Assembly (NCBI RefSeq): GCF_030149515.1
Contig: NZ_JASBRI010000013.1
Location: forward strand, 124,001-188,000
DNA from: Maricaulis sp.
GTDB taxonomy: Bacteria; Pseudomonadota; Alphaproteobacteria; Caulobacterales; Maricaulaceae
Direction of reading: 5' to 3'
Length of the DNA stretch: 64,000 bases
This document shows positions 1 through 64,000 of the stretch, in pieces; within the stretch, counting starts at the first letter, position 1; every line of letters starts with the position of its first letter. Under the pieces are notes generated by a model. It worked only from the letters and a program-made list of their open reading frames with translations, did not search any database and had not been told where the DNA came from. The translations under genes and the position numbers were made by a program.

Positions 1-1
1 C

Positions 2-622
2 GGCACGCTCTTCCTCCTCCACGACGACACGCTGGAGCGTACAACGGCCGGTGCCGGTCCGGCCGGAATACGTGACTGGACCGATCTTGACACGATCGCC
101 CTGCGCGACCCGGCGGGCACCATTGTGGACGACACCATCCCCACACTCGCCGAGGCCTTTGCAATCGCGCAGGAGACAGGGCTGGTTCTCAATCTCGACC
201 TAAAGTCCGTGCCGGCAGAGGCGATCGTGGATGCCATCCACCGTCATGATGCCCGCGACCATGTTGCCGTTATCGCCTATTCGGTGGAACAGGCGGCCGC
301 GATCCATGCGCTCGATCCGGGCCTGGTTCTCTCCGCACCCAACGATCCCGACGCGCTGGCCGCTGCCGGGGTCAATCTGGACGCTGTATATCTCTGGCTG
401 GGCGTAGGCGCTGCCGATCCGGCCGAAGACGCCCGTCTGGCGGCACAGGGTCTGGAAACCTCAGCCGGCCTCTTCGCCCTGGAGGACGGCGGATTTGACG
501 TCTATCGCAATGCCGACGCTGGCGGCGTAGAACTTCTTTCCATCGACGATGTCGAGACCGCCATTGCCGCCCTGGGCGGATCCGGCACGCTTCAGGCACA
601 GATCCGGGCCTGCACGCCCTGA
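2..622 (+). CDS. Glycerophosphodiester phosphodiesterase family protein (5' end cut off by window)
   Basis: The gene enters the window already open; 206 codons remain before the stop. The readable start contains HDDTLERTT, the GDPD-family metal-binding His-Asp and substrate loop, and a later LNLDLKS strand corresponds to the conserved acidic strand of the TIM barrel. The family hydrolyses glycerophosphodiesters from phospholipid breakdown to glycerol-3-phosphate and an alcohol. The N-terminal strand with the first catalytic His-Arg-Gly lies outside the window, so a signal peptide or the exact subfamily cannot be judged. A GTG within the frame at 125 is not the start because the HDD motif lies upstream of it. 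Confidence 0.85.
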   Translation, partial: GTLFLLHDDTLERTTAGAGPAGIRDWTDLDTIALRDPAGTIVDDTIPTLAEAFAIAQETGLVLNLDLKSVPAEAIVDAIHRHDARDHVAVIAYSVEQAAAIHALDPGLVLSAPNDPDALAAAGVNLDAVYLWLGVGAADPAEDARLAAQGLETSAGLFALEDGGFDVYRNADAGGVELLSIDDVETAIAALGGSGTLQAQIRACTP

Positions 623-693
623 TCCGACCGAGCGGTATTTTGTTAACGTGCCCAAATCACTCTCCCGCACCCTCAAGCAACCGGGACGACGCC

Positions 694-1668
694 ATGACCA
701 AAGCCGTGCGCATCCATGAAACCGGCGGCCCGTCCGTCATGCAGCTGGAAACCATCGACCTGCCCGATCCCGGCCCCGGACAGGTCCGCGTTCGCCACAC
801 GGCGATCGGACTCAATTTCATCGACACCTACCACCGCTCCGGCGTCTACCCCGTGCCCCTGCCCAGCGGTCTGGGACTGGAAGCGGCCGGTATCGTCGAG
901 GAGACCGGCGAAGGCGTTTCGACCCTCAAGCCCGGCGACCGGATCGCCTACGGCAACGGACCCATCGGCGCGTATGCCGAAGCCGCAAACGTGTTCGCCA
1001 ATCGCGTCGCCAAAATCCCCGGTCCGGTCAGCGACGAACAGGCGGCCGCGCTGATGCTCAAGGGCATGACGGTGCGCTATCTCTTCAAGGATACCTACCC
1101 ACTCGAGCCCGGCGACACGATCCTGTTCCACGCGGCCGCCGGCGGGGTCGGCCAGATCGCCTGCCAATGGGCGAAGGATCTCGGCGTCACCTTGATCGGA
1201 ACCGCCGGTTCGGACGAAAAATGCGCCATCGCCCGCCGGAAGGGCGCCGCGCACATGATCAACTATTCCCGGGAAGACGTTCCCGCTCGGGTTCGCGAAC
1301 TCACCGGCGGCCAGGGCGTGCCCGTCGTCTATGACGGTGTCGGCAAGGCCACGTTCGAAATGTCGCTGGACTGTCTCGCGCCCCGCGGTCTTCTGGCCAC
1401 ATTCGGCAACGCGTCGGGCACGGTCACGGGCGTGGATCTGGGCATCTTGACGCAGAAGGGCTCGCTTTACGTCACCCGGCCCTCATTGATGCACTATGTC
1501 GCCCGCGACGAAGACCTGGCCGCCAACACCGCCGATGTCTTCGATGCCCTCGCCCGCGGGGCGATATCGGCCGAGGTGAACCAGCGTTATGCCCTGGCCG
1601 ACGCCGTGACGGCACATGAAGACCTGGAAGGCCGGCGGACCACCGGAGCGAGCGTGCTGGTGCCGTAA
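694..1668 (+). CDS. qor: NADPH:quinone oxidoreductase (zeta-crystallin-like MDR family)
   Basis: 324 aa. It belongs to the zinc-independent medium-chain dehydrogenase/reductase superfamily. An N-terminal GroES-like domain (residues about 1-120) includes the GLNFIDTYHRSGVYP signature. A Rossmann domain follows with the nucleotide-binding AAAGGVGQIA loop. Family members reduce quinones with one electron from NADPH in the cytosol. The ATG giving MTKAVRIHE was chosen over a codon 54 bases upstream because homology-like sequence begins there and GGGACG precedes it. The neighbouring rho gene is convergent with only ten bases between the stops, so no operon is implied downstream. The assignment to quinone rather than another enone substrate is by family only. 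Confidence 0.88.
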   Translation: MTKAVRIHETGGPSVMQLETIDLPDPGPGQVRVRHTAIGLNFIDTYHRSGVYPVPLPSGLGLEAAGIVEETGEGVSTLKPGDRIAYGNGPIGAYAEAANVFANRVAKIPGPVSDEQAAALMLKGMTVRYLFKDTYPLEPGDTILFHAAAGGVGQIACQWAKDLGVTLIGTAGSDEKCAIARRKGAAHMINYSREDVPARVRELTGGQGVPVVYDGVGKATFEMSLDCLAPRGLLATFGNASGTVTGVDLGILTQKGSLYVTRPSLMHYVARDEDLAANTADVFDALARGAISAEVNQRYALADAVTAHEDLEGRRTTGASVLVP

Positions 1669-1678
1669 GACACCGGCC

Positions 1679-2983
1679 CTAGGTATTCATGGACTCGAAG
1701 AATTCGTCGTTCGTCTTGGTCTGGCGCAGTTTGTCCAAGAGGAATTCGATCGCGTCCTGGGCGCCCATCGGATTGAGGATGCGGCGCAGCACATACATTT
1801 TTTGTAGCTGACCCCGGTCGACCAGGAGCTCCTCTTTCCGGGTGCCGGATTTGAGGATGTCGATAGCCGGGAAGACGCGCTTGTCGGCGACCTTTCGGTC
1901 GAGCACGATTTCCGAATTGCCGGTGCCCTTGAACTCTTCGAAGATCACTTCGTCCATGCGCGAACCGGTGTCGATCAGCGCCGTCGCGATAATGGTCAAG
2001 GAGCCGCCATTCTCGATATTGCGCGCTGCGCCGAAGAAGCGTTTCGGGCGCTGCAGCGCATTGGCATCCACACCGCCGGTGAGCACCTTGCCCGAGGACG
2101 GTACCACCGTGTTGTAGGCCCGGCCCAGACGCGTGATCGAGTCCAGCAGGATAACCACGTCGCGGCCGTGTTCGACGAGCCGCTTGGCCTTTTCGATCAC
2201 CATTTCCGCCACCTGCACGTGGCGCGTGGCCGGTTCGTCGAAGGTCGAGGCAATCACCTCCCCCTTCACCGTGCGCTGCATGTCTGTGACTTCTTCCGGA
2301 CGTTCGTCGATCAGAAGCACCATGAGATAGCAGTCGGGATGATTGCTCTCGATGGAATGGGCGATGTTCTGCAAGAGCACGGTCTTGCCGGTCCGCGGCG
2401 GCGCCACGATCAGGCCACGCTGGCCCTTGCCCAGCGGCGCGACAATATCGATCACCCGGCCCGACCGGTCCTTCTTTGTCGGATCGTCCGTCTCCATGTT
2501 GAAACGGCTGTCCGGATAAAGCGGTGTCAGATTGTCGAAATGGACCTTGTGCCGGGCCGATTCCGGATCCTGGAAATTGATCGAGGAGACTTTCAGCAGG
2601 GCGAAATAGCGTTCGCCGTCGCGCGGGCTGCGGATCTCGCCTTCGACCGTATCGCCGGTGCGCAGGCCGAATTTGCGGATCTGGGTCGGCGAGACATAGA
2701 TGTCGTCGGGACCGGCAAGATAGTTCGATTCCGGAGAGCGCAGGAAGCCGAACCCGTCCTGCAGGACTTCCATCACGCCGCCGCCATGAATTTCCACCCC
2801 GCGCTCGGCCAGCGCCTTGAGGATCGCGAACATCATCCCCTGTTTGCGCAAGGCCGAGGCATTCTCGATCTCCAGCGCCTCGGCAAACTGCAGAAGCTCG
2901 GTCGGCTTCTTTTCCTTGAGGTCCTGCAGCGTCATCCGCTCGATACCGTCGAGCAGGGGGTGCGCGTTATTTTCGTCGGTCAT
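1679..2983 (-). CDS. rho: Transcription termination factor Rho
   Basis: 434 aa, near the E. coli length. The N-terminal part (residues about 15-70) is the Rho N domain. A cold-shock-like RNA-binding domain follows ([14 protein letters not shown], residues 77-90). The RecA-type ATPase has Walker A APPRTGKT at 194-201 and the Q/R loop sequences of a hexameric RNA translocase. Rho terminates untranslated transcripts. It sits downstream of hemJ on the same strand, as in other Alphaproteobacteria. The 228-base leader between hemJ and rho holds no gene. About 30 bases upstream of the start is an imperfect hairpin (TGTTCC/GGAACA, 3014-3032), which might take part in the autoregulation known for rho leaders; this is inference. 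Confidence 0.97.
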
Positions 2984-3211
2984 GATGATCTATCTGTCAG
3001 ACATGGGAAGCGGTGTTCCTCACGGGGGAACAATCGCGACTGAAGCAAGCCGGGTGCCGGACAAGCACGACAACCCGAAAAGAGAGGAATGGGCAGGCGC
3101 GCCGTCGGACCGGTGTCCTGCGCCACGCGAAAGAAAGGATCCAAGATAGGAGTTGCCCGAAGCCTTGCCATGCCCCGACTGCGGCGTCAAGCACCGATGC
3201 CGGAAGGCTCG

Positions 3212-3667
3212 CTATTTCAACGCCACAATGGCAATCGGCACGATGGCAAGGGCCAGAAGAAAGGGCATTTCGTTGAGGATGCGGTAGCGCTTGTCCGGCC
3301 AGTCGTTCGTGCCGGCCTCGAAGCGTTTGAACCGCGCGGCATAGACGTGATGCAGACCGGTCATCGCGAAGACCAGGGCAAATTTCGCCATCCACGCCCA
3401 ATGCAGGAAGACCGCCCAGCCACCGGCGCGTTCTGCATTGGACCAGATCAGCAACACGCCGAAAATCCATGCCGCGATCATAGCCGGATTCATGATGCCC
3501 TTGAGGAGCCGCCGTTCCTGAATCTTCAAGGTCTCGTCGAGCTCGCCTCCCGGCGTGGCGCCGCAGTGATAGACGAACAGCCGCGGCAGGTAGAGCATCG
3601 CGGCCATCCAGGCGATTACCGAGAGCACGTGCAGGGCCCGCAGCCAGTCGTAGGCATCCAGTATCAT
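3212..3667 (-). CDS. hemJ: Protoporphyrinogen IX oxidase HemJ
   Basis: 151 aa integral membrane protein with four predicted helices. The first helix carries the conserved histidine of the family (RALHVLSVIAWMA), followed by PRLFVYH. HemJ converts protoporphyrinogen IX to protoporphyrin IX, the penultimate haem step, and replaces HemG/HemY in most Alphaproteobacteria. Its start overlaps the hemH stop by four bases (ATGA), so translation is probably coupled to hemH. The length and the short loop GELDETLKIQERRLL between helices fit the family. Confidence 0.93.
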   Translation of the reverse strand: MILDAYDWLRALHVLSVIAWMAAMLYLPRLFVYHCGATPGGELDETLKIQERRLLKGIMNPAMIAAWIFGVLLIWSNAERAGGWAVFLHWAWMAKFALVFAMTGLHHVYAARFKRFEAGTNDWPDKRYRILNEMPFLLALAIVPIAIVALK

Positions 3668-4734
3668 GCTTTTGCCAATTCTCCGTCAGTGGCTCGTTCC
3701 CCGGCCCTGCAGGGACAGGCCGACCGGTCGGCCGGACACAGGCGTGCGCCGGTATCGGGCTGTAACCGGCCATCCCGGCCAAGGGCAGACTTCACGATTG
3801 TCGCGAGGGATTCAATGAAAACAGGATCGCGGCCCAGGGCCGGCACACGGACATAGGTGTCAATTCCCTGTTCTTCGGCGATCTCGGCGTATTCCTCGTC
3901 GAGCTCGACCAGCGTCTCGATGTGCTCGGAAACGAAGGCGATCGGACAGAGAAGGACGCCCTTGCCGTCGGCGCCGGCCCGGCGAATGGCCTCATCCGTA
4001 GCCGGACCGATCCATTCCAGCGGTCCGACACGGCTTTGATAACAGATTTGCCAGTCGGGAAATTCCGGCAATTGTTTCGTCACGGCAGAAACTGTCCGTT
4101 CGACTTGCCACTGATAGGGATCCCCGCCGTCGATCACTTTTTTCGGCAAGCCGTGCGCGGAAAACAGAAGGCGAAGCCCGTCCGGCCGCCCGGCCCGTTC
4201 CCAGGTCTTTCGGATCAGCGCGGCGTGCGCATCCACAAAGGCCGGTTCGGTGGGATAACAGCACACGGCATGGGTCTCCGGGCCGCCCGCCTCGCGCCAG
4301 CGCTTCAGCGAGCTCGCCGTCGTCGTCGTGGAATACTGCGGATAGAGCGGCAGAAGCACGCATTCATCCGGCATCCAGGCGTCCACGTCGGCCGCGACGT
4401 CCTCGGTCAGCGGCGCCCAGTACCGCATCGCCGGCCAGATCCGGACCTCGCGATCGGGTAGTTCATGCTCCAGACGCTCCTTCAGCGCCGCAGCCTGTTT
4501 CTCGGTTTCGGGGAGCAGTGGCGAGCCGCCGCCCATCTTGGCGTAATTGGCCCGCGCCTCCTTGGCCCGGACGGTGGAAATGAACAGCGCCAGTGCTTCG
4601 CGCACCGGGCCCGGAGCCTGTATAATCGCCGGATCCCGGAACAGGTTACGCAGGAAAGGACGTACGGCCTCGGGACCGTCCGGCCCGCCCAGATTGAACA
4701 GCACAACAGCCAGTTTTCGGCGAGCGTCTTTCAC
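3664..4734 (-). CDS. hemH: Ferrochelatase, probable [2Fe-2S] type
   Basis: 356 aa. It inserts Fe2+ into protoporphyrin IX. Visible motifs are NLGGPD near the N-terminus, FSAHGLP (catalytic His193-region) and the SEHIETLVELD segment with the second His and acidic residues. The C-terminal extension holds cysteines at 333, 340 and 342, and there is a Cys pair at 158-159. That arrangement resembles the four cysteine ligands reported for the [2Fe-2S] cluster of Caulobacter ferrochelatase. The start is GTG, preceded by GGAGAG. The gene lies 11 bases after hemE and overlaps hemJ, forming a leftward hemE-hemH-hemJ operon. Confidence 0.96.
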   Translation of the reverse strand: MKDARRKLAVVLFNLGGPDGPEAVRPFLRNLFRDPAIIQAPGPVREALALFISTVRAKEARANYAKMGGGSPLLPETEKQAAALKERLEHELPDREVRIWPAMRYWAPLTEDVAADVDAWMPDECVLLPLYPQYSTTTTASSLKRWREAGGPETHAVCCYPTEPAFVDAHAALIRKTWERAGRPDGLRLLFSAHGLPKKVIDGGDPYQWQVERTVSAVTKQLPEFPDWQICYQSRVGPLEWIGPATDEAIRRAGADGKGVLLCPIAFVSEHIETLVELDEEYAEIAEEQGIDTYVRVPALGRDPVFIESLATIVKSALGRDGRLQPDTGARLCPADRSACPCRAGERATDGELAKA

Positions 4735-4745
4735 GTCTCTCTCCG

Positions 4746-5786
4746 CTACGAGGCCCGCTCCCGGATACGCTGCAACAATTGATGCACATGCTCGATCGGA
4801 ACGTCGGGCGTTATACCGTGACCCAGATTGAAGATATGGGGCCGTCCGGCCCAGCTATCCAGCAAACGGTCGGTTTCCGACGCCAGCGCCGCGCCGCCGG
4901 CCCGCAAGGCAGCCGGATCCAGATGGCCCTGGACCGGCATGCCGTCCGGCAGGATCGACTGCGCCCAGGCCGGGTCGACACCCGTGTCCAGCGCGATCGC
5001 CGTAATCCCGGTTTCGCGGGCATAGCGGCCATACATCGAACCGGCGCCCCGCGGAAAACCGATGATCGGCACCGTGACACCGGCAGCCCGCACCCGCTCC
5101 ACGATATCGCGGGCGGGGCGGATAACCACACGCTCGAACAGGGGTTCCGGCAGGCCTTCCGCCCAGCTGTCGAACAGTTTGAGAACTTCGGCGCCGCACT
5201 TTGCCTGCATGACGAGATATCGTGCGGTCGCCTCGGACAGCCGGTCGATCATGGCATCGAAGGCTTCGGGATGTTCCCACGCCGCCACCCGTGCCGAGAA
5301 ACGGTCCTTCGAGCCCGCGCCTTCGATCATGTAGGTCGCCACTGTCCAGGGCGCACCGGCAAACCCGATCAGCGTCGTCTCTTCCGGTAATTCCGGTTTT
5401 ACCCGTTGCAGGGTCTCGCCGATGGGCGAGAGCACGTCTTCGACCTGCGACAGATCCAGGTTCGCATGATCGAGCGGGTTGAACGGATCCAGCCGGGGAC
5501 CTTCGCCCGGTTCGAACCAGACACGGCGGCCCAGCGCGATCGGGATCAGGAGAATGTCCGCAAACAGGATTGCCGCATCGAAGCCGAACCGCCGGATCGG
5601 CTGCAAGGTCACGTCGGCCGCCATGTCGGGCGAGAAGCAGAATTTGATGAAATCGCCGGCCTCGGCCCGCACCTCGCGGTATTCGGGCAGATAACGTCCG
5701 GCCTGGCGCATCAGCCAGACCGGTGGCGGCATACGGACGTCTCCGCCCAGAACCGCTAGGAGCGGTTTTTCCGAAAGCTTTGTCAT
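4746..5786 (-). CDS. hemE: Uroporphyrinogen decarboxylase
   Basis: 346 aa. It decarboxylates uroporphyrinogen III to coproporphyrinogen III. The N-terminal WLMRQAGRYLPEYR signature is complete, followed by the FADILLIP strand and a late NLGHGI segment. The ATG giving MTKLSEKP was chosen. The frame stays open to 5912, but that extension is basic, low in family-like sequence and overlaps the putative origin; a second ATG at 5804 is possible. hemE is the first gene of the leftward haem operon and borders the putative replication origin, as in Caulobacter, where a hemE promoter lies inside the origin. Confidence 0.96.
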   Translation of the reverse strand: MTKLSEKPLLAVLGGDVRMPPPVWLMRQAGRYLPEYREVRAEAGDFIKFCFSPDMAADVTLQPIRRFGFDAAILFADILLIPIALGRRVWFEPGEGPRLDPFNPLDHANLDLSQVEDVLSPIGETLQRVKPELPEETTLIGFAGAPWTVATYMIEGAGSKDRFSARVAAWEHPEAFDAMIDRLSEATARYLVMQAKCGAEVLKLFDSWAEGLPEPLFERVVIRPARDIVERVRAAGVTVPIIGFPRGAGSMYGRYARETGITAIALDTGVDPAWAQSILPDGMPVQGHLDPAALRAGGAALASETDRLLDSWAGRPHIFNLGHGITPDVPIEHVHQLLQRIRERAS

Positions 5787-6245
5787 GACCGCCTGATTAG
5801 GCATCGGCGGGTCGGGGATCAATGCGTCGTTTTCACCCGGCCGCTTTTTCTTTCCCTTATCTATTAAATTGATTTGTTGGGGTTGTTGGTGACGTTGACC
5901 GTGTTCAAACATCTGGTTCTACCGCTATCCACCACGGGGTATTGCCGGAAGAATCATGCACAGCCTGTTTTCCACGTGCTGTTGAAACACCATGTCTGAC
6001 CAATAAAACCGGTAAGATAGACCGGATATCCGCTGTTGATTCGCCGGGGCAAAGCGATTGAAGCGGTGAATTGCGTACATGCATCCACACACTTGCCAAC
6101 GCCTTGCAGGGGTGTGGAAACTTCTGTTGGTTCGCACCGGTATCACCCGGTACTACTCACAGCCAGGGCAGAGGCCGCCGGATCCGGGTCTGGTTTTCCC
6201 GACTTGTTAACAGAACGTAAACGCGAAACAGGGGTTTCTTGCGAC
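5787..6245. other. oriC: Putative chromosomal replication origin (oriC) between hemE and the RP001-type gene
   Basis: 459 bases without a convincing gene between divergent hemE and the PPRP gene, the position of Caulobacter Cori. The left part (about 5844-5880) is AT-rich against a GC-rich background. Five 9-mers match the DnaA box TTATCCACA at 7 of 9 positions: CTATCCACC (5925-5933), TCATGCACA (5954-5962), TTTTCCACG (5968-5976), GCATCCACA (6081-6089) and, on the minus strand, GTTTCCACA (6113-6121). GANTC sites occur at 5951 and 6038. A CtrA-like site sits at the right edge. No perfect DnaA box is present; Caulobacter also relies on weak boxes. Assignment rests mainly on synteny. Confidence 0.75.
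6207..6222 (+). promoter_or_regulatory. CtrA-like binding site TTAA-N7-TAAAC
   Basis: The sequence reads TTAA, seven bases, TAAAC. The Caulobacter CtrA consensus is TTAA-N7-TTAAC, so one base differs. It lies inside the putative origin, 24 bases before the start codon of the PPRP gene, where it could both silence replication and touch that gene's promoter. In Caulobacter CtrA represses the origin through several such sites. Only one good copy was seen here. Confidence 0.45.
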
Positions 6246-7085
6246 ATGTCAGCGCCGCCTTCCTCTCCCTTCGAGACCTGTTTTCACATCCACATGGTCT
6301 CGGATTCCACGGGTGAAACGCTCATGGAAGTGATGCGGGCCTCCGTGGCACAGTTCGAAGGCACCAGCCCGCTCGAACATCTTTATGCCCTGGTGCGCTC
6401 CTCGCGCCAGATGGAGCGGGTATTCGACGAAATCTCCGCCTATCCGGGCGTTGTCATGTATACGATTGTCAATGCCGATCTGCGCCGGGAACTGGAAACC
6501 AAGTGTGTCGAGCTGGGCGTTCCTGCAATCGCCGTTCTCGATCCGATGCTGGCAACATTGAGCTCCTATCTGGGCCGCCCGGTTGCCAGCCGGGCCGGCG
6601 CCCAGCGTTCACTGGATGCGGAATATTATCGCCGCATCGATGCGCTGAACTATGCGATGGCACATGATGACGGTCAGGGCGAGGATTACGAAGCCGCCGA
6701 TATCGTGCTTTTGGGCGTCAGCCGGACCTCGAAGACCCCGACCAGCATCTATCTGGCCCATCGCGGTTTCCGTGCCGCGAATATTCCGCTGGTCAAGGGC
6801 GTACCCCTGCCCGATGCGATCTACAGTCTGCGCCATCCGCTCGTCGTCGGTCTCACGGCGTCGCCGGAACGGATCGTGCAGATCCGTCGCAATCGCCTGC
6901 TCAGCCTCAACGAAGACCGGGATACAGACTATATCGACGATTTCGCGGTGCGCGACGAGGTGCTTCATGCCAAGCGCCTCTACGCCAAACACAAATGGCC
7001 CACCATCGATGTCACACGCCGGTCGGTCGAGGAAACGGCCGCGAAAATCATCAACCTCCTGAACGAAAAGCGGAGCCAGGCCTGA
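6246..7085 (+). CDS. PPDK / PEP synthase regulatory protein (bifunctional kinase-pyrophosphorylase, DUF299; RP001-type)
   Basis: 279 aa. The family phosphorylates (ADP-dependent) and dephosphorylates a Thr of pyruvate phosphate dikinase or PEP synthase, switching gluconeogenic PEP production. HIHMVSDSTGET near the N-terminus and the P-loop GVSRTSKT at 157-164 are characteristic. The ATG was chosen because family sequence starts there and AGGGG lies about ten bases upstream; the frame is open to 6036 but that part is origin DNA. This is the first gene to the right of the putative origin, as RP001 is in Rickettsia and CC0001 in Caulobacter. Its stop overlaps the maf start by one base. Confidence 0.92.
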   Translation: MSAPPSSPFETCFHIHMVSDSTGETLMEVMRASVAQFEGTSPLEHLYALVRSSRQMERVFDEISAYPGVVMYTIVNADLRRELETKCVELGVPAIAVLDPMLATLSSYLGRPVASRAGAQRSLDAEYYRRIDALNYAMAHDDGQGEDYEAADIVLLGVSRTSKTPTSIYLAHRGFRAANIPLVKGVPLPDAIYSLRHPLVVGLTASPERIVQIRRNRLLSLNEDRDTDYIDDFAVRDEVLHAKRLYAKHKWPTIDVTRRSVEETAAKIINLLNEKRSQA

Positions 7086-7675
7086 TGTCCGATCTTGTTC
7101 TCGCGTCGGGCAGCCAGATCCGCCGCCAGGTGCTCGAGGGTGCCGGCGTGCCCTTTTCCATCATCAAGCCGGATGTGGACGAAGCGGTAATCAAGGCCGA
7201 GCGATCCGGTCTCGCCCCGGTCGACATGGCGCTGGAACTGGGCAAGGCAAAGGCCGAATCCGTGTCCCTGTCACATCCGGACAAGCTGGTGCTGGGCGCC
7301 GACCAGACCATGGAACTCGAAGGCCGCTTGCTGGACAAGCTGCCCCGGCCCGAACTGGCGCGAGGCCGGCTGGAAGCCATGCGCGGCCGGCCGCATCACC
7401 TGCATTCCGGCCTCGCCCTGTTCCGGGCGGGCCGGCCGGTCTGGCTCTACCAGCAGACATCGACCCTGCATGTGCGCGATTTCTCGGATGCCTTTCTCGA
7501 CATGTATCTGAAGAATGCGGGCTTCGCCCTGACTGCAAGCGTCGGTGCCTATGCCTATGAGGGCCTGGGGGCCCAATTGTTCAGCAAGGTCGAAGGCGAT
7601 TACTACGCCATCCTTGGCCTGCCCCTTCTGCCTCTGCTGCGTATCCTGCGCGATCAGGGCGTGATCGTGTCATGA
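7085..7675 (+). CDS. maf: Maf-family nucleotide pyrophosphatase
   Basis: 196 aa. Maf proteins hydrolyse non-canonical or excess nucleoside triphosphates to monophosphates. The N-terminal LASGSQIRR matches the family's ASxSxRR motif, and LGADQTMELEG stands where the GADTVV metal-site motif is usual. The C-terminal part has the expected SVGAYAYEGLGAQLF and IVGLP-like ILGLPL segments. It overlaps the preceding gene by one base and aroE by four, so it is translated within the origin-proximal operon. Whether it acts on dTTP/UTP or another substrate cannot be told; the GADQT variant is typical of the second alphaproteobacterial paralogue. Confidence 0.9.
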   Translation: MSDLVLASGSQIRRQVLEGAGVPFSIIKPDVDEAVIKAERSGLAPVDMALELGKAKAESVSLSHPDKLVLGADQTMELEGRLLDKLPRPELARGRLEAMRGRPHHLHSGLALFRAGRPVWLYQQTSTLHVRDFSDAFLDMYLKNAGFALTASVGAYAYEGLGAQLFSKVEGDYYAILGLPLLPLLRILRDQGVIVS

Positions 7676-8520
7676 ACCGGCCTAGCGGCAAGGCAGGGTT
7701 TGCAGGCGTGGTCGGCGACCCGGTCGTCCATTCCCTGTCGCCGCGCCTGATGGCGCACTGGATCTCGATATGCGAACTCGATGCGTTCTACGTCCCGTTT
7801 GCGGTTCGCCCCGACGGTTTCGAGATTTTCGTGCGGGGTCTCGCCCGCAGCCAGGCTGCCGGGTTGAATGTCACCCTTCCGCACAAGGAAACCGCCCTGG
7901 TCCTGGCCGACACGGTCTCGCCGGCCGCGGCCGCCATTGGCGCCGCCAATCTCCTGACATTCAAGGCGGGAGCCGTACATGCCGACAATACCGACGCCGC
8001 CGGGTTTCTGGCCGCTCTCGAACCGGCGAATATTCCGTACCGGCAATCGACAGCCCTTGTCCTAGGCGCCGGCGGGGCCGCGCGGGCTGTGGTCCATGCC
8101 CTGCTGACATCGAACATATCCCGACTCATCCTGACAAACCGGAATCGGGACCGGGCCGAACAGCTTGCCGCCGATCTGGCGCCCGGTGCTGAAATTGTCG
8201 ACTGGGACGAGCGTAGCGACGTGCTTGCGTGCAGCGATCTGGTCGTCAACGCCACTTCCCTGGGTCTGAAAGGCGAGACGGATCTGGTCATGGACTGGTC
8301 GGCTGTAAAGACGGGAGCCGTCGCCTTCGACAGTGTGTACACGCCGCTGGAAACCGGGTTTCTTGCAGAGGCGCGAGGTGCGGGCCTTGTCGGGATCGAC
8401 GGGCTGGACATGCTCATCGGCCAGGCCAGACCGAGTTTTCAGGCTTTCTTCGGCCGGCCTGCGCCGGAGCGGCCGGACGTCCGCCCGATTCTCGTCGGGG
8501 CGCCGGGGATGACGGCATGA
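7672..8520 (+). CDS. aroE: Shikimate dehydrogenase
   Basis: 282 aa. It reduces 3-dehydroshikimate to shikimate with NADPH in the aromatic pathway. The substrate-binding SLSPRLMAHW, the NVTLPHK motif with catalytic Lys72, and the NADP-binding GAGGAARA loop are present, followed by the NATSLGL segment and a C-terminal GLDMLIGQA. It overlaps maf by four bases (ATGA) and coaE by four bases at its end. Length is normal. Confidence 0.96.
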   Translation: MNRPSGKAGFAGVVGDPVVHSLSPRLMAHWISICELDAFYVPFAVRPDGFEIFVRGLARSQAAGLNVTLPHKETALVLADTVSPAAAAIGAANLLTFKAGAVHADNTDAAGFLAALEPANIPYRQSTALVLGAGGAARAVVHALLTSNISRLILTNRNRDRAEQLAADLAPGAEIVDWDERSDVLACSDLVVNATSLGLKGETDLVMDWSAVKTGAVAFDSVYTPLETGFLAEARGAGLVGIDGLDMLIGQARPSFQAFFGRPAPERPDVRPILVGAPGMTA

Positions 8521-9104
8521 AGATTGTCGGCCTTACCGGTTCCATCGGCATGGGCAAGTCGGCAACGGCCAGGCTGTTCCGCGAGGCCGGTATTCCCGTG
8601 TTCGATTCCGATGCCTGCGTGCATGCGCTGTATGCCCCGGGCGGTGCGGCGGTCGGTCCCGTCGGCGATGCGTTTCCCGGTTCGGTCGTGGACGGGGCGG
8701 TGGACCGAGAGCGTCTGTCCGCGGCCTTGCGCGAGGATGCGGGCGGGTTCGAACGGCTGGAAGCCATCGTCCATCCGCTGGTGGCGCAGGCCCGTACGCG
8801 CTTTCTCGAGGATGCCGAGGCCGGCGGTGCGGACCTGGCCGTGCTGGACATTCCGCTGTTGTTCGAGACCGGCAGCGATGCCCTGGTCGATACAATCGTC
8901 GTCGTGCATGCTCCGGACCCGGTGCGCCGGGCCCGCGTGTTGCAGCGTCCGGGCATGACGGACCGGAAGCTGGACGCCATAATCGCCCGGCAGACGGCTG
9001 ATTCGATCAAGCTGGAAAAGGCCGATCATGTGGTCGAGACTTCGGGCGGTCTCGATGATGCCCGCGAACAGGTCGATCGTATCATTGCGGCCCTGCGGGC
9101 CTGA
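8517..9104 (+). CDS. coaE: Dephospho-CoA kinase
   Basis: 195 aa. It catalyses the last step of coenzyme A synthesis, phosphorylating the 3'-hydroxyl of dephospho-CoA. The P-loop GSIGMGKS lies at residues 8-15, followed by the FDSDACVH acidic substrate motif and a DIPLLFETG strand typical of the family. The ATG overlaps the aroE stop (ATGA), which decides the start although the frame is open further upstream. It is followed after 25 bases by dnaQ. Confidence 0.95.
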   Translation: MKIVGLTGSIGMGKSATARLFREAGIPVFDSDACVHALYAPGGAAVGPVGDAFPGSVVDGAVDRERLSAALREDAGGFERLEAIVHPLVAQARTRFLEDAEAGGADLAVLDIPLLFETGSDALVDTIVVVHAPDPVRRARVLQRPGMTDRKLDAIIARQTADSIKLEKADHVVETSGGLDDAREQVDRIIAALRA

Positions 9105-9129
9105 CACGCATCACCAGGGGCGGACGGAC

Positions 9130-9822
9130 ATGCGCGAAATCGTCTTCGATACGGAGACCACGGGACTCGATCCCAGTACCGGCGACAGGGTGACCGAGCT
9201 GGGCTGTGTCGAAGTGATCGACTGCATTCCGACCGGCAAGACATTTCACGCCTACGTCAATCCGCAGCGCTCCATCCCCAGGGAAGTCGTCGAGATCACC
9301 GGGCTGACCGGGGAATTCCTCGCCGACAAGCCCTTGTTCGAGGAGATTGCGCAGGAATTTGTCGATTTCGTCGGCGATGCCGTGCTCGTTGCGCACAACG
9401 CGCCCTTCGATCGCGGCTTCATCAATATGGAACTGGCCCGGCTGGGCTTCGATACCTATCCCGAGGACCGGTTCAAGGACACGGCGCGGATCGCCCGGGC
9501 CAAGTTTCCCGGCTCCTACGTATCGCTGGATGCGCTCTGCAAGCGTTTCGACATTTCCCTGGAGACGCGCGACAAGCACGGCGCGCTGATCGACGCCTAT
9601 CTTCTGGCCGAGGTCTATCTGGAACTGACCGGCGGACGCACCCGTGCCCTGGATCTGTCCGGTCGCGGTTCCGGAGGTTCGGGCAGGGTCGAGTTCCCCG
9701 CCCGTCCGGCCCGTCCCCAGCCTTTGCCGTCGCGCCAGACGGAAAAAGAGCGCGCCGCCCATGCCGCCTTCATCGACGAGCTGGGCGAAAACGCGCTCTG
9801 GAAGAAACTCCCGATCGGCTGA
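9130..9822 (+). CDS. dnaQ: DNA polymerase III epsilon subunit (3'-5' proofreading exonuclease)
   Basis: 230 aa DEDDh exonuclease. Exo I is FDTETTG (Asp7, Glu9), Exo II HNAPFDRGF (Asp94), Exo III H150-GALIDA with Asp155. After the nuclease domain (to about residue 170) comes a Gly/Arg/Pro-rich linker, then a short C-terminal tail that in E. coli DnaQ binds the alpha subunit. It proofreads replication errors. It ends the rightward operon starting at the putative origin and is convergent with secB, 15 bases away. Confidence 0.95.
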   Translation: MREIVFDTETTGLDPSTGDRVTELGCVEVIDCIPTGKTFHAYVNPQRSIPREVVEITGLTGEFLADKPLFEEIAQEFVDFVGDAVLVAHNAPFDRGFINMELARLGFDTYPEDRFKDTARIARAKFPGSYVSLDALCKRFDISLETRDKHGALIDAYLLAEVYLELTGGRTRALDLSGRGSGGSGRVEFPARPARPQPLPSRQTEKERAAHAAFIDELGENALWKKLPIG

Positions 9823-9837
9823 CGGCCGGGCGTGCGC

Positions 9838-10365
9838 TCAGTTGGCCGCCGCGGGATCGGCATTGCCATTGGGCTCGGAGCCCGGAGCCGCCGCCGCCCG
9901 GCGCGAGAGCTGCTGGCGGTACAGCGCCGCGAAATCGACCGGATCCAGCATCAGCGGCGGAAAATTGCCGTCACGCGTGGCGTCGGCCAGGATGCGGCGC
10001 GCGAACGGGAAGATCTGGCGCGGGCATTCGATCAGCAGGAAGGGCTCCCGGTCGGCGTCGGCAATGTTCTCCATCTGGAACAGGCCGGCGTAGGTCAGTT
10101 CGGCGATGAAGACGACATCATTGCCTTCCTTGTCGCGCGAGGCGCGCGCGTTGATCGAGAGGGCAACTTCGAACTGGTTCTCGCCCAGGCTGCGCGCCTG
10201 GACATCGATCGACATGTCGATGCCCGGAGCCTGCTGACCCGGACGCAACGTGTCGGGTGCGCCCGGATTTTCGAAGGAGAGGTCCTTGACGTATTGCGCC
10301 AGTACGCGCAGGTGGGGCTGGGCAGGGGTCTGGGAATCGGCAGGCGTGGACGGTGCGTCGGTCAT
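9838..10365 (-). CDS. secB: Protein-export chaperone SecB
   Basis: 175 aa. SecB is a tetrameric cytosolic chaperone that keeps preproteins unfolded and delivers them to SecA. The core contains YVKDLSFENPGAP, the typical N-terminal signature, and the later ECPRQIFPFARRILAD and GNFPPLMLDPVDF segments. The C-terminus is an Ala/Pro/Asn-rich tail. The ATG preceded by GGGGAC was chosen; another in-frame ATG lies seven codons upstream. It is divergent from the Tim44-like gene, as commonly found in Alphaproteobacteria. Confidence 0.96.
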   Translation of the reverse strand: MTDAPSTPADSQTPAQPHLRVLAQYVKDLSFENPGAPDTLRPGQQAPGIDMSIDVQARSLGENQFEVALSINARASRDKEGNDVVFIAELTYAGLFQMENIADADREPFLLIECPRQIFPFARRILADATRDGNFPPLMLDPVDFAALYRQQLSRRAAAAPGSEPNGNADPAAAN

Positions 10366-10502
10366 GTGGGTCCCCGGATGGGTCATGTGAAACTGGATCC
10401 GCCCGTATGGCGGGCGGTCATGGAAACAAAGCGGGCCCGTTAACACGCAGGCCTCGCCCCGGCAAGCAGGCAGCGCCGCAGCCGGGTGGCTGACGCGGCG
10501 TG

Positions 10503-10518
10503 GATATAGGCCTATATC
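10503..10518. promoter_or_regulatory. Perfect 16-base palindrome between secB and the Tim44-like gene
   Basis: GATATAGG followed by its exact reverse complement CCTATATC, with no spacer. It stands 39 bases before the Tim44-like start and 137 bases before secB, in an otherwise unremarkable intergenic stretch. A 16-base symmetric site in a divergent promoter region suggests an operator for a dimeric regulator, possibly overlapping a TATA-like -10. No regulator can be named. Confidence 0.45.
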
Positions 10519-10557
10519 TAGGAGTGAAACCCGTATTCCTGTCACGGCGGCTGCTTG

Positions 10558-11187
10558 ATGATCGAACTTCTCTCGACCCTGCTCTTCGGTGCCATCGCCG
10601 TATTCTTCGCGATCCGGCTCTATTCGGTCCTGGGCCGCCGCGAAGGCCATATGGAAGCCCCCGCCTCGCGCGAGGTCGACCAGAACCGGGCCGAGCGCGA
10701 CGCCGCCCAGGCGCAGCTGCGCCCGGCTTTCGAGGGTCCGGCTGCGGCCGGACTGGAGGCGATCGCGCAGGCGGATACGAGTTTCGATCCGGGCCAGTTC
10801 CTGGACGGGGCGCGCAAGGCTTATGAAATGATCGTCGAGGCTTTTGCCAGGGGCGATCGCGACACGCTCAGAGGTCTGCTCGCCCCCAAGGTCTTCGACC
10901 GCTACGAGGCCGCCATTGCCAAGCGGGAAACCCGGGGCGAGAGCGTGCGGACAGAGGTCGAGCGAATCCGCTCGGCGGAGATCACCGAGGCCGGCCACAG
11001 CGACAACACGGCAACCGTCAAGGTCCATTTTGACGCCGAGATCGCGACCGAGACCCGCGACAGCGACGGCAAGGTGACGGCCGGCGATTTCTCGCGCCTG
11101 TCCACCGTGCACGAGGACTGGGTGTTTCAGCGCCGCACCGATGACAGCAATCCCAACTGGGTGCTGACCCGTGTCGCGACGGCTTAA
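10558..11187 (+). CDS. Tim44-like domain protein (TimA type), membrane-anchored
   Basis: 209 aa. A single N-terminal hydrophobic segment (residues about 3-20, LLSTLLFGAIAVFFAIRLY) is followed by a charged linker rich in Glu/Arg/Ala and a Tim44/MRPL45-like domain from about residue 65 to the end. It resembles TimA of Caulobacter, an inner-membrane-associated relative of the mitochondrial import motor subunit Tim44. The ATG was preferred to the TTG immediately before it. mltA begins inside its last codons (17-base overlap). The position between secB and mltA is conserved in the class. The molecular role in bacteria is unsettled. Confidence 0.85.
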   Translation: MIELLSTLLFGAIAVFFAIRLYSVLGRREGHMEAPASREVDQNRAERDAAQAQLRPAFEGPAAAGLEAIAQADTSFDPGQFLDGARKAYEMIVEAFARGDRDTLRGLLAPKVFDRYEAAIAKRETRGESVRTEVERIRSAEITEAGHSDNTATVKVHFDAEIATETRDSDGKVTAGDFSRLSTVHEDWVFQRRTDDSNPNWVLTRVATA

Positions 11188-12409
11188 AGGCACCGCGGCG
11201 GGGCTCGCCCTGGCGCTCGCCGCTTGCCAGCAACCCGCGCCCGACCTTTCCGAACGGTCTGAAACGCCGGTTTCTGCTCCCGACACGCTGGATTTCCGGC
11301 CCGCCGCCTGGGCCGACATGACCGGCTGGAGCGAAGCCGACCTCGGCGCGGCCCTGGCCGCCTTCGATCGCAGTTGCGCCCGTTTCACCCAGCGCGATCC
11401 GGACGCCCCGCTCGGCGCCCGCGCCGGCTGGGCCGGGACGGTGGCCGATTGGCAACCGGCCTGTGCTGCCGCCGCAGATGCGATGGCGGGCCGGACAACA
11501 CCCCGCGAAGCCTTCGAAAGCGCGTTCACGCCCGTGCGTGCGCAGGCCGTCGATCCAGAAAGCCGGGAACGGGCCGATACAGGGCTCCTGACAGGCTATT
11601 ACGAACCCCATGTCGAGGTGCGCGGAACCCGGCAGGGCGCGTTCACCCAGCCCCTGCGGCGGCGCCCGGACGATCTCGTGACCGTTGATCTGGGCCGGTT
11701 CGACGACAGTCTGGCCGGTCGCCGTATCGTCGGCGAGGTCCGCGACGGCCAATTGGTGCACTACAAGGACCGCACGGCGATCGAGATGGAGAATGCCGGC
11801 GAGGTGTTTGCCTGGGGCCGGCCGATCGACGTCTTCTTCCTGCAGATCCAGGGCTCGGGCCGCCTGGTCTGGCCCGACGGGCGTCAGGAACGCGCCGCCT
11901 TTGCCGCCCATAACGGCCTGCCCTATCGGTCCATCGGCCGCGAGCTGATCGAACGCGGCGAATTGGCGGCCCATGCCGCGTCCAAGGCCGGGATCGAGGC
12001 CTGGCTGATCGAGCACGGGCCCGAGGCGACCGCCGAACTGTTCGCGGTCAATCCGCGCTATGTCTTCTTCCAGACCCGGTCCCTGGACGATCCGCAGCTG
12101 GGGCCCGCCGGATCCTCGGGCGTGGCGCTGACGCCCATGGCCTCGATCGCGGTCGATCCCGCGCATCATGCCCATGGCGTTCCGGTCTGGCTCAGCGCCG
12201 ATCTGCCCGAACTGGGTCCCTGGTCGGGCCTCGTCGTGGCGCAGGACAGCGGCGGGGCGATCACCGGCCCCCTGCGGGGCGACTTCTTCTGGGGCTGGGG
12301 CGAGGCGGCGGAACGCCGGGCCGGGTCGACCCGGGCCGAGGCCGGCTGGGTCGTGCTGCTGCCGCACACCGTGGTCGCCCGCCTGTTTGCACAGCAGGAC
12401 CCGGTCTGA
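11171..12409 (+). CDS. mltA: Membrane-bound lytic murein transglycosylase A
   Basis: 412 aa lipoprotein. The signal peptide ends in a lipobox with Cys19 (ALALAACQQ). The MltA domain carries TGYYEPHVEVRG and QIQGSGRL, and the C-terminal 3D domain has VAQDSGGAI with the catalytic Asp region and FFWGWG. The enzyme cleaves peptidoglycan glycan strands, leaving 1,6-anhydroMurNAc ends, from the inner face of the outer membrane. It starts with GTG inside the upstream gene, indicating translational coupling, and is followed after five bases by smr. Confidence 0.94.
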   Translation: MSRRLKGTAAGLALALAACQQPAPDLSERSETPVSAPDTLDFRPAAWADMTGWSEADLGAALAAFDRSCARFTQRDPDAPLGARAGWAGTVADWQPACAAAADAMAGRTTPREAFESAFTPVRAQAVDPESRERADTGLLTGYYEPHVEVRGTRQGAFTQPLRRRPDDLVTVDLGRFDDSLAGRRIVGEVRDGQLVHYKDRTAIEMENAGEVFAWGRPIDVFFLQIQGSGRLVWPDGRQERAAFAAHNGLPYRSIGRELIERGELAAHAASKAGIEAWLIEHGPEATAELFAVNPRYVFFQTRSLDDPQLGPAGSSGVALTPMASIAVDPAHHAHGVPVWLSADLPELGPWSGLVVAQDSGGAITGPLRGDFFWGWGEAAERRAGSTRAEAGWVVLLPHTVVARLFAQQDPV

Positions 12410-12414
12410 GCCCC

Positions 12415-12996
12415 GTGAAGCGCAAACGGACCATACGGCCCGAAGAGCGCGCCCTGTGGAAGACGGTCGCCATGTCGGTCACCCCGCTCTCGGAAGACCG
12501 GATAAAAGCGCTGGACGATCCGGAACCGCCTGCGCCGTCCGCCCCGTCACCGCCGACCAAGGCCGAACGTATGCGCTCGACCCGCGGCGTCGATACCGCG
12601 CCCGCGCCTGCGGCGCCGGACCGGCCGTCCGGCCCCCATGATCGCAGCGGAGAAAAACGGATGCGCCGGGGCCGGGTCGAGGTGGATGCGCGCATCGACC
12701 TGCACGGGCTCACCCAGGACCAGGCCCTGTCCTCGCTGCGCCACTTTCTCGCCATGGCCCATGCCGGCGGGTACCGCACCGTTCTGGTGATCACGGGCAA
12801 GGGCCTGAAGCGGCGCGAGCGCGGCGCCGAACCCTGGGACTACCCGGACGAACCCGGGGTATTACGCCGCAAACTACCGGAATGGCTCAGCTTTCCGGAG
12901 CTTCGTCAGTATGTGTCAGGATATGCGCCCGCCCATATCCGCCATGGCGGAAGCGGTGCCTTCTACGTGACGCTGCGCGTGCGGCCTAGAGAATGA
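12415..12996 (+). CDS. Smr domain protein
   Basis: 193 aa. A charged, Pro-rich N-terminal half (residues 1-80) precedes a Smr domain. The domain shows the hallmark [11 protein letters not shown] near residue 97, VLVITGKG near 122 and a C-terminal HGGSGAFYV. Smr domains of stand-alone bacterial proteins have been linked to endonuclease activity, including cleavage of ribosome-associated mRNA. The start is GTG, five bases after mltA. Its 3' end overlaps the convergent hslU by 11 bases. Confidence 0.9.
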
Positions 12997-14293
12997 ATTT
13001 CGACAGATCGGCGTTCTTGGCCAGTTCGCCGACATGTTCGGAGACATAGGTCTCGTCGATCTTCACCGTTTCACCGGACCGGTCCGACGCCGTGTAGGAG
13101 ATCTCCTCGACGAGTTTCTCCATCACTGTCTGCAGCCGGCGCGCGCCGATATTCTCGACGCTCGAATTGACGTCGGCGGCCAGTTTGGCCAGTGCCGTGA
13201 TCGCATCCTCGGTGAATTCAAGCGTCATGCCCTCGGTGGCCATCAACTCGGTATACTGGCGGATCAGATTGGCTTCCGGCTCGGTGAGAATGCGGATGAA
13301 GTCGGCTTCGGTCAGCGCGCGCAGCTCGACCCGGATCGGCAGGCGGCCCTGCAATTCCGGCAGCATGTCGGACGGTTTGGCCACGTGGAAGGCGCCCGAA
13401 GCGATAAACAGGATATGGTCGGTCTTCACCGCACCGTGCTTGGTCGCCACGGTCGTGCCCTCGATCAGCGGCAGAAGATCGCGCTGCACGCCTTCGCGGG
13501 ACACGTCGCCGCCGCGGGCATCCGAACGCGCGGCGATCTTGTCGATCTCGTCGAGAAAGACGATGCCGTCATTTTCGGCCAGCTTGATCGCCTCGGCGGT
13601 GATCTGGGCATCGTCGAGCAGGCGGTCGGCCTCCTCCTCGATCAGGGGCTCGTAGGCCTCCTTCACCTTCATGCGCACGGACTTGGTCTTCTTCGGAAAG
13701 CCCTTGCCAAAAATATCGCCCAGATTGATCACGCCGGCCCCGCCCGAGGGCATGCCCGGAATATCCAGCATCTGCATGGGCGAGGTGGTTTCGGAGAGCT
13801 GGATCTCGACATCCTTGTCGTCCAGCTCGCCTGCGCGCAGGCGTTTGCGGAAGCTCTCCTTGGTGCTCTCCGAAGCGCCCGGCCCGACAAGGGCTTCAAG
13901 CACCCGGTTCTCCGCCGCCGAATGGGCGCGGGCCTTCACCTCTTCGCGCTTCTTCTCCCGCACCAGGGTGATCGAGACTTCCACCAGGTCACGGGCGATC
14001 TGGTCGACATCGCGGCCGACATAGCCCACCTCGGTGAACTTGGTCGCCTCGACCTTGATGAAGGGCGCGCCGGCCAGCTTGGCCAGGCGGCGCGAAATCT
14101 CGGTCTTGCCCACACCCGTCGGGCCGATCATCAGGATATTCTTGGGCGTGATCTCCTCGGCCAGCGCTTCGTCCAGCTGGCGCCGGCGCCAGCGATTGCG
14201 CAGGGCGATGGCCACAGCCTTCTTGGCGTCGGCCTGACCGACAATGTGACGGTCAAGTTCGGAAACGATTTCGCGGGGGGAAAAGTCGGTCAT
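12986..14293 (-). CDS. hslU: HslUV protease ATPase subunit HslU
   Basis: 435 aa AAA+ unfoldase. Walker A is GPTGVGKT at 57-64 and Walker B lies in [12 protein letters not shown]. The I-domain falls between them (about 110-235). The C-terminus DLSKFIL is the tail that docks into HslV. It unfolds substrates and feeds them to the HslV chamber. Unusually it is separated from hslV by a VOC gene on the opposite strand, so it needs its own promoter in the 80-base gap upstream. No clear heat-shock promoter was identified there. Confidence 0.97.
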
Positions 14294-14373
14294 GAGGGCT
14301 TTGCGTTGCTTGTCGGTCCGCTTGATGTAATCAGGGGTGTGCGATCAGACCAGTCCCGAAAGGCATAAACAAG

Positions 14374-14793
14374 ATGACGCGACCGCGTTTCCACCTCGCC
14401 TTCCCCGTCGACGACCTGGCTGCAGCGCGCGCCTTTTATGGCGATCTTCTCGGCTGCAACGAAGGCCGGTCGAGCGACACCTGGGTCGATTTCGACTTCC
14501 ACGGGCACCAGATCGTCGCCCACCTGGCGCCGGAGGAATGCGCGGCCGTGAAGGCCGGCGCGGTCGACGGCAAACAGGTTCCGGTGCGCCATTTCGGCCT
14601 GCTGATGGACTGGTCCGACTGGGAAGCCCTGGCGGAACGGCTGGAGCGCGCCGGCACCGGCTTCATCATCGAGCCCTATGTCCGCTTCAGGGGCCAGGCC
14701 GGCGAGCAGGGCACGTTCTTCGTGCGCGACCCGGCCGGAAATGCTCTGGAATTCAAGACGTTCCGGGACGAAGCACAGATCTTCGCTCGCTGA
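14374..14793 (+). CDS. VOC-fold (glyoxalase/dioxygenase superfamily) protein
   Basis: 139 aa with two paired beta-alpha-beta-beta-beta modules. The N-terminal HLAFPVDDLAAARAFYGDLLGC is the classic VOC opening and DPAGNALEFK the classic closing strand with a metal-ligand Glu. HFGLLMDWSDW supplies the central His. The substrate is not predictable from sequence; metal-dependent isomerase, dioxygenase or resistance activities are known in the superfamily. It lies on the plus strand between hslV and hslU, which are both on the minus strand, and is divergent from hslU. Confidence 0.85.
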   Translation: MTRPRFHLAFPVDDLAAARAFYGDLLGCNEGRSSDTWVDFDFHGHQIVAHLAPEECAAVKAGAVDGKQVPVRHFGLLMDWSDWEALAERLERAGTGFIIEPYVRFRGQAGEQGTFFVRDPAGNALEFKTFRDEAQIFAR

Positions 14794-14809
14794 TGGAGCG
14801 TGCGGCTCG

Positions 14810-15382
14810 CTATTCCTCGCCGAGGATCTCCACAGTCAGATTCTCGTTAGTGTAGACGCAGATTCTCGCGGCGATCGCCATCGCCTTGCGGGCGATGATT
14901 TCGGGGTCTTCCTCATAGTCGTAGAGCGCGCGCGCGGCGGAGAGGGCGAAATTGCCGCCGGAGCCGACGGCGACGACGCCATCCTCCGGTTCCAGCACGT
15001 CGCCGGCACCGGTGAGGAGATAGGTCTCCTCCTTGTCACCGACGACCAGCATGGCTTCCAGGCGCCGCAGATAGCGGTCGGTACGCCAGTCCTTGGCCAG
15101 TTCCACACAGGCGCGGGCGAGCTGGGCCGGATATTGTTCCAGCTTGGCTTCCAGGCGTTCGAAAAGCGCGAAGGCATCGGCCGTGGCGCCCGCGAATCCG
15201 GCCACGACCTGTCCGCCGGACAGGCGGCGCACCTTGCGGGCATTGCCCTTCATCACGGTGGGGCCGATGGAGACCTGGCCGTCGCCGGCTAGGACGAGGC
15301 GTCCGCCCTTGCGTACAGCGACGATCGTGGTGCCGCGCCATTGTGTGGCGTCGGCATAGTCGGGCGTGGTTGCGTGCGTCAT
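14810..15382 (-). CDS. hslV: HslUV protease proteolytic subunit HslV
   Basis: 190 aa. The catalytic N-terminal threonine is Thr18, within [11 protein letters not shown], so a 17-residue leader must be removed; E. coli HslV removes only Met. Long leaders are common in Alphaproteobacteria. The [10 protein letters not shown] and [14 protein letters not shown] segments are typical of the family. It forms the double-hexameric chamber of the HslUV protease. The ATG was chosen because the open frame upstream has no family character. It lies 69 bases after the start-distal end of the GGDEF-EAL gene on the same strand. Confidence 0.96.
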
Positions 15383-15451
15383 GGCCGTCTCGTTCTTCCT
15401 GGTGTCCAGACAGGATGTGGCCGAGCCGGCGGATCGGATCAAGTCTTCAGC

Positions 15452-17542
15452 TTACTGGTTTACTGCGCGATTGTCGTCGCTATCCCGGGCAAATTCCACC
15501 AGATCGCCGGCCGGCATCGGGCGCCCGAACAGGAAGCCCTGGGCCAGTGTGGCGCCCTGCGCCCGCAGCATGTTCATCTGCTCGGCGGTTTCCACGCCTT
15601 CCGCGACCGTTTCCAGCTTAAGCGACTTGGCCATGGCCAGAATGGTCTCGACCACGATGCGGGCGTGCGGGTCGGTCGCCATGTCGCGCACGAAGGACTG
15701 GTCGATCTTGAACACGTCGAAGGGCATGCGGGTCAGGTAGGACAGGGAGGAGTGACCCGTACCGAAATCGTCGATGGCGAAATTGACGCCCTTGTCGCGC
15801 AGCGGCTGGACCTGTTCGATCACCCGCTCCGGATTTTCCATGGCGATGGATTCGGTCAGCTCCAGTTCCAGGAGGTGCGGCGGCAGGCCGGCATCCTCGA
15901 GCGCTTCGAGCACCGAGTCCGCGAAACCGTCGCGGTCAAACTGCATGGCCGAGACATTGACCGCCACGGGCAGTTCGAGGCCTTCCTCGCGCCAGGCCGC
16001 GGCCTGGCGGCATGCGGCGCGCAGCACCCAGTCGCCGATCTCGCCGATCAGGCCGCATTCTTCGGCGGCCTCGATAAAGGCGCCGGGCGACAGGAGGCCG
16101 GCTGTGGGATGCTGCCAGCGCACCAGCGCTTCGGCACCGGCACATGTGCCGTCCTTCATCAGGACCTTGGGCTGATAGAAGACGACCAGCTGGTCCTGCT
16201 GCACCGCATCGCGCAGCTCGTTTTCCAGCACCAGGCGCTCGAAGGCGGACTGGTTCATGGTCGGTTCGAAGAATTGCGCCGCGGACCCGCCCGCCCGCTT
16301 GGCATGAGCCATGGCCAGGTCGGCGTGACGCATCAGGGTTTCCGGGTCGGCCCCGTCCTGCGGGAAGACCGCAACGCCCACCGACACGCCCAGGAAGACC
16401 TGGTGTCCGGAAATCTCGAAGGGCAGGCGGATCGCATCGACCAGCTTGTTGGCGACGCGGGCGGCGTCGGCCGAATCGGTGATGTGCGGCAACAGGACGG
16501 TAAACTCGTCGCCGCCCAGACGGGCGACCATGGATGCCTCTTCCAGACCCATGGCCAGATCGCAGCCGCGGGTCACCTCCGACAGGCGCCGGCCGACCAT
16601 TTCCAGAAGCCGGTCGCCCTCGCCGATACCCAGACTGTCATTGACACGCTTGAAGCGGTCGAGATCGAGGAAGAGCACGGCGCCCGACGACCCCTCTTCC
16701 AGCGCCTTGCGGGCCACGCGCTCGGTTTCCTTGCGGAAGCGTTCGCGGTTGGGCAGCTCGGTCACAAGGTCGACATAGGCCAGGCGGTGAATACGTTTCA
16801 GATTACCGTCGAGACGGGCAAACATGCGGTTGAAGGCATTGGCCAGCACTTCCAGCTCGTCGCCGGTCTTCACGTCGATACGCATGTCCAGCGTCTTCGA
16901 GGAGGCCAGGCGTGCGGCATCGGTCAGGATCTGCACCGGCTTCAGGGCGCGGCCCACAATCAGTGCCGCCAGCGGAAGGAAGACACCCAGGGCGAAGAGT
17001 GCGATCAGCGTCTGGCGCCGGATCGCAGCGTTGCGCGATGCCACCAGTTCCACAAGCTCGCGTTTGGCATAGATCACGCCGACCAGGCGCCGTTCCTGGG
17101 TATAGACCGGCGCGGCCATTTCCAGGGCACCGTCAATGATGGAATAGCGCAGATCGCCGGCGCCCAGGGCCATGACGGCCATGTCGGCGGCGCGCAAATG
17201 CCCCTGGGAACGGTCGTCCGAATAGGCTTCGCCCAGCACTTCGCGGCGATTGTTGAGGACATACATTTCCTCGGCGCCGATGCTGGTGATCAGCTCCTCG
17301 ATGTAGAGATCGACAAACTCGCTGTTATTGCTGGAGACGGCATTGGCCAGCCGGTTGGCCGTAGCCTGCAGCGTCGCCACCGACCGGTCGATGAGCAGAT
17401 GCCGCGTTTCCCGTTGCGCGGAAACGCTTTCCAACGTCATCAGCAGGAGAGTGGTCGCGAAAATCAGGGCCCCGGTCAGAAGCGTGAACTTCATTACCAG
17501 CGACCGCATCACTCGCGACACCGCTTTGCGGATGGGTGCCAT
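15452..17542 (-). CDS. Membrane GGDEF-EAL protein (cyclic-di-GMP turnover)
   Basis: 696 aa. Two transmembrane helices (about 17-37 and 178-197) flank a periplasmic sensor region. HAMP (about 198-250) is followed by a GGDEF domain with intact GGDEF at 343-347, then an EAL domain beginning with EALVRW at 472. The EAL catalytic residues are all visible: the NVSAMQF Asn, ELTES Glu, DDFGTG Asp pair, FKID Lys and AEGVE Glu. The positions of the RxxD inhibitory site hold Glu and Ser, so product inhibition is likely absent. The domains suggest both synthesis and hydrolysis of c-di-GMP, with hydrolysis better supported. The ATG preceded by AGGGG was chosen. Confidence 0.92.
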   Translation of the reverse strand: MAPIRKAVSRVMRSLVMKFTLLTGALIFATTLLLMTLESVSAQRETRHLLIDRSVATLQATANRLANAVSSNNSEFVDLYIEELITSIGAEEMYVLNNRREVLGEAYSDDRSQGHLRAADMAVMALGAGDLRYSIIDGALEMAAPVYTQERRLVGVIYAKRELVELVASRNAAIRRQTLIALFALGVFLPLAALIVGRALKPVQILTDAARLASSKTLDMRIDVKTGDELEVLANAFNRMFARLDGNLKRIHRLAYVDLVTELPNRERFRKETERVARKALEEGSSGAVLFLDLDRFKRVNDSLGIGEGDRLLEMVGRRLSEVTRGCDLAMGLEEASMVARLGGDEFTVLLPHITDSADAARVANKLVDAIRLPFEISGHQVFLGVSVGVAVFPQDGADPETLMRHADLAMAHAKRAGGSAAQFFEPTMNQSAFERLVLENELRDAVQQDQLVVFYQPKVLMKDGTCAGAEALVRWQHPTAGLLSPGAFIEAAEECGLIGEIGDWVLRAACRQAAAWREEGLELPVAVNVSAMQFDRDGFADSVLEALEDAGLPPHLLELELTESIAMENPERVIEQVQPLRDKGVNFAIDDFGTGHSSLSYLTRMPFDVFKIDQSFVRDMATDPHARIVVETILAMAKSLKLETVAEGVETAEQMNMLRAQGATLAQGFLFGRPMPAGDLVEFARDSDDNRAVNQ

Positions 17543-17712
17543 GTCTACCCCTGAGCGCACCCCCGAGAAGAAGTGCGACTTAGCCACCAAACTTGTGGGT
17601 GAGTAACGCCACTCACCCGTTCTCAGTGGGCAGACTGACAGCAAGCACTTGAATTGTGGTTAAAATGCCGGAGTTGTTTCATTAAGTTTTTAGCCAAATG
17701 CCGGGAAAGGCT

Positions 17713-18720
17713 TTAATCAAAGGCGATCCCGGATTTTTCGGCCAGCACTTTTAGGCTGCATTCGGGCCGCGCGCCGTAATGAGAAATGATCTCGGCGGCC
17801 GAAATCGCGCCCATTTTGCCTGCTTCCGCCAGCGGCCGGCCCTGGGCCAGGCCAAGCAGGAAGCCTGCGGCGAAGAGGTCGCCGGCACCCGTCGTATCGA
17901 CCAGTTGCTTCACCGGTTCTGCGGGCACGGTCACCGTGTCTTCGCCGGAAGTGATCACGGCACCCTTTTCCGAGCGGGTGACCGCGGCAATGGCGACGTC
18001 CTGGCGTACTGCGGCCAGCGCCGTGTCGAAATCCCCGGTCTCGTAAAGAGCCAGCAATTCCGCCTCGTTGGCCAGCAGGATATCGATATGGTTCGCCACG
18101 AGGTGGCGGAAGGAAGCGCGGTGGCGTTCCACGCAGAACACGTCCGAGAGGGTCAGCGCTGTGCGCCGGCCCTCGGCGGCCGCCGTTTCCGCCGCAGCGA
18201 CATAGGCGCGCTTGGCCTCCTCGCGGTCGAACAGATAGCCTTCCAGGTAAATGATTTCGGAGGCCTTGAGCGCCTCTGCGCCGGCATCGACATCGTCTTC
18301 GGTCACCAGCGCCGCCGCGCCGAGGAAGGTCGACATGGAGCGGTGGGCGTCCGGGGTCACATTGATCAGACAGCGCGCCGTAGCCGGGCCTTCCTTGAGG
18401 GCCGGTGTGTCGAAATGCACGCCGATGGCGCGGATATCATGGGTGAAGATGTCGCCCAGCTGGTCGTTCGCAACCTTGCCGATATAGGCCGCCTTGCCGC
18501 CCAGAGAGGCTATGCCCGCCACCGTGTTCGCCGCCGAACCGCCCGAGGCTTCCTTTCCGGGCTGCATGCGCTCGTAGAGCGTGCGGGCGCGCTCCTCGTC
18601 GATCAGTGTCATGGCATTCTTGGCAATGCCTTCGGCAGACAGGAAGTCGTCGGTGGCCGGCGAGAGCACGTCGACGATGGCATTGCCGACAGCGAGCACG
18701 TCAAAACGGGCTTGAGACAT
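17713..18720 (-). CDS. PfkB-family sugar/nucleoside kinase, adenosine kinase-like
   Basis: 335 aa ribokinase-fold enzyme. The N-terminal VLAVGNAIVDVL strand, the substrate-binding SGGSAANT at about 59-66 and the catalytic DTTGAGDLFAAGFL near residue 282 are all present, the last holding the base Asp and anion hole. Length and the NAIVDVLSP opening resemble the alphaproteobacterial proteins annotated as adenosine kinase, which phosphorylate adenosine to AMP. Another ribose-type or nucleoside substrate is possible. It is a single gene facing left, divergent from the ATP-grasp gene by 112 bases. Confidence 0.88.
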   Translation of the reverse strand: MSQARFDVLAVGNAIVDVLSPATDDFLSAEGIAKNAMTLIDEERARTLYERMQPGKEASGGSAANTVAGIASLGGKAAYIGKVANDQLGDIFTHDIRAIGVHFDTPALKEGPATARCLINVTPDAHRSMSTFLGAAALVTEDDVDAGAEALKASEIIYLEGYLFDREEAKRAYVAAAETAAAEGRRTALTLSDVFCVERHRASFRHLVANHIDILLANEAELLALYETGDFDTALAAVRQDVAIAAVTRSEKGAVITSGEDTVTVPAEPVKQLVDTTGAGDLFAAGFLLGLAQGRPLAEAGKMGAISAAEIISHYGARPECSLKVLAEKSGIAFD

Positions 18721-18832
18721 GGATCATCCGATGAATGGCTAAAAGGGCAAAGGGTTCGCCCCATGGGGTAAACGCAGTGCACGCCAAGAACAAGGCTTGC
18801 CGCCACAAGGTGCGCCCGCTAAGCGCCATTGC

Positions 18833-19717
18833 ATGATCCGCACCGCCTTCCTGACCGCCGCCTGCATGTTCCGTGACCACCCGCAAGCGCGGGCCGACGC
18901 ATTCGAATATGAGTACGAGATCGCCGCCCTGCAGCCGGCTTGCCGCGAAGCAGGCATCGCGCTGGAACCGGTGGTCTGGGACGATCCCGGCTTCGACCCG
19001 GCGCGCTTCGATGCCGCCGTGGTGGGCACGTGCTGGGACTATATGGAAAAGCCGGCACAGTTCGCGGCTGCGCTGGATCGCATCGATGCCGCCACGCGGC
19101 TTTACAATCCGCTGGCGACGATGCGCTGGAACACGCACAAGACCTATCTCAGGGATCTGGCCGGCCGCGGCGCACCGACCATTCCCACCGTGTGGGCCGG
19201 CCGGGCCGATGCGGACACGATATCCGGCGCGTTCGAGACGCTGGGGACGGACGATATCGTGGTCAAGCCCGTGCTGGGTGCCGGGGCCTGGCGCCAGGCG
19301 CGCGTCAGGCGCGGCGAGATCCTGCCGCCGGCGGACCGGCTGCCCCCGGCCGAGGCCATGATCCAGCCCTTCCTGCCGGCGGTCGCCGAAGAGGGTGAAT
19401 ATGCCTTTCTCTTCTTCGGCCGGGATTTTTCCCATTGTGCCCGGAAAGTGCCTGCGAACGGGGATTATCGCGTCCAGTCGGAATATGGCGGCCGCGAAGA
19501 GGTTCACCACCCCTCAGCGGACGAGCTGGCCCTGGCGCGCTCCGTGCTGGACTGTATCGACGGCGATCTCCTGTATGCCCGTGTCGACATGCTGCGCGGG
19601 CTCGACGGGCAGCTGGCGCTCATCGAGATCGAACTGATGGAACCCTATCTCTACCCCGAGCAGGGCCCGGACATGGGCATTGTCTTCGCCCGGGCGCTGA
19701 CGGGGCTGCTGGGTTGA
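18833..19717 (+). CDS. ATP-grasp family ligase, substrate unknown
   Basis: 294 aa. The fold resembles glutathione synthetase/RimK-like ATP-grasp enzymes. Visible elements are a pre-ATP-grasp region with GTCWDYM, the nucleotide-binding DIVVKPVLGAGAW strand-loop, IQPFLPAV, and a C-terminal metal-site segment LIEIELMEPYLYP in which Glu residues replace the usual E-x-N. Related proteins include DcsG of D-cycloserine synthesis and uncharacterised glutathione-synthetase-like proteins, all forming acyl-phosphate intermediates. It stands alone on the plus strand, so no pathway partner is suggested. ATG at 18833 was preferred to an upstream in-frame ATG because family-like sequence begins there. Confidence 0.75.
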   Translation: MIRTAFLTAACMFRDHPQARADAFEYEYEIAALQPACREAGIALEPVVWDDPGFDPARFDAAVVGTCWDYMEKPAQFAAALDRIDAATRLYNPLATMRWNTHKTYLRDLAGRGAPTIPTVWAGRADADTISGAFETLGTDDIVVKPVLGAGAWRQARVRRGEILPPADRLPPAEAMIQPFLPAVAEEGEYAFLFFGRDFSHCARKVPANGDYRVQSEYGGREEVHHPSADELALARSVLDCIDGDLLYARVDMLRGLDGQLALIEIELMEPYLYPEQGPDMGIVFARALTGLLG

Positions 19718-19837
19718 TCCGCGATCCCGGCAATCGCGGCACACCCTCATCCCGCACCCCTCCCATCGCTCCAGGCGGACACGCCGTGGAGACAAAAGCG
19801 TGCGCGGCGGGCGGCCGAAATGCAGAGAGACACCCGC

Positions 19838-20530
19838 TTACGGCGCGGGCGTTTTTTCCTTGAAGCGGCAGAGGTCGGCGACGGGGCAGCGCCAGCATTC
19901 CGGCTTGCGGGCCTTGCAGAGATAGCGACCGTGCAGGATCAGCCAGTGATGGGCGCCCTTGCGGTACGCGTCGGGCACGACCCGCTCCAGGCGCTGTTCC
20001 ACCTCCAGCGGATCCTTGCCCGGCGCGAGGCCGGTGCGGTTGGCGACGCGGAAAATATGCGTGTCCACCGCGATGGTCGGCTCGCCGAAGGCCTCGTTGA
20101 GGACGACATTGGCGGTCTTGCGGCCGACACCGGGCAGCGCCTCCAGGGCCGCACGGTCGCCGGGGACTTCGCCGCCATGGCGCTCGATCAGCAGTCGGGA
20201 CAGGGCAATGACATTTTTCGCCTTGTTGCGGAAAAGACCGATCGTCTTGATCCGCTCGCGTACATGTTCCTCGCCCAAGGCTACCATCTTTTCCGGTGTA
20301 CCGGCTTCCTGGAACAGACGGCGGGTCGCCTTGTTGACGCCCACATCGGTCGCCTGGGCCGACAGCGCGACGGCGACCAGAAGCGTATAGGGATTGGTGT
20401 AATCCAGCTCGGTGCGCGGTTCCGGCCGGTCCTGGGCCAGACGGGCCATGAGATCGTGCGCCTGTTCGCGGGTGAGGCCGCGCGGCTGGGGTTTTCTGCG
20501 GGGCCTGGCTTTGGCGGGCTTCGTCTTCAT
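19838..20530 (-). CDS. nth: Endonuclease III (DNA glycosylase/AP lyase)
   Basis: 230 aa. It excises oxidised pyrimidines and nicks abasic sites. The helix-hairpin-helix LPGVGRKTANV, the catalytic VDTHIFR Asp, and the [4Fe-4S] ligands Cys205, 212, 215 and 221 (C-x6-C-x2-C-x5-C) are complete. The first 18 residues are a Lys/Arg/Pro-rich extension absent from the E. coli enzyme but common in this class. It stands alone on the minus strand. Confidence 0.96.
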   Translation of the reverse strand: MKTKPAKARPRRKPQPRGLTREQAHDLMARLAQDRPEPRTELDYTNPYTLLVAVALSAQATDVGVNKATRRLFQEAGTPEKMVALGEEHVRERIKTIGLFRNKAKNVIALSRLLIERHGGEVPGDRAALEALPGVGRKTANVVLNEAFGEPTIAVDTHIFRVANRTGLAPGKDPLEVEQRLERVVPDAYRKGAHHWLILHGRYLCKARKPECWRCPVADLCRFKEKTPAP

Positions 20531-20619
20531 GGCGGCAGGTATAGCCGGGCAGGCGCGCCTGTCATCCCGTTTCCTGCGGCGCCATTGTCTCGCCCTGTCC
20601 CGCGCTTATCTTGGCAGGC

Positions 20620-21180
20620 ATGAAACGGATTGTGGAAACCTGGCCCGCCGAGGCGGAGGCTGTTGTGCCGCATGACGGGCCGGTCTTCATGGAGGCCGAG
20701 CTGGCGCCCAACCGGTCCCTGCCCAATCCGGCCTTTACGGCCTTGATGATCGCCATCGCGATCGTCTCCTTTTCCGCCGGCATTCTGTTCGTCACCATAG
20801 GGGCCTGGCCGGTGACGCCGTTTTTCGGGCTCGATGCCTTTCTGGTCTGGCTGGCTTTCAGGATCTCCTACCGTGACGGGCGGGCCCGGGAATGGGTGCG
20901 GGTGGACGCGCGCGATATCGATGTGGTTCGCCAGCACCCCACCGGCCACAAGCGCCGCTATCGCCTGCCCACTGCCTGGGTGAAGCTGCGCCTGATCGAT
21001 CCGGCAGAGCATCATGCCCAGGTCGCGCTCACCGCGCATGGCCGGTCGCTGGTTCTGGCCAGTTTTCTCAGCCCGCCCGAGCGCGCCGAATTTGCTCAAG
21101 CGCTGGGCCGGGCCATCGACGCTGCGCGGACCTCGCTGAACCCGGCCATCGCCCGGTCGCAAGAACCGGGTGGAGCCTAG
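20620..21180 (+). CDS. DUF2244 family integral membrane protein
   Basis: 186 aa. Two adjacent transmembrane helices (about 41-60 and 65-83) are followed by a soluble domain with WVRVDARDIDVVRQHPTG and a late FLSPPERAEFAQAL. These match the DUF2244 family, common in Alphaproteobacteria, which has no known function. It is followed after 25 bases by the Ada/Ogt-like gene, and in related genomes these families often neighbour nth. The ATG was chosen over a TTG three codons upstream. Confidence 0.8.
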   Translation: MKRIVETWPAEAEAVVPHDGPVFMEAELAPNRSLPNPAFTALMIAIAIVSFSAGILFVTIGAWPVTPFFGLDAFLVWLAFRISYRDGRAREWVRVDARDIDVVRQHPTGHKRRYRLPTAWVKLRLIDPAEHHAQVALTAHGRSLVLASFLSPPERAEFAQALGRAIDAARTSLNPAIARSQEPGGA

Positions 21181-21205
21181 TGCCGGGTGGCGTAGACTGG
21201 GTGTC

Positions 21206-22054
21206 ATGACTGCACAAATCTACGATCTCGACACATCCAGCCGCGATTATCGCCGCATCGCCTCGGCGCTTGCCTTTCTGGGCGAGAACTGGCGCGATCA
21301 TCCCGATCTGGAAGCCGCCGCCCGCGCCGCAGGCCTGTCGCCCCACCATTTCCAGCGTGTCTTTACCCGCTGGGTCGGGGTGAGCCCGAAAAAGTATGTC
21401 GGCGCCCTTGCCCATGGCGCCGCCCGCGAGGCCCTCGACGAGGGCGCGAGCATGCTCGATGCTGCCTTCGATGCGGGCCTGTCCGGTCCGGGCCGGCTGC
21501 ACGATCTGTTCATCGCCCACGAGGCGGTAACGCCGGGCGATGCGAAACGGCGCGGCGCCGGCCTGGCTTTTACCTGGGGCACGGCCCCGACACCCTTCGG
21601 CGAGGCCGTGCTGTTGATCTCGCCGCGCGGCCTGTCGGCCCTGGCCTTTGCCGATCCCGATACCGAAGCCGGCTTTGCCGATCTGGAGGCGCGCTATCCG
21701 GCGGCGGATTATCGCCGGGACGATGCCGAGGCCCGGCGCTGGGCCGAGCGCATCTTCACGCTGCGTGACAGCGACCCGATCCCGCTGGCGCTCTACGGCA
21801 CGCCCTGGCAGCGGCAGGTCTGGCGCGCGCTTCTGACCATACCGGCGGGGGCGACCACGACCTACAAGGCCATCGCGGAACGGGTGTGCACGCCCAAGGC
21901 GGCCCGGGCCGTCGGCGCGGCAGTGGGCGCGAATCCCGTCTCCTGGCTTATTCCCTGCCACCGGGTCATCGCGGCCGACGGCCAGCTGACCGGCTATCAC
22001 TGGGGTGTTGACCGCAAGCGGGCCATGCTCGCCTACGAGGCGATGGCGAGCTAG
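21206..22054 (+). CDS. AraC-type HTH / O6-methylguanine-DNA methyltransferase fusion (Ada C-terminal type)
   Basis: 282 aa. An AraC-like helix-turn-helix (about 15-100, LEAAARAAGLSPHHFQRVF) precedes a methyltransferase domain whose active site IPCHRVI carries the acceptor Cys near residue 250. The protein removes alkyl groups from O6-alkylguanine by suicide transfer. It lacks the N-terminal Cys-rich zinc domain of E. coli Ada, which senses methyl phosphotriesters, so methylation-dependent activation of transcription is not expected in the classical way. It is followed nine bases later by a membrane protein gene. Confidence 0.92.
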   Translation: MTAQIYDLDTSSRDYRRIASALAFLGENWRDHPDLEAAARAAGLSPHHFQRVFTRWVGVSPKKYVGALAHGAAREALDEGASMLDAAFDAGLSGPGRLHDLFIAHEAVTPGDAKRRGAGLAFTWGTAPTPFGEAVLLISPRGLSALAFADPDTEAGFADLEARYPAADYRRDDAEARRWAERIFTLRDSDPIPLALYGTPWQRQVWRALLTIPAGATTTYKAIAERVCTPKAARAVGAAVGANPVSWLIPCHRVIAADGQLTGYHWGVDRKRAMLAYEAMAS

Positions 22055-22063
22055 ATTGGGGGC

Positions 22064-22633
22064 ATGACGAACAACCCCTTCGCCCTTGCCGCCATCATCG
22101 GCCTCGTGGCCGCTGCCGCCTTCCTGATCCGCTGGGTCGCGGCGCGCCGGCGGCTGATGGAAGACGCGCGGATCGAATACCGTGAGCGCTGCGAATCCAA
22201 ACCCGGCACGGTGAAGGGCGTCGATGCCGCGGTCTTCGAACGCCTCTATGTCGCGGCCTTCGAGCCGCGCTGGGCGCTCTATATCGCCGCCGCTCTGGTG
22301 CTGGCGATCCTGGTGACCCCGGCCGCCGCCTTCGGTCTGGTCGCGCTGTGGCCGGTCATCGTGATGGGGCTGGATGGCGGACCCTGGTATGATGTCGGCT
22401 ATTATCCCTGGATGTTCTACATGTTCTTCGGCTTCTGCGCGGTCTGGGCATTGTGCGGATTTGTCGTGGCCCGCATTCACCATGCCCGGCGGCCGGAACC
22501 CTTCAATCCCGCCCTCGCCCGCGCCCGTGGCGAACCGCTGGACGATGTTGTCATTCCGCGCAAACGCCCCAAATGGGCGGTCAGGGCCCGGCCCGATCGG
22601 AAGCCGGATGTACCCGCCAACGAGTCGGATTAG
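22064..22633 (+). CDS. Hypothetical membrane protein
   Basis: 189 aa, not recognised. An N-terminal helix (about 5-26) is followed by a soluble stretch rich in Arg/Glu, then two or three helices (about 70-103 and 112-137), the last Trp/Tyr/Phe-rich. The C-terminal 45 residues are basic and Pro-rich, probably cytoplasmic. It sits between the alkyltransferase and glyoxalase-like genes with gaps of 9 and 12 bases, so the three are likely co-transcribed. No function can be assigned. Confidence 0.65.
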   Translation: MTNNPFALAAIIGLVAAAAFLIRWVAARRRLMEDARIEYRERCESKPGTVKGVDAAVFERLYVAAFEPRWALYIAAALVLAILVTPAAAFGLVALWPVIVMGLDGGPWYDVGYYPWMFYMFFGFCAVWALCGFVVARIHHARRPEPFNPALARARGEPLDDVVIPRKRPKWAVRARPDRKPDVPANESD

Positions 22634-22645
22634 GGGATTGCCGCC

Positions 22646-23104
22646 ATGCGTTACCTGCACACCATGGTCCGGGTCTCGGACCTGGAGGAAAGCCTGCGCT
22701 TTTACTGTGAGGGCCTGGGCCTGACCGAGATCAGCCGGATGGACAGCGAAAAGGGCCGTTTCACCCTCATCTTTCTGGCCACGCCGGAGGATGTCCAAGC
22801 GGCCGGCTATACGGGCGGGAAGATACCCGAGGGCCTGCCGTGTGTGGAGCTGACGTGGAACTGGGATCCCGAGGAGTACACAGGCGGCCGCAATTTCGGC
22901 CATCTCGCCTATCGCATGGACAGTGTCTACGACACCTGCCAGCGGCTGATGGACATGGGCTACACCATCAACCGTCCGCCCCGCGACGGCCACATGGCCT
23001 TTGTACGCTCGCCGGACGGGATTTCCGTCGAGCTGCTCCAGCGCGGCGAGCACCTGCCCCCGCAGGAGCCCTGGGCGAGCATGGAGAATACGGGGAGTTG
23101 GTAG
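22646..23104 (+). CDS. gloA: Lactoylglutathione lyase (glyoxalase I)
   Basis: 152 aa VOC-fold enzyme. MRYLHTMVRVSDLEESLRFY supplies the first metal His; NFGHLAYRMDSVYDTCQRL and the C-terminal GISVELLQ supply the second His and a Glu ligand. The enzyme isomerises the hemithioacetal of methylglyoxal and glutathione to S-lactoylglutathione. Glutathione is made in this organism, since gshB is present further right. It ends a probable short operon with the alkyltransferase and a membrane protein. Confidence 0.88.
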   Translation: MRYLHTMVRVSDLEESLRFYCEGLGLTEISRMDSEKGRFTLIFLATPEDVQAAGYTGGKIPEGLPCVELTWNWDPEEYTGGRNFGHLAYRMDSVYDTCQRLMDMGYTINRPPRDGHMAFVRSPDGISVELLQRGEHLPPQEPWASMENTGSW

Positions 23105-23243
23105 TTTCCTGCCGACGCCGGTGGGAAGGGAAACTCGCCGGATGTGCGGCGGAAGGGTGAGGCGGGCCTGCGCCGCAGCCGTCGGCCCCTTCTGCCGCGT
23201 GTCGCTCGGCCGCCTCCCCCTCAAGCAGGGCAGAAAGGGCTCC

Positions 23244-23918
23244 CTACGCCGCCCGCCGCATGTCTTCGAACCTTTTCCCCGGCTCGTCCTCATAGCTTTC
23301 CGCCAGCACCGTCAGCCGTTCGATGCGGTCGGTGCGGAAGTGGCGGAAATCGTTTCGCAGTTCGCACCAGGCGGACAAGAGCCAGACGCGGCCGAAACAG
23401 GTCAGCGCCAGCGGGCGGATGACGCGTTTGGTGACGACATCGTCGAGGGAGTTGTAGACCACGCGCAGCTTGCGTCTCGACGCGATGGCGTTGCGCACCG
23501 GGCCGAAGGCTTCCGGCCGCACGGTCTCGTCCAGGAAGGCAGCAAAGAGCGGTGTCGAACGAAGGCGCTGGCGGTGTGTGTCCGGCAGTGCGTGCTCGAT
23601 CTTGGACAGCGCCTCGGCGGCGGCCGAGGCCAGGTCCCTGTCGCCCGTCGCCTTGACCAGGCGAGCGCCCAGGGCCAGCGCGTCCAGCTGTTCGTAGGAA
23701 AAGGTCAGCGGCGGCAGGTCGAAACCGGGGCGCAGCACATAGCCCACGCCGGCCTCTCCGTCGATCGGGGCGCCGGAGCCGATCAGGTGGGCGATATCGC
23801 GATAGATGGTGCGTTCGGAAACCTCGAAACGCTTGCCCATCTCCTGGGCGGTCACCGCCCCCGGCGCGGCTTCGCGCAGGGCCTGGACGATGCGGATGAG
23901 ACGTTCGGCGCGGCGCAC
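23244..23918 (-). CDS. WYL-domain transcriptional regulator (YafY family)
   Basis: 224 aa. An N-terminal HTH (RRAERLIRIVQAL, then VSERTIYRDIAHL) is followed by a WYL domain with RRKLRVVYNSLDD and VWLLSAWCELRNDFRHFRTDRI. Such proteins regulate stress or defence genes in response to nucleic-acid or small-molecule ligands. The start was set at a GTG with an excellent ribosome-binding site, AGGAGG five bases upstream; an in-frame TTG 15 bases earlier would place that site inside the gene. It is convergent with gloA. Its target is not evident. Confidence 0.88.
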   Translation of the reverse strand: MRRAERLIRIVQALREAAPGAVTAQEMGKRFEVSERTIYRDIAHLIGSGAPIDGEAGVGYVLRPGFDLPPLTFSYEQLDALALGARLVKATGDRDLASAAAEALSKIEHALPDTHRQRLRSTPLFAAFLDETVRPEAFGPVRNAIASRRKLRVVYNSLDDVVTKRVIRPLALTCFGRVWLLSAWCELRNDFRHFRTDRIERLTVLAESYEDEPGKRFEDMRRAA

Positions 23919-24034
23919 TGACACCTCCTGCAAGCCGGATAGCGTGGCGGGATGATGTCAGGGTTCGCGGGTTCAGGCAAGATTGTCACAGCGCCGGTAG
24001 TTCACGTGCGCAGGGCAGGTTTGTCAGGATATTG

Positions 24035-24859
24035 TCAGCCTGCAACGACATCCTGCATGGAATAATGCCCGGCCGGCCGGGCCTGTCCGCCATTGTCGAT
24101 CCAGCGGGCCGCCGCCAGCGCCCCGCGCGCGAAGATGGCGCGATCGAAGGCGCGGTGAGTGATGGCGATCTCCTCCATCTCGGCGACTAGGCGCACGGCA
24201 TGCTCGCCGACAATCGCGCCGCCCCGTGTGACGGCGAAACCGATCGTTCCGGGTTTACGTGGTCCGGTATGGCCGTGGCGGGCCCAACTGGCGACCTCTT
24301 CGAGGCGCTCGCCTCGGGTTTCGGCAGCGGCCCGGCCCAGCATCAGCGCCGTGCCGGAGGGGGCGTCGGCCTTCATCCGATGATGGCTTTCCTCGATCTC
24401 GATATCCCAGTCCTCCGCCGGCAGCCGTGCCGCATGACGCACCAGGGCCTCGGCAATGGCGACGCCCAGGGAAAAATTGTCAGCCGTGAGCAGGGGCACC
24501 CGCCGGGAGACCGCGTCCAGACGGGCTGCCTGCTCGGCGTCGAACCCCGTCACCCCGCTGACGAGCGGCGTCCCGTTTCGCTCGGCCAGGTATTCCGCAG
24601 CGGCCACGGTCATGGCAGGCAGGCTGGCATCGATCACCACATCGGCCTCGCCCAGCGCATCCTCCAGCGTGACATCGGCGCGGCGGCCGATGGGTTCGCC
24701 GCCCAGCCAGGCACCGATATCCTGACCCGCCGCTGCCGAGCCGAGACGAACCACGGCGCCGGCCAGTTCCATATCCGGCGCGTCCAGAATCGCGCGGCCG
24801 ATGGCGCTGCCCAGCCGTCCCGTAGCGCCCAGCAGGGTGATCTTCATTCTCCGGCTCAT
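24035..24859 (-). CDS. dapB: 4-hydroxy-tetrahydrodipicolinate reductase
   Basis: 274 aa. It reduces the dihydrodipicolinate intermediate of lysine and meso-diaminopimelate synthesis. The dinucleotide loop LLGATGRLGSAIG is N-terminal; the signature IEESHHRMKADAPSGTA holds the catalytic His and Lys. The ATG overlaps the preceding gene's stop by four bases (ATGA); another ATG four codons in is closer to the family start. Coupling to the upstream unknown membrane protein is therefore likely. Confidence 0.95.
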   Translation of the reverse strand: MSRRMKITLLGATGRLGSAIGRAILDAPDMELAGAVVRLGSAAAGQDIGAWLGGEPIGRRADVTLEDALGEADVVIDASLPAMTVAAAEYLAERNGTPLVSGVTGFDAEQAARLDAVSRRVPLLTADNFSLGVAIAEALVRHAARLPAEDWDIEIEESHHRMKADAPSGTALMLGRAAAETRGERLEEVASWARHGHTGPRKPGTIGFAVTRGGAIVGEHAVRLVAEMEEIAITHRAFDRAIFARGALAAARWIDNGGQARPAGHYSMQDVVAG

Positions 24860-25983
24860 CCACCGCCTCCCGTGACCAGTCGATTTGCCAGTGTTTCAAA
24901 AACATAGGACCCTATGATGGGAATTACCGGCAACAGGATGTAAAGCGAGAACCGGGTCGTGATACTGGCCGATACGGGCCATTCCCGCAGCCCGTTCACC
25001 CAGACCTCGTAATCGGTATAGCCCGCCAGCGCCGAGGCCGCGTCCGCATCGCCGGCCAGCGCCTTGTCGCGCATTGCCGACATTTCGGCATGGATACGGT
25101 CCAGTTCGGCCTGTTTGGCGGCCCGGATCTTCACATGAACCGGATGGAGTGCGCTGGTCAGCAGGAAGAGGCCGCCCAGCACCGAGGCGCTGACCACCGG
25201 CACTGTCATCCACAATTGTTCGGCGGCGAACAGCTGATCGGGTTCGTTGGGATTGATCAGGAACAACAGCAGGATGGCTGCCATGATCATCCACGACCGG
25301 GCCGCTCTCAGCCCGATCCGGCCAAACACGTCCAGCCGGTCGAGACGGAACAGGTCGATCTCGAGATGGTCGCGGATGAGTTGCTTGATCGCACTGCTCT
25401 CGCGCGCCACGTCGACGCCGGCGCGAAACCCTATTCCGTAGAGAAAGGGCGAGACGAGGACGAACCATAACCCGACCGAAGCCAGATAGGTGGACAAGGT
25501 GAAATTGCTGGTGACGATCAGGACACCATTGAAAAACAGACCGGCCACGGCCCCGGCGAAGAACATGCCCGTGTAGTAGCGGCGCCAGGCGATCGGAATG
25601 CCGTCGGCCAGGCCCCGGGCTCCGGCCGCGCCCTGCGGTGTCACCGCAGCGATCAGATGGGGAATTTCAGCCGCCCACATCCGCCGCCCGGCTTCGGTAA
25701 AGGCAGTGCCGGCCGTGAAGATGAGAGAGAGCACAAGGGCGATCCAGGCGACCTGGGTCAGCACCGGATCGCCGTCGGCCCCGGTTTCGAACAGGGGTGG
25801 CCGGCCGGTGATTTCGGCGATCAGCACATAGAGCCCGTAAACCGCAACGAAGATCGTCAGCGTGGTCACTGCAAATCCGCCGGGCGAGGCGCGATAGGCC
25901 CGCACCTCTAGTGGCTGGTAGTATCCGGCCTGCGATGCGGCGGGCCCGGTTTTCGGGTCGGCTTGCTGCGGCGTGGTATCCAT
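24856..25983 (-). CDS. Hypothetical polytopic membrane protein upstream of dapB
   Basis: 375 aa, not recognised. About six hydrophobic segments are visible: near residues 38-58, 77-97, 140-165, 168-190, 230-246, 262-282 and 348-366. Between the last two lies a soluble Ala/Asp-rich loop with AELDRIHAEMSAMRDKAL. The first 30 residues are hydrophilic and Gln/Pro-rich. Its stop overlaps the dapB start, implying coupled expression, though nothing in the protein suggests a role in lysine synthesis. It lies 47 bases downstream of the dnaJ stop side of the chromosome, on the same strand. Confidence 0.7.
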   Translation of the reverse strand: MDTTPQQADPKTGPAASQAGYYQPLEVRAYRASPGGFAVTTLTIFVAVYGLYVLIAEITGRPPLFETGADGDPVLTQVAWIALVLSLIFTAGTAFTEAGRRMWAAEIPHLIAAVTPQGAAGARGLADGIPIAWRRYYTGMFFAGAVAGLFFNGVLIVTSNFTLSTYLASVGLWFVLVSPFLYGIGFRAGVDVARESSAIKQLIRDHLEIDLFRLDRLDVFGRIGLRAARSWMIMAAILLLFLINPNEPDQLFAAEQLWMTVPVVSASVLGGLFLLTSALHPVHVKIRAAKQAELDRIHAEMSAMRDKALAGDADAASALAGYTDYEVWVNGLREWPVSASITTRFSLYILLPVIPIIGSYVFETLANRLVTGGGG

Positions 25984-26030
25984 GCGCGAACCCTACGCCG
26001 CGCCGGCGCAGACTGTCACGCGATCACGCC

Positions 26031-27215
26031 CTAATTCGCGTTTGGACGGCCGTCATCGGTCGTGACATCGTCCCAGAACTGTTTGACTTTGTTGAAGAAA
26101 CCCGCGCTGTCAGGGTTGCAGCCCTCGCCGGACAGGTCGCAGAATTCCTTGAGGAGTTCCTTCTGCCGGTCGCAGAGATTGCGCGGGGTTTCAACAAACA
26201 GTTCGACGATCATGTCGCCGCGCGGCCCGCCGCGCAGGCGCGGCATGCCCTTGCCCTTCAGCCGCATGCGGCGGCCCGTCTGGGCGCCTTCGGGGATCTT
26301 CATCTCGGCCTTGCCGCCCTCGATCGTGGGTACCGGGATGGAACAGCCCAGGGCCGCCTGCACCATGGAGGCCGGTGTGCGGCAATAAAGGTTGGGGCCG
26401 TCGCGCTCGAAAATCTCGTGCGGGCGAACGGAAATGAAGATGTAGAGATCGCCGCGCGGGCCGCCTCGGGCCCCGGCTTCGCCCTCGCCGGCCAGGCGGA
26501 TACGGGTACCATCCTCGACGCCGGCCGGAACGGTGACGTTGAGGGTGCGGTTCTTGCGCACCCGGCCGACCCCGTCGCACTCCTGGCAGGGCGTCTTCAC
26601 ATACTGGCCGCGTCCGCCACAATGCGGGCAGGTCTGTTCCATGGTGAAAAAGCCTTGGGACCGGCGGATCCGGCCAGCACCATGGCAGGTGCCGCAGGTT
26701 TCCAGCTCGGTGCCCGGCTCATTGCCCTGCCCGTCGCAGCGTTCGCAATGCATGGCCGTGGGCACCTTGATCGTGGTGTCCTTGCCGTTGAAGGCCTCTT
26801 CCAGCGAAATCTCCAGATCAAAGCGCAGGTCGGCGCCGCGGGCCGGTCCGTGACTGCGTCCGCCACGGCGTCCGCCCATACCGCCCATACCGAAGGCCTC
26901 GCCGAAGACCTGTTCGAAAATGTCCGCGAACTCGGCCGCACCGGCCGCTCCGCCGAACGGGCCCTGACCGCCGCCCATGCCGCCATTGTGCTCGAACGCG
27001 GCATGACCCATGCGGTCATAGGCGGCGCGCTTGTCCTTGTCCGACAGGATAGCATAGGCCTCGCCGACTTCCTTGAACCGCGCCTCGGCGCCCGCGTCGC
27101 CCGGATTCTTGTCCGGATGGTATTTCATCGCAAGCTTGCGATAGGCGCTCTTGAGGGCCTTGTCGTCGGCGGATTTATCGACGCCGAGGGTTTCGTAATA
27201 GTCGCGCTTACTCAT
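26031..27215 (-). CDS. dnaJ: Chaperone protein DnaJ
   Basis: 394 aa. The J domain (residues 3-70) contains [10 protein letters not shown] with the HPD motif that stimulates DnaK. A Gly/Phe-rich region follows (about 75-130), then four zinc-binding CxxCxGxG repeats ([32 protein letters not shown]) and the C-terminal substrate domain. It is the Hsp40 partner of DnaK. The ATG shares one base with the stop of the fkbM gene, so dnaJ appears translationally coupled to fkbM rather than directly to dnaK. Confidence 0.97.
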
Positions 27216-28078
27216 CAAATTTCACCATCGGGCAGAACCAGGATCGCGTTCTGCCGCATTTGCCGCGCCAGCGTGTATCCGTGCTGCAGGCACAGACCGG
27301 CAGCGCCGTCCTCAATCGCAGCATCGTGCCGCGTCTCTATCAGAATCATGCCAGGCCACAGCGTTCGCGGTGATTCCGCGAAGAAGGTCTTAAGAACGAG
27401 CGGTTCATAGCCCTCGATGTCCATTTTCATGACATCGACCCGCTCGATACCGGCCTCGGCGAGCGCCGCCGCCAGCGGGCGTAGCGGGACGCTTTTCCCC
27501 TCGCCGCGGGCTTCGACATGGACCTCGCCGCGATTTTTGCCGCAGGCGCTCATCCAGACCTCACCCTCTTCGGCACCGAGCGCCCAGGGCAGGACTGTCA
27601 CGGCCTCGGCATTCGAGGATTGAAGATTGAACTCCAGCCGGCGCCGGTTTTCCGGATCGGGCTCGATCGCCAGTACCTGGACCGGCTTGGCCAGCTCGGC
27701 GGCGTCGGCCAGCACCGAAAGCGTATAAAGGCCCGCATTGGCCCCGGCGTCGACAAAGACGAAAGCATCCTCGCTGTCGTGTTCTGCCAGACGGGCGCGG
27801 ATCTCGGCACGTTCGGCATTGTCCCAGGTCTTCGCACCGGCAAAGACCCGTTTTTCGCAACGATTGTCGCGCAGGTGAAGCCGGGCGAACTGGCCGGGAA
27901 AGACCTCGATATCCGCGATCTCCCGACCGCTGGACATCAGGGCGCGGCGGACCAGGGTTTCCGCCCCGCGGCGCAGGGCATCCAGAGGCAGGGAGGTGGG
28001 CAGGCGCCGCAGCCATTCGGCCGGAGCGGGAAGCGCGAAGGCGCCAAAGGGAGCAGAGATCGGGTCGGGACGGGCCAT
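27215..28078 (-). CDS. FkbM family SAM-dependent methyltransferase
   Basis: 287 aa. The SAM-binding loop [16 protein letters not shown] and the acidic [15 protein letters not shown] strand are clear; [17 protein letters not shown] is the FkbM signature. FkbM enzymes O-methylate sugars or polyketides. The ATG preceded by GGAGAG was chosen. The gene lies between dnaK and dnaJ, 63 bases after dnaK and overlapping dnaJ, where normally nothing or a short spacer is found. The product's substrate, and any link to chaperone function or to surface glycans, is unknown. Confidence 0.85.
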
Positions 28079-28101
28079 GGGGCTCTCCGGGGCCGGACGG
28101 C

Positions 28102-28130
28102 CCGGAGCGACGGCTTGTCCATCGCTCCGG
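28102..28130 (-). promoter_or_regulatory. Hairpin between dnaK and fkbM
   Basis: Nine-base arms CCGGAGCGA and TCGCTCCGG enclose an 11-base loop in the 63-base gap after dnaK. No T-run follows on the minus strand, so it is not a canonical terminator. It may attenuate transcription or protect the dnaK mRNA 3' end, lowering fkbM-dnaJ output relative to dnaK; this is inference. Confidence 0.45.
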
Positions 28131-28141
28131 AACACCGGACC

Positions 28142-30052
28142 TTACGCGTCCTTCTTGTTTTCGTCGTCGACTTCGGAGAATTCCGCGTCAACCACGTCGT
28201 CCTCGGAAGCATCCCCGGTGGTTTCGCCACCCTCGGAGGCTTCGGACTGCTGAGCGGCATACATGGCCTCGCCCAGCTTCATGGCGGCCTGGACCAGGGC
28301 CTGGGTCTTCTGCTGGATGGCTTCGGGGTCTTCGCCGTCCTTGACGTCCTTCAGCTCGGCCAGGGCCGCCTCGATGGCGTCCTTGTCGGCGGCCGGGACC
28401 TTGTCGCCGAATTCCTCGAGCTGTTTCTCGGTCTGATGGACCATGGCTTCGGCGCCGTTGCGGGCCTCGGCCAGGTCCTTCTTCTTCTTGTCGGCCTCGG
28501 CATTCGCTTCGGCGTCCTGGACCATCTGCTCGATATCGTCGTCCGAGAGGCCGCCGGAGGCCTGGATGCGGATCGCCTGTTCCTTGCCGGTGGCCTTGTC
28601 CTTCGCCGAGACGTTGACGATGCCGTTCGCGTCGATGTCGAACGTGACCTCGATCTGCGGCAGTCCGCGCGGGGCCGGCGGGATGCCGACCAGGTCGAAC
28701 TGTCCGAGCAGCTTGTTATCGGCCGCCATTTCGCGCTCACCCTGGGATACCCGGATGGTCACGGCGGTCTGGTTGTCGTCGGCGGTCGAGAAGACCTGGG
28801 ACTTCTTGGTCGGGATGGTGGTGTTGCGCTCGATCAGGCGGGTGAACACGCCGCCCAGGGTTTCGATGCCCAGGGAAAGCGGGGTCACGTCGAGCAGCAG
28901 CACGTCCTTCACATCGCCCTGCAGCACGCCGGCCTGGATGGCAGCACCCATGGCGACGACCTCGTCCGGATTGACGCCCTTGTGCGGGTCCTTGCCGAAG
29001 AAGCCCTTTACCGCTTCCTGGACTTTCGGCATGCGGGTCATGCCGCCGACCAGGACGATGTCGTCGATCTCGGACGCCGAGATACCGGCATCCTTGAGGG
29101 CCTTCTTGCACGGATCCAGCGTGCGCTTGATCAGATCCTCGACCAGCGCCTCCAGCTTGGCGCGGGAGAGCTTGATATTGAGGTGTTTCGGGCCCGAGGC
29201 GTCGGCGGTGATAAAGGGCAGGTTCACCTCGTAGGAGGTCGCCGAAGACAGTTCCTTCTTGGCCTTCTCGGCTTCTTCCTTCAGGCGCTGCAGGGCCAGC
29301 TTGTCCTGGCGCAGGTCGATGCCGTTTTCCTTTTTGAACTCGTCGGCGAGGTATTCGACGATGCGCATGTCGAAGTCTTCACCACCGAGGAAGGTGTCGC
29401 CATTGGTCGCCTTCACCTCGAAGACACCGTCGCCGATTTCCAGAATGGAGACGTCGAACGTGCCGCCACCGAGGTCGAAGACGGCAATCGTCTTGTTCTC
29501 TCCCTTGTCCAGACCGTAGGCGAGGGCCGCCGCGGTCGGCTCGTAAATGATGCGCAGGACTTCCAGGCCGGCGATCTTGCCGGCATCCTTGGTGGCCTGA
29601 CGCTGGGCGTCATCGAAATAGGCCGGAACCGTGATGACCGCCTTCTCGACCTTTTCGCCGAGATAGCTTTCCGCGGTCTCTTTCATCTTCTGCAGCGTGA
29701 AGGCCGAAATCTCGGAGGGTGCATATTTCTTGTCGCGCCCCTGAACCCAGGCATCGTTGTTGTCCGACGGCACGATCTTGTAGGGCACCATGTCGATGTC
29801 TTTTTTGACCGTCGGATCGTCCATCATGCGGCCGATCAGGCGCTTGATGGCAAAGAACGTGTAGTCGGGATTGGTGACGGCCTGGCGCTTTGCCGGCTGG
29901 CCCATGAGGCGCTCGCCATCCTCGGTGAAAGCCACCACGGAGGGGGTTGTCCGCGCGCCCTCTGAATTCTCGATGACCTTCGCCTGGCCGTTTTCCATAA
30001 CGGCCACACAGGAGTTGGTCGTACCCAGGTCGATGCCGATGACCTTGCTCAT
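28142..30052 (-). CDS. dnaK: Chaperone protein DnaK (Hsp70)
   Basis: 636 aa. The actin-like ATPase begins with [30 protein letters not shown] and [13 protein letters not shown] are the second and third Hsp70 signatures. The linker [19 protein letters not shown] leads into the peptide-binding domain, and the C-terminus is an acidic tail ending in ENKKDA. The ATG is preceded by CGGAGAG. The open frame continues 46 codons upstream without family character. dnaK heads a leftward dnaK-fkbM-dnaJ unit. Confidence 0.98.
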
Positions 30053-30092
30053 TGATCGTCTCTCCGTTTTTCCAAGCGGGACCGGCTCGGCG

Positions 30093-30114
30093 CATACCGG
30101 ACCTTGTTCACAAG
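30093..30114 (-). promoter_or_regulatory. Possible heat-shock (sigma-32) promoter of dnaK
   Basis: On the minus strand CTTGTG is followed nine to ten bases later by CGGTATG, about 40 bases before the dnaK start. Alphaproteobacterial RpoH promoters have CTTG-type -35 and a TAT-containing -10. The match is partial and no transcription start is known. No CIRCE inverted repeat was seen upstream. Confidence 0.3.
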
Positions 30115-30332
30115 CGTCCCGGATGCCGTTCGCCGTCCCCTTCGGGATCGTCATTGATATACCGGCGATGCCGCCGCCGGTGTGGTTCACGCTGCCGGGG
30201 AATAACCCCGCGCTTGGTGGGCGATTTAGGGAGGGCGGGCTGACAGTGCAAGTGCGTGTTCAGGCCAAGTACAGGCCGGACCGGCTCATATGATATCCTG
30301 CCGGTGCTGAGAAACCAGCGGGAGGAAGGGAA

Positions 30333-30779
30333 ATGATACGCATTCTTGCAGCAGCCCTAGGAGCAGCCGTGGTGGGCACGGCCGGCCTGGCCCAGGACGA
30401 TGATGGCGATGGCGGGGGAGATACAGGCAACAGCAATAGCGGCGATACGGGTGGCCAGACATCGACCGAGACCGGCGGCGACCTGTCCGGCGTGCGGGTC
30501 CATACCGACAGCGCGGCGGCGGATACGGCCGACAATCTGGGGGCCCGGGCGCTGACGACCGGTCGCGATGTTCAGCTCGGTCCCCGCTCCGGCAATCCGG
30601 GAAGCCGGAACCTCATGGCGCATGAGCTTGCCCACACTTTGCAGCAGCAATCACAGGCGAGCGATGGTGAGGCGGATGACGACGAGCCTTCGGCCGACGG
30701 CCGCAGAGCGGAGCAAGACGCGCGAACCCGTCGTCAGCGCCAGTCTACGCGCTCGCGGCGTGACGACCGGCCGCAATAG
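30333..30779 (+). CDS. Small secreted DUF4157-like protein with HExxH motif
   Basis: 148 aa. A signal peptide (residues 1-20, cleavage after GLA) is followed by an Asp/Gly/Ser/Thr-rich stretch (21-50), then a compact region of about 55 residues: VRVHTDSAAADTADNLGARA and LMAHELAHTLQQQ with zinc-metalloprotease-type His97-Glu98-x-x-His101. That is the DUF4157 pattern, usually found in large toxins or eCIS-associated proteins. The last 30 residues are Arg-rich and probably disordered. A strong ribosome-binding site (GGAGGAAGGG) precedes the ATG. No toxin domain is attached, so this is an isolated exported version. Function unknown. Confidence 0.75.
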   Translation: MIRILAAALGAAVVGTAGLAQDDDGDGGGDTGNSNSGDTGGQTSTETGGDLSGVRVHTDSAAADTADNLGARALTTGRDVQLGPRSGNPGSRNLMAHELAHTLQQQSQASDGEADDDEPSADGRRAEQDARTRRQRQSTRSRRDDRPQ

Positions 30780-30855
30780 GATACCGGGGCCAGCATCTGT
30801 GCGAACAAGGCGGACATGACTGGCCGCGGCGGTCGGGAATTGCCATCTTCCCGGC

Positions 30856-31497
30856 ATGTCCGAACCCGTGCTGCCCCTCCCAGGCTTTCGTCTCCTGCCG
30901 GAACATCTCAACCGCACAGCTCAGGCTGCGCTGATTGAAACTGTTGTGGCCGCCGCGAAAATCGCCCCGTTCTGGCGGCCGGCCATGCCGCGCTCCGGCC
31001 AGCCACTGTCCGTGAAAATGACCAATTTTGGCCGGCTGGGCTGGGTCACGGACAAGGAGGGCGGCTATCGCTACGAACCGGTACATCCGCTGACCGGCGA
31101 GCCCTGGCCCCCCATTCCTCCCGTCCTGCTCGACCTGTGGGCCCAGCTCTCCGGGTATTGCGCCCCGCCTGAAGCCTGTCTGGTCAATTGGTACGGGCCC
31201 GACAGCCGCATGGGTCTGCATGTGGATTGGGACGAGGAGGCGGCGGATGCAGCGGTCGTATCGGTGTCGCTGGGTGACAAGGCGCGGTTCCGTGTCGGCG
31301 GCACAACACGCCGCGGCAAGACTGCGTCCATGGTACTGTCGTCGGGTGACGTGGTGGTGCTGGGCGGCGCGGCGCGGCGCAGCTATCACGGTGTCGACCG
31401 CATCTATCCGGGCACATCGACCCTGTTGCCGGACGAGGTCTTTCCCGGCGGCGGCCGCATCAATCTGACCATGCGCCGCGTGACCCTGCCCGGATGA
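30856..31497 (+). CDS. alkB: Alpha-ketoglutarate-dependent dioxygenase AlkB
   Basis: 213 aa. AlkB oxidatively removes 1-methyladenine and 3-methylcytosine lesions using Fe(II) and 2-oxoglutarate. The iron ligands are His122 and Asp124 in LHVDWDE and His178 in SYHGVDRI; Arg201 and Arg207 in GRINLTMRRV bind 2-oxoglutarate. LVNWYGPDSRMG is the conserved strand before the HxD. Length is near that of E. coli AlkB. No Ada box or SOS box was seen upstream. A second alkylation-repair gene (the Ada/Ogt-like fusion) is elsewhere in the window, not linked. Confidence 0.94.
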   Translation: MSEPVLPLPGFRLLPEHLNRTAQAALIETVVAAAKIAPFWRPAMPRSGQPLSVKMTNFGRLGWVTDKEGGYRYEPVHPLTGEPWPPIPPVLLDLWAQLSGYCAPPEACLVNWYGPDSRMGLHVDWDEEAADAAVVSVSLGDKARFRVGGTTRRGKTASMVLSSGDVVVLGGAARRSYHGVDRIYPGTSTLLPDEVFPGGGRINLTMRRVTLPG

Positions 31498-31567
31498 GCC
31501 CGCGGAACTTTCGCCACATTCGGGCGTTGCACAGAGTGTGTTGAAGCAAACAACGGGAGACGACGCC

Positions 31568-31915
31568 ATGATCAAGTCACTGCTTATCGTCAGCGTCGCT
31601 GCGCTTGGGCTTTCTGCCTGCGGTGCGACGACCCGGGGTGCTGCCACCGGCGGCGCCATGGGTGCGGCCGCCGGTGCCATTATCGGTAACAATACGGGAT
31701 CGGGCGATGCCGAAACCGGCGCGCTGATCGGCGGTGCCGTCGGCGCTGCAGCCGGGGCCTATGCCGGGTGCCGTTCCGAGGGCGGCTGCCGCTGGAACAG
31801 CGACAATCGCTATCATTCCGAACTGTACTATGACGAGCGCGCGCGCCGCGACTACTACATCAACAGCCGTGACGGCTGCACCTATTGGCGCAACGGCGAA
31901 TACCGCGCCTGCTAG
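31568..31915 (+). CDS. Glycine-zipper lipoprotein (first of a tandem pair)
   Basis: 115 aa. The signal peptide ends in LSAC, Cys18 being the lipidation site. Residues 24-67 are a glycine-zipper region (GGAMGAAAGAIIG, then GALIGGAVGAAAGAYAG) like that of 17-kDa surface antigens and SlyB-type outer-membrane proteins. The C-terminal 48 residues hold four Cys (68, 74, 104, 115), suggesting two disulfides, and the Tyr-rich LYYDERARRDYY segment. It shares 89 of 115 residues with the following gene. A strong terminator follows it. Probable role in outer-membrane integrity; the exact function is unknown. Confidence 0.82.
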   Translation: MIKSLLIVSVAALGLSACGATTRGAATGGAMGAAAGAIIGNNTGSGDAETGALIGGAVGAAAGAYAGCRSEGGCRWNSDNRYHSELYYDERARRDYYINSRDGCTYWRNGEYRAC

Positions 31916-31940
31916 CCAATAGCCAGCACTCCACAAGGCG

Positions 31941-31973
31941 GGCGCCGGAGCGGAAGGCTCCGGCGCCTTTTTT
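31941..31973 (+). terminator. Rho-independent terminator after the first glycine-zipper lipoprotein
   Basis: An 11-base GC-rich stem (GGCGCCGGAGC with its complement), a five-base loop GGAAG, and six T residues directly after the stem. This is the clearest intrinsic terminator in the window and separates transcription of the two paralogous genes. Confidence 0.9.
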
Positions 31974-32097
31974 GCGCGAAAGGGCCGGCGGGACGGTTCT
32001 GTTCATCTCCGTGTCACGATCGCAGGTCTACGATCCGTTTCGTTCTGCCCGGTCGCCGGAATGGTAGGCGCCGGGTCAATCAGCCAGGGAGATGGCA

Positions 32098-32445
32098 GTG
32101 ATCGGACGTGTCTTTGCGATTGGGGTCGTGGCTGTGAGCCTGGCGGCCTGCGGGGCGACCACCCAGGGTGCTGTGACCGGCGGTGCGCTCGGCGCCGCGG
32201 CTGGTGCCATCATCGGCAACAATACCGGTTCCGGCGATGCTGAAACGGGCGCCATCATCGGCGGTGTGGTCGGCGCTGCGGCAGGGGCTTACGCCGGTTG
32301 CCGTCATGACGGCGGCTGCCGGTGGAATGAGAGCAATCGCAATCATTCCCAGCTCTACTACGATGAGCGCGCCCGCCGGGAGTATTATGTCGACAGCCGC
32401 GACCGCTGCACGTATTGGCGCAACGGCGAATACCGCGCCTGCTAG
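32098..32445 (+). CDS. Glycine-zipper lipoprotein (second of a tandem pair)
   Basis: 115 aa, 77 percent identical to the preceding gene and about 85 percent in the mature part. Same layout: lipobox SLAAC with Cys18, glycine zipper, four C-terminal Cys, identical last 12 residues. The GTG was chosen over an ATG two codons upstream: AGGGAGAT then sits six bases before it, and the signal peptide and protein length become identical to the paralogue. The upstream promoter region differs from that of the first copy, so the two may be expressed under different conditions. Confidence 0.82.
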   Translation: MIGRVFAIGVVAVSLAACGATTQGAVTGGALGAAAGAIIGNNTGSGDAETGAIIGGVVGAAAGAYAGCRHDGGCRWNESNRNHSQLYYDERARREYYVDSRDRCTYWRNGEYRAC

Positions 32446-32460
32446 CACTATCGGACATTC

Positions 32461-32488
32461 GCGCCGGGGCTCATTCGGGCCCCGGCGC
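32461..32488. terminator. GC-rich hairpin between convergent genes
   Basis: Ten-base perfect arms GCGCCGGGGC and GCCCCGGCGC with an eight-base loop, between the second lipoprotein and the convergent FMN oxidoreductase gene. No T-run follows on either strand, so it is at best a weak or Rho-assisted terminator. Confidence 0.5.
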
Positions 32489-32490
32489 GT

Positions 32491-34023
32491 CTAGTGTTGC
32501 ACCGGCATGTCGCGCGGCGCGTTTGCGCCCGTATCGGGCGGCAAGTAGTCGATGGCCGTCATGGGAACGGAGCGGCCGTGTTCCTGGACGAGGCGGACAT
32601 GCTTGCGCCGCAAGAGCCGCGGCTCGGCGACGCCGCAGGAATGGGCGATCATTTCCACGTGCTCGCGGATCGTGTTGGCGTATTCGGCCACACGCTCGGC
32701 CTTGTCGCTGACTACCAGGCCACGCTGCAGGCGCTTGTCATGGGTGGTCACACCGGTCGGGCAGGTGTTGCGGTGGCACTTCATCGCCTGGATACACCCC
32801 AGCGAGAACATGAAACCCCGCCCGCACTGCACGAAGTCCGCCCCGGCGGCCAGTGCCCACGCCACTGCACCCGGAATGAGAAGCTTCCCCGAGGCGACAA
32901 TGCGGATTCGCCCGCGCAGCCCGTAGCGTTCGAGAATGTCGGCGACCATGGGCAGGCTTTCCCGGATGGTCAGGCCGACATTGTCCATCAGCGCCATCGG
33001 CGCGGCGCCGGTGCCGCCATCGCCTGAGTCGACCGTGACGAAATCCGGAGCGCTTTCCACGCCGCGACGGGTCACCGCCTCGCACAAGTCCTCGATCCAG
33101 CCATAGGCCCCGATCACGGCCTTGATGCCGACCGGCTTTCCGGTGACCTCGCGGATATGTCCGATCATGTCCAGCAGGCCGTCGACATTGTCGAATTCGG
33201 GATGACGGTTGGGCGAGATCGACGCCTCGCCTGCCGGGATGCCCCGTATCTTCGCGACTTCCTTGGTCACTTTCTCGGCAGGCAGGATGCCGCCCTTGCC
33301 CGGTTTGGCGCCCTGGGAGAGTTTCAGTTCGAACATTTTTACCTGGGGCCGCGCCGCGACCTCGCGCAGGCGTTCGACGGACAGCCCGCCCTCGGAATTG
33401 CGTACACCGTATTTCGCGGTGCCGATCTGGAAGACCAGATCGCAGCCGCCTTCCAGATGCATGTCCGACAGCCCGCCCTCGCCGGTATTGAGCCAGATTC
33501 CCGACTTGGCCGCTCCGCGCGACAAGGCGCGGATCGCCGGCGTGGACAGGGCGCCATAGCTCATGCCGGAAATGTTGAAAAAGGATGGGGCATCATAGGG
33601 TTCGCGGGCAAAAGGGCCGATGCGCAGAGGTTGGGTGGCGGCCGCATGATCGTCCAGCAGGGGAAAGGCGCAATTCACGAAAATCGCCGTTCCCGGCTTG
33701 TCCATCGGCTTGGTCGAACCGAAGGGGATCGTGCCGCCCTCACCCTGGGCTGACCGGTAGACCCAGTCGCGCTCGGCGCGGTTGAAGGGCAGTTCCTCGC
33801 GGTCCATGGCGAAGAAATACTGGCGGAAGAATTCGCCCAGCGTGGTGAACAGGCTGCGGAACCGGCCAACAAGGGGGTAATTACGGCGCACAGCGTCGCG
33901 GGTCTGTGTCACATCCGCGGCATACATGACCACGGCGGCCAGCGCGGCCAGGCCCAGCGCCAGGATGAAGGCCTGCGTCAGGATGTTCATCGCATCCATC
34001 GCCCATTGCGGCAGCATCGGCAT
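32491..34023 (-). CDS. FMN-binding glutamate-synthase-like protein, membrane anchored
   Basis: 510 aa. An N-terminal transmembrane helix (about 10-34) precedes a domain like the FMN/[3Fe-4S] half of the glutamate synthase large subunit. FFNISGMSYGALS, DSGDGGTGAAP and the cysteine cluster GCIQAMKCHRNTCP, which binds the iron-sulfur centre in GltB, are present. There is no glutaminase domain and no small-subunit partner nearby. Such stand-alone proteins are widespread, usually annotated as FMN-binding glutamate synthase family, and their reaction is not established. The ATG preceded by GAGGGGA was selected. Confidence 0.85.
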   Translation of the reverse strand: MPMLPQWAMDAMNILTQAFILALGLAALAAVVMYAADVTQTRDAVRRNYPLVGRFRSLFTTLGEFFRQYFFAMDREELPFNRAERDWVYRSAQGEGGTIPFGSTKPMDKPGTAIFVNCAFPLLDDHAAATQPLRIGPFAREPYDAPSFFNISGMSYGALSTPAIRALSRGAAKSGIWLNTGEGGLSDMHLEGGCDLVFQIGTAKYGVRNSEGGLSVERLREVAARPQVKMFELKLSQGAKPGKGGILPAEKVTKEVAKIRGIPAGEASISPNRHPEFDNVDGLLDMIGHIREVTGKPVGIKAVIGAYGWIEDLCEAVTRRGVESAPDFVTVDSGDGGTGAAPMALMDNVGLTIRESLPMVADILERYGLRGRIRIVASGKLLIPGAVAWALAAGADFVQCGRGFMFSLGCIQAMKCHRNTCPTGVTTHDKRLQRGLVVSDKAERVAEYANTIREHVEMIAHSCGVAEPRLLRRKHVRLVQEHGRSVPMTAIDYLPPDTGANAPRDMPVQH

Positions 34024-34129
34024 GTTCGCTAATCCCCTCGTCGAGACCGGCGCATCATGCATCGCCGCGGCTTCCCTTGCGAGAGGTCCGGCGCGAATTG
34101 TCGGACCTGTGATGGGATGTGAGGCGGGA

Positions 34130-34783
34130 TCAGGCCTTCACGTCGACCCCGTCGCCCGGCGCCTGCGGGCCGCCATCGCCGTCGCCGGACGGGCTGCCGG
34201 CCGAAACCGCCACCATGGCTGCACGCAGGGTGCGCTGGCCGATGACGAAACCGGTCTGCATAACCGAGGCGATCTTGCCGGACGGCTGGTCCGAAGGGAT
34301 CTGGGCCACGGCCTGGTGAAGATGCGGGTCGAAAGCGTCGCCGGGGGCCGGATCGACCTTTTTCACACCGTGCCGCTCCATCTTGGAGAGCATGGCCTTT
34401 TCGGTCATTTCCACGCCCTCGACGAGATTCTTCACCGCGTCGGGGGCATCGTCGAGCTGGCTCTGGTCCACAGCGCCAATGGCCCGCGACAGGTTGTCGG
34501 CCACGTCCAGCATGTCCTTGGCGAAGCTGGAGACGGCGTAGTCGCGCGTATCCTTGACCTCCTTCTCGGCCCGGCGGCGGGTATTTTCCGCCTCGGCCAG
34601 GGCGCGCAGCAGCTTGTCGCGCATGGCGTCGAGTTCCGCCGTCAGCTTGGCGATAGCCTCTTCCGGCGTGGTCTCGCCCGATCCGGCCTCGGCGCCGTCC
34701 CCGGCGGTCTGCGTGTCGGTTTCGGCCTCCGGCGCGGTCTCGTTCGTACCGGCCTGGGTCTCGTTGTTGTCGGTTTCGCTCAT
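34130..34783 (-). CDS. grpE: Nucleotide exchange factor GrpE
   Basis: 217 aa. An acidic, Thr/Glu-rich N-terminus (1-40) is followed by a long coiled coil (about 42-100, with ENTRRRAEKEV) and the C-terminal beta domain with HGVKKVDPAPGDAFDPHLHQAV, the GrpE signature. It promotes ADP release from DnaK. It follows hrcA by nine bases in a leftward hrcA-grpE operon, distant from dnaK-dnaJ. Confidence 0.96.
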   Translation of the reverse strand: MSETDNNETQAGTNETAPEAETDTQTAGDGAEAGSGETTPEEAIAKLTAELDAMRDKLLRALAEAENTRRRAEKEVKDTRDYAVSSFAKDMLDVADNLSRAIGAVDQSQLDDAPDAVKNLVEGVEMTEKAMLSKMERHGVKKVDPAPGDAFDPHLHQAVAQIPSDQPSGKIASVMQTGFVIGQRTLRAAMVAVSAGSPSGDGDGGPQAPGDGVDVKA

Positions 34784-34792
34784 TTCAGGTCT

Positions 34793-35869
34793 TCACTCTC
34801 GCGATCGCGCGCCATCGAGGATCTGTCCGACGACACGGGCTGTGTAGTCGACCAGGGGGATAACACGCGCATAGTTCAAACGGGTGGGGCCAATTACACC
34901 CAGCGCCCCGATGATTTCCTGTTCCGAGTTCATATAGGGAGCCACGATCACGCTTGAACCCGACAGGCTGAAGAGCGGGTTCTCCGCACCGATGAACAGA
35001 CGCACCCCGTCACCGTCGCGGGCCTTGTCCAGCAGGGTGATCAGCTCTTCCTTGCGTTCGATGTCCTCGAACAGCATGCGGATGCGTTCCAGATCCCCGG
35101 CCGCGTCGACGCTTTCCAGCAACCGCGCCTGTCCGCGCACGATCAGGGCGCGCTCGCCCGACCCGCCGGCCCAGTCGGCGAGACCCTGCTTGACCAGCTC
35201 CTCCGCGGCGCTGTCGAGCTGGGAGCGGCGTTCCGCGATCTCCTGCCCGATTGCCTTGCGCGCCTCGTCGAGACTGCGGCCTTTCAGCCGGGTGGAAAGA
35301 TAATTGCCCGCTTCCACAAGCGTGACCGGCGGCATGCCTTCTGGCGCCCGCATCAGGCGGTTTTCGACCGTTCCGTCCTCGAACACCAGTACGGCCAGGA
35401 CTTCCTGCGGCGACAGCGGAACGAATTCCACATGGCGCAGCGGAGCCTCCCGCTTGGGCGTAACCACCAGACCGGCGCCGCCCGCCAGACCGCTGAGCAG
35501 GGTGGAGGCCTCGGTCAGCAGGCCCTGGGTCGAGCGTCCCGAGACGGACACCTTGCCCTCGATCGCCCGGCGTTCATCGTCCGACAGCTCGCCCACCTGC
35601 AGCAGTCCGTCGACGAAAAGGCGCAGGCCCGCATGGGTGGGCATGCGTCCGGCGCTGGAATGCGGCGCGGTCAAAAGCCCCATCTGGGCCAGATCGGCCA
35701 TCGTGTTGCGGATCGAGGCCGGGGACAGCGCCAGGTTTCCGGTCTGTGACAGGGTGCGCGAGCCCACCGGTTCGCCCGAACGCAGATAGGCTTCCACGAT
35801 CTCGCGGAAGATCGTGCGCATGCGTTCGTCCAGGGACGCCAGTGCGCTTTCGGGCTTGGTCTCGGCCAT
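34793..35869 (-). CDS. hrcA: Heat-inducible transcription repressor HrcA
   Basis: 358 aa. The N-terminal winged helix (about 10-85) contains [11 protein letters not shown] and [13 protein letters not shown]; the central dimerisation part and the C-terminal [18 protein letters not shown] segment are typical. HrcA represses groESL through the CIRCE element with GroEL as co-factor. No CIRCE sequence was found in this window, so its target lies elsewhere. The ATG was chosen by family alignment; the frame extends 12 codons upstream. Divergent from rph. Confidence 0.95.
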
Positions 35870-36010
35870 GCCTACTGAATTAATCGTGGCCGCGCGCCGG
35901 TTCAATCGCGTTTGTCGGACGGGTTTACCCGGCGCAGTCAGTGCGGCGGTGCTTGATGCCCGGCGCGCATGCGTCTAGGAGCGGCGGACGATGACAAGCT
36001 GGAGATTTCG

Positions 36011-36733
36011 ATGAGACCTCAGGGACGGGCACGCGACGCGATGCGGGAGATTGCTCTGGAAGCCGGCGCTTCGCTCTATGCGGAAGGCTCCTGCCTGGCC
36101 CGCTTCGGCGGTACGCATGTTCTGTGCACGGCGAGTGTCGAGGACGGGGTGCCGCCGTGGCTTCGCGGCGGCGGCAAGGGCTGGGTGACGGCGGAATACG
36201 GCATGCTGCCGCGCTCCACCCACACCCGGTCGCGCCGCGAGGCGGCGGCGGGTAAACAGTCTGGCCGCACCCAGGAAATCCAGCGCCTGATCGGCCGCTC
36301 GCTGCGGGCAGTGGTCGATCTCAAAGCCCTGGGCGAGCGCCAGATCACCATCGATTGCGACGTCATCCAGGCCGATGGCGGCACCCGTACCGCCGCGATC
36401 ACCGGCGCCTGGGTCGCCCTGAAGCAGGCCACGGCCTATCTGATCGAGGAGGGCCTTCTCAAGGCGGACCCGGTCTATGGTCAGCTTGCCGCCATTTCCT
36501 GCGGCGTGATCGACGGCGAAACCCGCCTCGACCTGGAATATGAGGAAGACCGCCGCGCCGAGGCCGATGCCAATTTTGTGCTGACGAATAATGGCGGTAT
36601 CGTCGAAATTCAGGCGACTGCGGAGGACCGTCCGATCCCGGAAGGTAACTTCAACGACCTGTTCGCCCTGGCCAAGGCGGGTGTGGCGCAATTGTGCGAA
36701 GCGCAGATCGCGGCGCTGGCGGCAAAGGGCTGA
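36011..36733 (+). CDS. rph: Ribonuclease PH
   Basis: 240 aa. It trims tRNA 3' ends phosphorolytically. [13 protein letters not shown] is the expected opening; [26 protein letters not shown] carries the conserved arginines of the phosphate site; [14 protein letters not shown] is the core signature. Divergent from hrcA by 141 bases, a pairing common in Alphaproteobacteria. rdgB, often adjacent to rph, is found about 1.3 kb further right after an intervening XRE/DUF2975 unit. Confidence 0.97.
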
Positions 36734-36738
36734 GGCAT

Positions 36739-36754
36739 CGCCGGGAAACCGGCG
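36739..36754 (+). terminator. Tetraloop hairpin after rph
   Basis: Six-base arms CGCCGG and CCGGCG close a GAAA tetraloop five bases after the rph stop. Only CAAAAG follows, with no T-run, so termination here would need Rho. The rest of the 164-base gap to the XRE gene contains no gene that I can support. Confidence 0.35.
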
Positions 36755-36897
36755 CAAAAGACAGACGGCGGGAGCGCGCTGGGGGGCTGGTGAATGGCCC
36801 GCACGGCCTCTTTGGGAAGGGGCTACCGTGCAGGCCCGCCCCCGCCGTCTGACCGCCCTGAACTCGGTCGGGCGGATCCGGGTAGCGCCGTTCGCGC

Positions 36898-37131
36898 CTA
36901 TTCGGCGGCGTCGCGGCTGTCGTCCTCTTCATCGTCGAAGCTCAGCAGGTCTCCCGGCTGGCAGTCGAGTTCACGGCACAGCGCCTCCAGGGTGGAGAAG
37001 CGCACCGCCTTGGCCTTGCCTGTCTTGAGGATGGACAGGTTGGCCATGGTGATGCCGACACGGTCGCAGAGTTCGGTCAGCGACATGCGGCGCTCGAGGA
37101 GCATTCGGTCGAGGGTGACGCGGATGGGCAT
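36898..37131 (-). CDS. XRE-family HTH regulator (YozG-like, DUF2975 partner)
   Basis: 77 aa, nearly all helix-turn-helix: LLERRMSLTELCDRVGITMANLSILKTGKAKAVRFSTLEAL in the middle, with an acidic C-terminal tail. Short XRE proteins of this type (MPIRVTLDRML opening) regularly sit directly after a DUF2975 membrane protein and are thought to regulate the pair. It lies 15 bases after the DUF2975 stop and has its own AGGGGGAC ribosome-binding site. Palindromes upstream of the unit are candidate operators. Confidence 0.88.
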   Translation of the reverse strand: MPIRVTLDRMLLERRMSLTELCDRVGITMANLSILKTGKAKAVRFSTLEALCRELDCQPGDLLSFDDEEDDSRDAAE

Positions 37132-37146
37132 GTGTTCGGCGTCCCC

Positions 37147-37695
37147 CTAAATCGTCAGTTTTTGTTCTTGGCGCATTCGCGCACCTTCGCGGAAGACTTC
37201 CGCAAGCACCAGCAGTGCCGCCACCGCAAACCAGGCGCCCAGGTCGATATTGGCCGTCGCCGTCAGTTCCAGACCGCCCAGGACCGGCTGGTCCATGATG
37301 GTCAGCAGCATTGCCACGGCGCCCTGCGTGACATGGCGCAGCACCTGGTAGCCGGCAATCGCAAGCGCGATGACCCGCAGATGGCCCGCATTTTCCGGCA
37401 CGAAGGGGTCGCCCGCGATCAGGGTCGAGAAGATGCGCCGCAGCCGGTCGACCACGATCATGAAAGCGATGATTTCCGCAACGAGGATCGGGAAGATCCA
37501 GCCATGGCTGCGAATACCCTGCAGCAGCTCGGAAATCGGCCCCGGCGAATAGCCGAGGAAGTCCATGACCAATGTCGCGCCCGCGGCCAGGATGACCAGC
37601 GCCGCAAAGGCGAGCAATACCCAGGCGATGTACCAGACGATGTCCAGCACCACCTTGACGATGGATGCGAGAGACCCGTGGCCCAGTGTCTTCAT
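37147..37695 (-). CDS. DUF2975 family membrane protein
   Basis: 182 aa with four transmembrane helices (about 13-45, 66-82, 106-130 and 152-168). FSTLIAGDPFVPENAGHLRVIA between helices two and three is the DUF2975 core. Family members are of unknown function and are characteristically paired with a small XRE regulator, as here. It follows the 38-residue membrane protein gene by 75 bases on the same strand. Confidence 0.8.
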   Translation of the reverse strand: MKTLGHGSLASIVKVVLDIVWYIAWVLLAFAALVILAAGATLVMDFLGYSPGPISELLQGIRSHGWIFPILVAEIIAFMIVVDRLRRIFSTLIAGDPFVPENAGHLRVIALAIAGYQVLRHVTQGAVAMLLTIMDQPVLGGLELTATANIDLGAWFAVAALLVLAEVFREGARMRQEQKLTI

Positions 37696-37770
37696 GCCCG
37701 CCCCTTCCCGTTTGTGAATGAGGCCTGTGGACGTTGTCTCCGTCCGTCAGGCCTCACCCGTCTTTAGCAA

Positions 37771-37887
37771 TCATGCAGCAACCGGAGCAATCGCGTAGAA
37801 CGCGCCGGCCGCCACCGAAACCAGCAGCATCAGATTGATCGCGATCGACGCGAACGTGCGGATGCCTGAATTTTCGGACCTGACCAT
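37771..37887 (-). CDS. Small single-helix membrane protein (38 aa)
   Basis: 38 aa, too short for most gene finders. Sequence begins MVRSENSGIRTF and residues 12-33 form one hydrophobic segment (ASIAINLMLLVSVAAGAFY). An AAGGAAA ribosome-binding site lies nine bases before the ATG. It is on the same strand as, and upstream of, the DUF2975 and XRE genes, so it is probably the first gene of that unit. Support comes from the start signals, the clean helix and the context; there is no recognised family. Confidence 0.5.
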   Translation of the reverse strand: MVRSENSGIRTFASIAINLMLLVSVAAGAFYAIAPVAA

Positions 37888-37967
37888 TTCACTGTTTCCT
37901 TTCTGTTGCATCTGACCAATTACCGTTGTTTTTCTGGCGTCTTCGGACGATGTGTCCCGTCCTTGTT

Positions 37968-37981
37968 GTTTATCGATAAAC
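37968..37981. promoter_or_regulatory. 14-base palindrome upstream of the XRE/DUF2975 unit
   Basis: GTTTATC followed by its exact complement GATAAAC, 81 bases before the small membrane protein start. It shares the CGATA half-site with a second inverted repeat 28 bases to the right. The most economical reading is an operator bound by the XRE protein of the unit, controlling the leftward genes. Confidence 0.5.
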
Positions 37982-38008
37982 GGAAAGCTCGGGGCACGCA
38001 AGCGAAAA

Positions 38009-38025
38009 ATATCGTTTTTCGATAT
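38009..38025. promoter_or_regulatory. Inverted repeat ATATCG-N5-CGATAT between the XRE unit and rdgB
   Basis: Six-base arms around a five-T spacer, in an AT-rich patch 44 bases before rdgB. With the nearby 14-base palindrome it gives four CGATA-type half-sites; another CGATA occurs at about 38040. It could serve either the leftward unit or rdgB. Confidence 0.45.
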
Positions 38026-38068
38026 GAATTTTTCGAAAGGCGATAAGGAACTGAGGTCCTTTCCGCCC

Positions 38069-38659
38069 ATGACTGACGACTTCACCTGGGTATTGGCGAG
38101 CCATAATGCGGGCAAGATCAATGAATTGCGGGAGATTCTGGCGCCTCGCGGCATCGCCCTGAAAAGCGCTGCCGAGCTGTCCCTTCCTGAACCGGAAGAA
38201 ACCGAACCGACATTCGAGGGTAATGCCGCGCTCAAGGCCGGGGCGGCCTGCCGCGCCACGGGTCTGGTCTGTCTGGCCGACGATTCCGGGCTGGCGGTCG
38301 ATGCGCTGGACGGAGCGCCGGGAATCTACTCGGCGCGCTGGGCGGGCGAGCCGCGCGACTTCCGCCGCGCCATGCAGCGCGTGCACAACGAGCTGGGCGA
38401 CAGTGCAGACCGTACGGCCCGCTTCGTCTGTGTGATTGCCCTCGCCCGGCCGGACGGCTCGCTGGTGCATTATCGTGGCGAGGTGACCGGCGATATCGTC
38501 TGGCCGCCGCGCGGCGAGGGCGGGTTCGGCTATGATCCGGTTTTCCGCCCGCACGGGCATGGGCGGACCTTCGGGGAAATGAAGGCTCACGAGAAACGGG
38601 CACTGAGCCACCGGGCGCGTGCGCTCGACCTCCTGACGCGGTCGGAATTCGGACCGTGA
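38069..38659 (+). CDS. rdgB: RdgB/HAM1 family non-canonical purine NTP pyrophosphatase
   Basis: 196 aa. It hydrolyses dITP, ITP and XTP to monophosphates, preventing their incorporation. The [10 protein letters not shown] motif near the N-terminus binds the nucleotide; [22 protein letters not shown] is the core signature and GGFGYDPVF the late one. The ATG was set by the family start; the frame is open upstream across the palindromic region. It overlaps hemW by four bases. Confidence 0.96.
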
Positions 38660-39804
38660 CCGGCGCAGCCCGCCTGGCGCTTGGCGATGCTCTGGGACTC
38701 TACGTCCACTGGCCCTATTGCGCGCGTATCTGCCCCTATTGCGACTTCAACGTCTACCGGCCCAAAGGGAATGACGAGACGCTGCTGGCGGCCATACTGG
38801 ACGATATGGCCCACTGGCGCACGCGCAGCGGTGCGCGCCGGCTGGTCAGCCTGCACTTCGGCGGCGGCACGCCCTCGCTGATGACGCCGGTCCAGCTGGC
38901 AGCGGTGATCGAGACGGCCGACCGGTTGTGGGGTTTCGAAACCGGTGCCGAGATCGGACTGGAAGCCAACCCCAGGGACATGGACGGGTTTGCGGACATG
39001 GCGGCAGCGGGCATCAACCGTCTGTCGCTGGGCGTGCAGAGTTTCGACGATGCGGCCCTGGCCGCCCTGGGCCGCGATCATGACAGCGTCATGGGCCAGC
39101 GCTCGATCGACGCCGCCCAGGCCGCGTTCCGGCGTGTGTCGGTCGACATGATCTATGCCCGGGCCGGTCAGGACGCGGCGGCCTGGGAGGCCGAATTGCG
39201 CCGCGCGCTGGCCACCGGTGTGGGCCACGTTTCGCCCTATCAACTGACGATCGAACCGCAAACCGCATTCGGAAAGCGCGCGGCGCGCGGCGAAAAACTG
39301 GCTGCGGCGCCGGACTTCGCGGCCGACCTCTACGAACTCACCCATGCGGTCTGCGAGGCGGAAGGCCTGGCGGCCTACGAAATCTCCAATCACGCCCGCA
39401 CCCCCGGCGACCGGTCGGTGCACAACCGGCTCTACTGGGCGGGCGGAGACTGGATCGGGGTCGGGCCCGGTGCTCATGGCCGGATCGGCCGGGCTGCCGC
39501 CGGCGGCCGGCTGGCGACCGAGGCACACCGGCGTCCGCGCGACTATATCGATGCCGATCCGCGCTATACGGCCGAGACGCTGGGCGCGGCGGACGAAGGG
39601 GCGGAACGCATATTGATGGGCATGCGCGTGGCTGACGGGCTGGATCTTGTCCATCTCGAAGCGGCGACGGGCGCCGGCGTCGACCCCGGCGGTCTCGCGC
39701 GGATGAGCCGGCAGGGGTTCGTCGAACAGGACGGCACCCACATCCGCCTGACACGCGAAGGCCGGCTCCTGGCCGACGGCGTCTCGGGCGAACTCGTGCC
39801 CTAG
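38656..39804 (+). CDS. hemW: Radical SAM haem chaperone HemW
   Basis: 382 aa. The radical-SAM cluster ligands are Cys22, 26 and 29 ([11 protein letters not shown], CxxxCxxC). [12 protein letters not shown] and the [20 protein letters not shown] segment, with its haem-binding HNxxYW, distinguish HemW from coproporphyrinogen dehydrogenase HemN. HemW binds haem and is thought to insert it into respiratory enzymes. GTG start overlapping the rdgB stop (GTGA), so the two are coupled. Confidence 0.92.
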
Positions 39805-41099
39805 AAGGCCTGCGGCTCGAAAGTCTGGGGCGCCGGCTCGAGTTCGCGCAGGCCGCGCGGCTGGATCTCGTAGATCGCCAGGCCGCGTTCGATCAGCCCG
39901 TCCTCGCGGAAGCGGAACAGGCCGTCCGCGCCCAGAAAGCCCTGCTCTTCCTCGATCGCCTCGCGGGAGAAGCCACGCTCCCCGCCATCCATGTGTGCGG
40001 CAAGCGCCATGGCGTCATAGGCCAGGCTGGCAATGCGAGACGGTGCGCTGCCGTAGGTGTCCTCATAGGCAGTCTCGAACCGTTCACGCGCATCGCGGTC
40101 GGGGCCGGCAAACCAGCCTCCGTGCAGGGCCGGTTCGCGCAGCAATTCCGGATCGTCCCACAGGCCGGTGCCAAGGAACCGGACGACCAGCGGGTCGACA
40201 TTCTGCGAGATCAGGAGCGGGCCGAGTGCGCGCAGCCGGGTTCCGCCCTCCGGCAGGATGACGGCCTGGAAAGGGGCTTCCGGATCGGGCACCCATTCGC
40301 TCCGGCGCAGCTCAAGGGCGTCCTCCGGCGTCAGTGGTTCGAACACGCCCTCAGCCAGCCGGGCCGAGGCGCGCGCCATGGCCTCCACATCGCCGGTGTA
40401 GAAGGCTTCCGCCGCGACAAACCCGCCGGTCAGTGCCGAGGTGTTCTCCAGGGCATTGTAGACGGCCACGCCGTACCGGTCCTGGGGACCGAGATAGGCG
40501 TAGCGCTGGACGCCCTGGCGCGAGGCGTATTCGACGATCCGCTCGACCTCGATCTCGGGCGGAAAACTCAACAGATAGACGCCATCGCCGGCGACGGCCG
40601 TATCCGTGGTGAAGGCGATCACGGGGATATCCGCCTGGCGCGCGACATTGGCGGCCGAGGCCACAGCCGGTCCGAACAGCGGTCCGATGATCAGGTCGGC
40701 CCCGTCCTCGGCTGCGGCCATGGCGGCCGAGCGGGCGCCCTCGGGCGTGCCCTGTGTGTCCTTGGGGATCATCAGGAGATTGCCGCCGGCGCGTTCGAAC
40801 AGGGCCAGTTCGGCGGCGCGCAGAAGGCGCAGGGCCTCGGCGCGCGCGCCGGAATTCTCGGCCGAGAAAGGCAGCAGCACGGCCACACGGGCAATATCCC
40901 GGTCAGCCATATGCGGCGGGATCAATCCGGTTTCGACCGGCTCTTCAGGCGCTTCCGGTTCCGGCTTGGGTTCGGGTTCGGGCTCCTCGACCGGCAGGGT
41001 CGGAGCAGGCGGTGCCGGTTCGGGCGTTGTACTGCAGGCCGCCGCCAGGGCCGCCAGGCCGATGACGGCGAGGCAGCGCGGCCGTACGCTTTGTGCCAT
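39801..41099 (-). CDS. Penicillin-binding-protein activator, LpoA-like lipoprotein (type 1 periplasmic binding fold)
   Basis: 432 aa. A signal peptide with lipidation Cys22 is followed by a Pro/Glu-rich linker (25-62) and a substrate-binding-protein-like fold: VAVLLPFSAENS, DLIIGPLFGPAV and IPVIAFTTD are typical. In E. coli LpoA stimulates PBP1A from the outer membrane and is encoded next to rsmI and yraN, exactly the neighbours here. The N-terminal TPR domain of LpoA is missing, as in other Alphaproteobacteria, so a direct equivalent function is inference. Divergent from rsmI with only 31 bases between the starts; convergent with and overlapping hemW by four bases. Confidence 0.82.
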   Translation of the reverse strand: MAQSVRPRCLAVIGLAALAAACSTTPEPAPPAPTLPVEEPEPEPKPEPEAPEEPVETGLIPPHMADRDIARVAVLLPFSAENSGARAEALRLLRAAELALFERAGGNLLMIPKDTQGTPEGARSAAMAAAEDGADLIIGPLFGPAVASAANVARQADIPVIAFTTDTAVAGDGVYLLSFPPEIEVERIVEYASRQGVQRYAYLGPQDRYGVAVYNALENTSALTGGFVAAEAFYTGDVEAMARASARLAEGVFEPLTPEDALELRRSEWVPDPEAPFQAVILPEGGTRLRALGPLLISQNVDPLVVRFLGTGLWDDPELLREPALHGGWFAGPDRDARERFETAYEDTYGSAPSRIASLAYDAMALAAHMDGGERGFSREAIEEEQGFLGADGLFRFREDGLIERGLAIYEIQPRGLRELEPAPQTFEPQAF

Positions 41100-41130
41100 G
41101 TTGCAAGGATAAGCGGCAAAACGCGAAAGA

Positions 41131-42042
41131 ATGACTGAAAGCATGACCGGAACACCCAGTGAAATCCCCGGCGAAGCTAGCCGCCAGGGCCCGAAGGGGC
41201 AAGCGCCCGGACCGGGTCTCTACCTGGTCTCAACGCCGATCGGCAATCTGCGCGACATCACCCTGCGGGCGCTGGACGTTCTGGCCGGCGTGGATCGCAT
41301 ACTGGCCGAGGATACGCGGGTGACCCGCCGGCTGCTGGATGCCTATGGCATCCGGGCCGAGTTGCAGGCCTATCACGACCACAATGGCGAACAGGTGCGC
41401 CCGCAGATCCTGGACGATCTGGACGCCGGCGCCTCGCTGGCCCTGGTCTCTGACGCGGGAACGCCGCTGGTCTCCGATCCCGGTTTCAAACTGGTACGCG
41501 AGGCCGTCCAGCGCGGCTGCCATGTCGTCGCGATCCCGGGCGCCTCCGCCGTACTGACGGCTCTGGCCATCGCCGGCCTGCCCACCGACAGTTTCACCTT
41601 CGCGGGCTTTCCGCCGCAAAAGACCGGTCCGCGCGAAGCCTGGCTGGAGACCTATCGCCATGTGCCGGGATCGCTGGTGATCTATGAGGGTACGTCGCGG
41701 CTGCCGGCGGCCCTGACCAGCATGGCCGGGATTCTCGGCGGCGATCGTCCCGCGGCGGTCTGCCGCGAACTCACCAAGCTGCACGAGGAGGCGCGGCGCG
41801 GCACACTGGCCGAGCTCGCGGCGCACTATGAAGAGGCCGGACCGCCGCGCGGGGAAGTGGTGATCGTGGTCGGCCCGGCCGCTGCGGACGACTGGGATGC
41901 AGCGCGGATCGACAAGGCGCTGGAAACGGTGCTCGGCGAAATGCGCATCAAGGACGCTGCGGCCGAGGTGGCGGCGGTGTCCGGCTGGTCGCGGCGGGAT
42001 GTCTATGCCCGGGCCCTGGCGCTGAAAGGCGGGGCGGCTTGA
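41131..42042 (+). CDS. rsmI: 16S rRNA (cytidine-1402-2'-O)-methyltransferase
   Basis: 303 aa tetrapyrrole-methylase fold. LYLVSTPIGNLRDIT is the signature opening; LVSDAGTPLVSDPGFKLV the SAM-binding loop; GFPPQKTGPRE a further hallmark. It 2'-O-methylates C1402 in the ribosomal P-site. About 30 Gly/Pro-rich residues precede the family start; a second in-frame ATG lies four codons in. The stop overlaps the yraN start. Confidence 0.95.
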   Translation: MTESMTGTPSEIPGEASRQGPKGQAPGPGLYLVSTPIGNLRDITLRALDVLAGVDRILAEDTRVTRRLLDAYGIRAELQAYHDHNGEQVRPQILDDLDAGASLALVSDAGTPLVSDPGFKLVREAVQRGCHVVAIPGASAVLTALAIAGLPTDSFTFAGFPPQKTGPREAWLETYRHVPGSLVIYEGTSRLPAALTSMAGILGGDRPAAVCRELTKLHEEARRGTLAELAAHYEEAGPPRGEVVIVVGPAAADDWDAARIDKALETVLGEMRIKDAAAEVAAVSGWSRRDVYARALALKGGAA

Positions 42043-42422
42043 GCCGGAAGCGGCAGGCCGCGGAGGCGCGCGGCCGCTGGGCCGAATACCTGGCCATGAC
42101 CTGGCTGGCGGCCAAGGGCTACCACCTGCTCGATCGCCGCGCCCGCACGCCGGCGGGCGAGATCGATCTCGTGGCCCGGCGCGGGGAATACCTCGTCTTT
42201 GTCGAGGTGAAGGCGCGAGCCCGGCTGGCCGATGCCGCCCGGGCGATCGGGCCGCGTCAGCGCGGCCGTATCGTACGTGCCGCCAGCCTGTGGATGGCGC
42301 GGCACGAGCGCTTTCGCATGCTGTATCCGCGTTATGACCTGTTTCTGGTCGCGCCGGGGCGCCTGCCGGTGCATCATCGTGCCGCCTGGATACCGGACGA
42401 CGGCGCGGCCGATCTGCTGTGA
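42039..42422 (+). CDS. YraN / UPF0102 family endonuclease-like protein
   Basis: 127 aa. The restriction-endonuclease-like core is visible: GRWAEYLAMTWLAAKGY, RTPAGEIDLVARRGEYLVFVEVKAR with the Asp/Glu-x-Lys catalytic constellation. The biochemical role is unproven. TTG start overlapping the rsmI stop by four bases, preceded by a GGCGGGG stretch. The rsmI-yraN pairing is widely conserved. Confidence 0.9.
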   Translation: MSRKRQAAEARGRWAEYLAMTWLAAKGYHLLDRRARTPAGEIDLVARRGEYLVFVEVKARARLADAARAIGPRQRGRIVRAASLWMARHERFRMLYPRYDLFLVAPGRLPVHHRAAWIPDDGAADLL

Positions 42423-42507
42423 TCGGCGCCGGCGGCGGAACCGGGGGCTGGTACCGCGCGTCCTGTAGCGTAGTGTTCGCGGGGGTGCGATTCGACAGGA
42501 GAGTGTG

Positions 42508-43173
42508 ATGATCCGCCTGCTTTGCCTTCCGGTTCTGCTCGCCGCGCTGACGGCATGTTCGACGGTGCTGCCGGAACGATCGATCGGACGCTCCTTCGAC
42601 GACACCAATGCTTCGGTCGCGATCAAGTCCGCCATGCTGCGTGAGGAGGGGTTCGCGCTCGGCGGGGTGGATGTGGAAGTAACCGAGGGGATTGCCCTCC
42701 TGACCGGCCGTGTGCCGCGCGAGGACGACCGGCTGATGGCGGAATGCATCGCCTGGTCGTCCGTGGCCGTGCGCAATGTTGCCAACGAGCTGGAGGTCGG
42801 TCCGGGACAGGGGTTCCGCGACCGCGCCCGGGACGGTCAGATCACCGCCCGCGTCAATGCCCGCCTGGTCTCCGACCGCAATGTCCGCTCGATCAATTTC
42901 AACGTCGAGACCCGTGATGGCCGGGTCTACCTGTTGGGCGTGGCACGCAATCGTGGCGAGCTCGAGCGGGCCACGACCCATGCCTCGCTGGTAGATGGCG
43001 TGGACGAGGTGATATCCTATGTCCGCGTCGCCGGCATGCCGAGCAATCTGCCGGCCCGGGGCGAGCGCCGTGCCGAGGCGTGTGCGGGCCAGGCCATGCC
43101 GGGGCTTGACCCTCTGGCGCAAACCCCTAACTCCGGTCCGCAATTGCTGGGTGGCCCGGAGACGTCCCAATGA
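42508..43173 (+). CDS. BON-domain lipoprotein (OsmY-like)
   Basis: 221 aa. A lipobox LTAC gives lipidation Cys17. Two BON domains follow (about 32-95 and 103-170; VEVTEGIALLTGRVPRED and FNVETRDGRVYLLGVAR). BON proteins bind membranes and support envelope integrity under stress, as DolP and OsmY do in E. coli, where dolP is near yraN too. An AGGAGA site seven bases upstream supports the ATG over the preceding GTG. The last four bases overlap gshB. Confidence 0.9.
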   Translation: MIRLLCLPVLLAALTACSTVLPERSIGRSFDDTNASVAIKSAMLREEGFALGGVDVEVTEGIALLTGRVPREDDRLMAECIAWSSVAVRNVANELEVGPGQGFRDRARDGQITARVNARLVSDRNVRSINFNVETRDGRVYLLGVARNRGELERATTHASLVDGVDEVISYVRVAGMPSNLPARGERRAEACAGQAMPGLDPLAQTPNSGPQLLGGPETSQ

Positions 43174-44117
43174 GCCTGCGCGTAGCGGTCCAGATGGACC
43201 CGGTCGAAGACGTGAATGTCGATGCCGACACGACATTCGCCCTGATGGAGGAGGCGCAGGCACGCGGGGCGGAGTTGTATGTCTACCAGCCCGAACAGCT
43301 GGCCTGGCTGCAGGGCCGTGTACTGGCCCGGGCCCGGCCGGTGCGGGTGAAGCACGTCCAGGGCGAACATGCCGATCTGGGCGACCCGGTCATGCTGGAT
43401 CTGGCCGAGGATGTCGATGTGGTTCTGATGCGTCAGGATCCGCCCTTCGACATGGCCTATGTGACCGCGGCGCATATTCTCGAGGCGCTGAAGGGGCGGA
43501 CGCTGGTGCTCAACGACCCGCATTGGGTGCGGTCGAGCCCGGAAAAGATCCTGCCGCTGATATTCCCGGACCTCGTCCCGCCCACGCTGATCACCCGCGA
43601 CATCGCCGCTCTCAAAGCGTTTCGCGATACCCATTCCGACATCATCGTCAAACCTCTCTACGGGGCCGGCGGGGCCGGCGTGTTCCGGCTCAAGCCGGGT
43701 GACGGCAATTTCGCTGCGTTGCTGGAAATGTTCTTCGCCAGCTCCCGGGAACCGGTGGTGGCCCAAGCCTTCCTGCCGGCGGTGTCCATGGGGGACAAGC
43801 GTGTCCTGCTTGTGGATGGCGAGCCGGTCGGGGCGATCAACCGCGTGCCGCAAAAGGGCGAGACGCGCTCCAACATGCATGTGGGCGGCCGTGCAGAGCC
43901 CAGCGAGCTGGACGCCACCGACAAGGCCATCTGTGCGGCCATCGGCCCGCTCCTGCGCGAGCGCGGCCTGGTCCTCGTCGGCATCGACGTGATTGGCGGC
44001 AAACTAACAGAGATCAATGTCACCTCGCCCACCGGCGTGCAGGAACTCAGACGCTTTTCCGGTGTCGATGCCTGCGCGGCTTTCTGGGACAGCGTGGACC
44101 GTCGCCTGGAACCCTAG
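43170..44117 (+). CDS. gshB: Glutathione synthetase
   Basis: 315 aa ATP-grasp ligase joining gamma-glutamylcysteine and glycine. VLMRQDPPFDMAYVTAAHIL is the N-terminal hallmark; DIIVKPLYGAGGAGVFRL the ATP-binding loop; INVTSPTGVQEL holds the metal-binding residues at the C-terminus. Length matches E. coli GshB. The ATG overlaps the BON gene stop, so these are co-translated. Confidence 0.96.
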   Translation: MSLRVAVQMDPVEDVNVDADTTFALMEEAQARGAELYVYQPEQLAWLQGRVLARARPVRVKHVQGEHADLGDPVMLDLAEDVDVVLMRQDPPFDMAYVTAAHILEALKGRTLVLNDPHWVRSSPEKILPLIFPDLVPPTLITRDIAALKAFRDTHSDIIVKPLYGAGGAGVFRLKPGDGNFAALLEMFFASSREPVVAQAFLPAVSMGDKRVLLVDGEPVGAINRVPQKGETRSNMHVGGRAEPSELDATDKAICAAIGPLLRERGLVLVGIDVIGGKLTEINVTSPTGVQELRRFSGVDACAAFWDSVDRRLEP

Positions 44118-44150
44118 CACAAATACACGCTTGACGTGTTGTTCCATATC

Positions 44151-44165
44151 GTTCAGTATTTGTTC
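44151..44165 (+). promoter_or_regulatory. Alphaproteobacterial LexA (SOS) box upstream of comM
   Basis: GTTC, seven bases, GTTC: an exact match to the LexA site of Alphaproteobacteria. A TTGACG (-35-like) starts 20 bases to the left and the site falls where a -10 would be expected, a good position for repression. A further GTTC at 44141 has six-base spacing. The comM start is 161 bases downstream, leaving a long leader. Confidence 0.75.
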
Positions 44166-44326
44166 CCTATATGATCCATAAGGCGGTGCGGCCTGTGGAA
44201 AACCCAATGCTGACCGGCATTTAGGATTCGGGGCGTGCCATTGCGCCGAACTGTCCGCGACCGGTGGCAATGGGCCACGAAGCGGCTGCACATTGATTCA
44301 AACAGGCGGTATGGCAGGAGGAATTC

Positions 44327-45862
44327 ATGGCGGCCCGCACAACCTCCGTGGCCTTCGAGGGGGCCGAGGCCCGCATCGTTGATGTGCAAGTGCAGGTTGC
44401 GGCCGGTCAGCAGCCGATATTCTCCGTGGTCGGACTTGGCGACAAGGCGGTAACCGAGAGCCGGGAACGGGTCCGGGCGGCGTTTGCGGCGCTGGGGCTT
44501 TCGCTGCCCTCGAAACGTCTGATCGTCAACCTGGCCCCGGCCGACCGGCCCAAGGAGGGCTCGCATTTCGACCTGCCCATCGCTGTGGCGGTGCTGGCCG
44601 AGATGGGCATCCTTCCCAAGGATGCGGCGGAAGAACATCTGGTCTTCGGCGAGCTGGGGGCCGATGCCCGCATCCGTCCCGCACCGGGCGCCCTGCCCGC
44701 GGCCGTTGCGGCCAATGCGGCGCAGCTCTCGCTGATCTGTCCGGAGGCCAGCGGCGCCGAGGCGGCCTGGGCCGGGGGCGATCTGCCCATCCTGGCGCCG
44801 GGCACGCTGATCCAGCTGATCAATCATTTCAAGGGCACCCAGGTTCTGGCCCGGCCGGTGCCGGGCGAACTCGCCGAGGCTGAAGCCCTGCCCGACCTGC
44901 GTCAGGTCAAGGGCCAGGAAGGCGCCAAACGGGCGCTGGAGATTGCCGCGGCCGGGCACCACAATCTGCTGATGGTCGGCCCGCCCGGATCGGGCAAGTC
45001 GATGATGGCCGAACGCCTGCCCGGCCTGCTGCCGGCGCTGGAACCGGACGAACTGCTCGACGTGTCGATGATCCATTCGGTCGCCGGCCTGCTCGAACGC
45101 GGGCGGCTTACGCGCAGCCGGCCCTATCGGGCGCCGCACCATTCGGCCTCCATGGCGGCGATGGTGGGCGGCGGCACCAAGGCGCGCCCGGGTGAGGCGT
45201 CGCTGGCCCATCGCGGCGTGCTGTTCCTCGACGAACTGCCCGAATTCCATCCCCAGGTGCTCGACAGCCTGCGGCAGCCGCTGGAAACGGGATCGATCAC
45301 CGTGGCTAGGGCGAACGCGCATATCGCCTATCCCGCCCGGTTCCAACTGGTTGCCGCGATGAATCCCTGCCGCTGCGGCGGTGGCGGGGCGGACGGCCGG
45401 ACCTGCCGGCGTGGGCCGCGATGCGCGATCGACTACCAGGCCAGGATTTCCGGTCCGATGCTCGACCGGATCGACCTGCAGATCCATGTGCCGCCGGTTA
45501 CGCCCGCGGACCTCGCCCTGCCGGCCCCGCCCGAAGGCACGGCCGAAGCGGCGACCCGTATTGCCGAGGCCCGGCGCATCCAGGCCGGACGCGGTCATCT
45601 CAACGCCCATCTGCCGACCGACATTCTCGACCATGTCGCTGCGCCCGACCGGGCCGGAGAGGCGTTGCTCAACGAGGCCGCCATGGCCCAGAATCTCACC
45701 GCGCGCTCCTATCACCGCGTCTTGCGCGTCGCCCGCACGATTGCCGATCTGGAGGGCCAGGACGGTGTGCGCCGCATCCATATCGCCGAGGCGCTGGCCT
45801 GCCGGCGTGGACTGGCCGCGGCCACCCAGGCGGTCAGCGGTCAGGCGCTGGCGGCACAATAG
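44327..45862 (+). CDS. comM: YifB/ComM family Mg-chelatase-like AAA ATPase
   Basis: 511 aa. An N-terminal Lon-protease-like domain (1-170) precedes a AAA+ domain with Walker A GPPGSGKS (218-225) and LFLDELPEF. The Cys-rich insertion NPCRCGGGGADGRTCRRGPRC is typical. ComM of naturally competent bacteria is a helicase promoting branch migration during recombination. An exact SOS box upstream suggests induction by DNA damage. Strong ribosome-binding site GGAGGA before the ATG. Confidence 0.94.
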   Translation: MAARTTSVAFEGAEARIVDVQVQVAAGQQPIFSVVGLGDKAVTESRERVRAAFAALGLSLPSKRLIVNLAPADRPKEGSHFDLPIAVAVLAEMGILPKDAAEEHLVFGELGADARIRPAPGALPAAVAANAAQLSLICPEASGAEAAWAGGDLPILAPGTLIQLINHFKGTQVLARPVPGELAEAEALPDLRQVKGQEGAKRALEIAAAGHHNLLMVGPPGSGKSMMAERLPGLLPALEPDELLDVSMIHSVAGLLERGRLTRSRPYRAPHHSASMAAMVGGGTKARPGEASLAHRGVLFLDELPEFHPQVLDSLRQPLETGSITVARANAHIAYPARFQLVAAMNPCRCGGGGADGRTCRRGPRCAIDYQARISGPMLDRIDLQIHVPPVTPADLALPAPPEGTAEAATRIAEARRIQAGRGHLNAHLPTDILDHVAAPDRAGEALLNEAAMAQNLTARSYHRVLRVARTIADLEGQDGVRRIHIAEALACRRGLAAATQAVSGQALAAQ

Positions 45863-46064
45863 GGCAGGCCTGTCCGACCCCCCCGCGGACGATGGGCGGC
45901 GTGGCGGCGGGCCCAGCACGGCAAGCGGCGCGGTCAGGTTGGGGAGGGGGCACCGGTGCGGACGGCCAGGCGCGCGGTGTGCCGGGAATCCACCCGGGCG
46001 CCCGGCTGTGTCGTGACCGCCGCCCGGCGCCGTGAAGGATGGTGCGTCACGACGCTTCGTTAAC

Positions 46065-46085
46065 CGGTTTTTGCTAGAAAAACCG
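46065..46085 (+). promoter_or_regulatory. Hairpin directly before the hybrid histidine kinase start
   Basis: Eight-base arms CGGTTTTT and AAAAACCG with a five-base loop end three bases before the kinase ATG. No ribosome-binding site is visible between hairpin and start. It could limit initiation at the kinase, or read as a weak terminator-like structure. The rest of the 226-base gap from comM shows no gene. Confidence 0.4.
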
Positions 46086-46088
46086 TCG

Positions 46089-47954
46089 ATGACTCAGGAT
46101 GATCGCCCCCACGGATCCGCGGGATCGATGCGCACGGCCGATGCGGACGCGCTGGACGGCCTGCTGCCGCTTGCGTTGGATGCGGCTGGTGAGCTGATAT
46201 TACTGCGCGGCTTTGGCGGCCGGGTCCTCTACGTCAATTCGGCTTTCCTCGATGCCTTCGGCGGTGCGCGTTCGGACTGGGTCGGGCGCTGGTTCTCCGT
46301 GGCTCCGCCGATCTCCGGCGGCGATGCGCGCCGCTATGAAATGCTCATGCGCACCCGGTCGGGACCCTTGTGGATCGAATGGGATGAACGTCTGCTGCCG
46401 GGCGGCAAGGGCGTGATCTCGGTCGGGCGCGATGTGACGCGCCGCCGCGAGGCGCACGAGGACCTGGAAGCCTCCCAGCGCGCCAAGTCCCTCTTCTTCG
46501 CCGCCGTCACCCACGAGCTGCGCACGCCGCTGGCCGGAGCGCTGGGGGTGGCACGCCTCATGGAAGCCACGCCGCTGCGGCCCGACCAGGCCGACTATAT
46601 CCGCTCCATGGCGGCCTCGGCCGAGCATGCGCTGGCCATGGTCGACGATATTCTGGACCTGTCGCGTCTGGAGGCCGGAAAGCTGGAATTGCGCCCCGAA
46701 GAAGTCGATGTCGCTGCCCTGGTGCGTGACACGGTCGAACTCGCGGCGCCACGGGCCCAGGAAAAGGGTCTGGAGATCGGTGTGGTTCACGCCGCCGGCG
46801 CGCCGTCCCGGATCGAGGGCGACGCGGCGCGGATCAAGCAGATCCTGTTCAACCTCATCGGCAATGCCGTAAAATTCACCGGCGAGGGCGGGGTGCGCAT
46901 CGATGTCGCCAATGCGCCGGGATCGGACGGCCGGGCCCGCCTCGCCATCTATGTCAGTGACACGGGACCGGGTATTTCCGAGGCTGACCAGGACAAGCTT
47001 TTCGAGCATTTCGAGCGTGGTGCGGCCGAGCGCAACGGTGCGGAAAGCGGGGCCGGTCTCGGCCTGGCCATGGTCCGCCGTCTGGTCGAGGCGATGGGGT
47101 CCACCATGGGTGTGGAAAGCCGCCTCGGCGAAGGCGCGAAATTCTGGGTGGTCTTCGACCTGCCCGTCCTGGAGGCGCCGGACACGGCGCCGCTGGCCGG
47201 CAAGCGCGTGGCCGTGGTGTCGGCCCAGCCGGTTCTGTCTGCCAGCCTCGCCGATCAGCTGACCGCGCTCGGCGCCGACGCGGTTTGCGTCGCCGATGCG
47301 GGCGAAATGGACCGGATCGGCGGGCGCGAGATCCTGCTGGATGCGGCCTGGACCGGGCCGGACATGCCGGCCGGCGCCGACCGAATCTGGCATCTTGTCG
47401 CTCCCGCGGAGAAGAAGGCCGTTCTGGAAAGCCGGGCTCGCGACAGTGATGGCTGGTTCGTCAAACCCGTGCGCGCCACCACTCTGATTGCGCGCCTGGG
47501 CGGGACCGCGATAGCGCACGAGGACGACCCGGCGGCGTCAGGGCAACGGCCGGCCTTCCAGCCGGATGTGTCCGATCTTTCCCTTCTGGTCGCCGAAGAC
47601 GATCCGGTGAACGCGCTGATCGCCCGTAAATGTCTGGAAAATCTTGGCATATCAGTCACCCTTGTGGCCGATGGCGAGGCCGCCAGCGAAGCGCTGGCCA
47701 CGGGCGCGTTCGACGCCGCCCTGCTCGACCAGCGCATGCCTCATTGCGACGGCCCCGATGTCGCGCGCAAGGCCCGGGCGGACGGCCTCACCCTGCCGCT
47801 GATCGCCCTGACGGCGAATGCCTCGGAAGCCGACCGCAAGCTGTGCCTTGAAGCGGGCATGGACGAATTCCTCTCCAAACCTCTCGATCCCGACCGGCTC
47901 AGTGCGGTGCTGATGCGCTTGTGCCGGAAGGAAAAGCGGGCCAGCATGGGCTGA
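46089..47954 (+). CDS. PAS-containing hybrid histidine kinase with two receiver-like domains
   Basis: 621 aa, no transmembrane segment. A PAS-like domain (about 30-115) is followed by HisKA with His142 in THELRTPL, HATPase with N-box NLIGNAVKF, DTGPGIS and GAGLGLAM, a degenerate receiver (about 372-470) without the acidic pair, and an intact C-terminal receiver with Glu503-Asp504-Asp505, phospho-acceptor Asp547, Thr575 and Lys597. A cytosolic phosphorelay kinase. No cognate HPt protein or response regulator is adjacent. Some architecture recalls cell-cycle kinases of Caulobacterales, but identity with any of them cannot be claimed. Confidence 0.88.
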   Translation: MTQDDRPHGSAGSMRTADADALDGLLPLALDAAGELILLRGFGGRVLYVNSAFLDAFGGARSDWVGRWFSVAPPISGGDARRYEMLMRTRSGPLWIEWDERLLPGGKGVISVGRDVTRRREAHEDLEASQRAKSLFFAAVTHELRTPLAGALGVARLMEATPLRPDQADYIRSMAASAEHALAMVDDILDLSRLEAGKLELRPEEVDVAALVRDTVELAAPRAQEKGLEIGVVHAAGAPSRIEGDAARIKQILFNLIGNAVKFTGEGGVRIDVANAPGSDGRARLAIYVSDTGPGISEADQDKLFEHFERGAAERNGAESGAGLGLAMVRRLVEAMGSTMGVESRLGEGAKFWVVFDLPVLEAPDTAPLAGKRVAVVSAQPVLSASLADQLTALGADAVCVADAGEMDRIGGREILLDAAWTGPDMPAGADRIWHLVAPAEKKAVLESRARDSDGWFVKPVRATTLIARLGGTAIAHEDDPAASGQRPAFQPDVSDLSLLVAEDDPVNALIARKCLENLGISVTLVADGEAASEALATGAFDAALLDQRMPHCDGPDVARKARADGLTLPLIALTANASEADRKLCLEAGMDEFLSKPLDPDRLSAVLMRLCRKEKRASMG

Positions 47955-47980
47955 TCCCATCCCCGCGGAGTTTCAGTGAC

Positions 47981-49318
47981 ATGGCCGAAACCAGTGCGCA
48001 GCCAAGGACGACCTGGCTGAAGACCCTGACTGTGTATGCGACACCGGTCATGATCTCGATGCTGATCCTCGGCTTCGCCTCCGGCCTGCCGCTCTACATG
48101 GTATTCCAGAAGCTGTCCTACTGGCTGCGCGATGCCGGGATCGAGCGCTCGACCATCGGGTTTTTCTACTTCGTCACCCTGTCCTATACGCTGAAATGGT
48201 TGTGGGCGCCGGTCATCGACCGCGTGAAGCTGCCGGTCCTGCACCGGCTTCTCGGTGCCCGGCGGTCCTGGATCGTGACGGCGATTGCGGGAACCGTGGT
48301 CGCGCTGATCGTCATTTCCCAGACCGATCCGCTGGTCAGCCTGGTTCCGGTCGCCATCGCGGCGCTCTTGCTGGCCTATTCCGGCGCCACGCTTGACGTG
48401 GCGATCGATGCCTGGCGGATCGAGTCCGCGCCCAATGACATGCAGGCCAACATGGCCGCGGCCTATTCCTTCGGCTACCGCATCGCCTACATGACCTCCG
48501 GTCTGGGTCTGGCCATATCGGAATGGGCAGACTGGGACATTTCCTTCCTGGCCATGGCCGGGGCGATGGTCGTTTCCGGCGGTCTTGTCTTCCTGATGAA
48601 AGAGCCCAAGGCCGGTGCGGGCCGGCGCGAGCTGGAAGGCAGTTTCGCGCTGAAGGTCGTGCGGGCGGTCTGGCAACCCTTCAAGGATTTCTTTGCGCGT
48701 CTGGGCTGGTGGATCTTCCCGGTCATCGCGCTGATTTCGCTTTACCGAATCAGCGATTTCACCATGGGTGTCATGGCTGCGCCGCTGTATTCGGACCTCG
48801 ATTTCGACCGCGCGGTCGTTGGCGGGATACAGGGCGGACCGGGTCTGGCAGCCACCATGTTCGGCCTGTTCATTGGCGGTGTCGTCGCGTTCCGGATCGG
48901 GTTGATGCGGGCGTTGGTGATTGGCCTGGTGATCACCTTCATCACCAACGGCGCCTATGCCTGGCTGGCGGCCACTGCCCAGCCCGACGATGCGTGGAAG
49001 CTGATGGTGGCGATCGTGGGCGACAATCTGGCCGGAGGCTTTGTCACGACGGTCTTCATCGCCTACCTCTCCAGCCTCGTCGATCCGGCCAGCGCGGCAA
49101 CCCAATACGCTTGGGTCAGTTCCTTCTATGCCCTGTTCGCGAAATTCCTGTCGGGTTTTTCCGGCGTGCTGGCGGATGCGGTCGGCTGGGTGATGTTCTT
49201 CATTCTCACTGCGGCCTGGACCCTGCCTGCGGCAGTCCTGTTGATCGTCGTGATCGCCTATGGGCCCGCCGCCGCGCGCGGCGAATTCAAGTTCGCCGAA
49301 CGCGAGACGGTAGACTGA
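47981..49318 (+). CDS. AmpG-like major facilitator permease
   Basis: 445 aa with about 12 transmembrane helices. The opening MLILGFASGLPLYMVFQKLSYWLRDAGI is the AmpG hallmark, and YTLKWLWAPVIDRVKLP the following loop. AmpG imports anhydromuropeptides from the periplasm for recycling, which would fit with MltA encoded earlier in the window. The ATG lies 26 bases after the kinase stop on the same strand. An acetyl-CoA-transporter-like MFS function is less likely. Confidence 0.88.
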   Translation: MAETSAQPRTTWLKTLTVYATPVMISMLILGFASGLPLYMVFQKLSYWLRDAGIERSTIGFFYFVTLSYTLKWLWAPVIDRVKLPVLHRLLGARRSWIVTAIAGTVVALIVISQTDPLVSLVPVAIAALLLAYSGATLDVAIDAWRIESAPNDMQANMAAAYSFGYRIAYMTSGLGLAISEWADWDISFLAMAGAMVVSGGLVFLMKEPKAGAGRRELEGSFALKVVRAVWQPFKDFFARLGWWIFPVIALISLYRISDFTMGVMAAPLYSDLDFDRAVVGGIQGGPGLAATMFGLFIGGVVAFRIGLMRALVIGLVITFITNGAYAWLAATAQPDDAWKLMVAIVGDNLAGGFVTTVFIAYLSSLVDPASAATQYAWVSSFYALFAKFLSGFSGVLADAVGWVMFFILTAAWTLPAAVLLIVVIAYGPAAARGEFKFAERETVD

Positions 49319-49327
49319 TCCCGCGGT

Positions 49328-51613
49328 CTACTCCGCCAGCGGTGTATCCACTTCGTGCTTTTCCGGGTCGTAGGCGGCCAGGGCGGCCAGCGTGGTGATT
49401 TCGCTGACCGAGGCGCCCAGCCGGGCGATCTGCACCGGTTTTTCCACGCCCACCAGCATCGGCCCGATCACGGTCGCCCCGCCGGCCACGCGCAGGAGTT
49501 TGGTGGCAATCGAGGCGGCGTGGATGGCCGGCATGACCAGCACATTGGCGGGGCCTTTCAGACGCGAGAAGGGGTAGAGGAAGCGGTGTGACGGATCGAG
49601 CGCCACATCGACATTCATCTCGCCCTCGTATTCGAAATCCACGCCCCGCTGGTCGAGCAGTCGGACGGCCTCCTGCAGTTTGTCCGAACGGTTGCCGGAG
49701 GGATTCCCGAAGGTGGAGTAGGACAGGAAGGCGACGCGCGGGGTGAAGCCGAAACCCTTGGCCGTTGCCGCGGTTTCCTCGGCAATGTCGGCGAGCGCCT
49801 CGCTGTCGGGAAATTCGGCGATATTGGTGTCGGCGATGAACAGGGTGCGCCCTTTCGCCAGGGCAATCGACATACCCATCACGCGCTGTCCCGGTGCCGG
49901 ATCGAGCACTAGGCTGACATCCCCCAGCGCCGCCGCGTAGGAGCGTGTGGTGCCGGTGATCATGCCGTCGGCATCGCCAAGCTTGACCATACAGGCCGAA
50001 AAGACATTGCGGTCATTGTTGACCAGACGCTGCACGTCCCGGCGCAGATATCCCTGACGCTGCAGGCGTTGGTACAGGAAATCGGCATAGTCGGCATTGC
50101 GGTCGGAAACGCGGGCATTGACGATCTCGATGGCATCCTCCGGCACACCTACAAGGCGCATATTGGCCCGTGTGATCTCCTCGCGCCCCACCAGAACGGC
50201 CTTGCCCAATTCCTGGTTCTGGAAGGCATAGGCGGCGCGGATCACCGACGGTTCCTCGCCTTCGGCGAAGACGATGCGGCGGCCATGACCCATCACCGCG
50301 CCCTGGATACGCTGCAGCAGGGCCGCTGTGGGGTCGAGCCGGCGCGCCAGGAAAGCGCGATAGGCGGTCATGTCCGGAATGGGCTTGCGTGCCACACCGG
50401 TATCCATCGCCGCCTGGGCGACATAGGGCGGGACATAGTGGATGAGGCGCGGATCGAAGGGTGAGGGGATGATGTAGTCGCGGCCGAAACTGGGACGCGA
50501 GCCGTGATAGGCCGCGGCCACCTCGTCGGGCACGTCCTCCTTGGCGAGGGCGGCGAGCGCCTGGGCCGCAGCGATCTTCATTTCCTCGTTGATCGTGCGG
50601 GCGCGCACGTCGAGCGCGCCGCGGAAGATATAGGGAAAGCCCAGGACGTTGTTGACCTGGTTGGGGTAATCGGAGCGGCCTGTGGCGATGATCGCATCCT
50701 CGCGCACCGCGCGAACGTCTTCCGGCCTGATCTCCGGATCCGGATTGGCCATGGCGAAAATGATCGGGTCCCTGGCCATGGCCTTGACCATGTCCTGGGT
50801 CACCGCGCCCGCGACCGAGAGGCCGAGGAAGCAGTCCGCCCCCTCCAGCGCATCGGCGAGGGAGCGGCGGCCGGTTTCCACGGCATGGGCCGCCTTCCAC
50901 TGGTTCAGCCCGTCGCGGCCGGTATGGATGACACCCTTCGAGTCGCACAGAATGGCGTTTTCCGGCTTCACGCCCATCGCCTTGAGCAGTTCCAGGACAG
51001 CGATCCCCGCCGCGCCGGCCCCGTTGACGACGACCTTGAGATCTTCGATGCGGCGGTCGGTGAGATGGCAGGCATTGATGATGCCGGCGGCCGAAATGAT
51101 GGCTGTGCCGTGCTGGTCGTCGTGGAAAACCGGCACGTCCAGCACTTCGCGCAGGCGCTGTTCGATGATGAAGCTCTCCGGCGCCTTGATGTCTTCCAGA
51201 TTGATGCCACCGAACGTGTTGCCGATGCGCTTCACGCATTCGATGAAGGCGTCGGCATCGGTCTCCTCGACTTCCACGTCGATGGCGTCGATATCGGCAA
51301 AGCGCTTGAACAGCACCGCTTTGCCTTCCATCACCGGCTTCGATGCCATCGCGCCCAGATCGCCCAGTCCCAGAATGGCCGTGCCGTTGGAGATCACGGC
51401 GACCATATTGCCTTTGGATGTGTAGTCGTACACGGCGTCCGGATTGGCGGCGATCGCCTTGACGGGGGCGGCTACGCCCGGACTGTAGGCCAGCGACAGA
51501 TCGCGCTGGGTGGCCATCGGCTTGGTCGGGGACAGGGCGAGCTTGCCGGGCACGGGGTCCTTGTGGAAGGCGAGCGCTTCGTCGTCCTCGACATGGCTGG
51601 TTCTGTCACTCAT
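49328..51613 (-). CDS. maeB: NADP-dependent malic enzyme with C-terminal phosphotransacetylase-like domain
   Basis: 761 aa. The malic enzyme half (to about 420) has YSPGVAAPVKAI, the VFHDDQHGTAI metal-site segment and the NADP loop VVNGAGAAGIAVLELL. The remaining 330 residues match phosphate acetyltransferase, which in MaeB proteins is catalytically inactive and may bind acetyl-CoA. The enzyme decarboxylates malate to pyruvate with NADPH formation. The ATG is preceded by AGGGAC; a 56-codon upstream extension has no family character. Divergent from mutS. Confidence 0.95.
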   Translation of the reverse strand: MSDRTSHVEDDEALAFHKDPVPGKLALSPTKPMATQRDLSLAYSPGVAAPVKAIAANPDAVYDYTSKGNMVAVISNGTAILGLGDLGAMASKPVMEGKAVLFKRFADIDAIDVEVEETDADAFIECVKRIGNTFGGINLEDIKAPESFIIEQRLREVLDVPVFHDDQHGTAIISAAGIINACHLTDRRIEDLKVVVNGAGAAGIAVLELLKAMGVKPENAILCDSKGVIHTGRDGLNQWKAAHAVETGRRSLADALEGADCFLGLSVAGAVTQDMVKAMARDPIIFAMANPDPEIRPEDVRAVREDAIIATGRSDYPNQVNNVLGFPYIFRGALDVRARTINEEMKIAAAQALAALAKEDVPDEVAAAYHGSRPSFGRDYIIPSPFDPRLIHYVPPYVAQAAMDTGVARKPIPDMTAYRAFLARRLDPTAALLQRIQGAVMGHGRRIVFAEGEEPSVIRAAYAFQNQELGKAVLVGREEITRANMRLVGVPEDAIEIVNARVSDRNADYADFLYQRLQRQGYLRRDVQRLVNNDRNVFSACMVKLGDADGMITGTTRSYAAALGDVSLVLDPAPGQRVMGMSIALAKGRTLFIADTNIAEFPDSEALADIAEETAATAKGFGFTPRVAFLSYSTFGNPSGNRSDKLQEAVRLLDQRGVDFEYEGEMNVDVALDPSHRFLYPFSRLKGPANVLVMPAIHAASIATKLLRVAGGATVIGPMLVGVEKPVQIARLGASVSEITTLAALAAYDPEKHEVDTPLAE

Positions 51614-51714
51614 CCCCGGTAGGTCCCTGTTTGTTGTGATGTCTGGCGATGCTATGGCGTCTAGCCGCTTCCCACCCTTGCACGCAACTTGAAACCTCGC
51701 CACCGTTTCGCGCC

Positions 51715-54408
51715 ATGAACGCCCTGACAACGCTCCCGATTCCCGCCGACCGGACGTTTCCCTCCGCCGAGGGCGCAACACCGATGATGGTGCAGTATCT
51801 CGATCTGCGGGCCCAGGCGCCGGCCGATGCGCTGCTGTTCTACCGTATGGGCGACTTCTACGAGCTCTTCTTCGACGATGCGGTGCGCGCGGCGGCGGCG
51901 CTGGATATCGCGCTGACCCGGCGCGGCGAGCATCAGGGTGAGCCGATCCCGATGTGTGGCGTGCCGGCGGCGACGGCCGAAGCCTATCTGGCGCGGCTGA
52001 TCAGGGCAGGCTTCAAGGTCGCTGTCGGCGAGCAGACCGAGGATCCCAAGGCAGCCAAGGCGCGCGGCGGATCGAAAGCGGTCGTGCAACGCGCCATCAC
52101 GCGCATCGTCACGCCGGGCACGCTGACCGAGGACAGCCTGCTCGATCCGCGCTCGTCCAACCGGATTGCGGCACTCGCGCGTCTGGCAAGCGGTGAAGCG
52201 GCGATCGCCTGGGCGGAAGTGTCCACGGGCGAGTTCGCGGTGTCGGTCGTGTCGCCGTCCGCGCTCGCTGCGGAACTGGCGGCGATGAACCCGGCCGAAC
52301 TCCTGGTCGAGGAGAGCGCATTCTCCGAGGCGGCCGGCCTGGCGCCGCGATCCACGCTGACACCGCTGCCGCGCGCCAAGTTCGACGTGGCCTCGGCCGA
52401 ACGTCAGCTCAAGTCCCAGTTCGGTGTGCAGGAACTCACCGCCTTCGGCGATTTCTCCAAAGCCGAGCGGGCGGCACTGGGGGCTTTGCTGGACTATCTC
52501 GCGCTGTCCCAGGCCGGTGCGCCCGCCAAGCTCGCCCCGCCGCGCCAGGCGCGCGAAGGCAGCGTATTGGCCATCGACCCCGCGACCCGCGCCAGCCTCG
52601 AGATCGAGCGGACTTTGTCAGGAGAGCGTCAGGGGTCATTGCTGGACGCCATCGACCGCACCGTCACAGCGCCCGGCGCGCGGGCGCTGGCCGAACGTCT
52701 GGCGCGGCCGCTGACCGAGGTGGCAGCTATCGAGGCCCGGCTGGATGCGATCGCCTGGTTCGAGCGCGAAGCCGCGGCCCGGCGCGATCTGCGCGACCGG
52801 CTGAAGACGGCGGGCGATGCCGAGCGCGCCCTGTCGCGGCTGCTTCTGGGCCGGGGAGGCCCGCGCGACCTGAAAGCGCTGTCCGGTGCGCTGCTTGAGG
52901 GAGAGGCCATCGCGGCCCGGCTGCTGGACGAAAGGCTCGACACTCCGCCCGGGCAGATCGCCGCGGGGATCGCCGCGTTGACCCTGGCCGACAAGCCGGG
53001 CCTTGCCCGGCTGGTGAACGATCTGGAGCGCGCCATCGCCGACGAGCCGCCGCTTCTGGCACGCGATGGCGGTTTCGTGGCTGAAGGCTGGATGCCCGAA
53101 ATCGACGAAACCCGGCAATTGCGCGATGCCTCGCGCCGGGTCGTGGCCGGCTTACAGCAGACCTATGCCGAAGCCACCGGGGTTTCCAGCCTGAAGATCA
53201 AGCACAACAATGTCCTGGGTTATTTTGTCGAGGTGACGGCCAAGCATGCCGACACGCTGATGGGTGAGGACAGCTTTATCCACCGCCAGACCATGGCCAA
53301 TGCGGTGCGCTTTACAACGACCGAGCTGGCCGAGCTGGAATCGAAGATCGCCAGCGCCGGCGAGCGGGCTCTCGCCATGGAAATGGAGACATTTTCCAGT
53401 CTGTGCGACCGGGTGGAGGCACAGGCCGCCGAAATTCGTTCTGCCACGCGCGCGCTGGCAGAATTCGATGTCTCTTCAGCACTTGCCGAATGGGCCGAAG
53501 AGACCGGCGCATGCAGGCCTCAAGTTAACGATTCATTTACTTTTTCGGTCGAGGGCGGACGCCATCCCGTGGTCGAGCGGGCGTTGGCGAGGTCCGGCGA
53601 GGGACGGTTCACCCCCAATTCCTGCCAATTGGACGGATCGGGGGAAAATGCGGCTCGCCTGAGCTTCGTCACCGGTCCGAACATGACGGGCAAATCGACC
53701 TATCTGCGCCAGAATGCGCTCATCCTTATGTTGACCCAGGCGGGCATCTACGTGCCTGCCGAAAGGGCCGTCATCGGTGTTGCCGACCGGCTCTATTCCC
53801 GGGTCGGGGCGGCCGACGATCTGGCGCGCGGCCGTTCGACCTTCATGGCCGAGATGATCGAGACGGCGGCTATCCTCAACCAGGCGACGCCTCGCAGTTT
53901 TGTCATTCTCGACGAGATCGGCCGTGGCACGGCGACCTATGACGGCCTGTCGATCGCCTGGGCCGCGGCGGAACACTTGCACGAGGTCAATCGTTGCCGG
54001 GCCCTGTTCGCGACGCATTATCACGAATTGACCCGCCTGGCCGACGATCTGGACGCGGCCGGAAATTGCTCGCTGAAGGCCAAGGAATGGAAGGGTGAGC
54101 TGGTTTTCCTGCACGAAGTGGGACCGGGCGCCGCTGACCGGTCCTACGGGATCGAGGTGGCACGCCGGGCCGGACTGCCACGAAAGGCAGTCAGCCGGGC
54201 GCAATCCATCCTGAAACGCCTGGAATCGGACGGAAAGCCGGCCGCAGCGCTGGACATGCTTCCGCTCTTTGCCGTTGCCGAGCCGGGGCCGGAGCCCCTT
54301 GTCTCGCCGGTCGAGGAGCGTCTCGCCGCGGTCGATGCCGACGGCCTGTCTCCGCGCGAGGCGCTCGAGCTCGTCTATCAGCTGAAATCACTGGCGAATG
54401 AGGCGTGA
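51715..54408 (+). CDS. mutS: DNA mismatch repair protein MutS
   Basis: 897 aa. The mismatch-recognition element [11 protein letters not shown] is near residue 45. The ATPase has Walker [16 protein letters not shown] and [22 protein letters not shown], followed by the [10 protein letters not shown]-like LFATHYHEL. The C-terminus has the short dimerisation tail. It recognises mispairs and recruits MutL. The ATG was chosen by length; a Met-Met pair 22 codons in is an alternative. Followed by glnD after 34 bases. Confidence 0.97.
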
Positions 54409-54442
54409 CGGGATTGAGGCCGCACTCTAGATTGATCGCAAG

Positions 54443-57253
54443 ATGACCCGATCCGTCCTGCCCGCCTCGCTCGATGCCCTGGAATTGCGGGCGCAACTGG
54501 CCGCTGCCCTGGCCCAGGATGGATGGAATTCGCCCGCCGCCCGCGCAGCCGGGCTGGCGCATGTGAAATCGGCCCTGGAGCGGTTTCGCGATCAGGCCTT
54601 CGACCGGCTGTCCGGCGCGGGCGGCGGCGCGGCTGCGGCCCAGACCCTGTCGGACGGGATGAGCGTCTGCCTGCACGCGCTCTTCGATTCCATGGCGGCC
54701 AGCGACAGGGAGGGGTCGACCGGGATCGCCCTGTGTGCCCAGGGCGGTTTCGGCGCCGGAGAACTGGCGCCGTCTTCGGATGTCGACATCCTGCTGATCA
54801 AGCCGGCCGGCGACAGCGAGAAGGCCGATGCCTTCCTGCAGAAATTCCTCTATGCGCTGTGGGATATCAAGATCGATGTCGGAGGCGGCGCCTGCCGCAC
54901 TATCGACGAAACCCTTGAACTGGCGCGCGAGGATGCGTCCGAACGCACCGCACTGCTCAGCCTGCGGCACCTGGCCGGTGACGAGTCGGCCACGCTCTCT
55001 CTCGCCCAGCGCTTTCGCGACGAGGTAGTGGCCGGCGATTTGCCCGCCTTCGTCGAGGCCAAGCTGCGCGAACGCGATGCGCGGATCGAGAAGGCCGGGC
55101 GATCGCGCTATACGGTCGAGCCCAATCTAAAATCCGGCAAGGGCGGGCTGCGCGACCTGCAACTGATGCGCTGGCTGGCGCAGTTCCTTTACGGTGCCGA
55201 CGCTTTCGAACGCTGGGTCGGTACCCGGCTGCTTTCGGTTGAAGATGTCGGCAAATACGTTGCTGCCGACGACTTCTTCTGGACCGTACGATTTCACCTG
55301 CACGACCTGGCCGGCGGCAAGGACGAACGCCTGACCTTCGACCTGCAGCCGGAAATCGCCGCACGCATGGGCTTCGAGGATGGCGAGACGGAGAGCGCGG
55401 TTGAACGCTTCATGCGCCGCTATTTCCGCACCGCCATGAATGTTGGCGCCTTGACCCGGCTGGTGTGTGCCAAGCTGGAGGCCGATGCCTGGAAGGCCAA
55501 GCCGAAAGGCCTTGCCCGCTTTCTGCCGCCGGGCATGGAGGCTGAAGAGGGTGCGGATGTGGGCGAGTTCATCGTTCGCGAGGGCCGGCTCGATTTCGCT
55601 CACGCCACCCAGATCCGCGAGGATCCGGTACGGCTTTTGCGCTTCTTTCACATGGCGGCTTCGCGCCGGCTGGACCTGCATCCCGAGGCCGTGGCCCGGA
55701 TCGGGCGGACCCTGCACCTGATCGACGACGATTTCCGCCGCGATCCCCGGGCCGCGCGGGCCTTTTTTGCAGTGCTACTGGACAGTCCCGCACCGATGGC
55801 CGTGTTGCGGATGATGACCGAGGCCGGGGTCTTGGGCCGCTATATTCCGGAATTCGGCGACATCGTCGCGCGCACCCAGTTCAACATGTATCACCGCTAT
55901 ACTGTCGACGAGCACACGCTGCAGGCGCTGGGCCTGTTGCGCGAGATCGAGGACGGGCTGCATCCGGCAGACCATCCCCTCTCCACCATGATCGCGCCGC
56001 TGATCCAGAACCGGCGGGCGCTGCATCTGGCGATCCTGCTGCACGATACCGGCAAGGGTTCGGGCGATCAGTGCGTGGAAGGCTCGCTGCGTGCGCTATC
56101 GGCGTGCGAACGCCTGGGCCTGGGCCATGACGAGACCGAACTCGTTGCCTGGTTGATCCGCTCTCATCTCCTGATGAGCGATACCGCCCAGCGGCGCGAC
56201 CTGTCGGATCCGCGTACCGTGGCCGACTTTGCTGCTGCCGTCGGCACGGTGGAGCGCCTGCGCCTCCTCACCGTCCTTACTGTTGTGGATATCCGCGCCG
56301 TCGGGCCGGGTGTCTGGAATGGCTGGAAGGCCCAGCTGATCCGCGAGCTATACGCCGCTACCGAGGCGGTCCTGAAAAGCGATGGCGATGCGCTGCAGAT
56401 GGCGCGCCAGACGCTGGCCGACAAGGCCGAGGCGGAACGCGCGCGGATCCGGCCGCGGCTGGAGCGCGTCGATGCCGTTTTTGCGGCCTGGTGGGTTGCT
56501 GAGCTGAACGATGCCTATTGGGTATCCTTCGGTCTGGAAGACCGTTTCCGCCACGCCGCATTCGTGCGCCGGGCCTGGCAGGCCGGCGAGCGCACCGCCG
56601 CGGGCGTGCGGGTCGACCGGCGCCGGGCGGCGACGGAAGTCATGCTCTGGTCGCCGGACCGCGACCGGATCTTTGCAGATGTTGTTGCGGCTTTTGCCGA
56701 AATGGGTGCGGACGTGGTCGGCGCGACCATCAATACAACCACGTCCGGCCATGTCTTCGATATTTTCTACATCCAGGATGCCGGCGGTCAGCCCTATGGC
56801 CTGCAGGACGAGCGCCAGCGCCAGGCCCTGGTCGGATATCTGCGTGAAGTCGCCACCGGCGAGCTGACGGTGCGCCGCCGCCATTCGGTGCCGCTGAAAC
56901 GGCGCGACGCGGCCTTCCGGGTGACGCCGGCCGTGACGATTTCCAACGAGATCGCCGAGCATGCGACGGTGATCGAGGCCTCCGGCCGCGACCGGCCCGG
57001 CCTGCTGGCGGATCTGGCCGATGTCCTGGCGGATGAAGGCCTGGCGCTGAATTCGGCCCAGATCGATGGTTATGGCGAGCGCGCCACGGACGTGTTCTAT
57101 GTCACGCTTCGCGGCGGCAAGATCGAGGATGAAGACGTGGTCGAGCGGGTGAAATCGGGCCTTCTGAGTGTGTTCAGTGACAGCGAAACCGCCTTTGACG
57201 AAAAAGCGGCCCAGCGCGGCATCGCCCGCGCCAGGGCCAGCGTGTTGAGATAA
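54443..57253 (+). CDS. glnD: PII uridylyltransferase / uridylyl-removing enzyme GlnD
   Basis: 936 aa. It modifies PII proteins according to glutamine level. The nucleotidyltransferase domain has GGFGAGEL at 101-108 and SDVDILL with the catalytic Asp pair at 113-115; Ala105 replaces the Arg usual in GGxGRxEL. The HD domain with LLHDTGKG performs deuridylylation, and two ACT domains (from about 745 and 855; VIEASGRDRPGLLADLADVL in the second) sense glutamine. Order mutS-glnD-murJ is typical of the class; murJ follows after two bases. Confidence 0.96.
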   Translation: MTRSVLPASLDALELRAQLAAALAQDGWNSPAARAAGLAHVKSALERFRDQAFDRLSGAGGGAAAAQTLSDGMSVCLHALFDSMAASDREGSTGIALCAQGGFGAGELAPSSDVDILLIKPAGDSEKADAFLQKFLYALWDIKIDVGGGACRTIDETLELAREDASERTALLSLRHLAGDESATLSLAQRFRDEVVAGDLPAFVEAKLRERDARIEKAGRSRYTVEPNLKSGKGGLRDLQLMRWLAQFLYGADAFERWVGTRLLSVEDVGKYVAADDFFWTVRFHLHDLAGGKDERLTFDLQPEIAARMGFEDGETESAVERFMRRYFRTAMNVGALTRLVCAKLEADAWKAKPKGLARFLPPGMEAEEGADVGEFIVREGRLDFAHATQIREDPVRLLRFFHMAASRRLDLHPEAVARIGRTLHLIDDDFRRDPRAARAFFAVLLDSPAPMAVLRMMTEAGVLGRYIPEFGDIVARTQFNMYHRYTVDEHTLQALGLLREIEDGLHPADHPLSTMIAPLIQNRRALHLAILLHDTGKGSGDQCVEGSLRALSACERLGLGHDETELVAWLIRSHLLMSDTAQRRDLSDPRTVADFAAAVGTVERLRLLTVLTVVDIRAVGPGVWNGWKAQLIRELYAATEAVLKSDGDALQMARQTLADKAEAERARIRPRLERVDAVFAAWWVAELNDAYWVSFGLEDRFRHAAFVRRAWQAGERTAAGVRVDRRRAATEVMLWSPDRDRIFADVVAAFAEMGADVVGATINTTTSGHVFDIFYIQDAGGQPYGLQDERQRQALVGYLREVATGELTVRRRHSVPLKRRDAAFRVTPAVTISNEIAEHATVIEASGRDRPGLLADLADVLADEGLALNSAQIDGYGERATDVFYVTLRGGKIEDEDVVERVKSGLLSVFSDSETAFDEKAAQRGIARARASVLR

Positions 57254-57255
57254 GC

Positions 57256-58800
57256 ATGCGGCTTTTGCGATCCTCTGCAGTGGTGGGCGTGTTCACCATG
57301 GCCAGCCGTGTGCTGGGCCTTGTGCGCGAAATGCTGCTGGCGGCGGCACTCGGTGCGGGCGCGGTCACGGACGCCTTTCTGACCGCGTTCCAGTTTCCCA
57401 ACCTGTTCCGCCGGATCTTTGCCGAAGGAGCGTTCAACTCGGCGTTCGTTCCCCTGTATGCCGGCCATCTGGAAGGCGAAGGGTTGACCGAGGCACAGCG
57501 ATTTGCACGCCAGGTCGTGTCGGTCCTGGTCACGGCCATGGTGGTGCTGGTCGTTGCCGCGCAATTGGCCATGCCTTGGCTGATGTATCTGCTGGGCCCC
57601 GGCTTTGTCGGCGAGCCGGACATTTTCGCCCTGGCCGTGCTGCTCACCCAGATCACCATGCCCTATCTGATGATGATGTCGCTGAGCGCCATGATCAGCG
57701 GTGTCCTCAATTCTCATGGCAAGTTCGCGGTTGCGGCGGCGGCGCCGGTCCTGCTCAACCTCACCCTGATCGGCATTCTCGCCCTGTCACCGGCCCAGGG
57801 CGCCGACCTGGCGCTGCACCTGTCGATCGGCATCACCGTTTCCGGCATCGTCCAGCTGGCTTGGCTGCATGCGGCCTGCCGGGCAACCGGCCTGCGCCTG
57901 ACCCTGCAATTGCCGCACGTCACGCCGGATGTGCGCCGGCTGATCGTGCTGGGCGTGCCGGGGGCGATGGCGGCCGGCGTGACCCAGATCAACATCCTCG
58001 TCACCTCGTCGATCGCGACCCTGGAGGCAGGGGCCAGGTCGTGGCTCTATTATGCCGACCGGCTCTATCAATTGCCGCTGGGTGTGGTGGGGATCGCCAT
58101 GGGTGTGGTGCTGTTGCCTACGCTGAGCGGACGGCTGCGCGCCGGCGACCTGCAGGCGGCCGGCAATGCCATGAACCGGGCGCTGGAAATCTCCATGGCG
58201 CTGACCCTGCCGGCTGCCGCCGCGCTGGCTGCGATTCCCGTGTTCATCGCGACGGGCATCTATGAACGCGATGCCTTTACCGCGCATGATGCGGTGATGG
58301 TTAGCCAGGCCCTGATGGCCTTTGCGGCCGGCCTGCCTGCCTTTGTCCTGATCAAGGTGCTCTCGCCGGGTTTTTTCGCGCGCCAGGACACAGTCACCCC
58401 GATGAAGTTCGCAACGGTGGGTGTGACGATCAATCTGATCCTGGGCCTGACCCTGTTCTTCGGTCCCCTGGGCTTTGCCGGGCTGGCGATCGCCACCTCG
58501 GTGTCAGGCTGGGTCAATACGGCACTTCTGGCGTTCACCCTGCGCCGTCGCGGGCTGCTGGAACCCGATGCGCGGCTGAAGGGACGTATTCCCCGCATCC
58601 TCGCTGCCAGTATCATCATGGCGGTGTTTCTGATAGCCGCCGAGCACTATCGCGGTTTTGTTCAGCCCTATCTCCTGGATTCCACGCTTGTGAGCCTGCT
58701 CGCCATCTGCCTGGCCGGGCTCGTGGTCTATGCGCTTGCCTCGATACTGACGGGTGCCCTGCGCGTCTCCGAAGTGCGTGCGGCGCTCAACCGCACTTGA
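57256..58800 (+). CDS. murJ: Lipid II flippase MurJ
   Basis: 514 aa MOP-superfamily transporter with about 14 helices. ASRVLGLVREMLLAAALGAG, FQFPNLFRRIFAEGAFNSAFVP and the later FFARQDTVTPMK are the MurJ signatures, including functionally important arginines. It moves lipid-linked peptidoglycan precursor to the periplasmic face. Starts two bases after glnD. Confidence 0.96.
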   Translation: MRLLRSSAVVGVFTMASRVLGLVREMLLAAALGAGAVTDAFLTAFQFPNLFRRIFAEGAFNSAFVPLYAGHLEGEGLTEAQRFARQVVSVLVTAMVVLVVAAQLAMPWLMYLLGPGFVGEPDIFALAVLLTQITMPYLMMMSLSAMISGVLNSHGKFAVAAAAPVLLNLTLIGILALSPAQGADLALHLSIGITVSGIVQLAWLHAACRATGLRLTLQLPHVTPDVRRLIVLGVPGAMAAGVTQINILVTSSIATLEAGARSWLYYADRLYQLPLGVVGIAMGVVLLPTLSGRLRAGDLQAAGNAMNRALEISMALTLPAAAALAAIPVFIATGIYERDAFTAHDAVMVSQALMAFAAGLPAFVLIKVLSPGFFARQDTVTPMKFATVGVTINLILGLTLFFGPLGFAGLAIATSVSGWVNTALLAFTLRRRGLLEPDARLKGRIPRILAASIIMAVFLIAAEHYRGFVQPYLLDSTLVSLLAICLAGLVVYALASILTGALRVSEVRAALNRT

Positions 58801-58861
58801 GGCACGGGCCCGGGCTCGCTAAGACGCGCCGTCCGACATTCTTCCTGCAAGGCAAAGTCCC

Positions 58862-59899
58862 ATGAGTGAAACGCCCGCCGACTACAAAGGCCCGCAACGT
58901 GTCCTGTCCGGCATGCAGCCAACCGGCCGCCTGCATCTTGGCAATTATCTCGGTGCGCTGAAGAACTGGGTGGCGCTGCAGGACAATGGCGACCTGGACT
59001 GTTTCTACTGCGTCGTCGACATGCATGCGATCACCATGCCGCACGACCCCAGGGCGCTGCCCGATGCCGTGCGCGCTGCCGCGGCAGCCTATATCGCCGC
59101 CGGCGTGGATCCGGACAAGAGCACGATCTTCGCCCAGTCGGCCGTGCCCGCGCATGCCGAACTGGCCTGGATTTTCAACTGTGTGGCGCGCCTCGGCTGG
59201 CTGGAACGCATGACCCAGTTCAAGGATAAGGCCGGCAAGGATTCCGAGCGCGCCTCGGTGGGCCTCTTCACCTATCCGGTGCTGCAGGCGGCCGACATCC
59301 TGGTCTACAAGGCCACGCATGTGCCCGTGGGCGAGGATCAGAAACAGCACCTCGAACTCTGCCGCGACATCGCCGCGCGCTTCAATCGCGACTATGGCGA
59401 CGGCGAGGCGATCTTCCCGCTGACCGATCCGGTCATCCAGGGCCCCGGTGCGCGCATCATGAGCCTGCGCGACGGATCGGCCAAAATGTCCAAGTCCGAC
59501 GTGTCTGACAATTCGCGTATCAACCTCGAGGACGATGCCGACGCCATCGCCCGCAAGATCAAGAAGGCGAAGACCGATCCCGAGCCGCTGCCGTCGGAGG
59601 AAGCCGGTCTGGAAACGCGTCCGGAAGCCAGCAATCTGGTGGGCATCTATGCCGCGCTGACCGGCAAGACCAAGGCCGACGTCCTCGCCGAGTTCGGCGG
59701 ACAGGGTTTCGGTGCGTTCAAGCCGGCGCTGGCCGATGTGGCAGTCGAGTATCTCGCGCCGATTTCGGACGAGTTCCGGCGCCTGATCTCGGACAAGGCG
59801 GAGATCGACCGGATTCTCTCCAAGGGGGCCGAGCACGCGCGGGCCGTGGCCGACCCGGTCGTGTCCGAAACCAAGCGCATAGTCGGTTTCTGGCACTGA
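58862..59899 (+). CDS. trpS: Tryptophanyl-tRNA synthetase
   Basis: 345 aa class I synthetase. The HIGH-type motif is HLGN at about 25-28 ([17 protein letters not shown]) and KMSKS appears in [11 protein letters not shown]. Length is normal. It follows murJ by 61 bases, a conserved neighbour in this class. Confidence 0.97.
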
Positions 59900-59948
59900 C
59901 ACACTGCCGCACTTTTCCGAACGGGATGGTTGGGCTAAGGGGCACACA

Positions 59949-60371
59949 ATGCTGAGCATTCGCGCCCTTAGTGTCCTTGCAGCCGCTCTCGCGCTGTTGA
60001 GCGCGATGTCGCCGCTTGCCGGCGAGGCGCTGGCGCGCGCGACGGGCGATGCCAGCTGGATCCTGTGTTCCCAGGACACCCGCGGCGAACTGACGGCCCG
60101 GGACCGGGCCAATCTCCGGCTTCTGGCGCGCCTGTCCGGCAACGCTTCCGACCCCGAACCCGCGCCCGAGCGGCCGTGTCCCGATTGCCTGCTTGCTCCG
60201 CCCGTCCTGCCGGCCGATCCGGCCGCGGTGCCGGTCCGCCCGGCCCGCCCGCTATCCCGGATCGCCGTGGCCGTACCGGATCCCGACGCCGGCGCGCTTT
60301 TCATCGAACGCGGCCCCGGTCCGCGGGCCCCGCCTCGCAGCTTCGTCACCTCCCGAACCTTCACCCTGTGA
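59949..60371 (+). CDS. Small exported DUF2946-like protein, probable copper-linked
   Basis: 140 aa. A signal peptide or signal anchor covers residues 5-30. Cys40 and the pair in CPDC (77, 80) recall DUF2946 proteins, which carry a CPxC-type motif and often lie in copper loci. The rest is Ala/Pro/Arg-rich and ends with PRAPPRSF, similar to the RGPP ends of that family. It opens a probable three-gene unit with a Met/His-rich outer-membrane protein and a PCuAC chaperone. Family assignment is tentative. Confidence 0.55.
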   Translation: MLSIRALSVLAAALALLSAMSPLAGEALARATGDASWILCSQDTRGELTARDRANLRLLARLSGNASDPEPAPERPCPDCLLAPPVLPADPAAVPVRPARPLSRIAVAVPDPDAGALFIERGPGPRAPPRSFVTSRTFTL

Positions 60372-60413
60372 CGAAACGGTCCGCCGGATGCGGACCCGAC
60401 TGCGAGTACGATC

Positions 60414-61481
60414 ATGAAAGTCAAACTGACAGCCGGCGCGCTCGCGCTGGCCCTTGTCGCGCCTGCCTTCGCCCATGACGCGAATGCCATCCGAGCCGAT
60501 GCCCATGCGCCCATCGGCGTGATGGGCGATCACGTCCATGACAGGGGCGAATGGATGTTATCCTATCGTTTCATGCGCATGGAGATGGCCGGTAGTCTTG
60601 CCGGCGAAGAGGCGATCTCGCCTGACGATATCGTCACCAGCCTGGCCAATCCCCATCCCGGACCCATGACCGTGCGTGTTGTGCCCACGAAGATGACGAT
60701 GGACATGCATATGCTCGGCGCCATGTACGCGCCCAGCGACACGATCACGTTGATGGCGATGGTCAACCATGTCGAAAAGACCATGGACCACGTCACCTAT
60801 CAGGGCATGGCGGGGTCCAGTCGTCTGGGCGAATTCCCGGCTTCAGCCAAGGGATTAGGCGATACCCGCCTGTCCGCCCTGTTCCGCCTGTTCGAGGCGG
60901 GAGAGGATCGGGTCGTGGCCCAGCTGGGTCTGTCGCTGCCCACCGGATCGATCGACGAGACCGGGCGTGTACTCTCGCCGATGAACACCGCGCCGGTCCT
61001 CACCCTGCCCTATCCGATGCAGCTGGGTTCGGGTTCGTTCGATCCCTTTCTGGGCCTCACTTGGACGCGAACAACGGGGCACTGGACGTTCGGCACCCAA
61101 GCGTCGGCCGTAATGCGCGTGCACGACAATGACCGGGGATACCGGCTGGGCGATGAGGGCCGGATCTCGGCCTGGGGCGGCTGGTCGCCGTTTCCGTCCT
61201 GGGCCTTTTTCGGACGCTTCTCGGCGCGGTCCGTGGGCACCATAGACGGTGCGGATCCCCGTATCGCGGCACCGGTCCAGACCGCCAATCCGGTCAATTC
61301 CGGCGGTGGGCGGGTCGATCTGTCGGCCGGTGTGAACTGGGTGGGCCAGCAGGGCGTTCTGCGCGGACAGCGATTCGCGGCGGAGCTGTCGGCTCCGGTC
61401 CATCAGGACGTCAACGGCGTGCAGATGGAGAGCGACTGGACGCTGACGCTGGGCTGGCAATACGCTTTGGGCGGACGCTGA
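60414..61481 (+). CDS. Met/His-rich outer-membrane beta-barrel transporter-like protein
   Basis: 355 aa. A cleavable signal peptide (1-20, ending AFA) is followed by APIGVMGDHVHDRGEWMLSYRFMRMEM, a His- and Met-rich segment like copper-binding N-termini. The remaining sequence has alternating aromatic beta-strands (FDPFLGLTWTRTTGHWTFGTQASAV) and ends in a strand with Trp-Gln-Tyr, suggesting a barrel related to phenol-degradation meta-pathway proteins. Proteins with this opening are usually annotated simply as transporter and occur beside copper genes. Function is inferred from context. Confidence 0.65.
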   Translation: MKVKLTAGALALALVAPAFAHDANAIRADAHAPIGVMGDHVHDRGEWMLSYRFMRMEMAGSLAGEEAISPDDIVTSLANPHPGPMTVRVVPTKMTMDMHMLGAMYAPSDTITLMAMVNHVEKTMDHVTYQGMAGSSRLGEFPASAKGLGDTRLSALFRLFEAGEDRVVAQLGLSLPTGSIDETGRVLSPMNTAPVLTLPYPMQLGSGSFDPFLGLTWTRTTGHWTFGTQASAVMRVHDNDRGYRLGDEGRISAWGGWSPFPSWAFFGRFSARSVGTIDGADPRIAAPVQTANPVNSGGGRVDLSAGVNWVGQQGVLRGQRFAAELSAPVHQDVNGVQMESDWTLTLGWQYALGGR

Positions 61482-61507
61482 TCTGCGGCACTGACAAGGA
61501 GAATCCC

Positions 61508-62050
61508 ATGCGCATTGCGCTTCCTTTCATCCTTTCCCTGGCACTGGGCGCCTGCGGGGATCCCGCGGACGAGGCGGCATCCGGCGTGGATCATGCCGGC
61601 CGGTCTCATTACATGTCCGGCAATGCAGCCGCACCGGGACCGGTGCCGGACGATGGCGTTGCCCCGGTCATTGATGTGCGGGCGGCCTGGATGCGGCCGC
61701 ATCCGCAGGGCCGCGACGTCACGGCGGCCTATTTCGCGGTCCGCCTGAGCGAAGGCTCTGCCGACCGGCTGCTCTCGGCGCAGATCGAGGGGGCATCCGG
61801 CGTCGAACTGCACGGCCATACCATGAACGCCCAGGGCATGATGCAGATGCGGCCGATCGGTCCGCAGGACCTGACGTCGGGCGGGCCGCTGGTGTTCACG
61901 CCGGGCGGCCGGCATCTGATGGTGCACGGTCTCGCTCCGGTCGCGGAAGGCGACAGCGTAAACGGCACGCTGGTTTTCGAACGGGCCGGCGACGTGCCGG
62001 TCACCTTCCAGGTCCGCTCCATGCCGCCGGGCATGCCGACTGACTACTGA
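61508..62050 (+). CDS. PCuAC-type periplasmic copper chaperone (lipoprotein)
   Basis: 180 aa. A signal peptide with possible lipidation Cys16 (LALGAC) precedes the PCuAC domain. The copper ligands appear as His102, Met114, His136 and Met138 in VELHGHTM, MMQM and GGRHLMVHGL. The spacing M-x21-H-x-M is exact, while the first gap is one residue longer than the usual x10. Such proteins deliver Cu(I) to cytochrome oxidase or sequester periplasmic copper. It ends the copper-linked unit; the convergent next gene overlaps by seven bases. Confidence 0.85.
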   Translation: MRIALPFILSLALGACGDPADEAASGVDHAGRSHYMSGNAAAPGPVPDDGVAPVIDVRAAWMRPHPQGRDVTAAYFAVRLSEGSADRLLSAQIEGASGVELHGHTMNAQGMMQMRPIGPQDLTSGGPLVFTPGGRHLMVHGLAPVAEGDSVNGTLVFERAGDVPVTFQVRSMPPGMPTDY

Positions 62051-62625
62051 TCGGGCGGTGTCTCGCTGAGACCGGCGGCGGCATAGGTCCGGGGGTCGTA
62101 GACCCTCGGGCCGCGCGGCCTGAACAGGCGCATCAGCCAGCCGCCTGCGGCGATGGCGGCGATCAGGGCCAGCCCCAGCGGATTTTCCTGAACCAGGAAG
62201 AGAATGACAAAAAAGGCCGCACCGGCGACGGCCAGAATGAGGCCGAGGCCGAACATGGTCGCCGTGAAGGCGAGAGACTGGCCCTCGACAAAACGGACTA
62301 GCGCCGCACGGGGCAGGAGCGAGGCATGCAGGCCGCGCAGAAGGACCTGGAAAGTGTCGGCGGCTGGCTCCCAGTGGCCGGGCCCCGCCCAGCGCATGGA
62401 GCCGAACGCCGCCTCGCGGCCGTCGATATCGGTGACGCGGCAGACCACCTGGCTGGCCCGGCCCGCGATCTCCACCGCCAGACGCACCTGCTGCACACGG
62501 TCGAACCGCATTTCGCCGCCCCACCGGCCGTCCTGTGTGCGCCAGACCAGCGCGTCCTCGGTGAGGGTGAATTCGAGGGGCTCCGAGCGGGCATTGCGGC
62601 GGTCGAGATGGCTGGGTGTCGTCAT
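62044..62625 (-). CDS. Hypothetical membrane protein
   Basis: 193 aa, not recognised. The N-terminal 110 residues form a soluble beta-rich region (EFTLTEDALVWRTQDGRWGGEMRFDRVQ...) resembling a PH-like or photosystem-associated membrane-domain fold. Two adjacent helices follow (about 124-148 and 151-168) and a short basic tail. AGGAGA seven bases before the ATG is a strong start signal. It is divergent from the uspA gene and convergent with the copper chaperone gene. Confidence 0.7.
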   Translation of the reverse strand: MTTPSHLDRRNARSEPLEFTLTEDALVWRTQDGRWGGEMRFDRVQQVRLAVEIAGRASQVVCRVTDIDGREAAFGSMRWAGPGHWEPAADTFQVLLRGLHASLLPRAALVRFVEGQSLAFTATMFGLGLILAVAGAAFFVILFLVQENPLGLALIAAIAAGGWLMRLFRPRGPRVYDPRTYAAAGLSETPPDQ

Positions 62626-62699
62626 GTGATCTCCTGTCACAGCAGGGCTTAGCAGCATTCGCTGGACGAGTCGCCCGAGAGCGGCCAAACTCGCCGCGC

Positions 62700-63176
62700 A
62701 TGCCGCACAGTACACGCAAATTCCTCGTCGTGGCCGACGACAGTCCCGAATGCCGGACCGCGCTGTATTTCGCTGCGCGCCGGGCCCAGGCGACAGGCGC
62801 GCATGTGACCATATTGGCTACCCACGAGCCGAGCGATTTCAACCACTGGATCGGCGTTGCCGAGACCGCCAAGCGCGAAGCCGAAACGGCGGCCGAGATG
62901 CTGCTGGAGTCCATGGCCGAGGATGCCGAAGCCATCACCGGCGAACGCCCGGAACTGCTCCTGCGCGAAGGCGACCGGCGATCCGTTCTGGCGCAGTTGC
63001 TGGAAGACGATCCGCTGATCTCATTCCTGGTTCTGGGGGCGTCGCCGTCCAGCGAGGGGCCCGGCCCCCTGGTCACACAACTGGCCCGCGGCAAGGGCCT
63101 GTTTGCCGGCCGGGCGGTTCCCGTTGCGGTCGTGCCGGGGGATATGGACAAGGCCGAGATCGACGCGCTGATCTGA
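62700..63176 (+). CDS. Universal stress protein (UspA family)
   Basis: 158 aa single Usp domain. FLVVADDSPECRTALYFAARRA is the typical opening, with the Asp that binds nucleotide in ATP-type members. SFLVLGASPSSEGPGPLV is close to the G-x2-G-x9-G(S/T) ATP-binding loop, but the canonical second glycine and serine pattern is only partly kept. Role in stress survival by family. The nfuA-type gene follows after 70 bases, a common pairing in this class. Confidence 0.9.
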   Translation: MPHSTRKFLVVADDSPECRTALYFAARRAQATGAHVTILATHEPSDFNHWIGVAETAKREAETAAEMLLESMAEDAEAITGERPELLLREGDRRSVLAQLLEDDPLISFLVLGASPSSEGPGPLVTQLARGKGLFAGRAVPVAVVPGDMDKAEIDALI

Positions 63177-63246
63177 TATCCCTGCAGCCAGTGTGGTTGA
63201 ATGGGGTTCGAAAGCGCGCCACATCGCGCATCAGGAGGTCCGTGCC

Positions 63247-63810
63247 ATGTTTATCCAGACCGAAGCGACGCCCAATCCGAATACGCTGAAATTCCTGCCC
63301 GGTCGCACCATCTCGCCGGACGGGCCGCGCGAGTTCGAGAGCGCCGAGGACGCGGACGCCTCCCCGCTGGCGGCTGACCTCTTCCTGGTGGACGGTGTCT
63401 CCGGCGTCTTTTTCGGCGAGGACTTCATCGCCGTCACCAAGACCGACGAATACGAGTGGGACCAGATCAAACCCTTCCTGCTGGGTGCGATCATGGACGG
63501 TCTGCAGTCGGGCGAGCCGATCCTCGGCGCATCCGAATCCGAGGTCTCGCACGCCGCCTATGACGGCGAGAGTGCGGATGTGGTGAATGAGATCATCGAA
63601 CTCATCGACACGCGCGTGCGCCCGGCCGTGGCCAATGATGGCGGGGATATCCTGTTCCACTCCTACGCGGCCGACAGCGGTATAGTGCGCCTGCGCATGC
63701 GCGGCGCCTGTTCCGGCTGCCCCTCCTCGACCATGACGCTGAAGGCCGGCATCGAGAACCTGCTCAAGCACTACATCCCGGAAATCCAGGGCGTCGAGGC
63801 GGTGGAGTAG
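63247..63810 (+). CDS. NfuA-type iron-sulfur cluster scaffold (NifU C-terminal domain protein)
   Basis: 187 aa. The N-terminal Nfu_N domain opens with MFIQTEATPNPNTLKFLPG, and the C-terminal NifU domain carries the cluster-binding Cys155 and Cys158 in RGACSGCPSS. It assembles and transfers [4Fe-4S] clusters. The architecture is that of mitochondrial NFU1 and alphaproteobacterial homologues rather than E. coli NfuA, whose N-terminus is a degenerate A-type domain. GGAGG eight bases upstream marks the start. Confidence 0.93.
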   Translation: MFIQTEATPNPNTLKFLPGRTISPDGPREFESAEDADASPLAADLFLVDGVSGVFFGEDFIAVTKTDEYEWDQIKPFLLGAIMDGLQSGEPILGASESEVSHAAYDGESADVVNEIIELIDTRVRPAVANDGGDILFHSYAADSGIVRLRMRGACSGCPSSTMTLKAGIENLLKHYIPEIQGVEAVE

Positions 63811-63916
63811 GCCTCCTCCCCCCGCACAGTCTTTTTCCAGTCGGGAAATTCCCAAGGCGCGGGCGCGTGACTATGGTCCGCGCCGATAGAATTCATCCAT
63901 GGATGGGAGCCACATC

Positions 63917-64000
63917 ATGTCCGCCGAGCTGACCGAGAAGCCGACCCATAATGACGCGATCGGGGAGGATGCGCTCAAGCAGATCCTGACCGAAGCACGG
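63917..64000 (+). CDS. Start of a probable nitroreductase-family protein (3' end beyond window)
   Basis: Only 28 codons are present, beginning MSAELTEKPTHN and reaching LKQILTEAR at the window edge. GGGAG lies eleven bases before the ATG. The ALxQILTEAR ending resembles the opening helix of nitroreductase or malonic-semialdehyde-reductase-type enzymes, which often follow nfuA-type genes in this class. The identification is weak because the flavin-binding motif lies outside the window. Confidence 0.4.
   Translation, partial: MSAELTEKPTHNDAIGEDALKQILTEAR

Follow-up and report, generated by a model that had tools for sequence, protein, structure and literature searches.

The window analysed here is a stretch of 64,000 nucleotides (positions 124001-188000 of contig C19 in the genome G000). 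The corresponding assembly amounts to 2.9 Mb in 30 contigs and is 89.8% complete, the contig C19 itself spanning 209 kb. The window contains hemE, divergent from a kinase-pyrophosphorylase gene of the RP001 or COG1806 type (PPRP), and the two genes are separated by a 459-bp region that the original prediction had described as gene-free and proposed as a replication origin. The limits given for this region, 5787 to 6245, proved exact, hemE starting at 5786 on the reverse strand and PPRP at 6246 on the forward strand. The gene order invoked as typical of an origin was recovered by Pfam matches for rho, hemJ (UPF0093), hemH, hemE, PPRP, maf, aroE, coaE and a dnaQ-like exonuclease, and secB was recognised by eye. 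Genes were also said to point away from the gap. This is true of rho-hemJ-hemH-hemE to the left and of PPRP-maf-aroE-coaE-dnaQ to the right, but not further out in the list of open reading frames. That no other gene-free stretch exceeds 300 bases is plausible, as the two other candidate gaps inspected hold open reading frames; the gene caller was crude, missing even hemH and PPRP, and a further candidate, where the window begins, lies outside this check. Some open reading frame calls from alternative starts push hemE and PPRP into the gap (5787-5912 and 6036-6245), and these calls are unsupported by the genus alignment, judged by eye.

The gap was compared with those of 18 congeneric genomes (19 gaps with its own), whose kinship means that the counts given below are not independent. 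A divergent hemE upstream of PPRP was found in 19/19 genus members, in 22 of 24 other members of the family and in 63 of 80 named loci; three of the 17 named loci without it have too little DNA to judge. The nearest named relative of the PPRP is that of a Maricaulis MAG (84% identity). Also, two contigs labelled as Bordetella and Acidobacteria MAGs (L084, L129) carry a PPRP 57-58% identical to the alphaproteobacterial one described here, and they are probably mislabelled or mixed bins. DoriC reportedly may list a Maricaulis maris origin; in the literature on oriC, DoriC and GC skew, this name was not found among the matches listed, most subscription journals being outside the coverage. The features of the gap and its flanks are collected in Table 1.

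Table 1. Coordinates of the features of the hemE-PPRP gap and its flanking genes (positions in the window).
Feature	Position	Strand	Basis
hemE (uroporphyrinogen decarboxylase), left flank	4746-5786	-	PF01208, E 2.2e-104
Gap between hemE and PPRP, proposed origin of the chromosome	5787-6245		minimum of GC skew, nearby parS, clustered DnaA boxes, low G+C, synteny
AT-rich patch beside hemE, candidate unwinding region	5845-5884		11 G/C of 40
Single GGT-N3-ACC copy (GGTTCTACC)	5915-5923		motif search
DnaA-like box CTATCCACC, 7 of 9	5925-5933	+	match to TTATCCACA
GANTC site, chance level	5951-5955		expectation count
DnaA-like box TCATGCACA, 7 of 9	5954-5962	+	aligns with TCCACA boxes in several relatives
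DnaA-like box TTTTCCACG, 7 of 9	5968-5976	+	match to TTATCCACA
GANTC site, chance level	6038-6042		expectation count
DnaA-like box GCATCCACA, 7 of 9, in conserved core	6081-6089	+	match and alignment
Weaker conserved DnaA-like box TTGCCAACG; relatives also TTTCCACG, TTATCAACA	6093-6101	+	alignment
DnaA-like box GTTTCCACA, 7 of 9	6113-6121	-	+ strand TGTGG invariant in 19/19
Weaker conserved box AACCAACA; several relatives AACCCACA or ATCCACA	6125-6132	-	alignment
10-bp-phased tandem GGTATCACC-C-GGTACTACT	6139-6157		alignment and enrichment
Weak DnaA-like box CTACTCACA	6153-6161	+	overlaps second GGT-N3-AC copy by five bases; alignment
CtrA-like site TTAACAGAACGTAAAC (TTAA-N7-TAAA)	6207-6222	+	window's only match to the pattern derived from the site itself, 0.01 expected
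PPRP / RP001-type / COG1806 gene (kinase-pyrophosphorylase), right flank	6246-7085	+	PF03618, E 1.6e-88

The G+C content of the gap is 0.525 versus 0.654 for the contig, within the lowest 0.14% of the contig's 459-bp windows. The AT-rich patch announced in the original prediction is present (5845-5884). In the genus, the most AT-rich 40-mer starts at most 60 bp from hemE in 13 of the 19 members and deeper inside the gap in the other six. As had been claimed, exactly five 9-mers match the DnaA box TTATCCACA at seven of nine positions, versus a mean of 1.23 in 200 dinucleotide shuffles (fraction with at least five, about 0.025), and the gap holds no 8-of-9 or 9-of-9 match. When clusters of at least five such boxes per 459 bp were sought on contig C19 alone, the gap was the only one. 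Across the 19 genus gaps, 137 boxes of this quality were counted versus 27.6 expected; because related species are non-independent samples, this ratio and the similar ones below are meant descriptively and do not stand for probabilities. The perfect box is found in 0/19 gaps, so that the label of weak-box origin suits the whole genus. The entire assembly contains four perfect boxes versus 18 for the reversed pattern, and they may be avoided genome-wide. A rival origin marked by perfect boxes elsewhere was considered and discarded: since these four boxes occur singly, on four contigs, there is no rival cluster of them in the available assembly.

Two blocks of the gap, 6081-6161 and 6197-6224, are conserved in the genus, and together they bring what is new at this locus, namely weak DnaA-like boxes, a CtrA-like box and a tandem GGT-N3-ACC phased by 10 bp. 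Their mean column identities in the 19 aligned gaps are 0.75 and 0.87, respectively, versus 0.61 (5787-5900), 0.53 (5901-6080), 0.52 (6162-6196) and 0.42 (6225-6245) elsewhere in the gap; the hemE coding sequence 5647-5786 reaches 0.79 in the same alignment. The first block contains DnaA-like boxes in both orientations as well as the tandem, and the second contains TTAACANNNNGTAAAC. A CtrA-like site had been announced, and it is indeed present and kept in 19/19 genus members, but as a single imperfect box, TTAA-N7-TAAA (6207-6221). The degenerate form TTAAC-N5-GTWAA occurs in all 19 gaps and the full box TTAA-N7-TTAA in those of two species. The two GANTC sites that had been put forward are also there, but they are worth nothing as evidence of an origin through CcrM, because their number in this gap (2) is close to the 1.42 expected, the genus total (19) is below the 33.9 expected, and nine of the 19 gaps have no such site. 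No IHF site was found in the gap with the pattern WATCAN5TTR, of which a looser form exists in the literature.

In a search for trinucleotide pairs separated by gaps of 0-12, GGT-N3-ACC ranked third (33 versus 2.2), after GGT-N2-TAC (50 versus 2.9) and the DnaA core TCCACA (56 versus 5.6). The first copy of the tandem (6139-6147) is the full palindromic GGTnnnACC, and the second (6149-6157) is without the last C. The second copy and a weak DnaA-like box have five bases in common, so that two proteins would hardly occupy both at once. The phased motif was present in its strict form in 16/19 genus gaps and as a looser half-pattern in 19/19, while a stricter tandem pattern had a match in 18/19 genus genomes, at the origin in 15 of them. 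The density of GGT-N3-ACC was 4.17 per kb in 15 genus gaps versus 0.067 per kb in the rest of their neighbourhoods. Copies located 7-14 kb away had suggested that the tandem marks the whole ori-parS region. This regional trend was dropped, because the density near the origin but outside the gap is the same as in 18 distant 20-kb samples taken from the complete genome G026 (0.064 per kb).

The genome of the window has the phased tandem pattern twice, in this gap and at a second site that is probably coding. Seven of ten other tandem copies inspected fall within long open frames (L186, L187, L196, L197, L200, L204, L206), and three seem to be intergenic (L189, L198, L199). More copies, apparently intergenic, were seen 14.1 kb away on the hemE side in G038 (L208) and 6.8-7.0 kb away on the PPRP side in G067 and G068 (L229, L231); judging from the gene order of the window, one would fall just past parB and two near the end of hslU. 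Looser forms of the motif gave no distinct signal genome-wide. With one mismatch allowed, GGGTNNNACCCGG was matched 165 and 164 times and its reversed control 133 and 123 times, while CCGGTCATACCCG, searched at the same tolerance, stayed near the control in several of six genomes. Beyond the genus, GGT-N3-ACC was counted 11 times in 22 other gaps of the family versus 2.4 expected, spread over six sequences, and in 62 named alphaproteobacterial gaps it did not exceed chance (7 versus 6.3; hemE-bearing loci, with Maricaulis L077 left out).

The tandem may be the site of a replication regulator or of a promoter protein. It could be an operator in the promoter of PPRP and/or hemE, bound by a GntR regulator of the FadR/PdhR type and without any role in replication, which we hold to be possible but doubtful. 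PPRP is a regulator of pyruvate/PEP enzymes, and GntR proteins of the FCD type are present in 16/19 genus genomes. Also, the palindromic core GGTnnnACC found here is the one described for the E. coli PdhR box (PMC7660256), unlike which the motif comes in two copies at a 10-bp phase, inside a putative origin and overlapping a DnaA-like box. However, FCD proteins (E <= 0.001) do not accompany the element in every genome that bears it: they are absent from G068 (94% complete), from G071 (69%) and from G046, which is 99% complete and has three phased copies in its gap. Such a binder, if universal in the genus, is thus disfavoured. Moreover, the copies in L014, L019 and L020, which belong to other genera of the family, are on the hemE half of the gap, away from PPRP. 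The case for a FadR/PdhR-type (FCD) protein is therefore weakened, and a GntR protein of another subfamily is a possible binder.

The conserved core could also encode a small RNA comparable to CcnA of Caulobacter, a transcript that arises within the origin and has CtrA boxes on its flanks (PMC8959179). The Maricaulis gap too combines a conserved core and a CtrA-like box, and three of the 12 pairs of the consensus fold show at least one two-sided change. Nevertheless, we find a small RNA improbable here. The consensus fold, calculated from 18 of the 19 gaps (without L169), is weak (-5.64 kcal/mol), and its covariation term of -0.03 does not speak for a conserved structure. With Rfam, nothing reached the threshold over 5600-6500, the sole hit being P2 sRNA (E 0.85), far under the gathering score. 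For S. meliloti, a CcnA homolog was not clearly detected in the account given in the CcnA paper (PMC8959179).

An inversion of GC skew at the gap was the first check to which the original prediction lent itself, and it was recovered on its own contig and in samples from two complete chromosomes of the genus. On C19, the cumulative GC skew has its minimum at 132140, 1.9 kb from the gap on the PPRP side; 10 of 13 10-kb bins are negative on the hemE side and 8/8 are positive on the PPRP side. In G026 (one contig, 3,368,780 bp), the minimum over 180 continuous kb lies 1.8 kb from the PPRP start. The 20-kb samples of this chromosome are positive at 1-1.55 Mb (10/10) and negative at 1.70-3.16 Mb (10/10), which puts the opposite switch about half a chromosome away. 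The minimum of G060 (3,142,398 bp) is found 395 bp upstream of the PPRP start (within 40 kb), with samples positive in 10/10 cases and then negative in 9/10, and here too the sign switches back about half a chromosome from the locus. When 22 neighbourhoods were compared, two of them (G067 and G068) with just 3.3 kb of hemE side, the skew was more negative on the hemE side than on the PPRP side in 21, the exception being G015, from another genus. A local minimum more than 10 kb off was seen in three (G015, G036 and G013, all from other genera). Within the genus (15 neighbourhoods), the minimum falls beyond the PPRP end in 10 (0.9-3.4 kb after the start of that gene), within the gap in one and slightly inside hemE in four. 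Skew is a rough locator, and these ten minima past the PPRP start could mean that the gap is a mere divergent promoter region with conserved transcription sites, the true origin lying within a few kilobases, but this is very unlikely, since the five remaining minima fall in the gap or in hemE so that the whole set scatters around the gap, since no DnaA-box cluster of like density exists elsewhere on the 209-kb contig, and since the hemE-COG1806 gap of Caulobacter is reported as an experimentally identified origin (PMC1914354).

The partition system is located on the same contig. An assembly-wide search for the parS pattern GTTTCACGTGAAAC returned two exact sites and one site with a single mismatch, all at C19:118623-120634, that is 9.6-11.6 kb from the PPRP start, whereas the remaining matches in the assembly all carry two mismatches. 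These three sites adjoin parA/parB, among rsmG, mnmG and mnmE (these three genes named by eye from the translations). The single Bac_DnaA match is on a contig other than C19. Extra parS-like sites (at most one mismatch) were observed on the PPRP side in other genus members, at distances from the PPRP start that are alike inside genus subgroups: +19416 in G026, +19447 in G009, +19719 in G059 and +19458 in G062, and, closer, +9674 in G064, +9156 in G056, +9714 in G065, +9372 in G067 and +10115 in G068.

Supported by the skew, by the linkage to parS and parAB and by the enrichment of weak boxes in 19 genus gaps, our main reading is that 5787-6245 is the chromosomal origin of this Maricaulis-like alphaproteobacterium and belongs to the hemE-PPRP kind known from Caulobacter; we give it a probability of about 94%. 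Of the features that characterize hemE-linked alphaproteobacterial origins, those that can be read from sequence were observed here, namely a hemE-COG1806/PPRP gap, a skew inversion, a DnaA-box cluster above chance, an A+T content above that of the genome and parABS nearby. At such an origin, DnaA would build up on the weak boxes arrayed at 5925-5976 and in the conserved core (6081-6161) and would melt the AT-rich patch 5845-5884 beside hemE. Forks would then depart both ways from the gap, and ParABS, 9-12 kb away, would segregate the copies afterwards. The CtrA-like box, to which CtrA would bind at 6207, and the tandem (6139-6157) probably serve control, either excluding DnaA or helping it.

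Cori, the origin of Caulobacter crescentus, was compared with the gap by its published features, an uncultured Caulobacter (L088) serving as stand-in for sequence. In Caulobacter, DnaA is described as using weak and strong boxes and as unwinding AT-rich DNA, and CtrA as blocking DnaA (PMC8959179, PMC6399470); parS lies about 8 kb from the origin (PMC6399470). The two loci have identical flanking genes and similar gap lengths (404 bp for Cori and 459 bp here). They also share, according to the published accounts, an A+T content above that of the genome, an AT-rich patch, mostly weak DnaA boxes, a CtrA-type site and a parS about 8-12 kb off (PMC1914354, PMC8959179, PMC6399470). However, Cori is described with five full CtrA boxes, where our gap has one imperfect CtrA-like box, and also with an IHF site and two strong DnaA boxes. 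Unlike Cori, our gap has no IHF match with the pattern tried, no DnaA box of 8 or 9 matches and no excess of GANTC, and it carries the conserved tandem. Judged by the strict description of Cori (PMC1914354), the DnaA box TTATNCACA is missing, nothing in this gap comes within one mismatch of TTATCCACA, and, where several full TTAA-N7-TTAA boxes are expected, there are none (0). As the strict DnaA boxes, the full CtrA boxes and the IHF site (with WATCAN5TTR) are all lacking, we regard this origin as a variant of the hemE-linked kind. It has the same place and probably the same logic; its CtrA input is sparser, it lacks a strong DnaA box, and it carries an extra conserved element.

Other Alphaproteobacteria offer comparable cases. 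In Hyphomonas neptunium, a CtrA binding site was located by ChIP-seq beside the origin (PMC7200025), which recalls the single CtrA-like box found here; a reduced CtrA input may thus not be unique. This origin was compared by its description, and GGT-N3-ACC goes unmentioned in the sections of that description available to us (PMC7200025). The origins predicted in Rickettsia and in the Wolbachia group are likewise beside hemE and of similar intergenic length, with none to seven CtrA boxes (PMC1914354). The box TTATNCACA, used as a criterion for predicting them, is missing here.

The origin is ordinary in its place and its logic, and its interest lies in the conserved doubled motif. A bolder reading, possible but less likely than not, is that the tandem is the site of an undescribed origin-binding regulator, present in Maricaulis and in some other members of the family. 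Such a protein would compete with DnaA at the overlapping box and would partly replace the once-per-cycle control exerted in Caulobacter through five CtrA boxes, which would amount to a rewired control. Our data place the origin for a genus related to Caulobacter, without a strong DnaA box at the locus. They also provide a short map for this genus, with five 7-of-9 boxes, one CtrA-like box and the doubled motif, whose strict form is present in 16 of the 19 genomes. Should a replication regulator prove to bind the doubled motif, this genus would offer a natural example of an origin where control by CtrA has been reduced and something else has been added.
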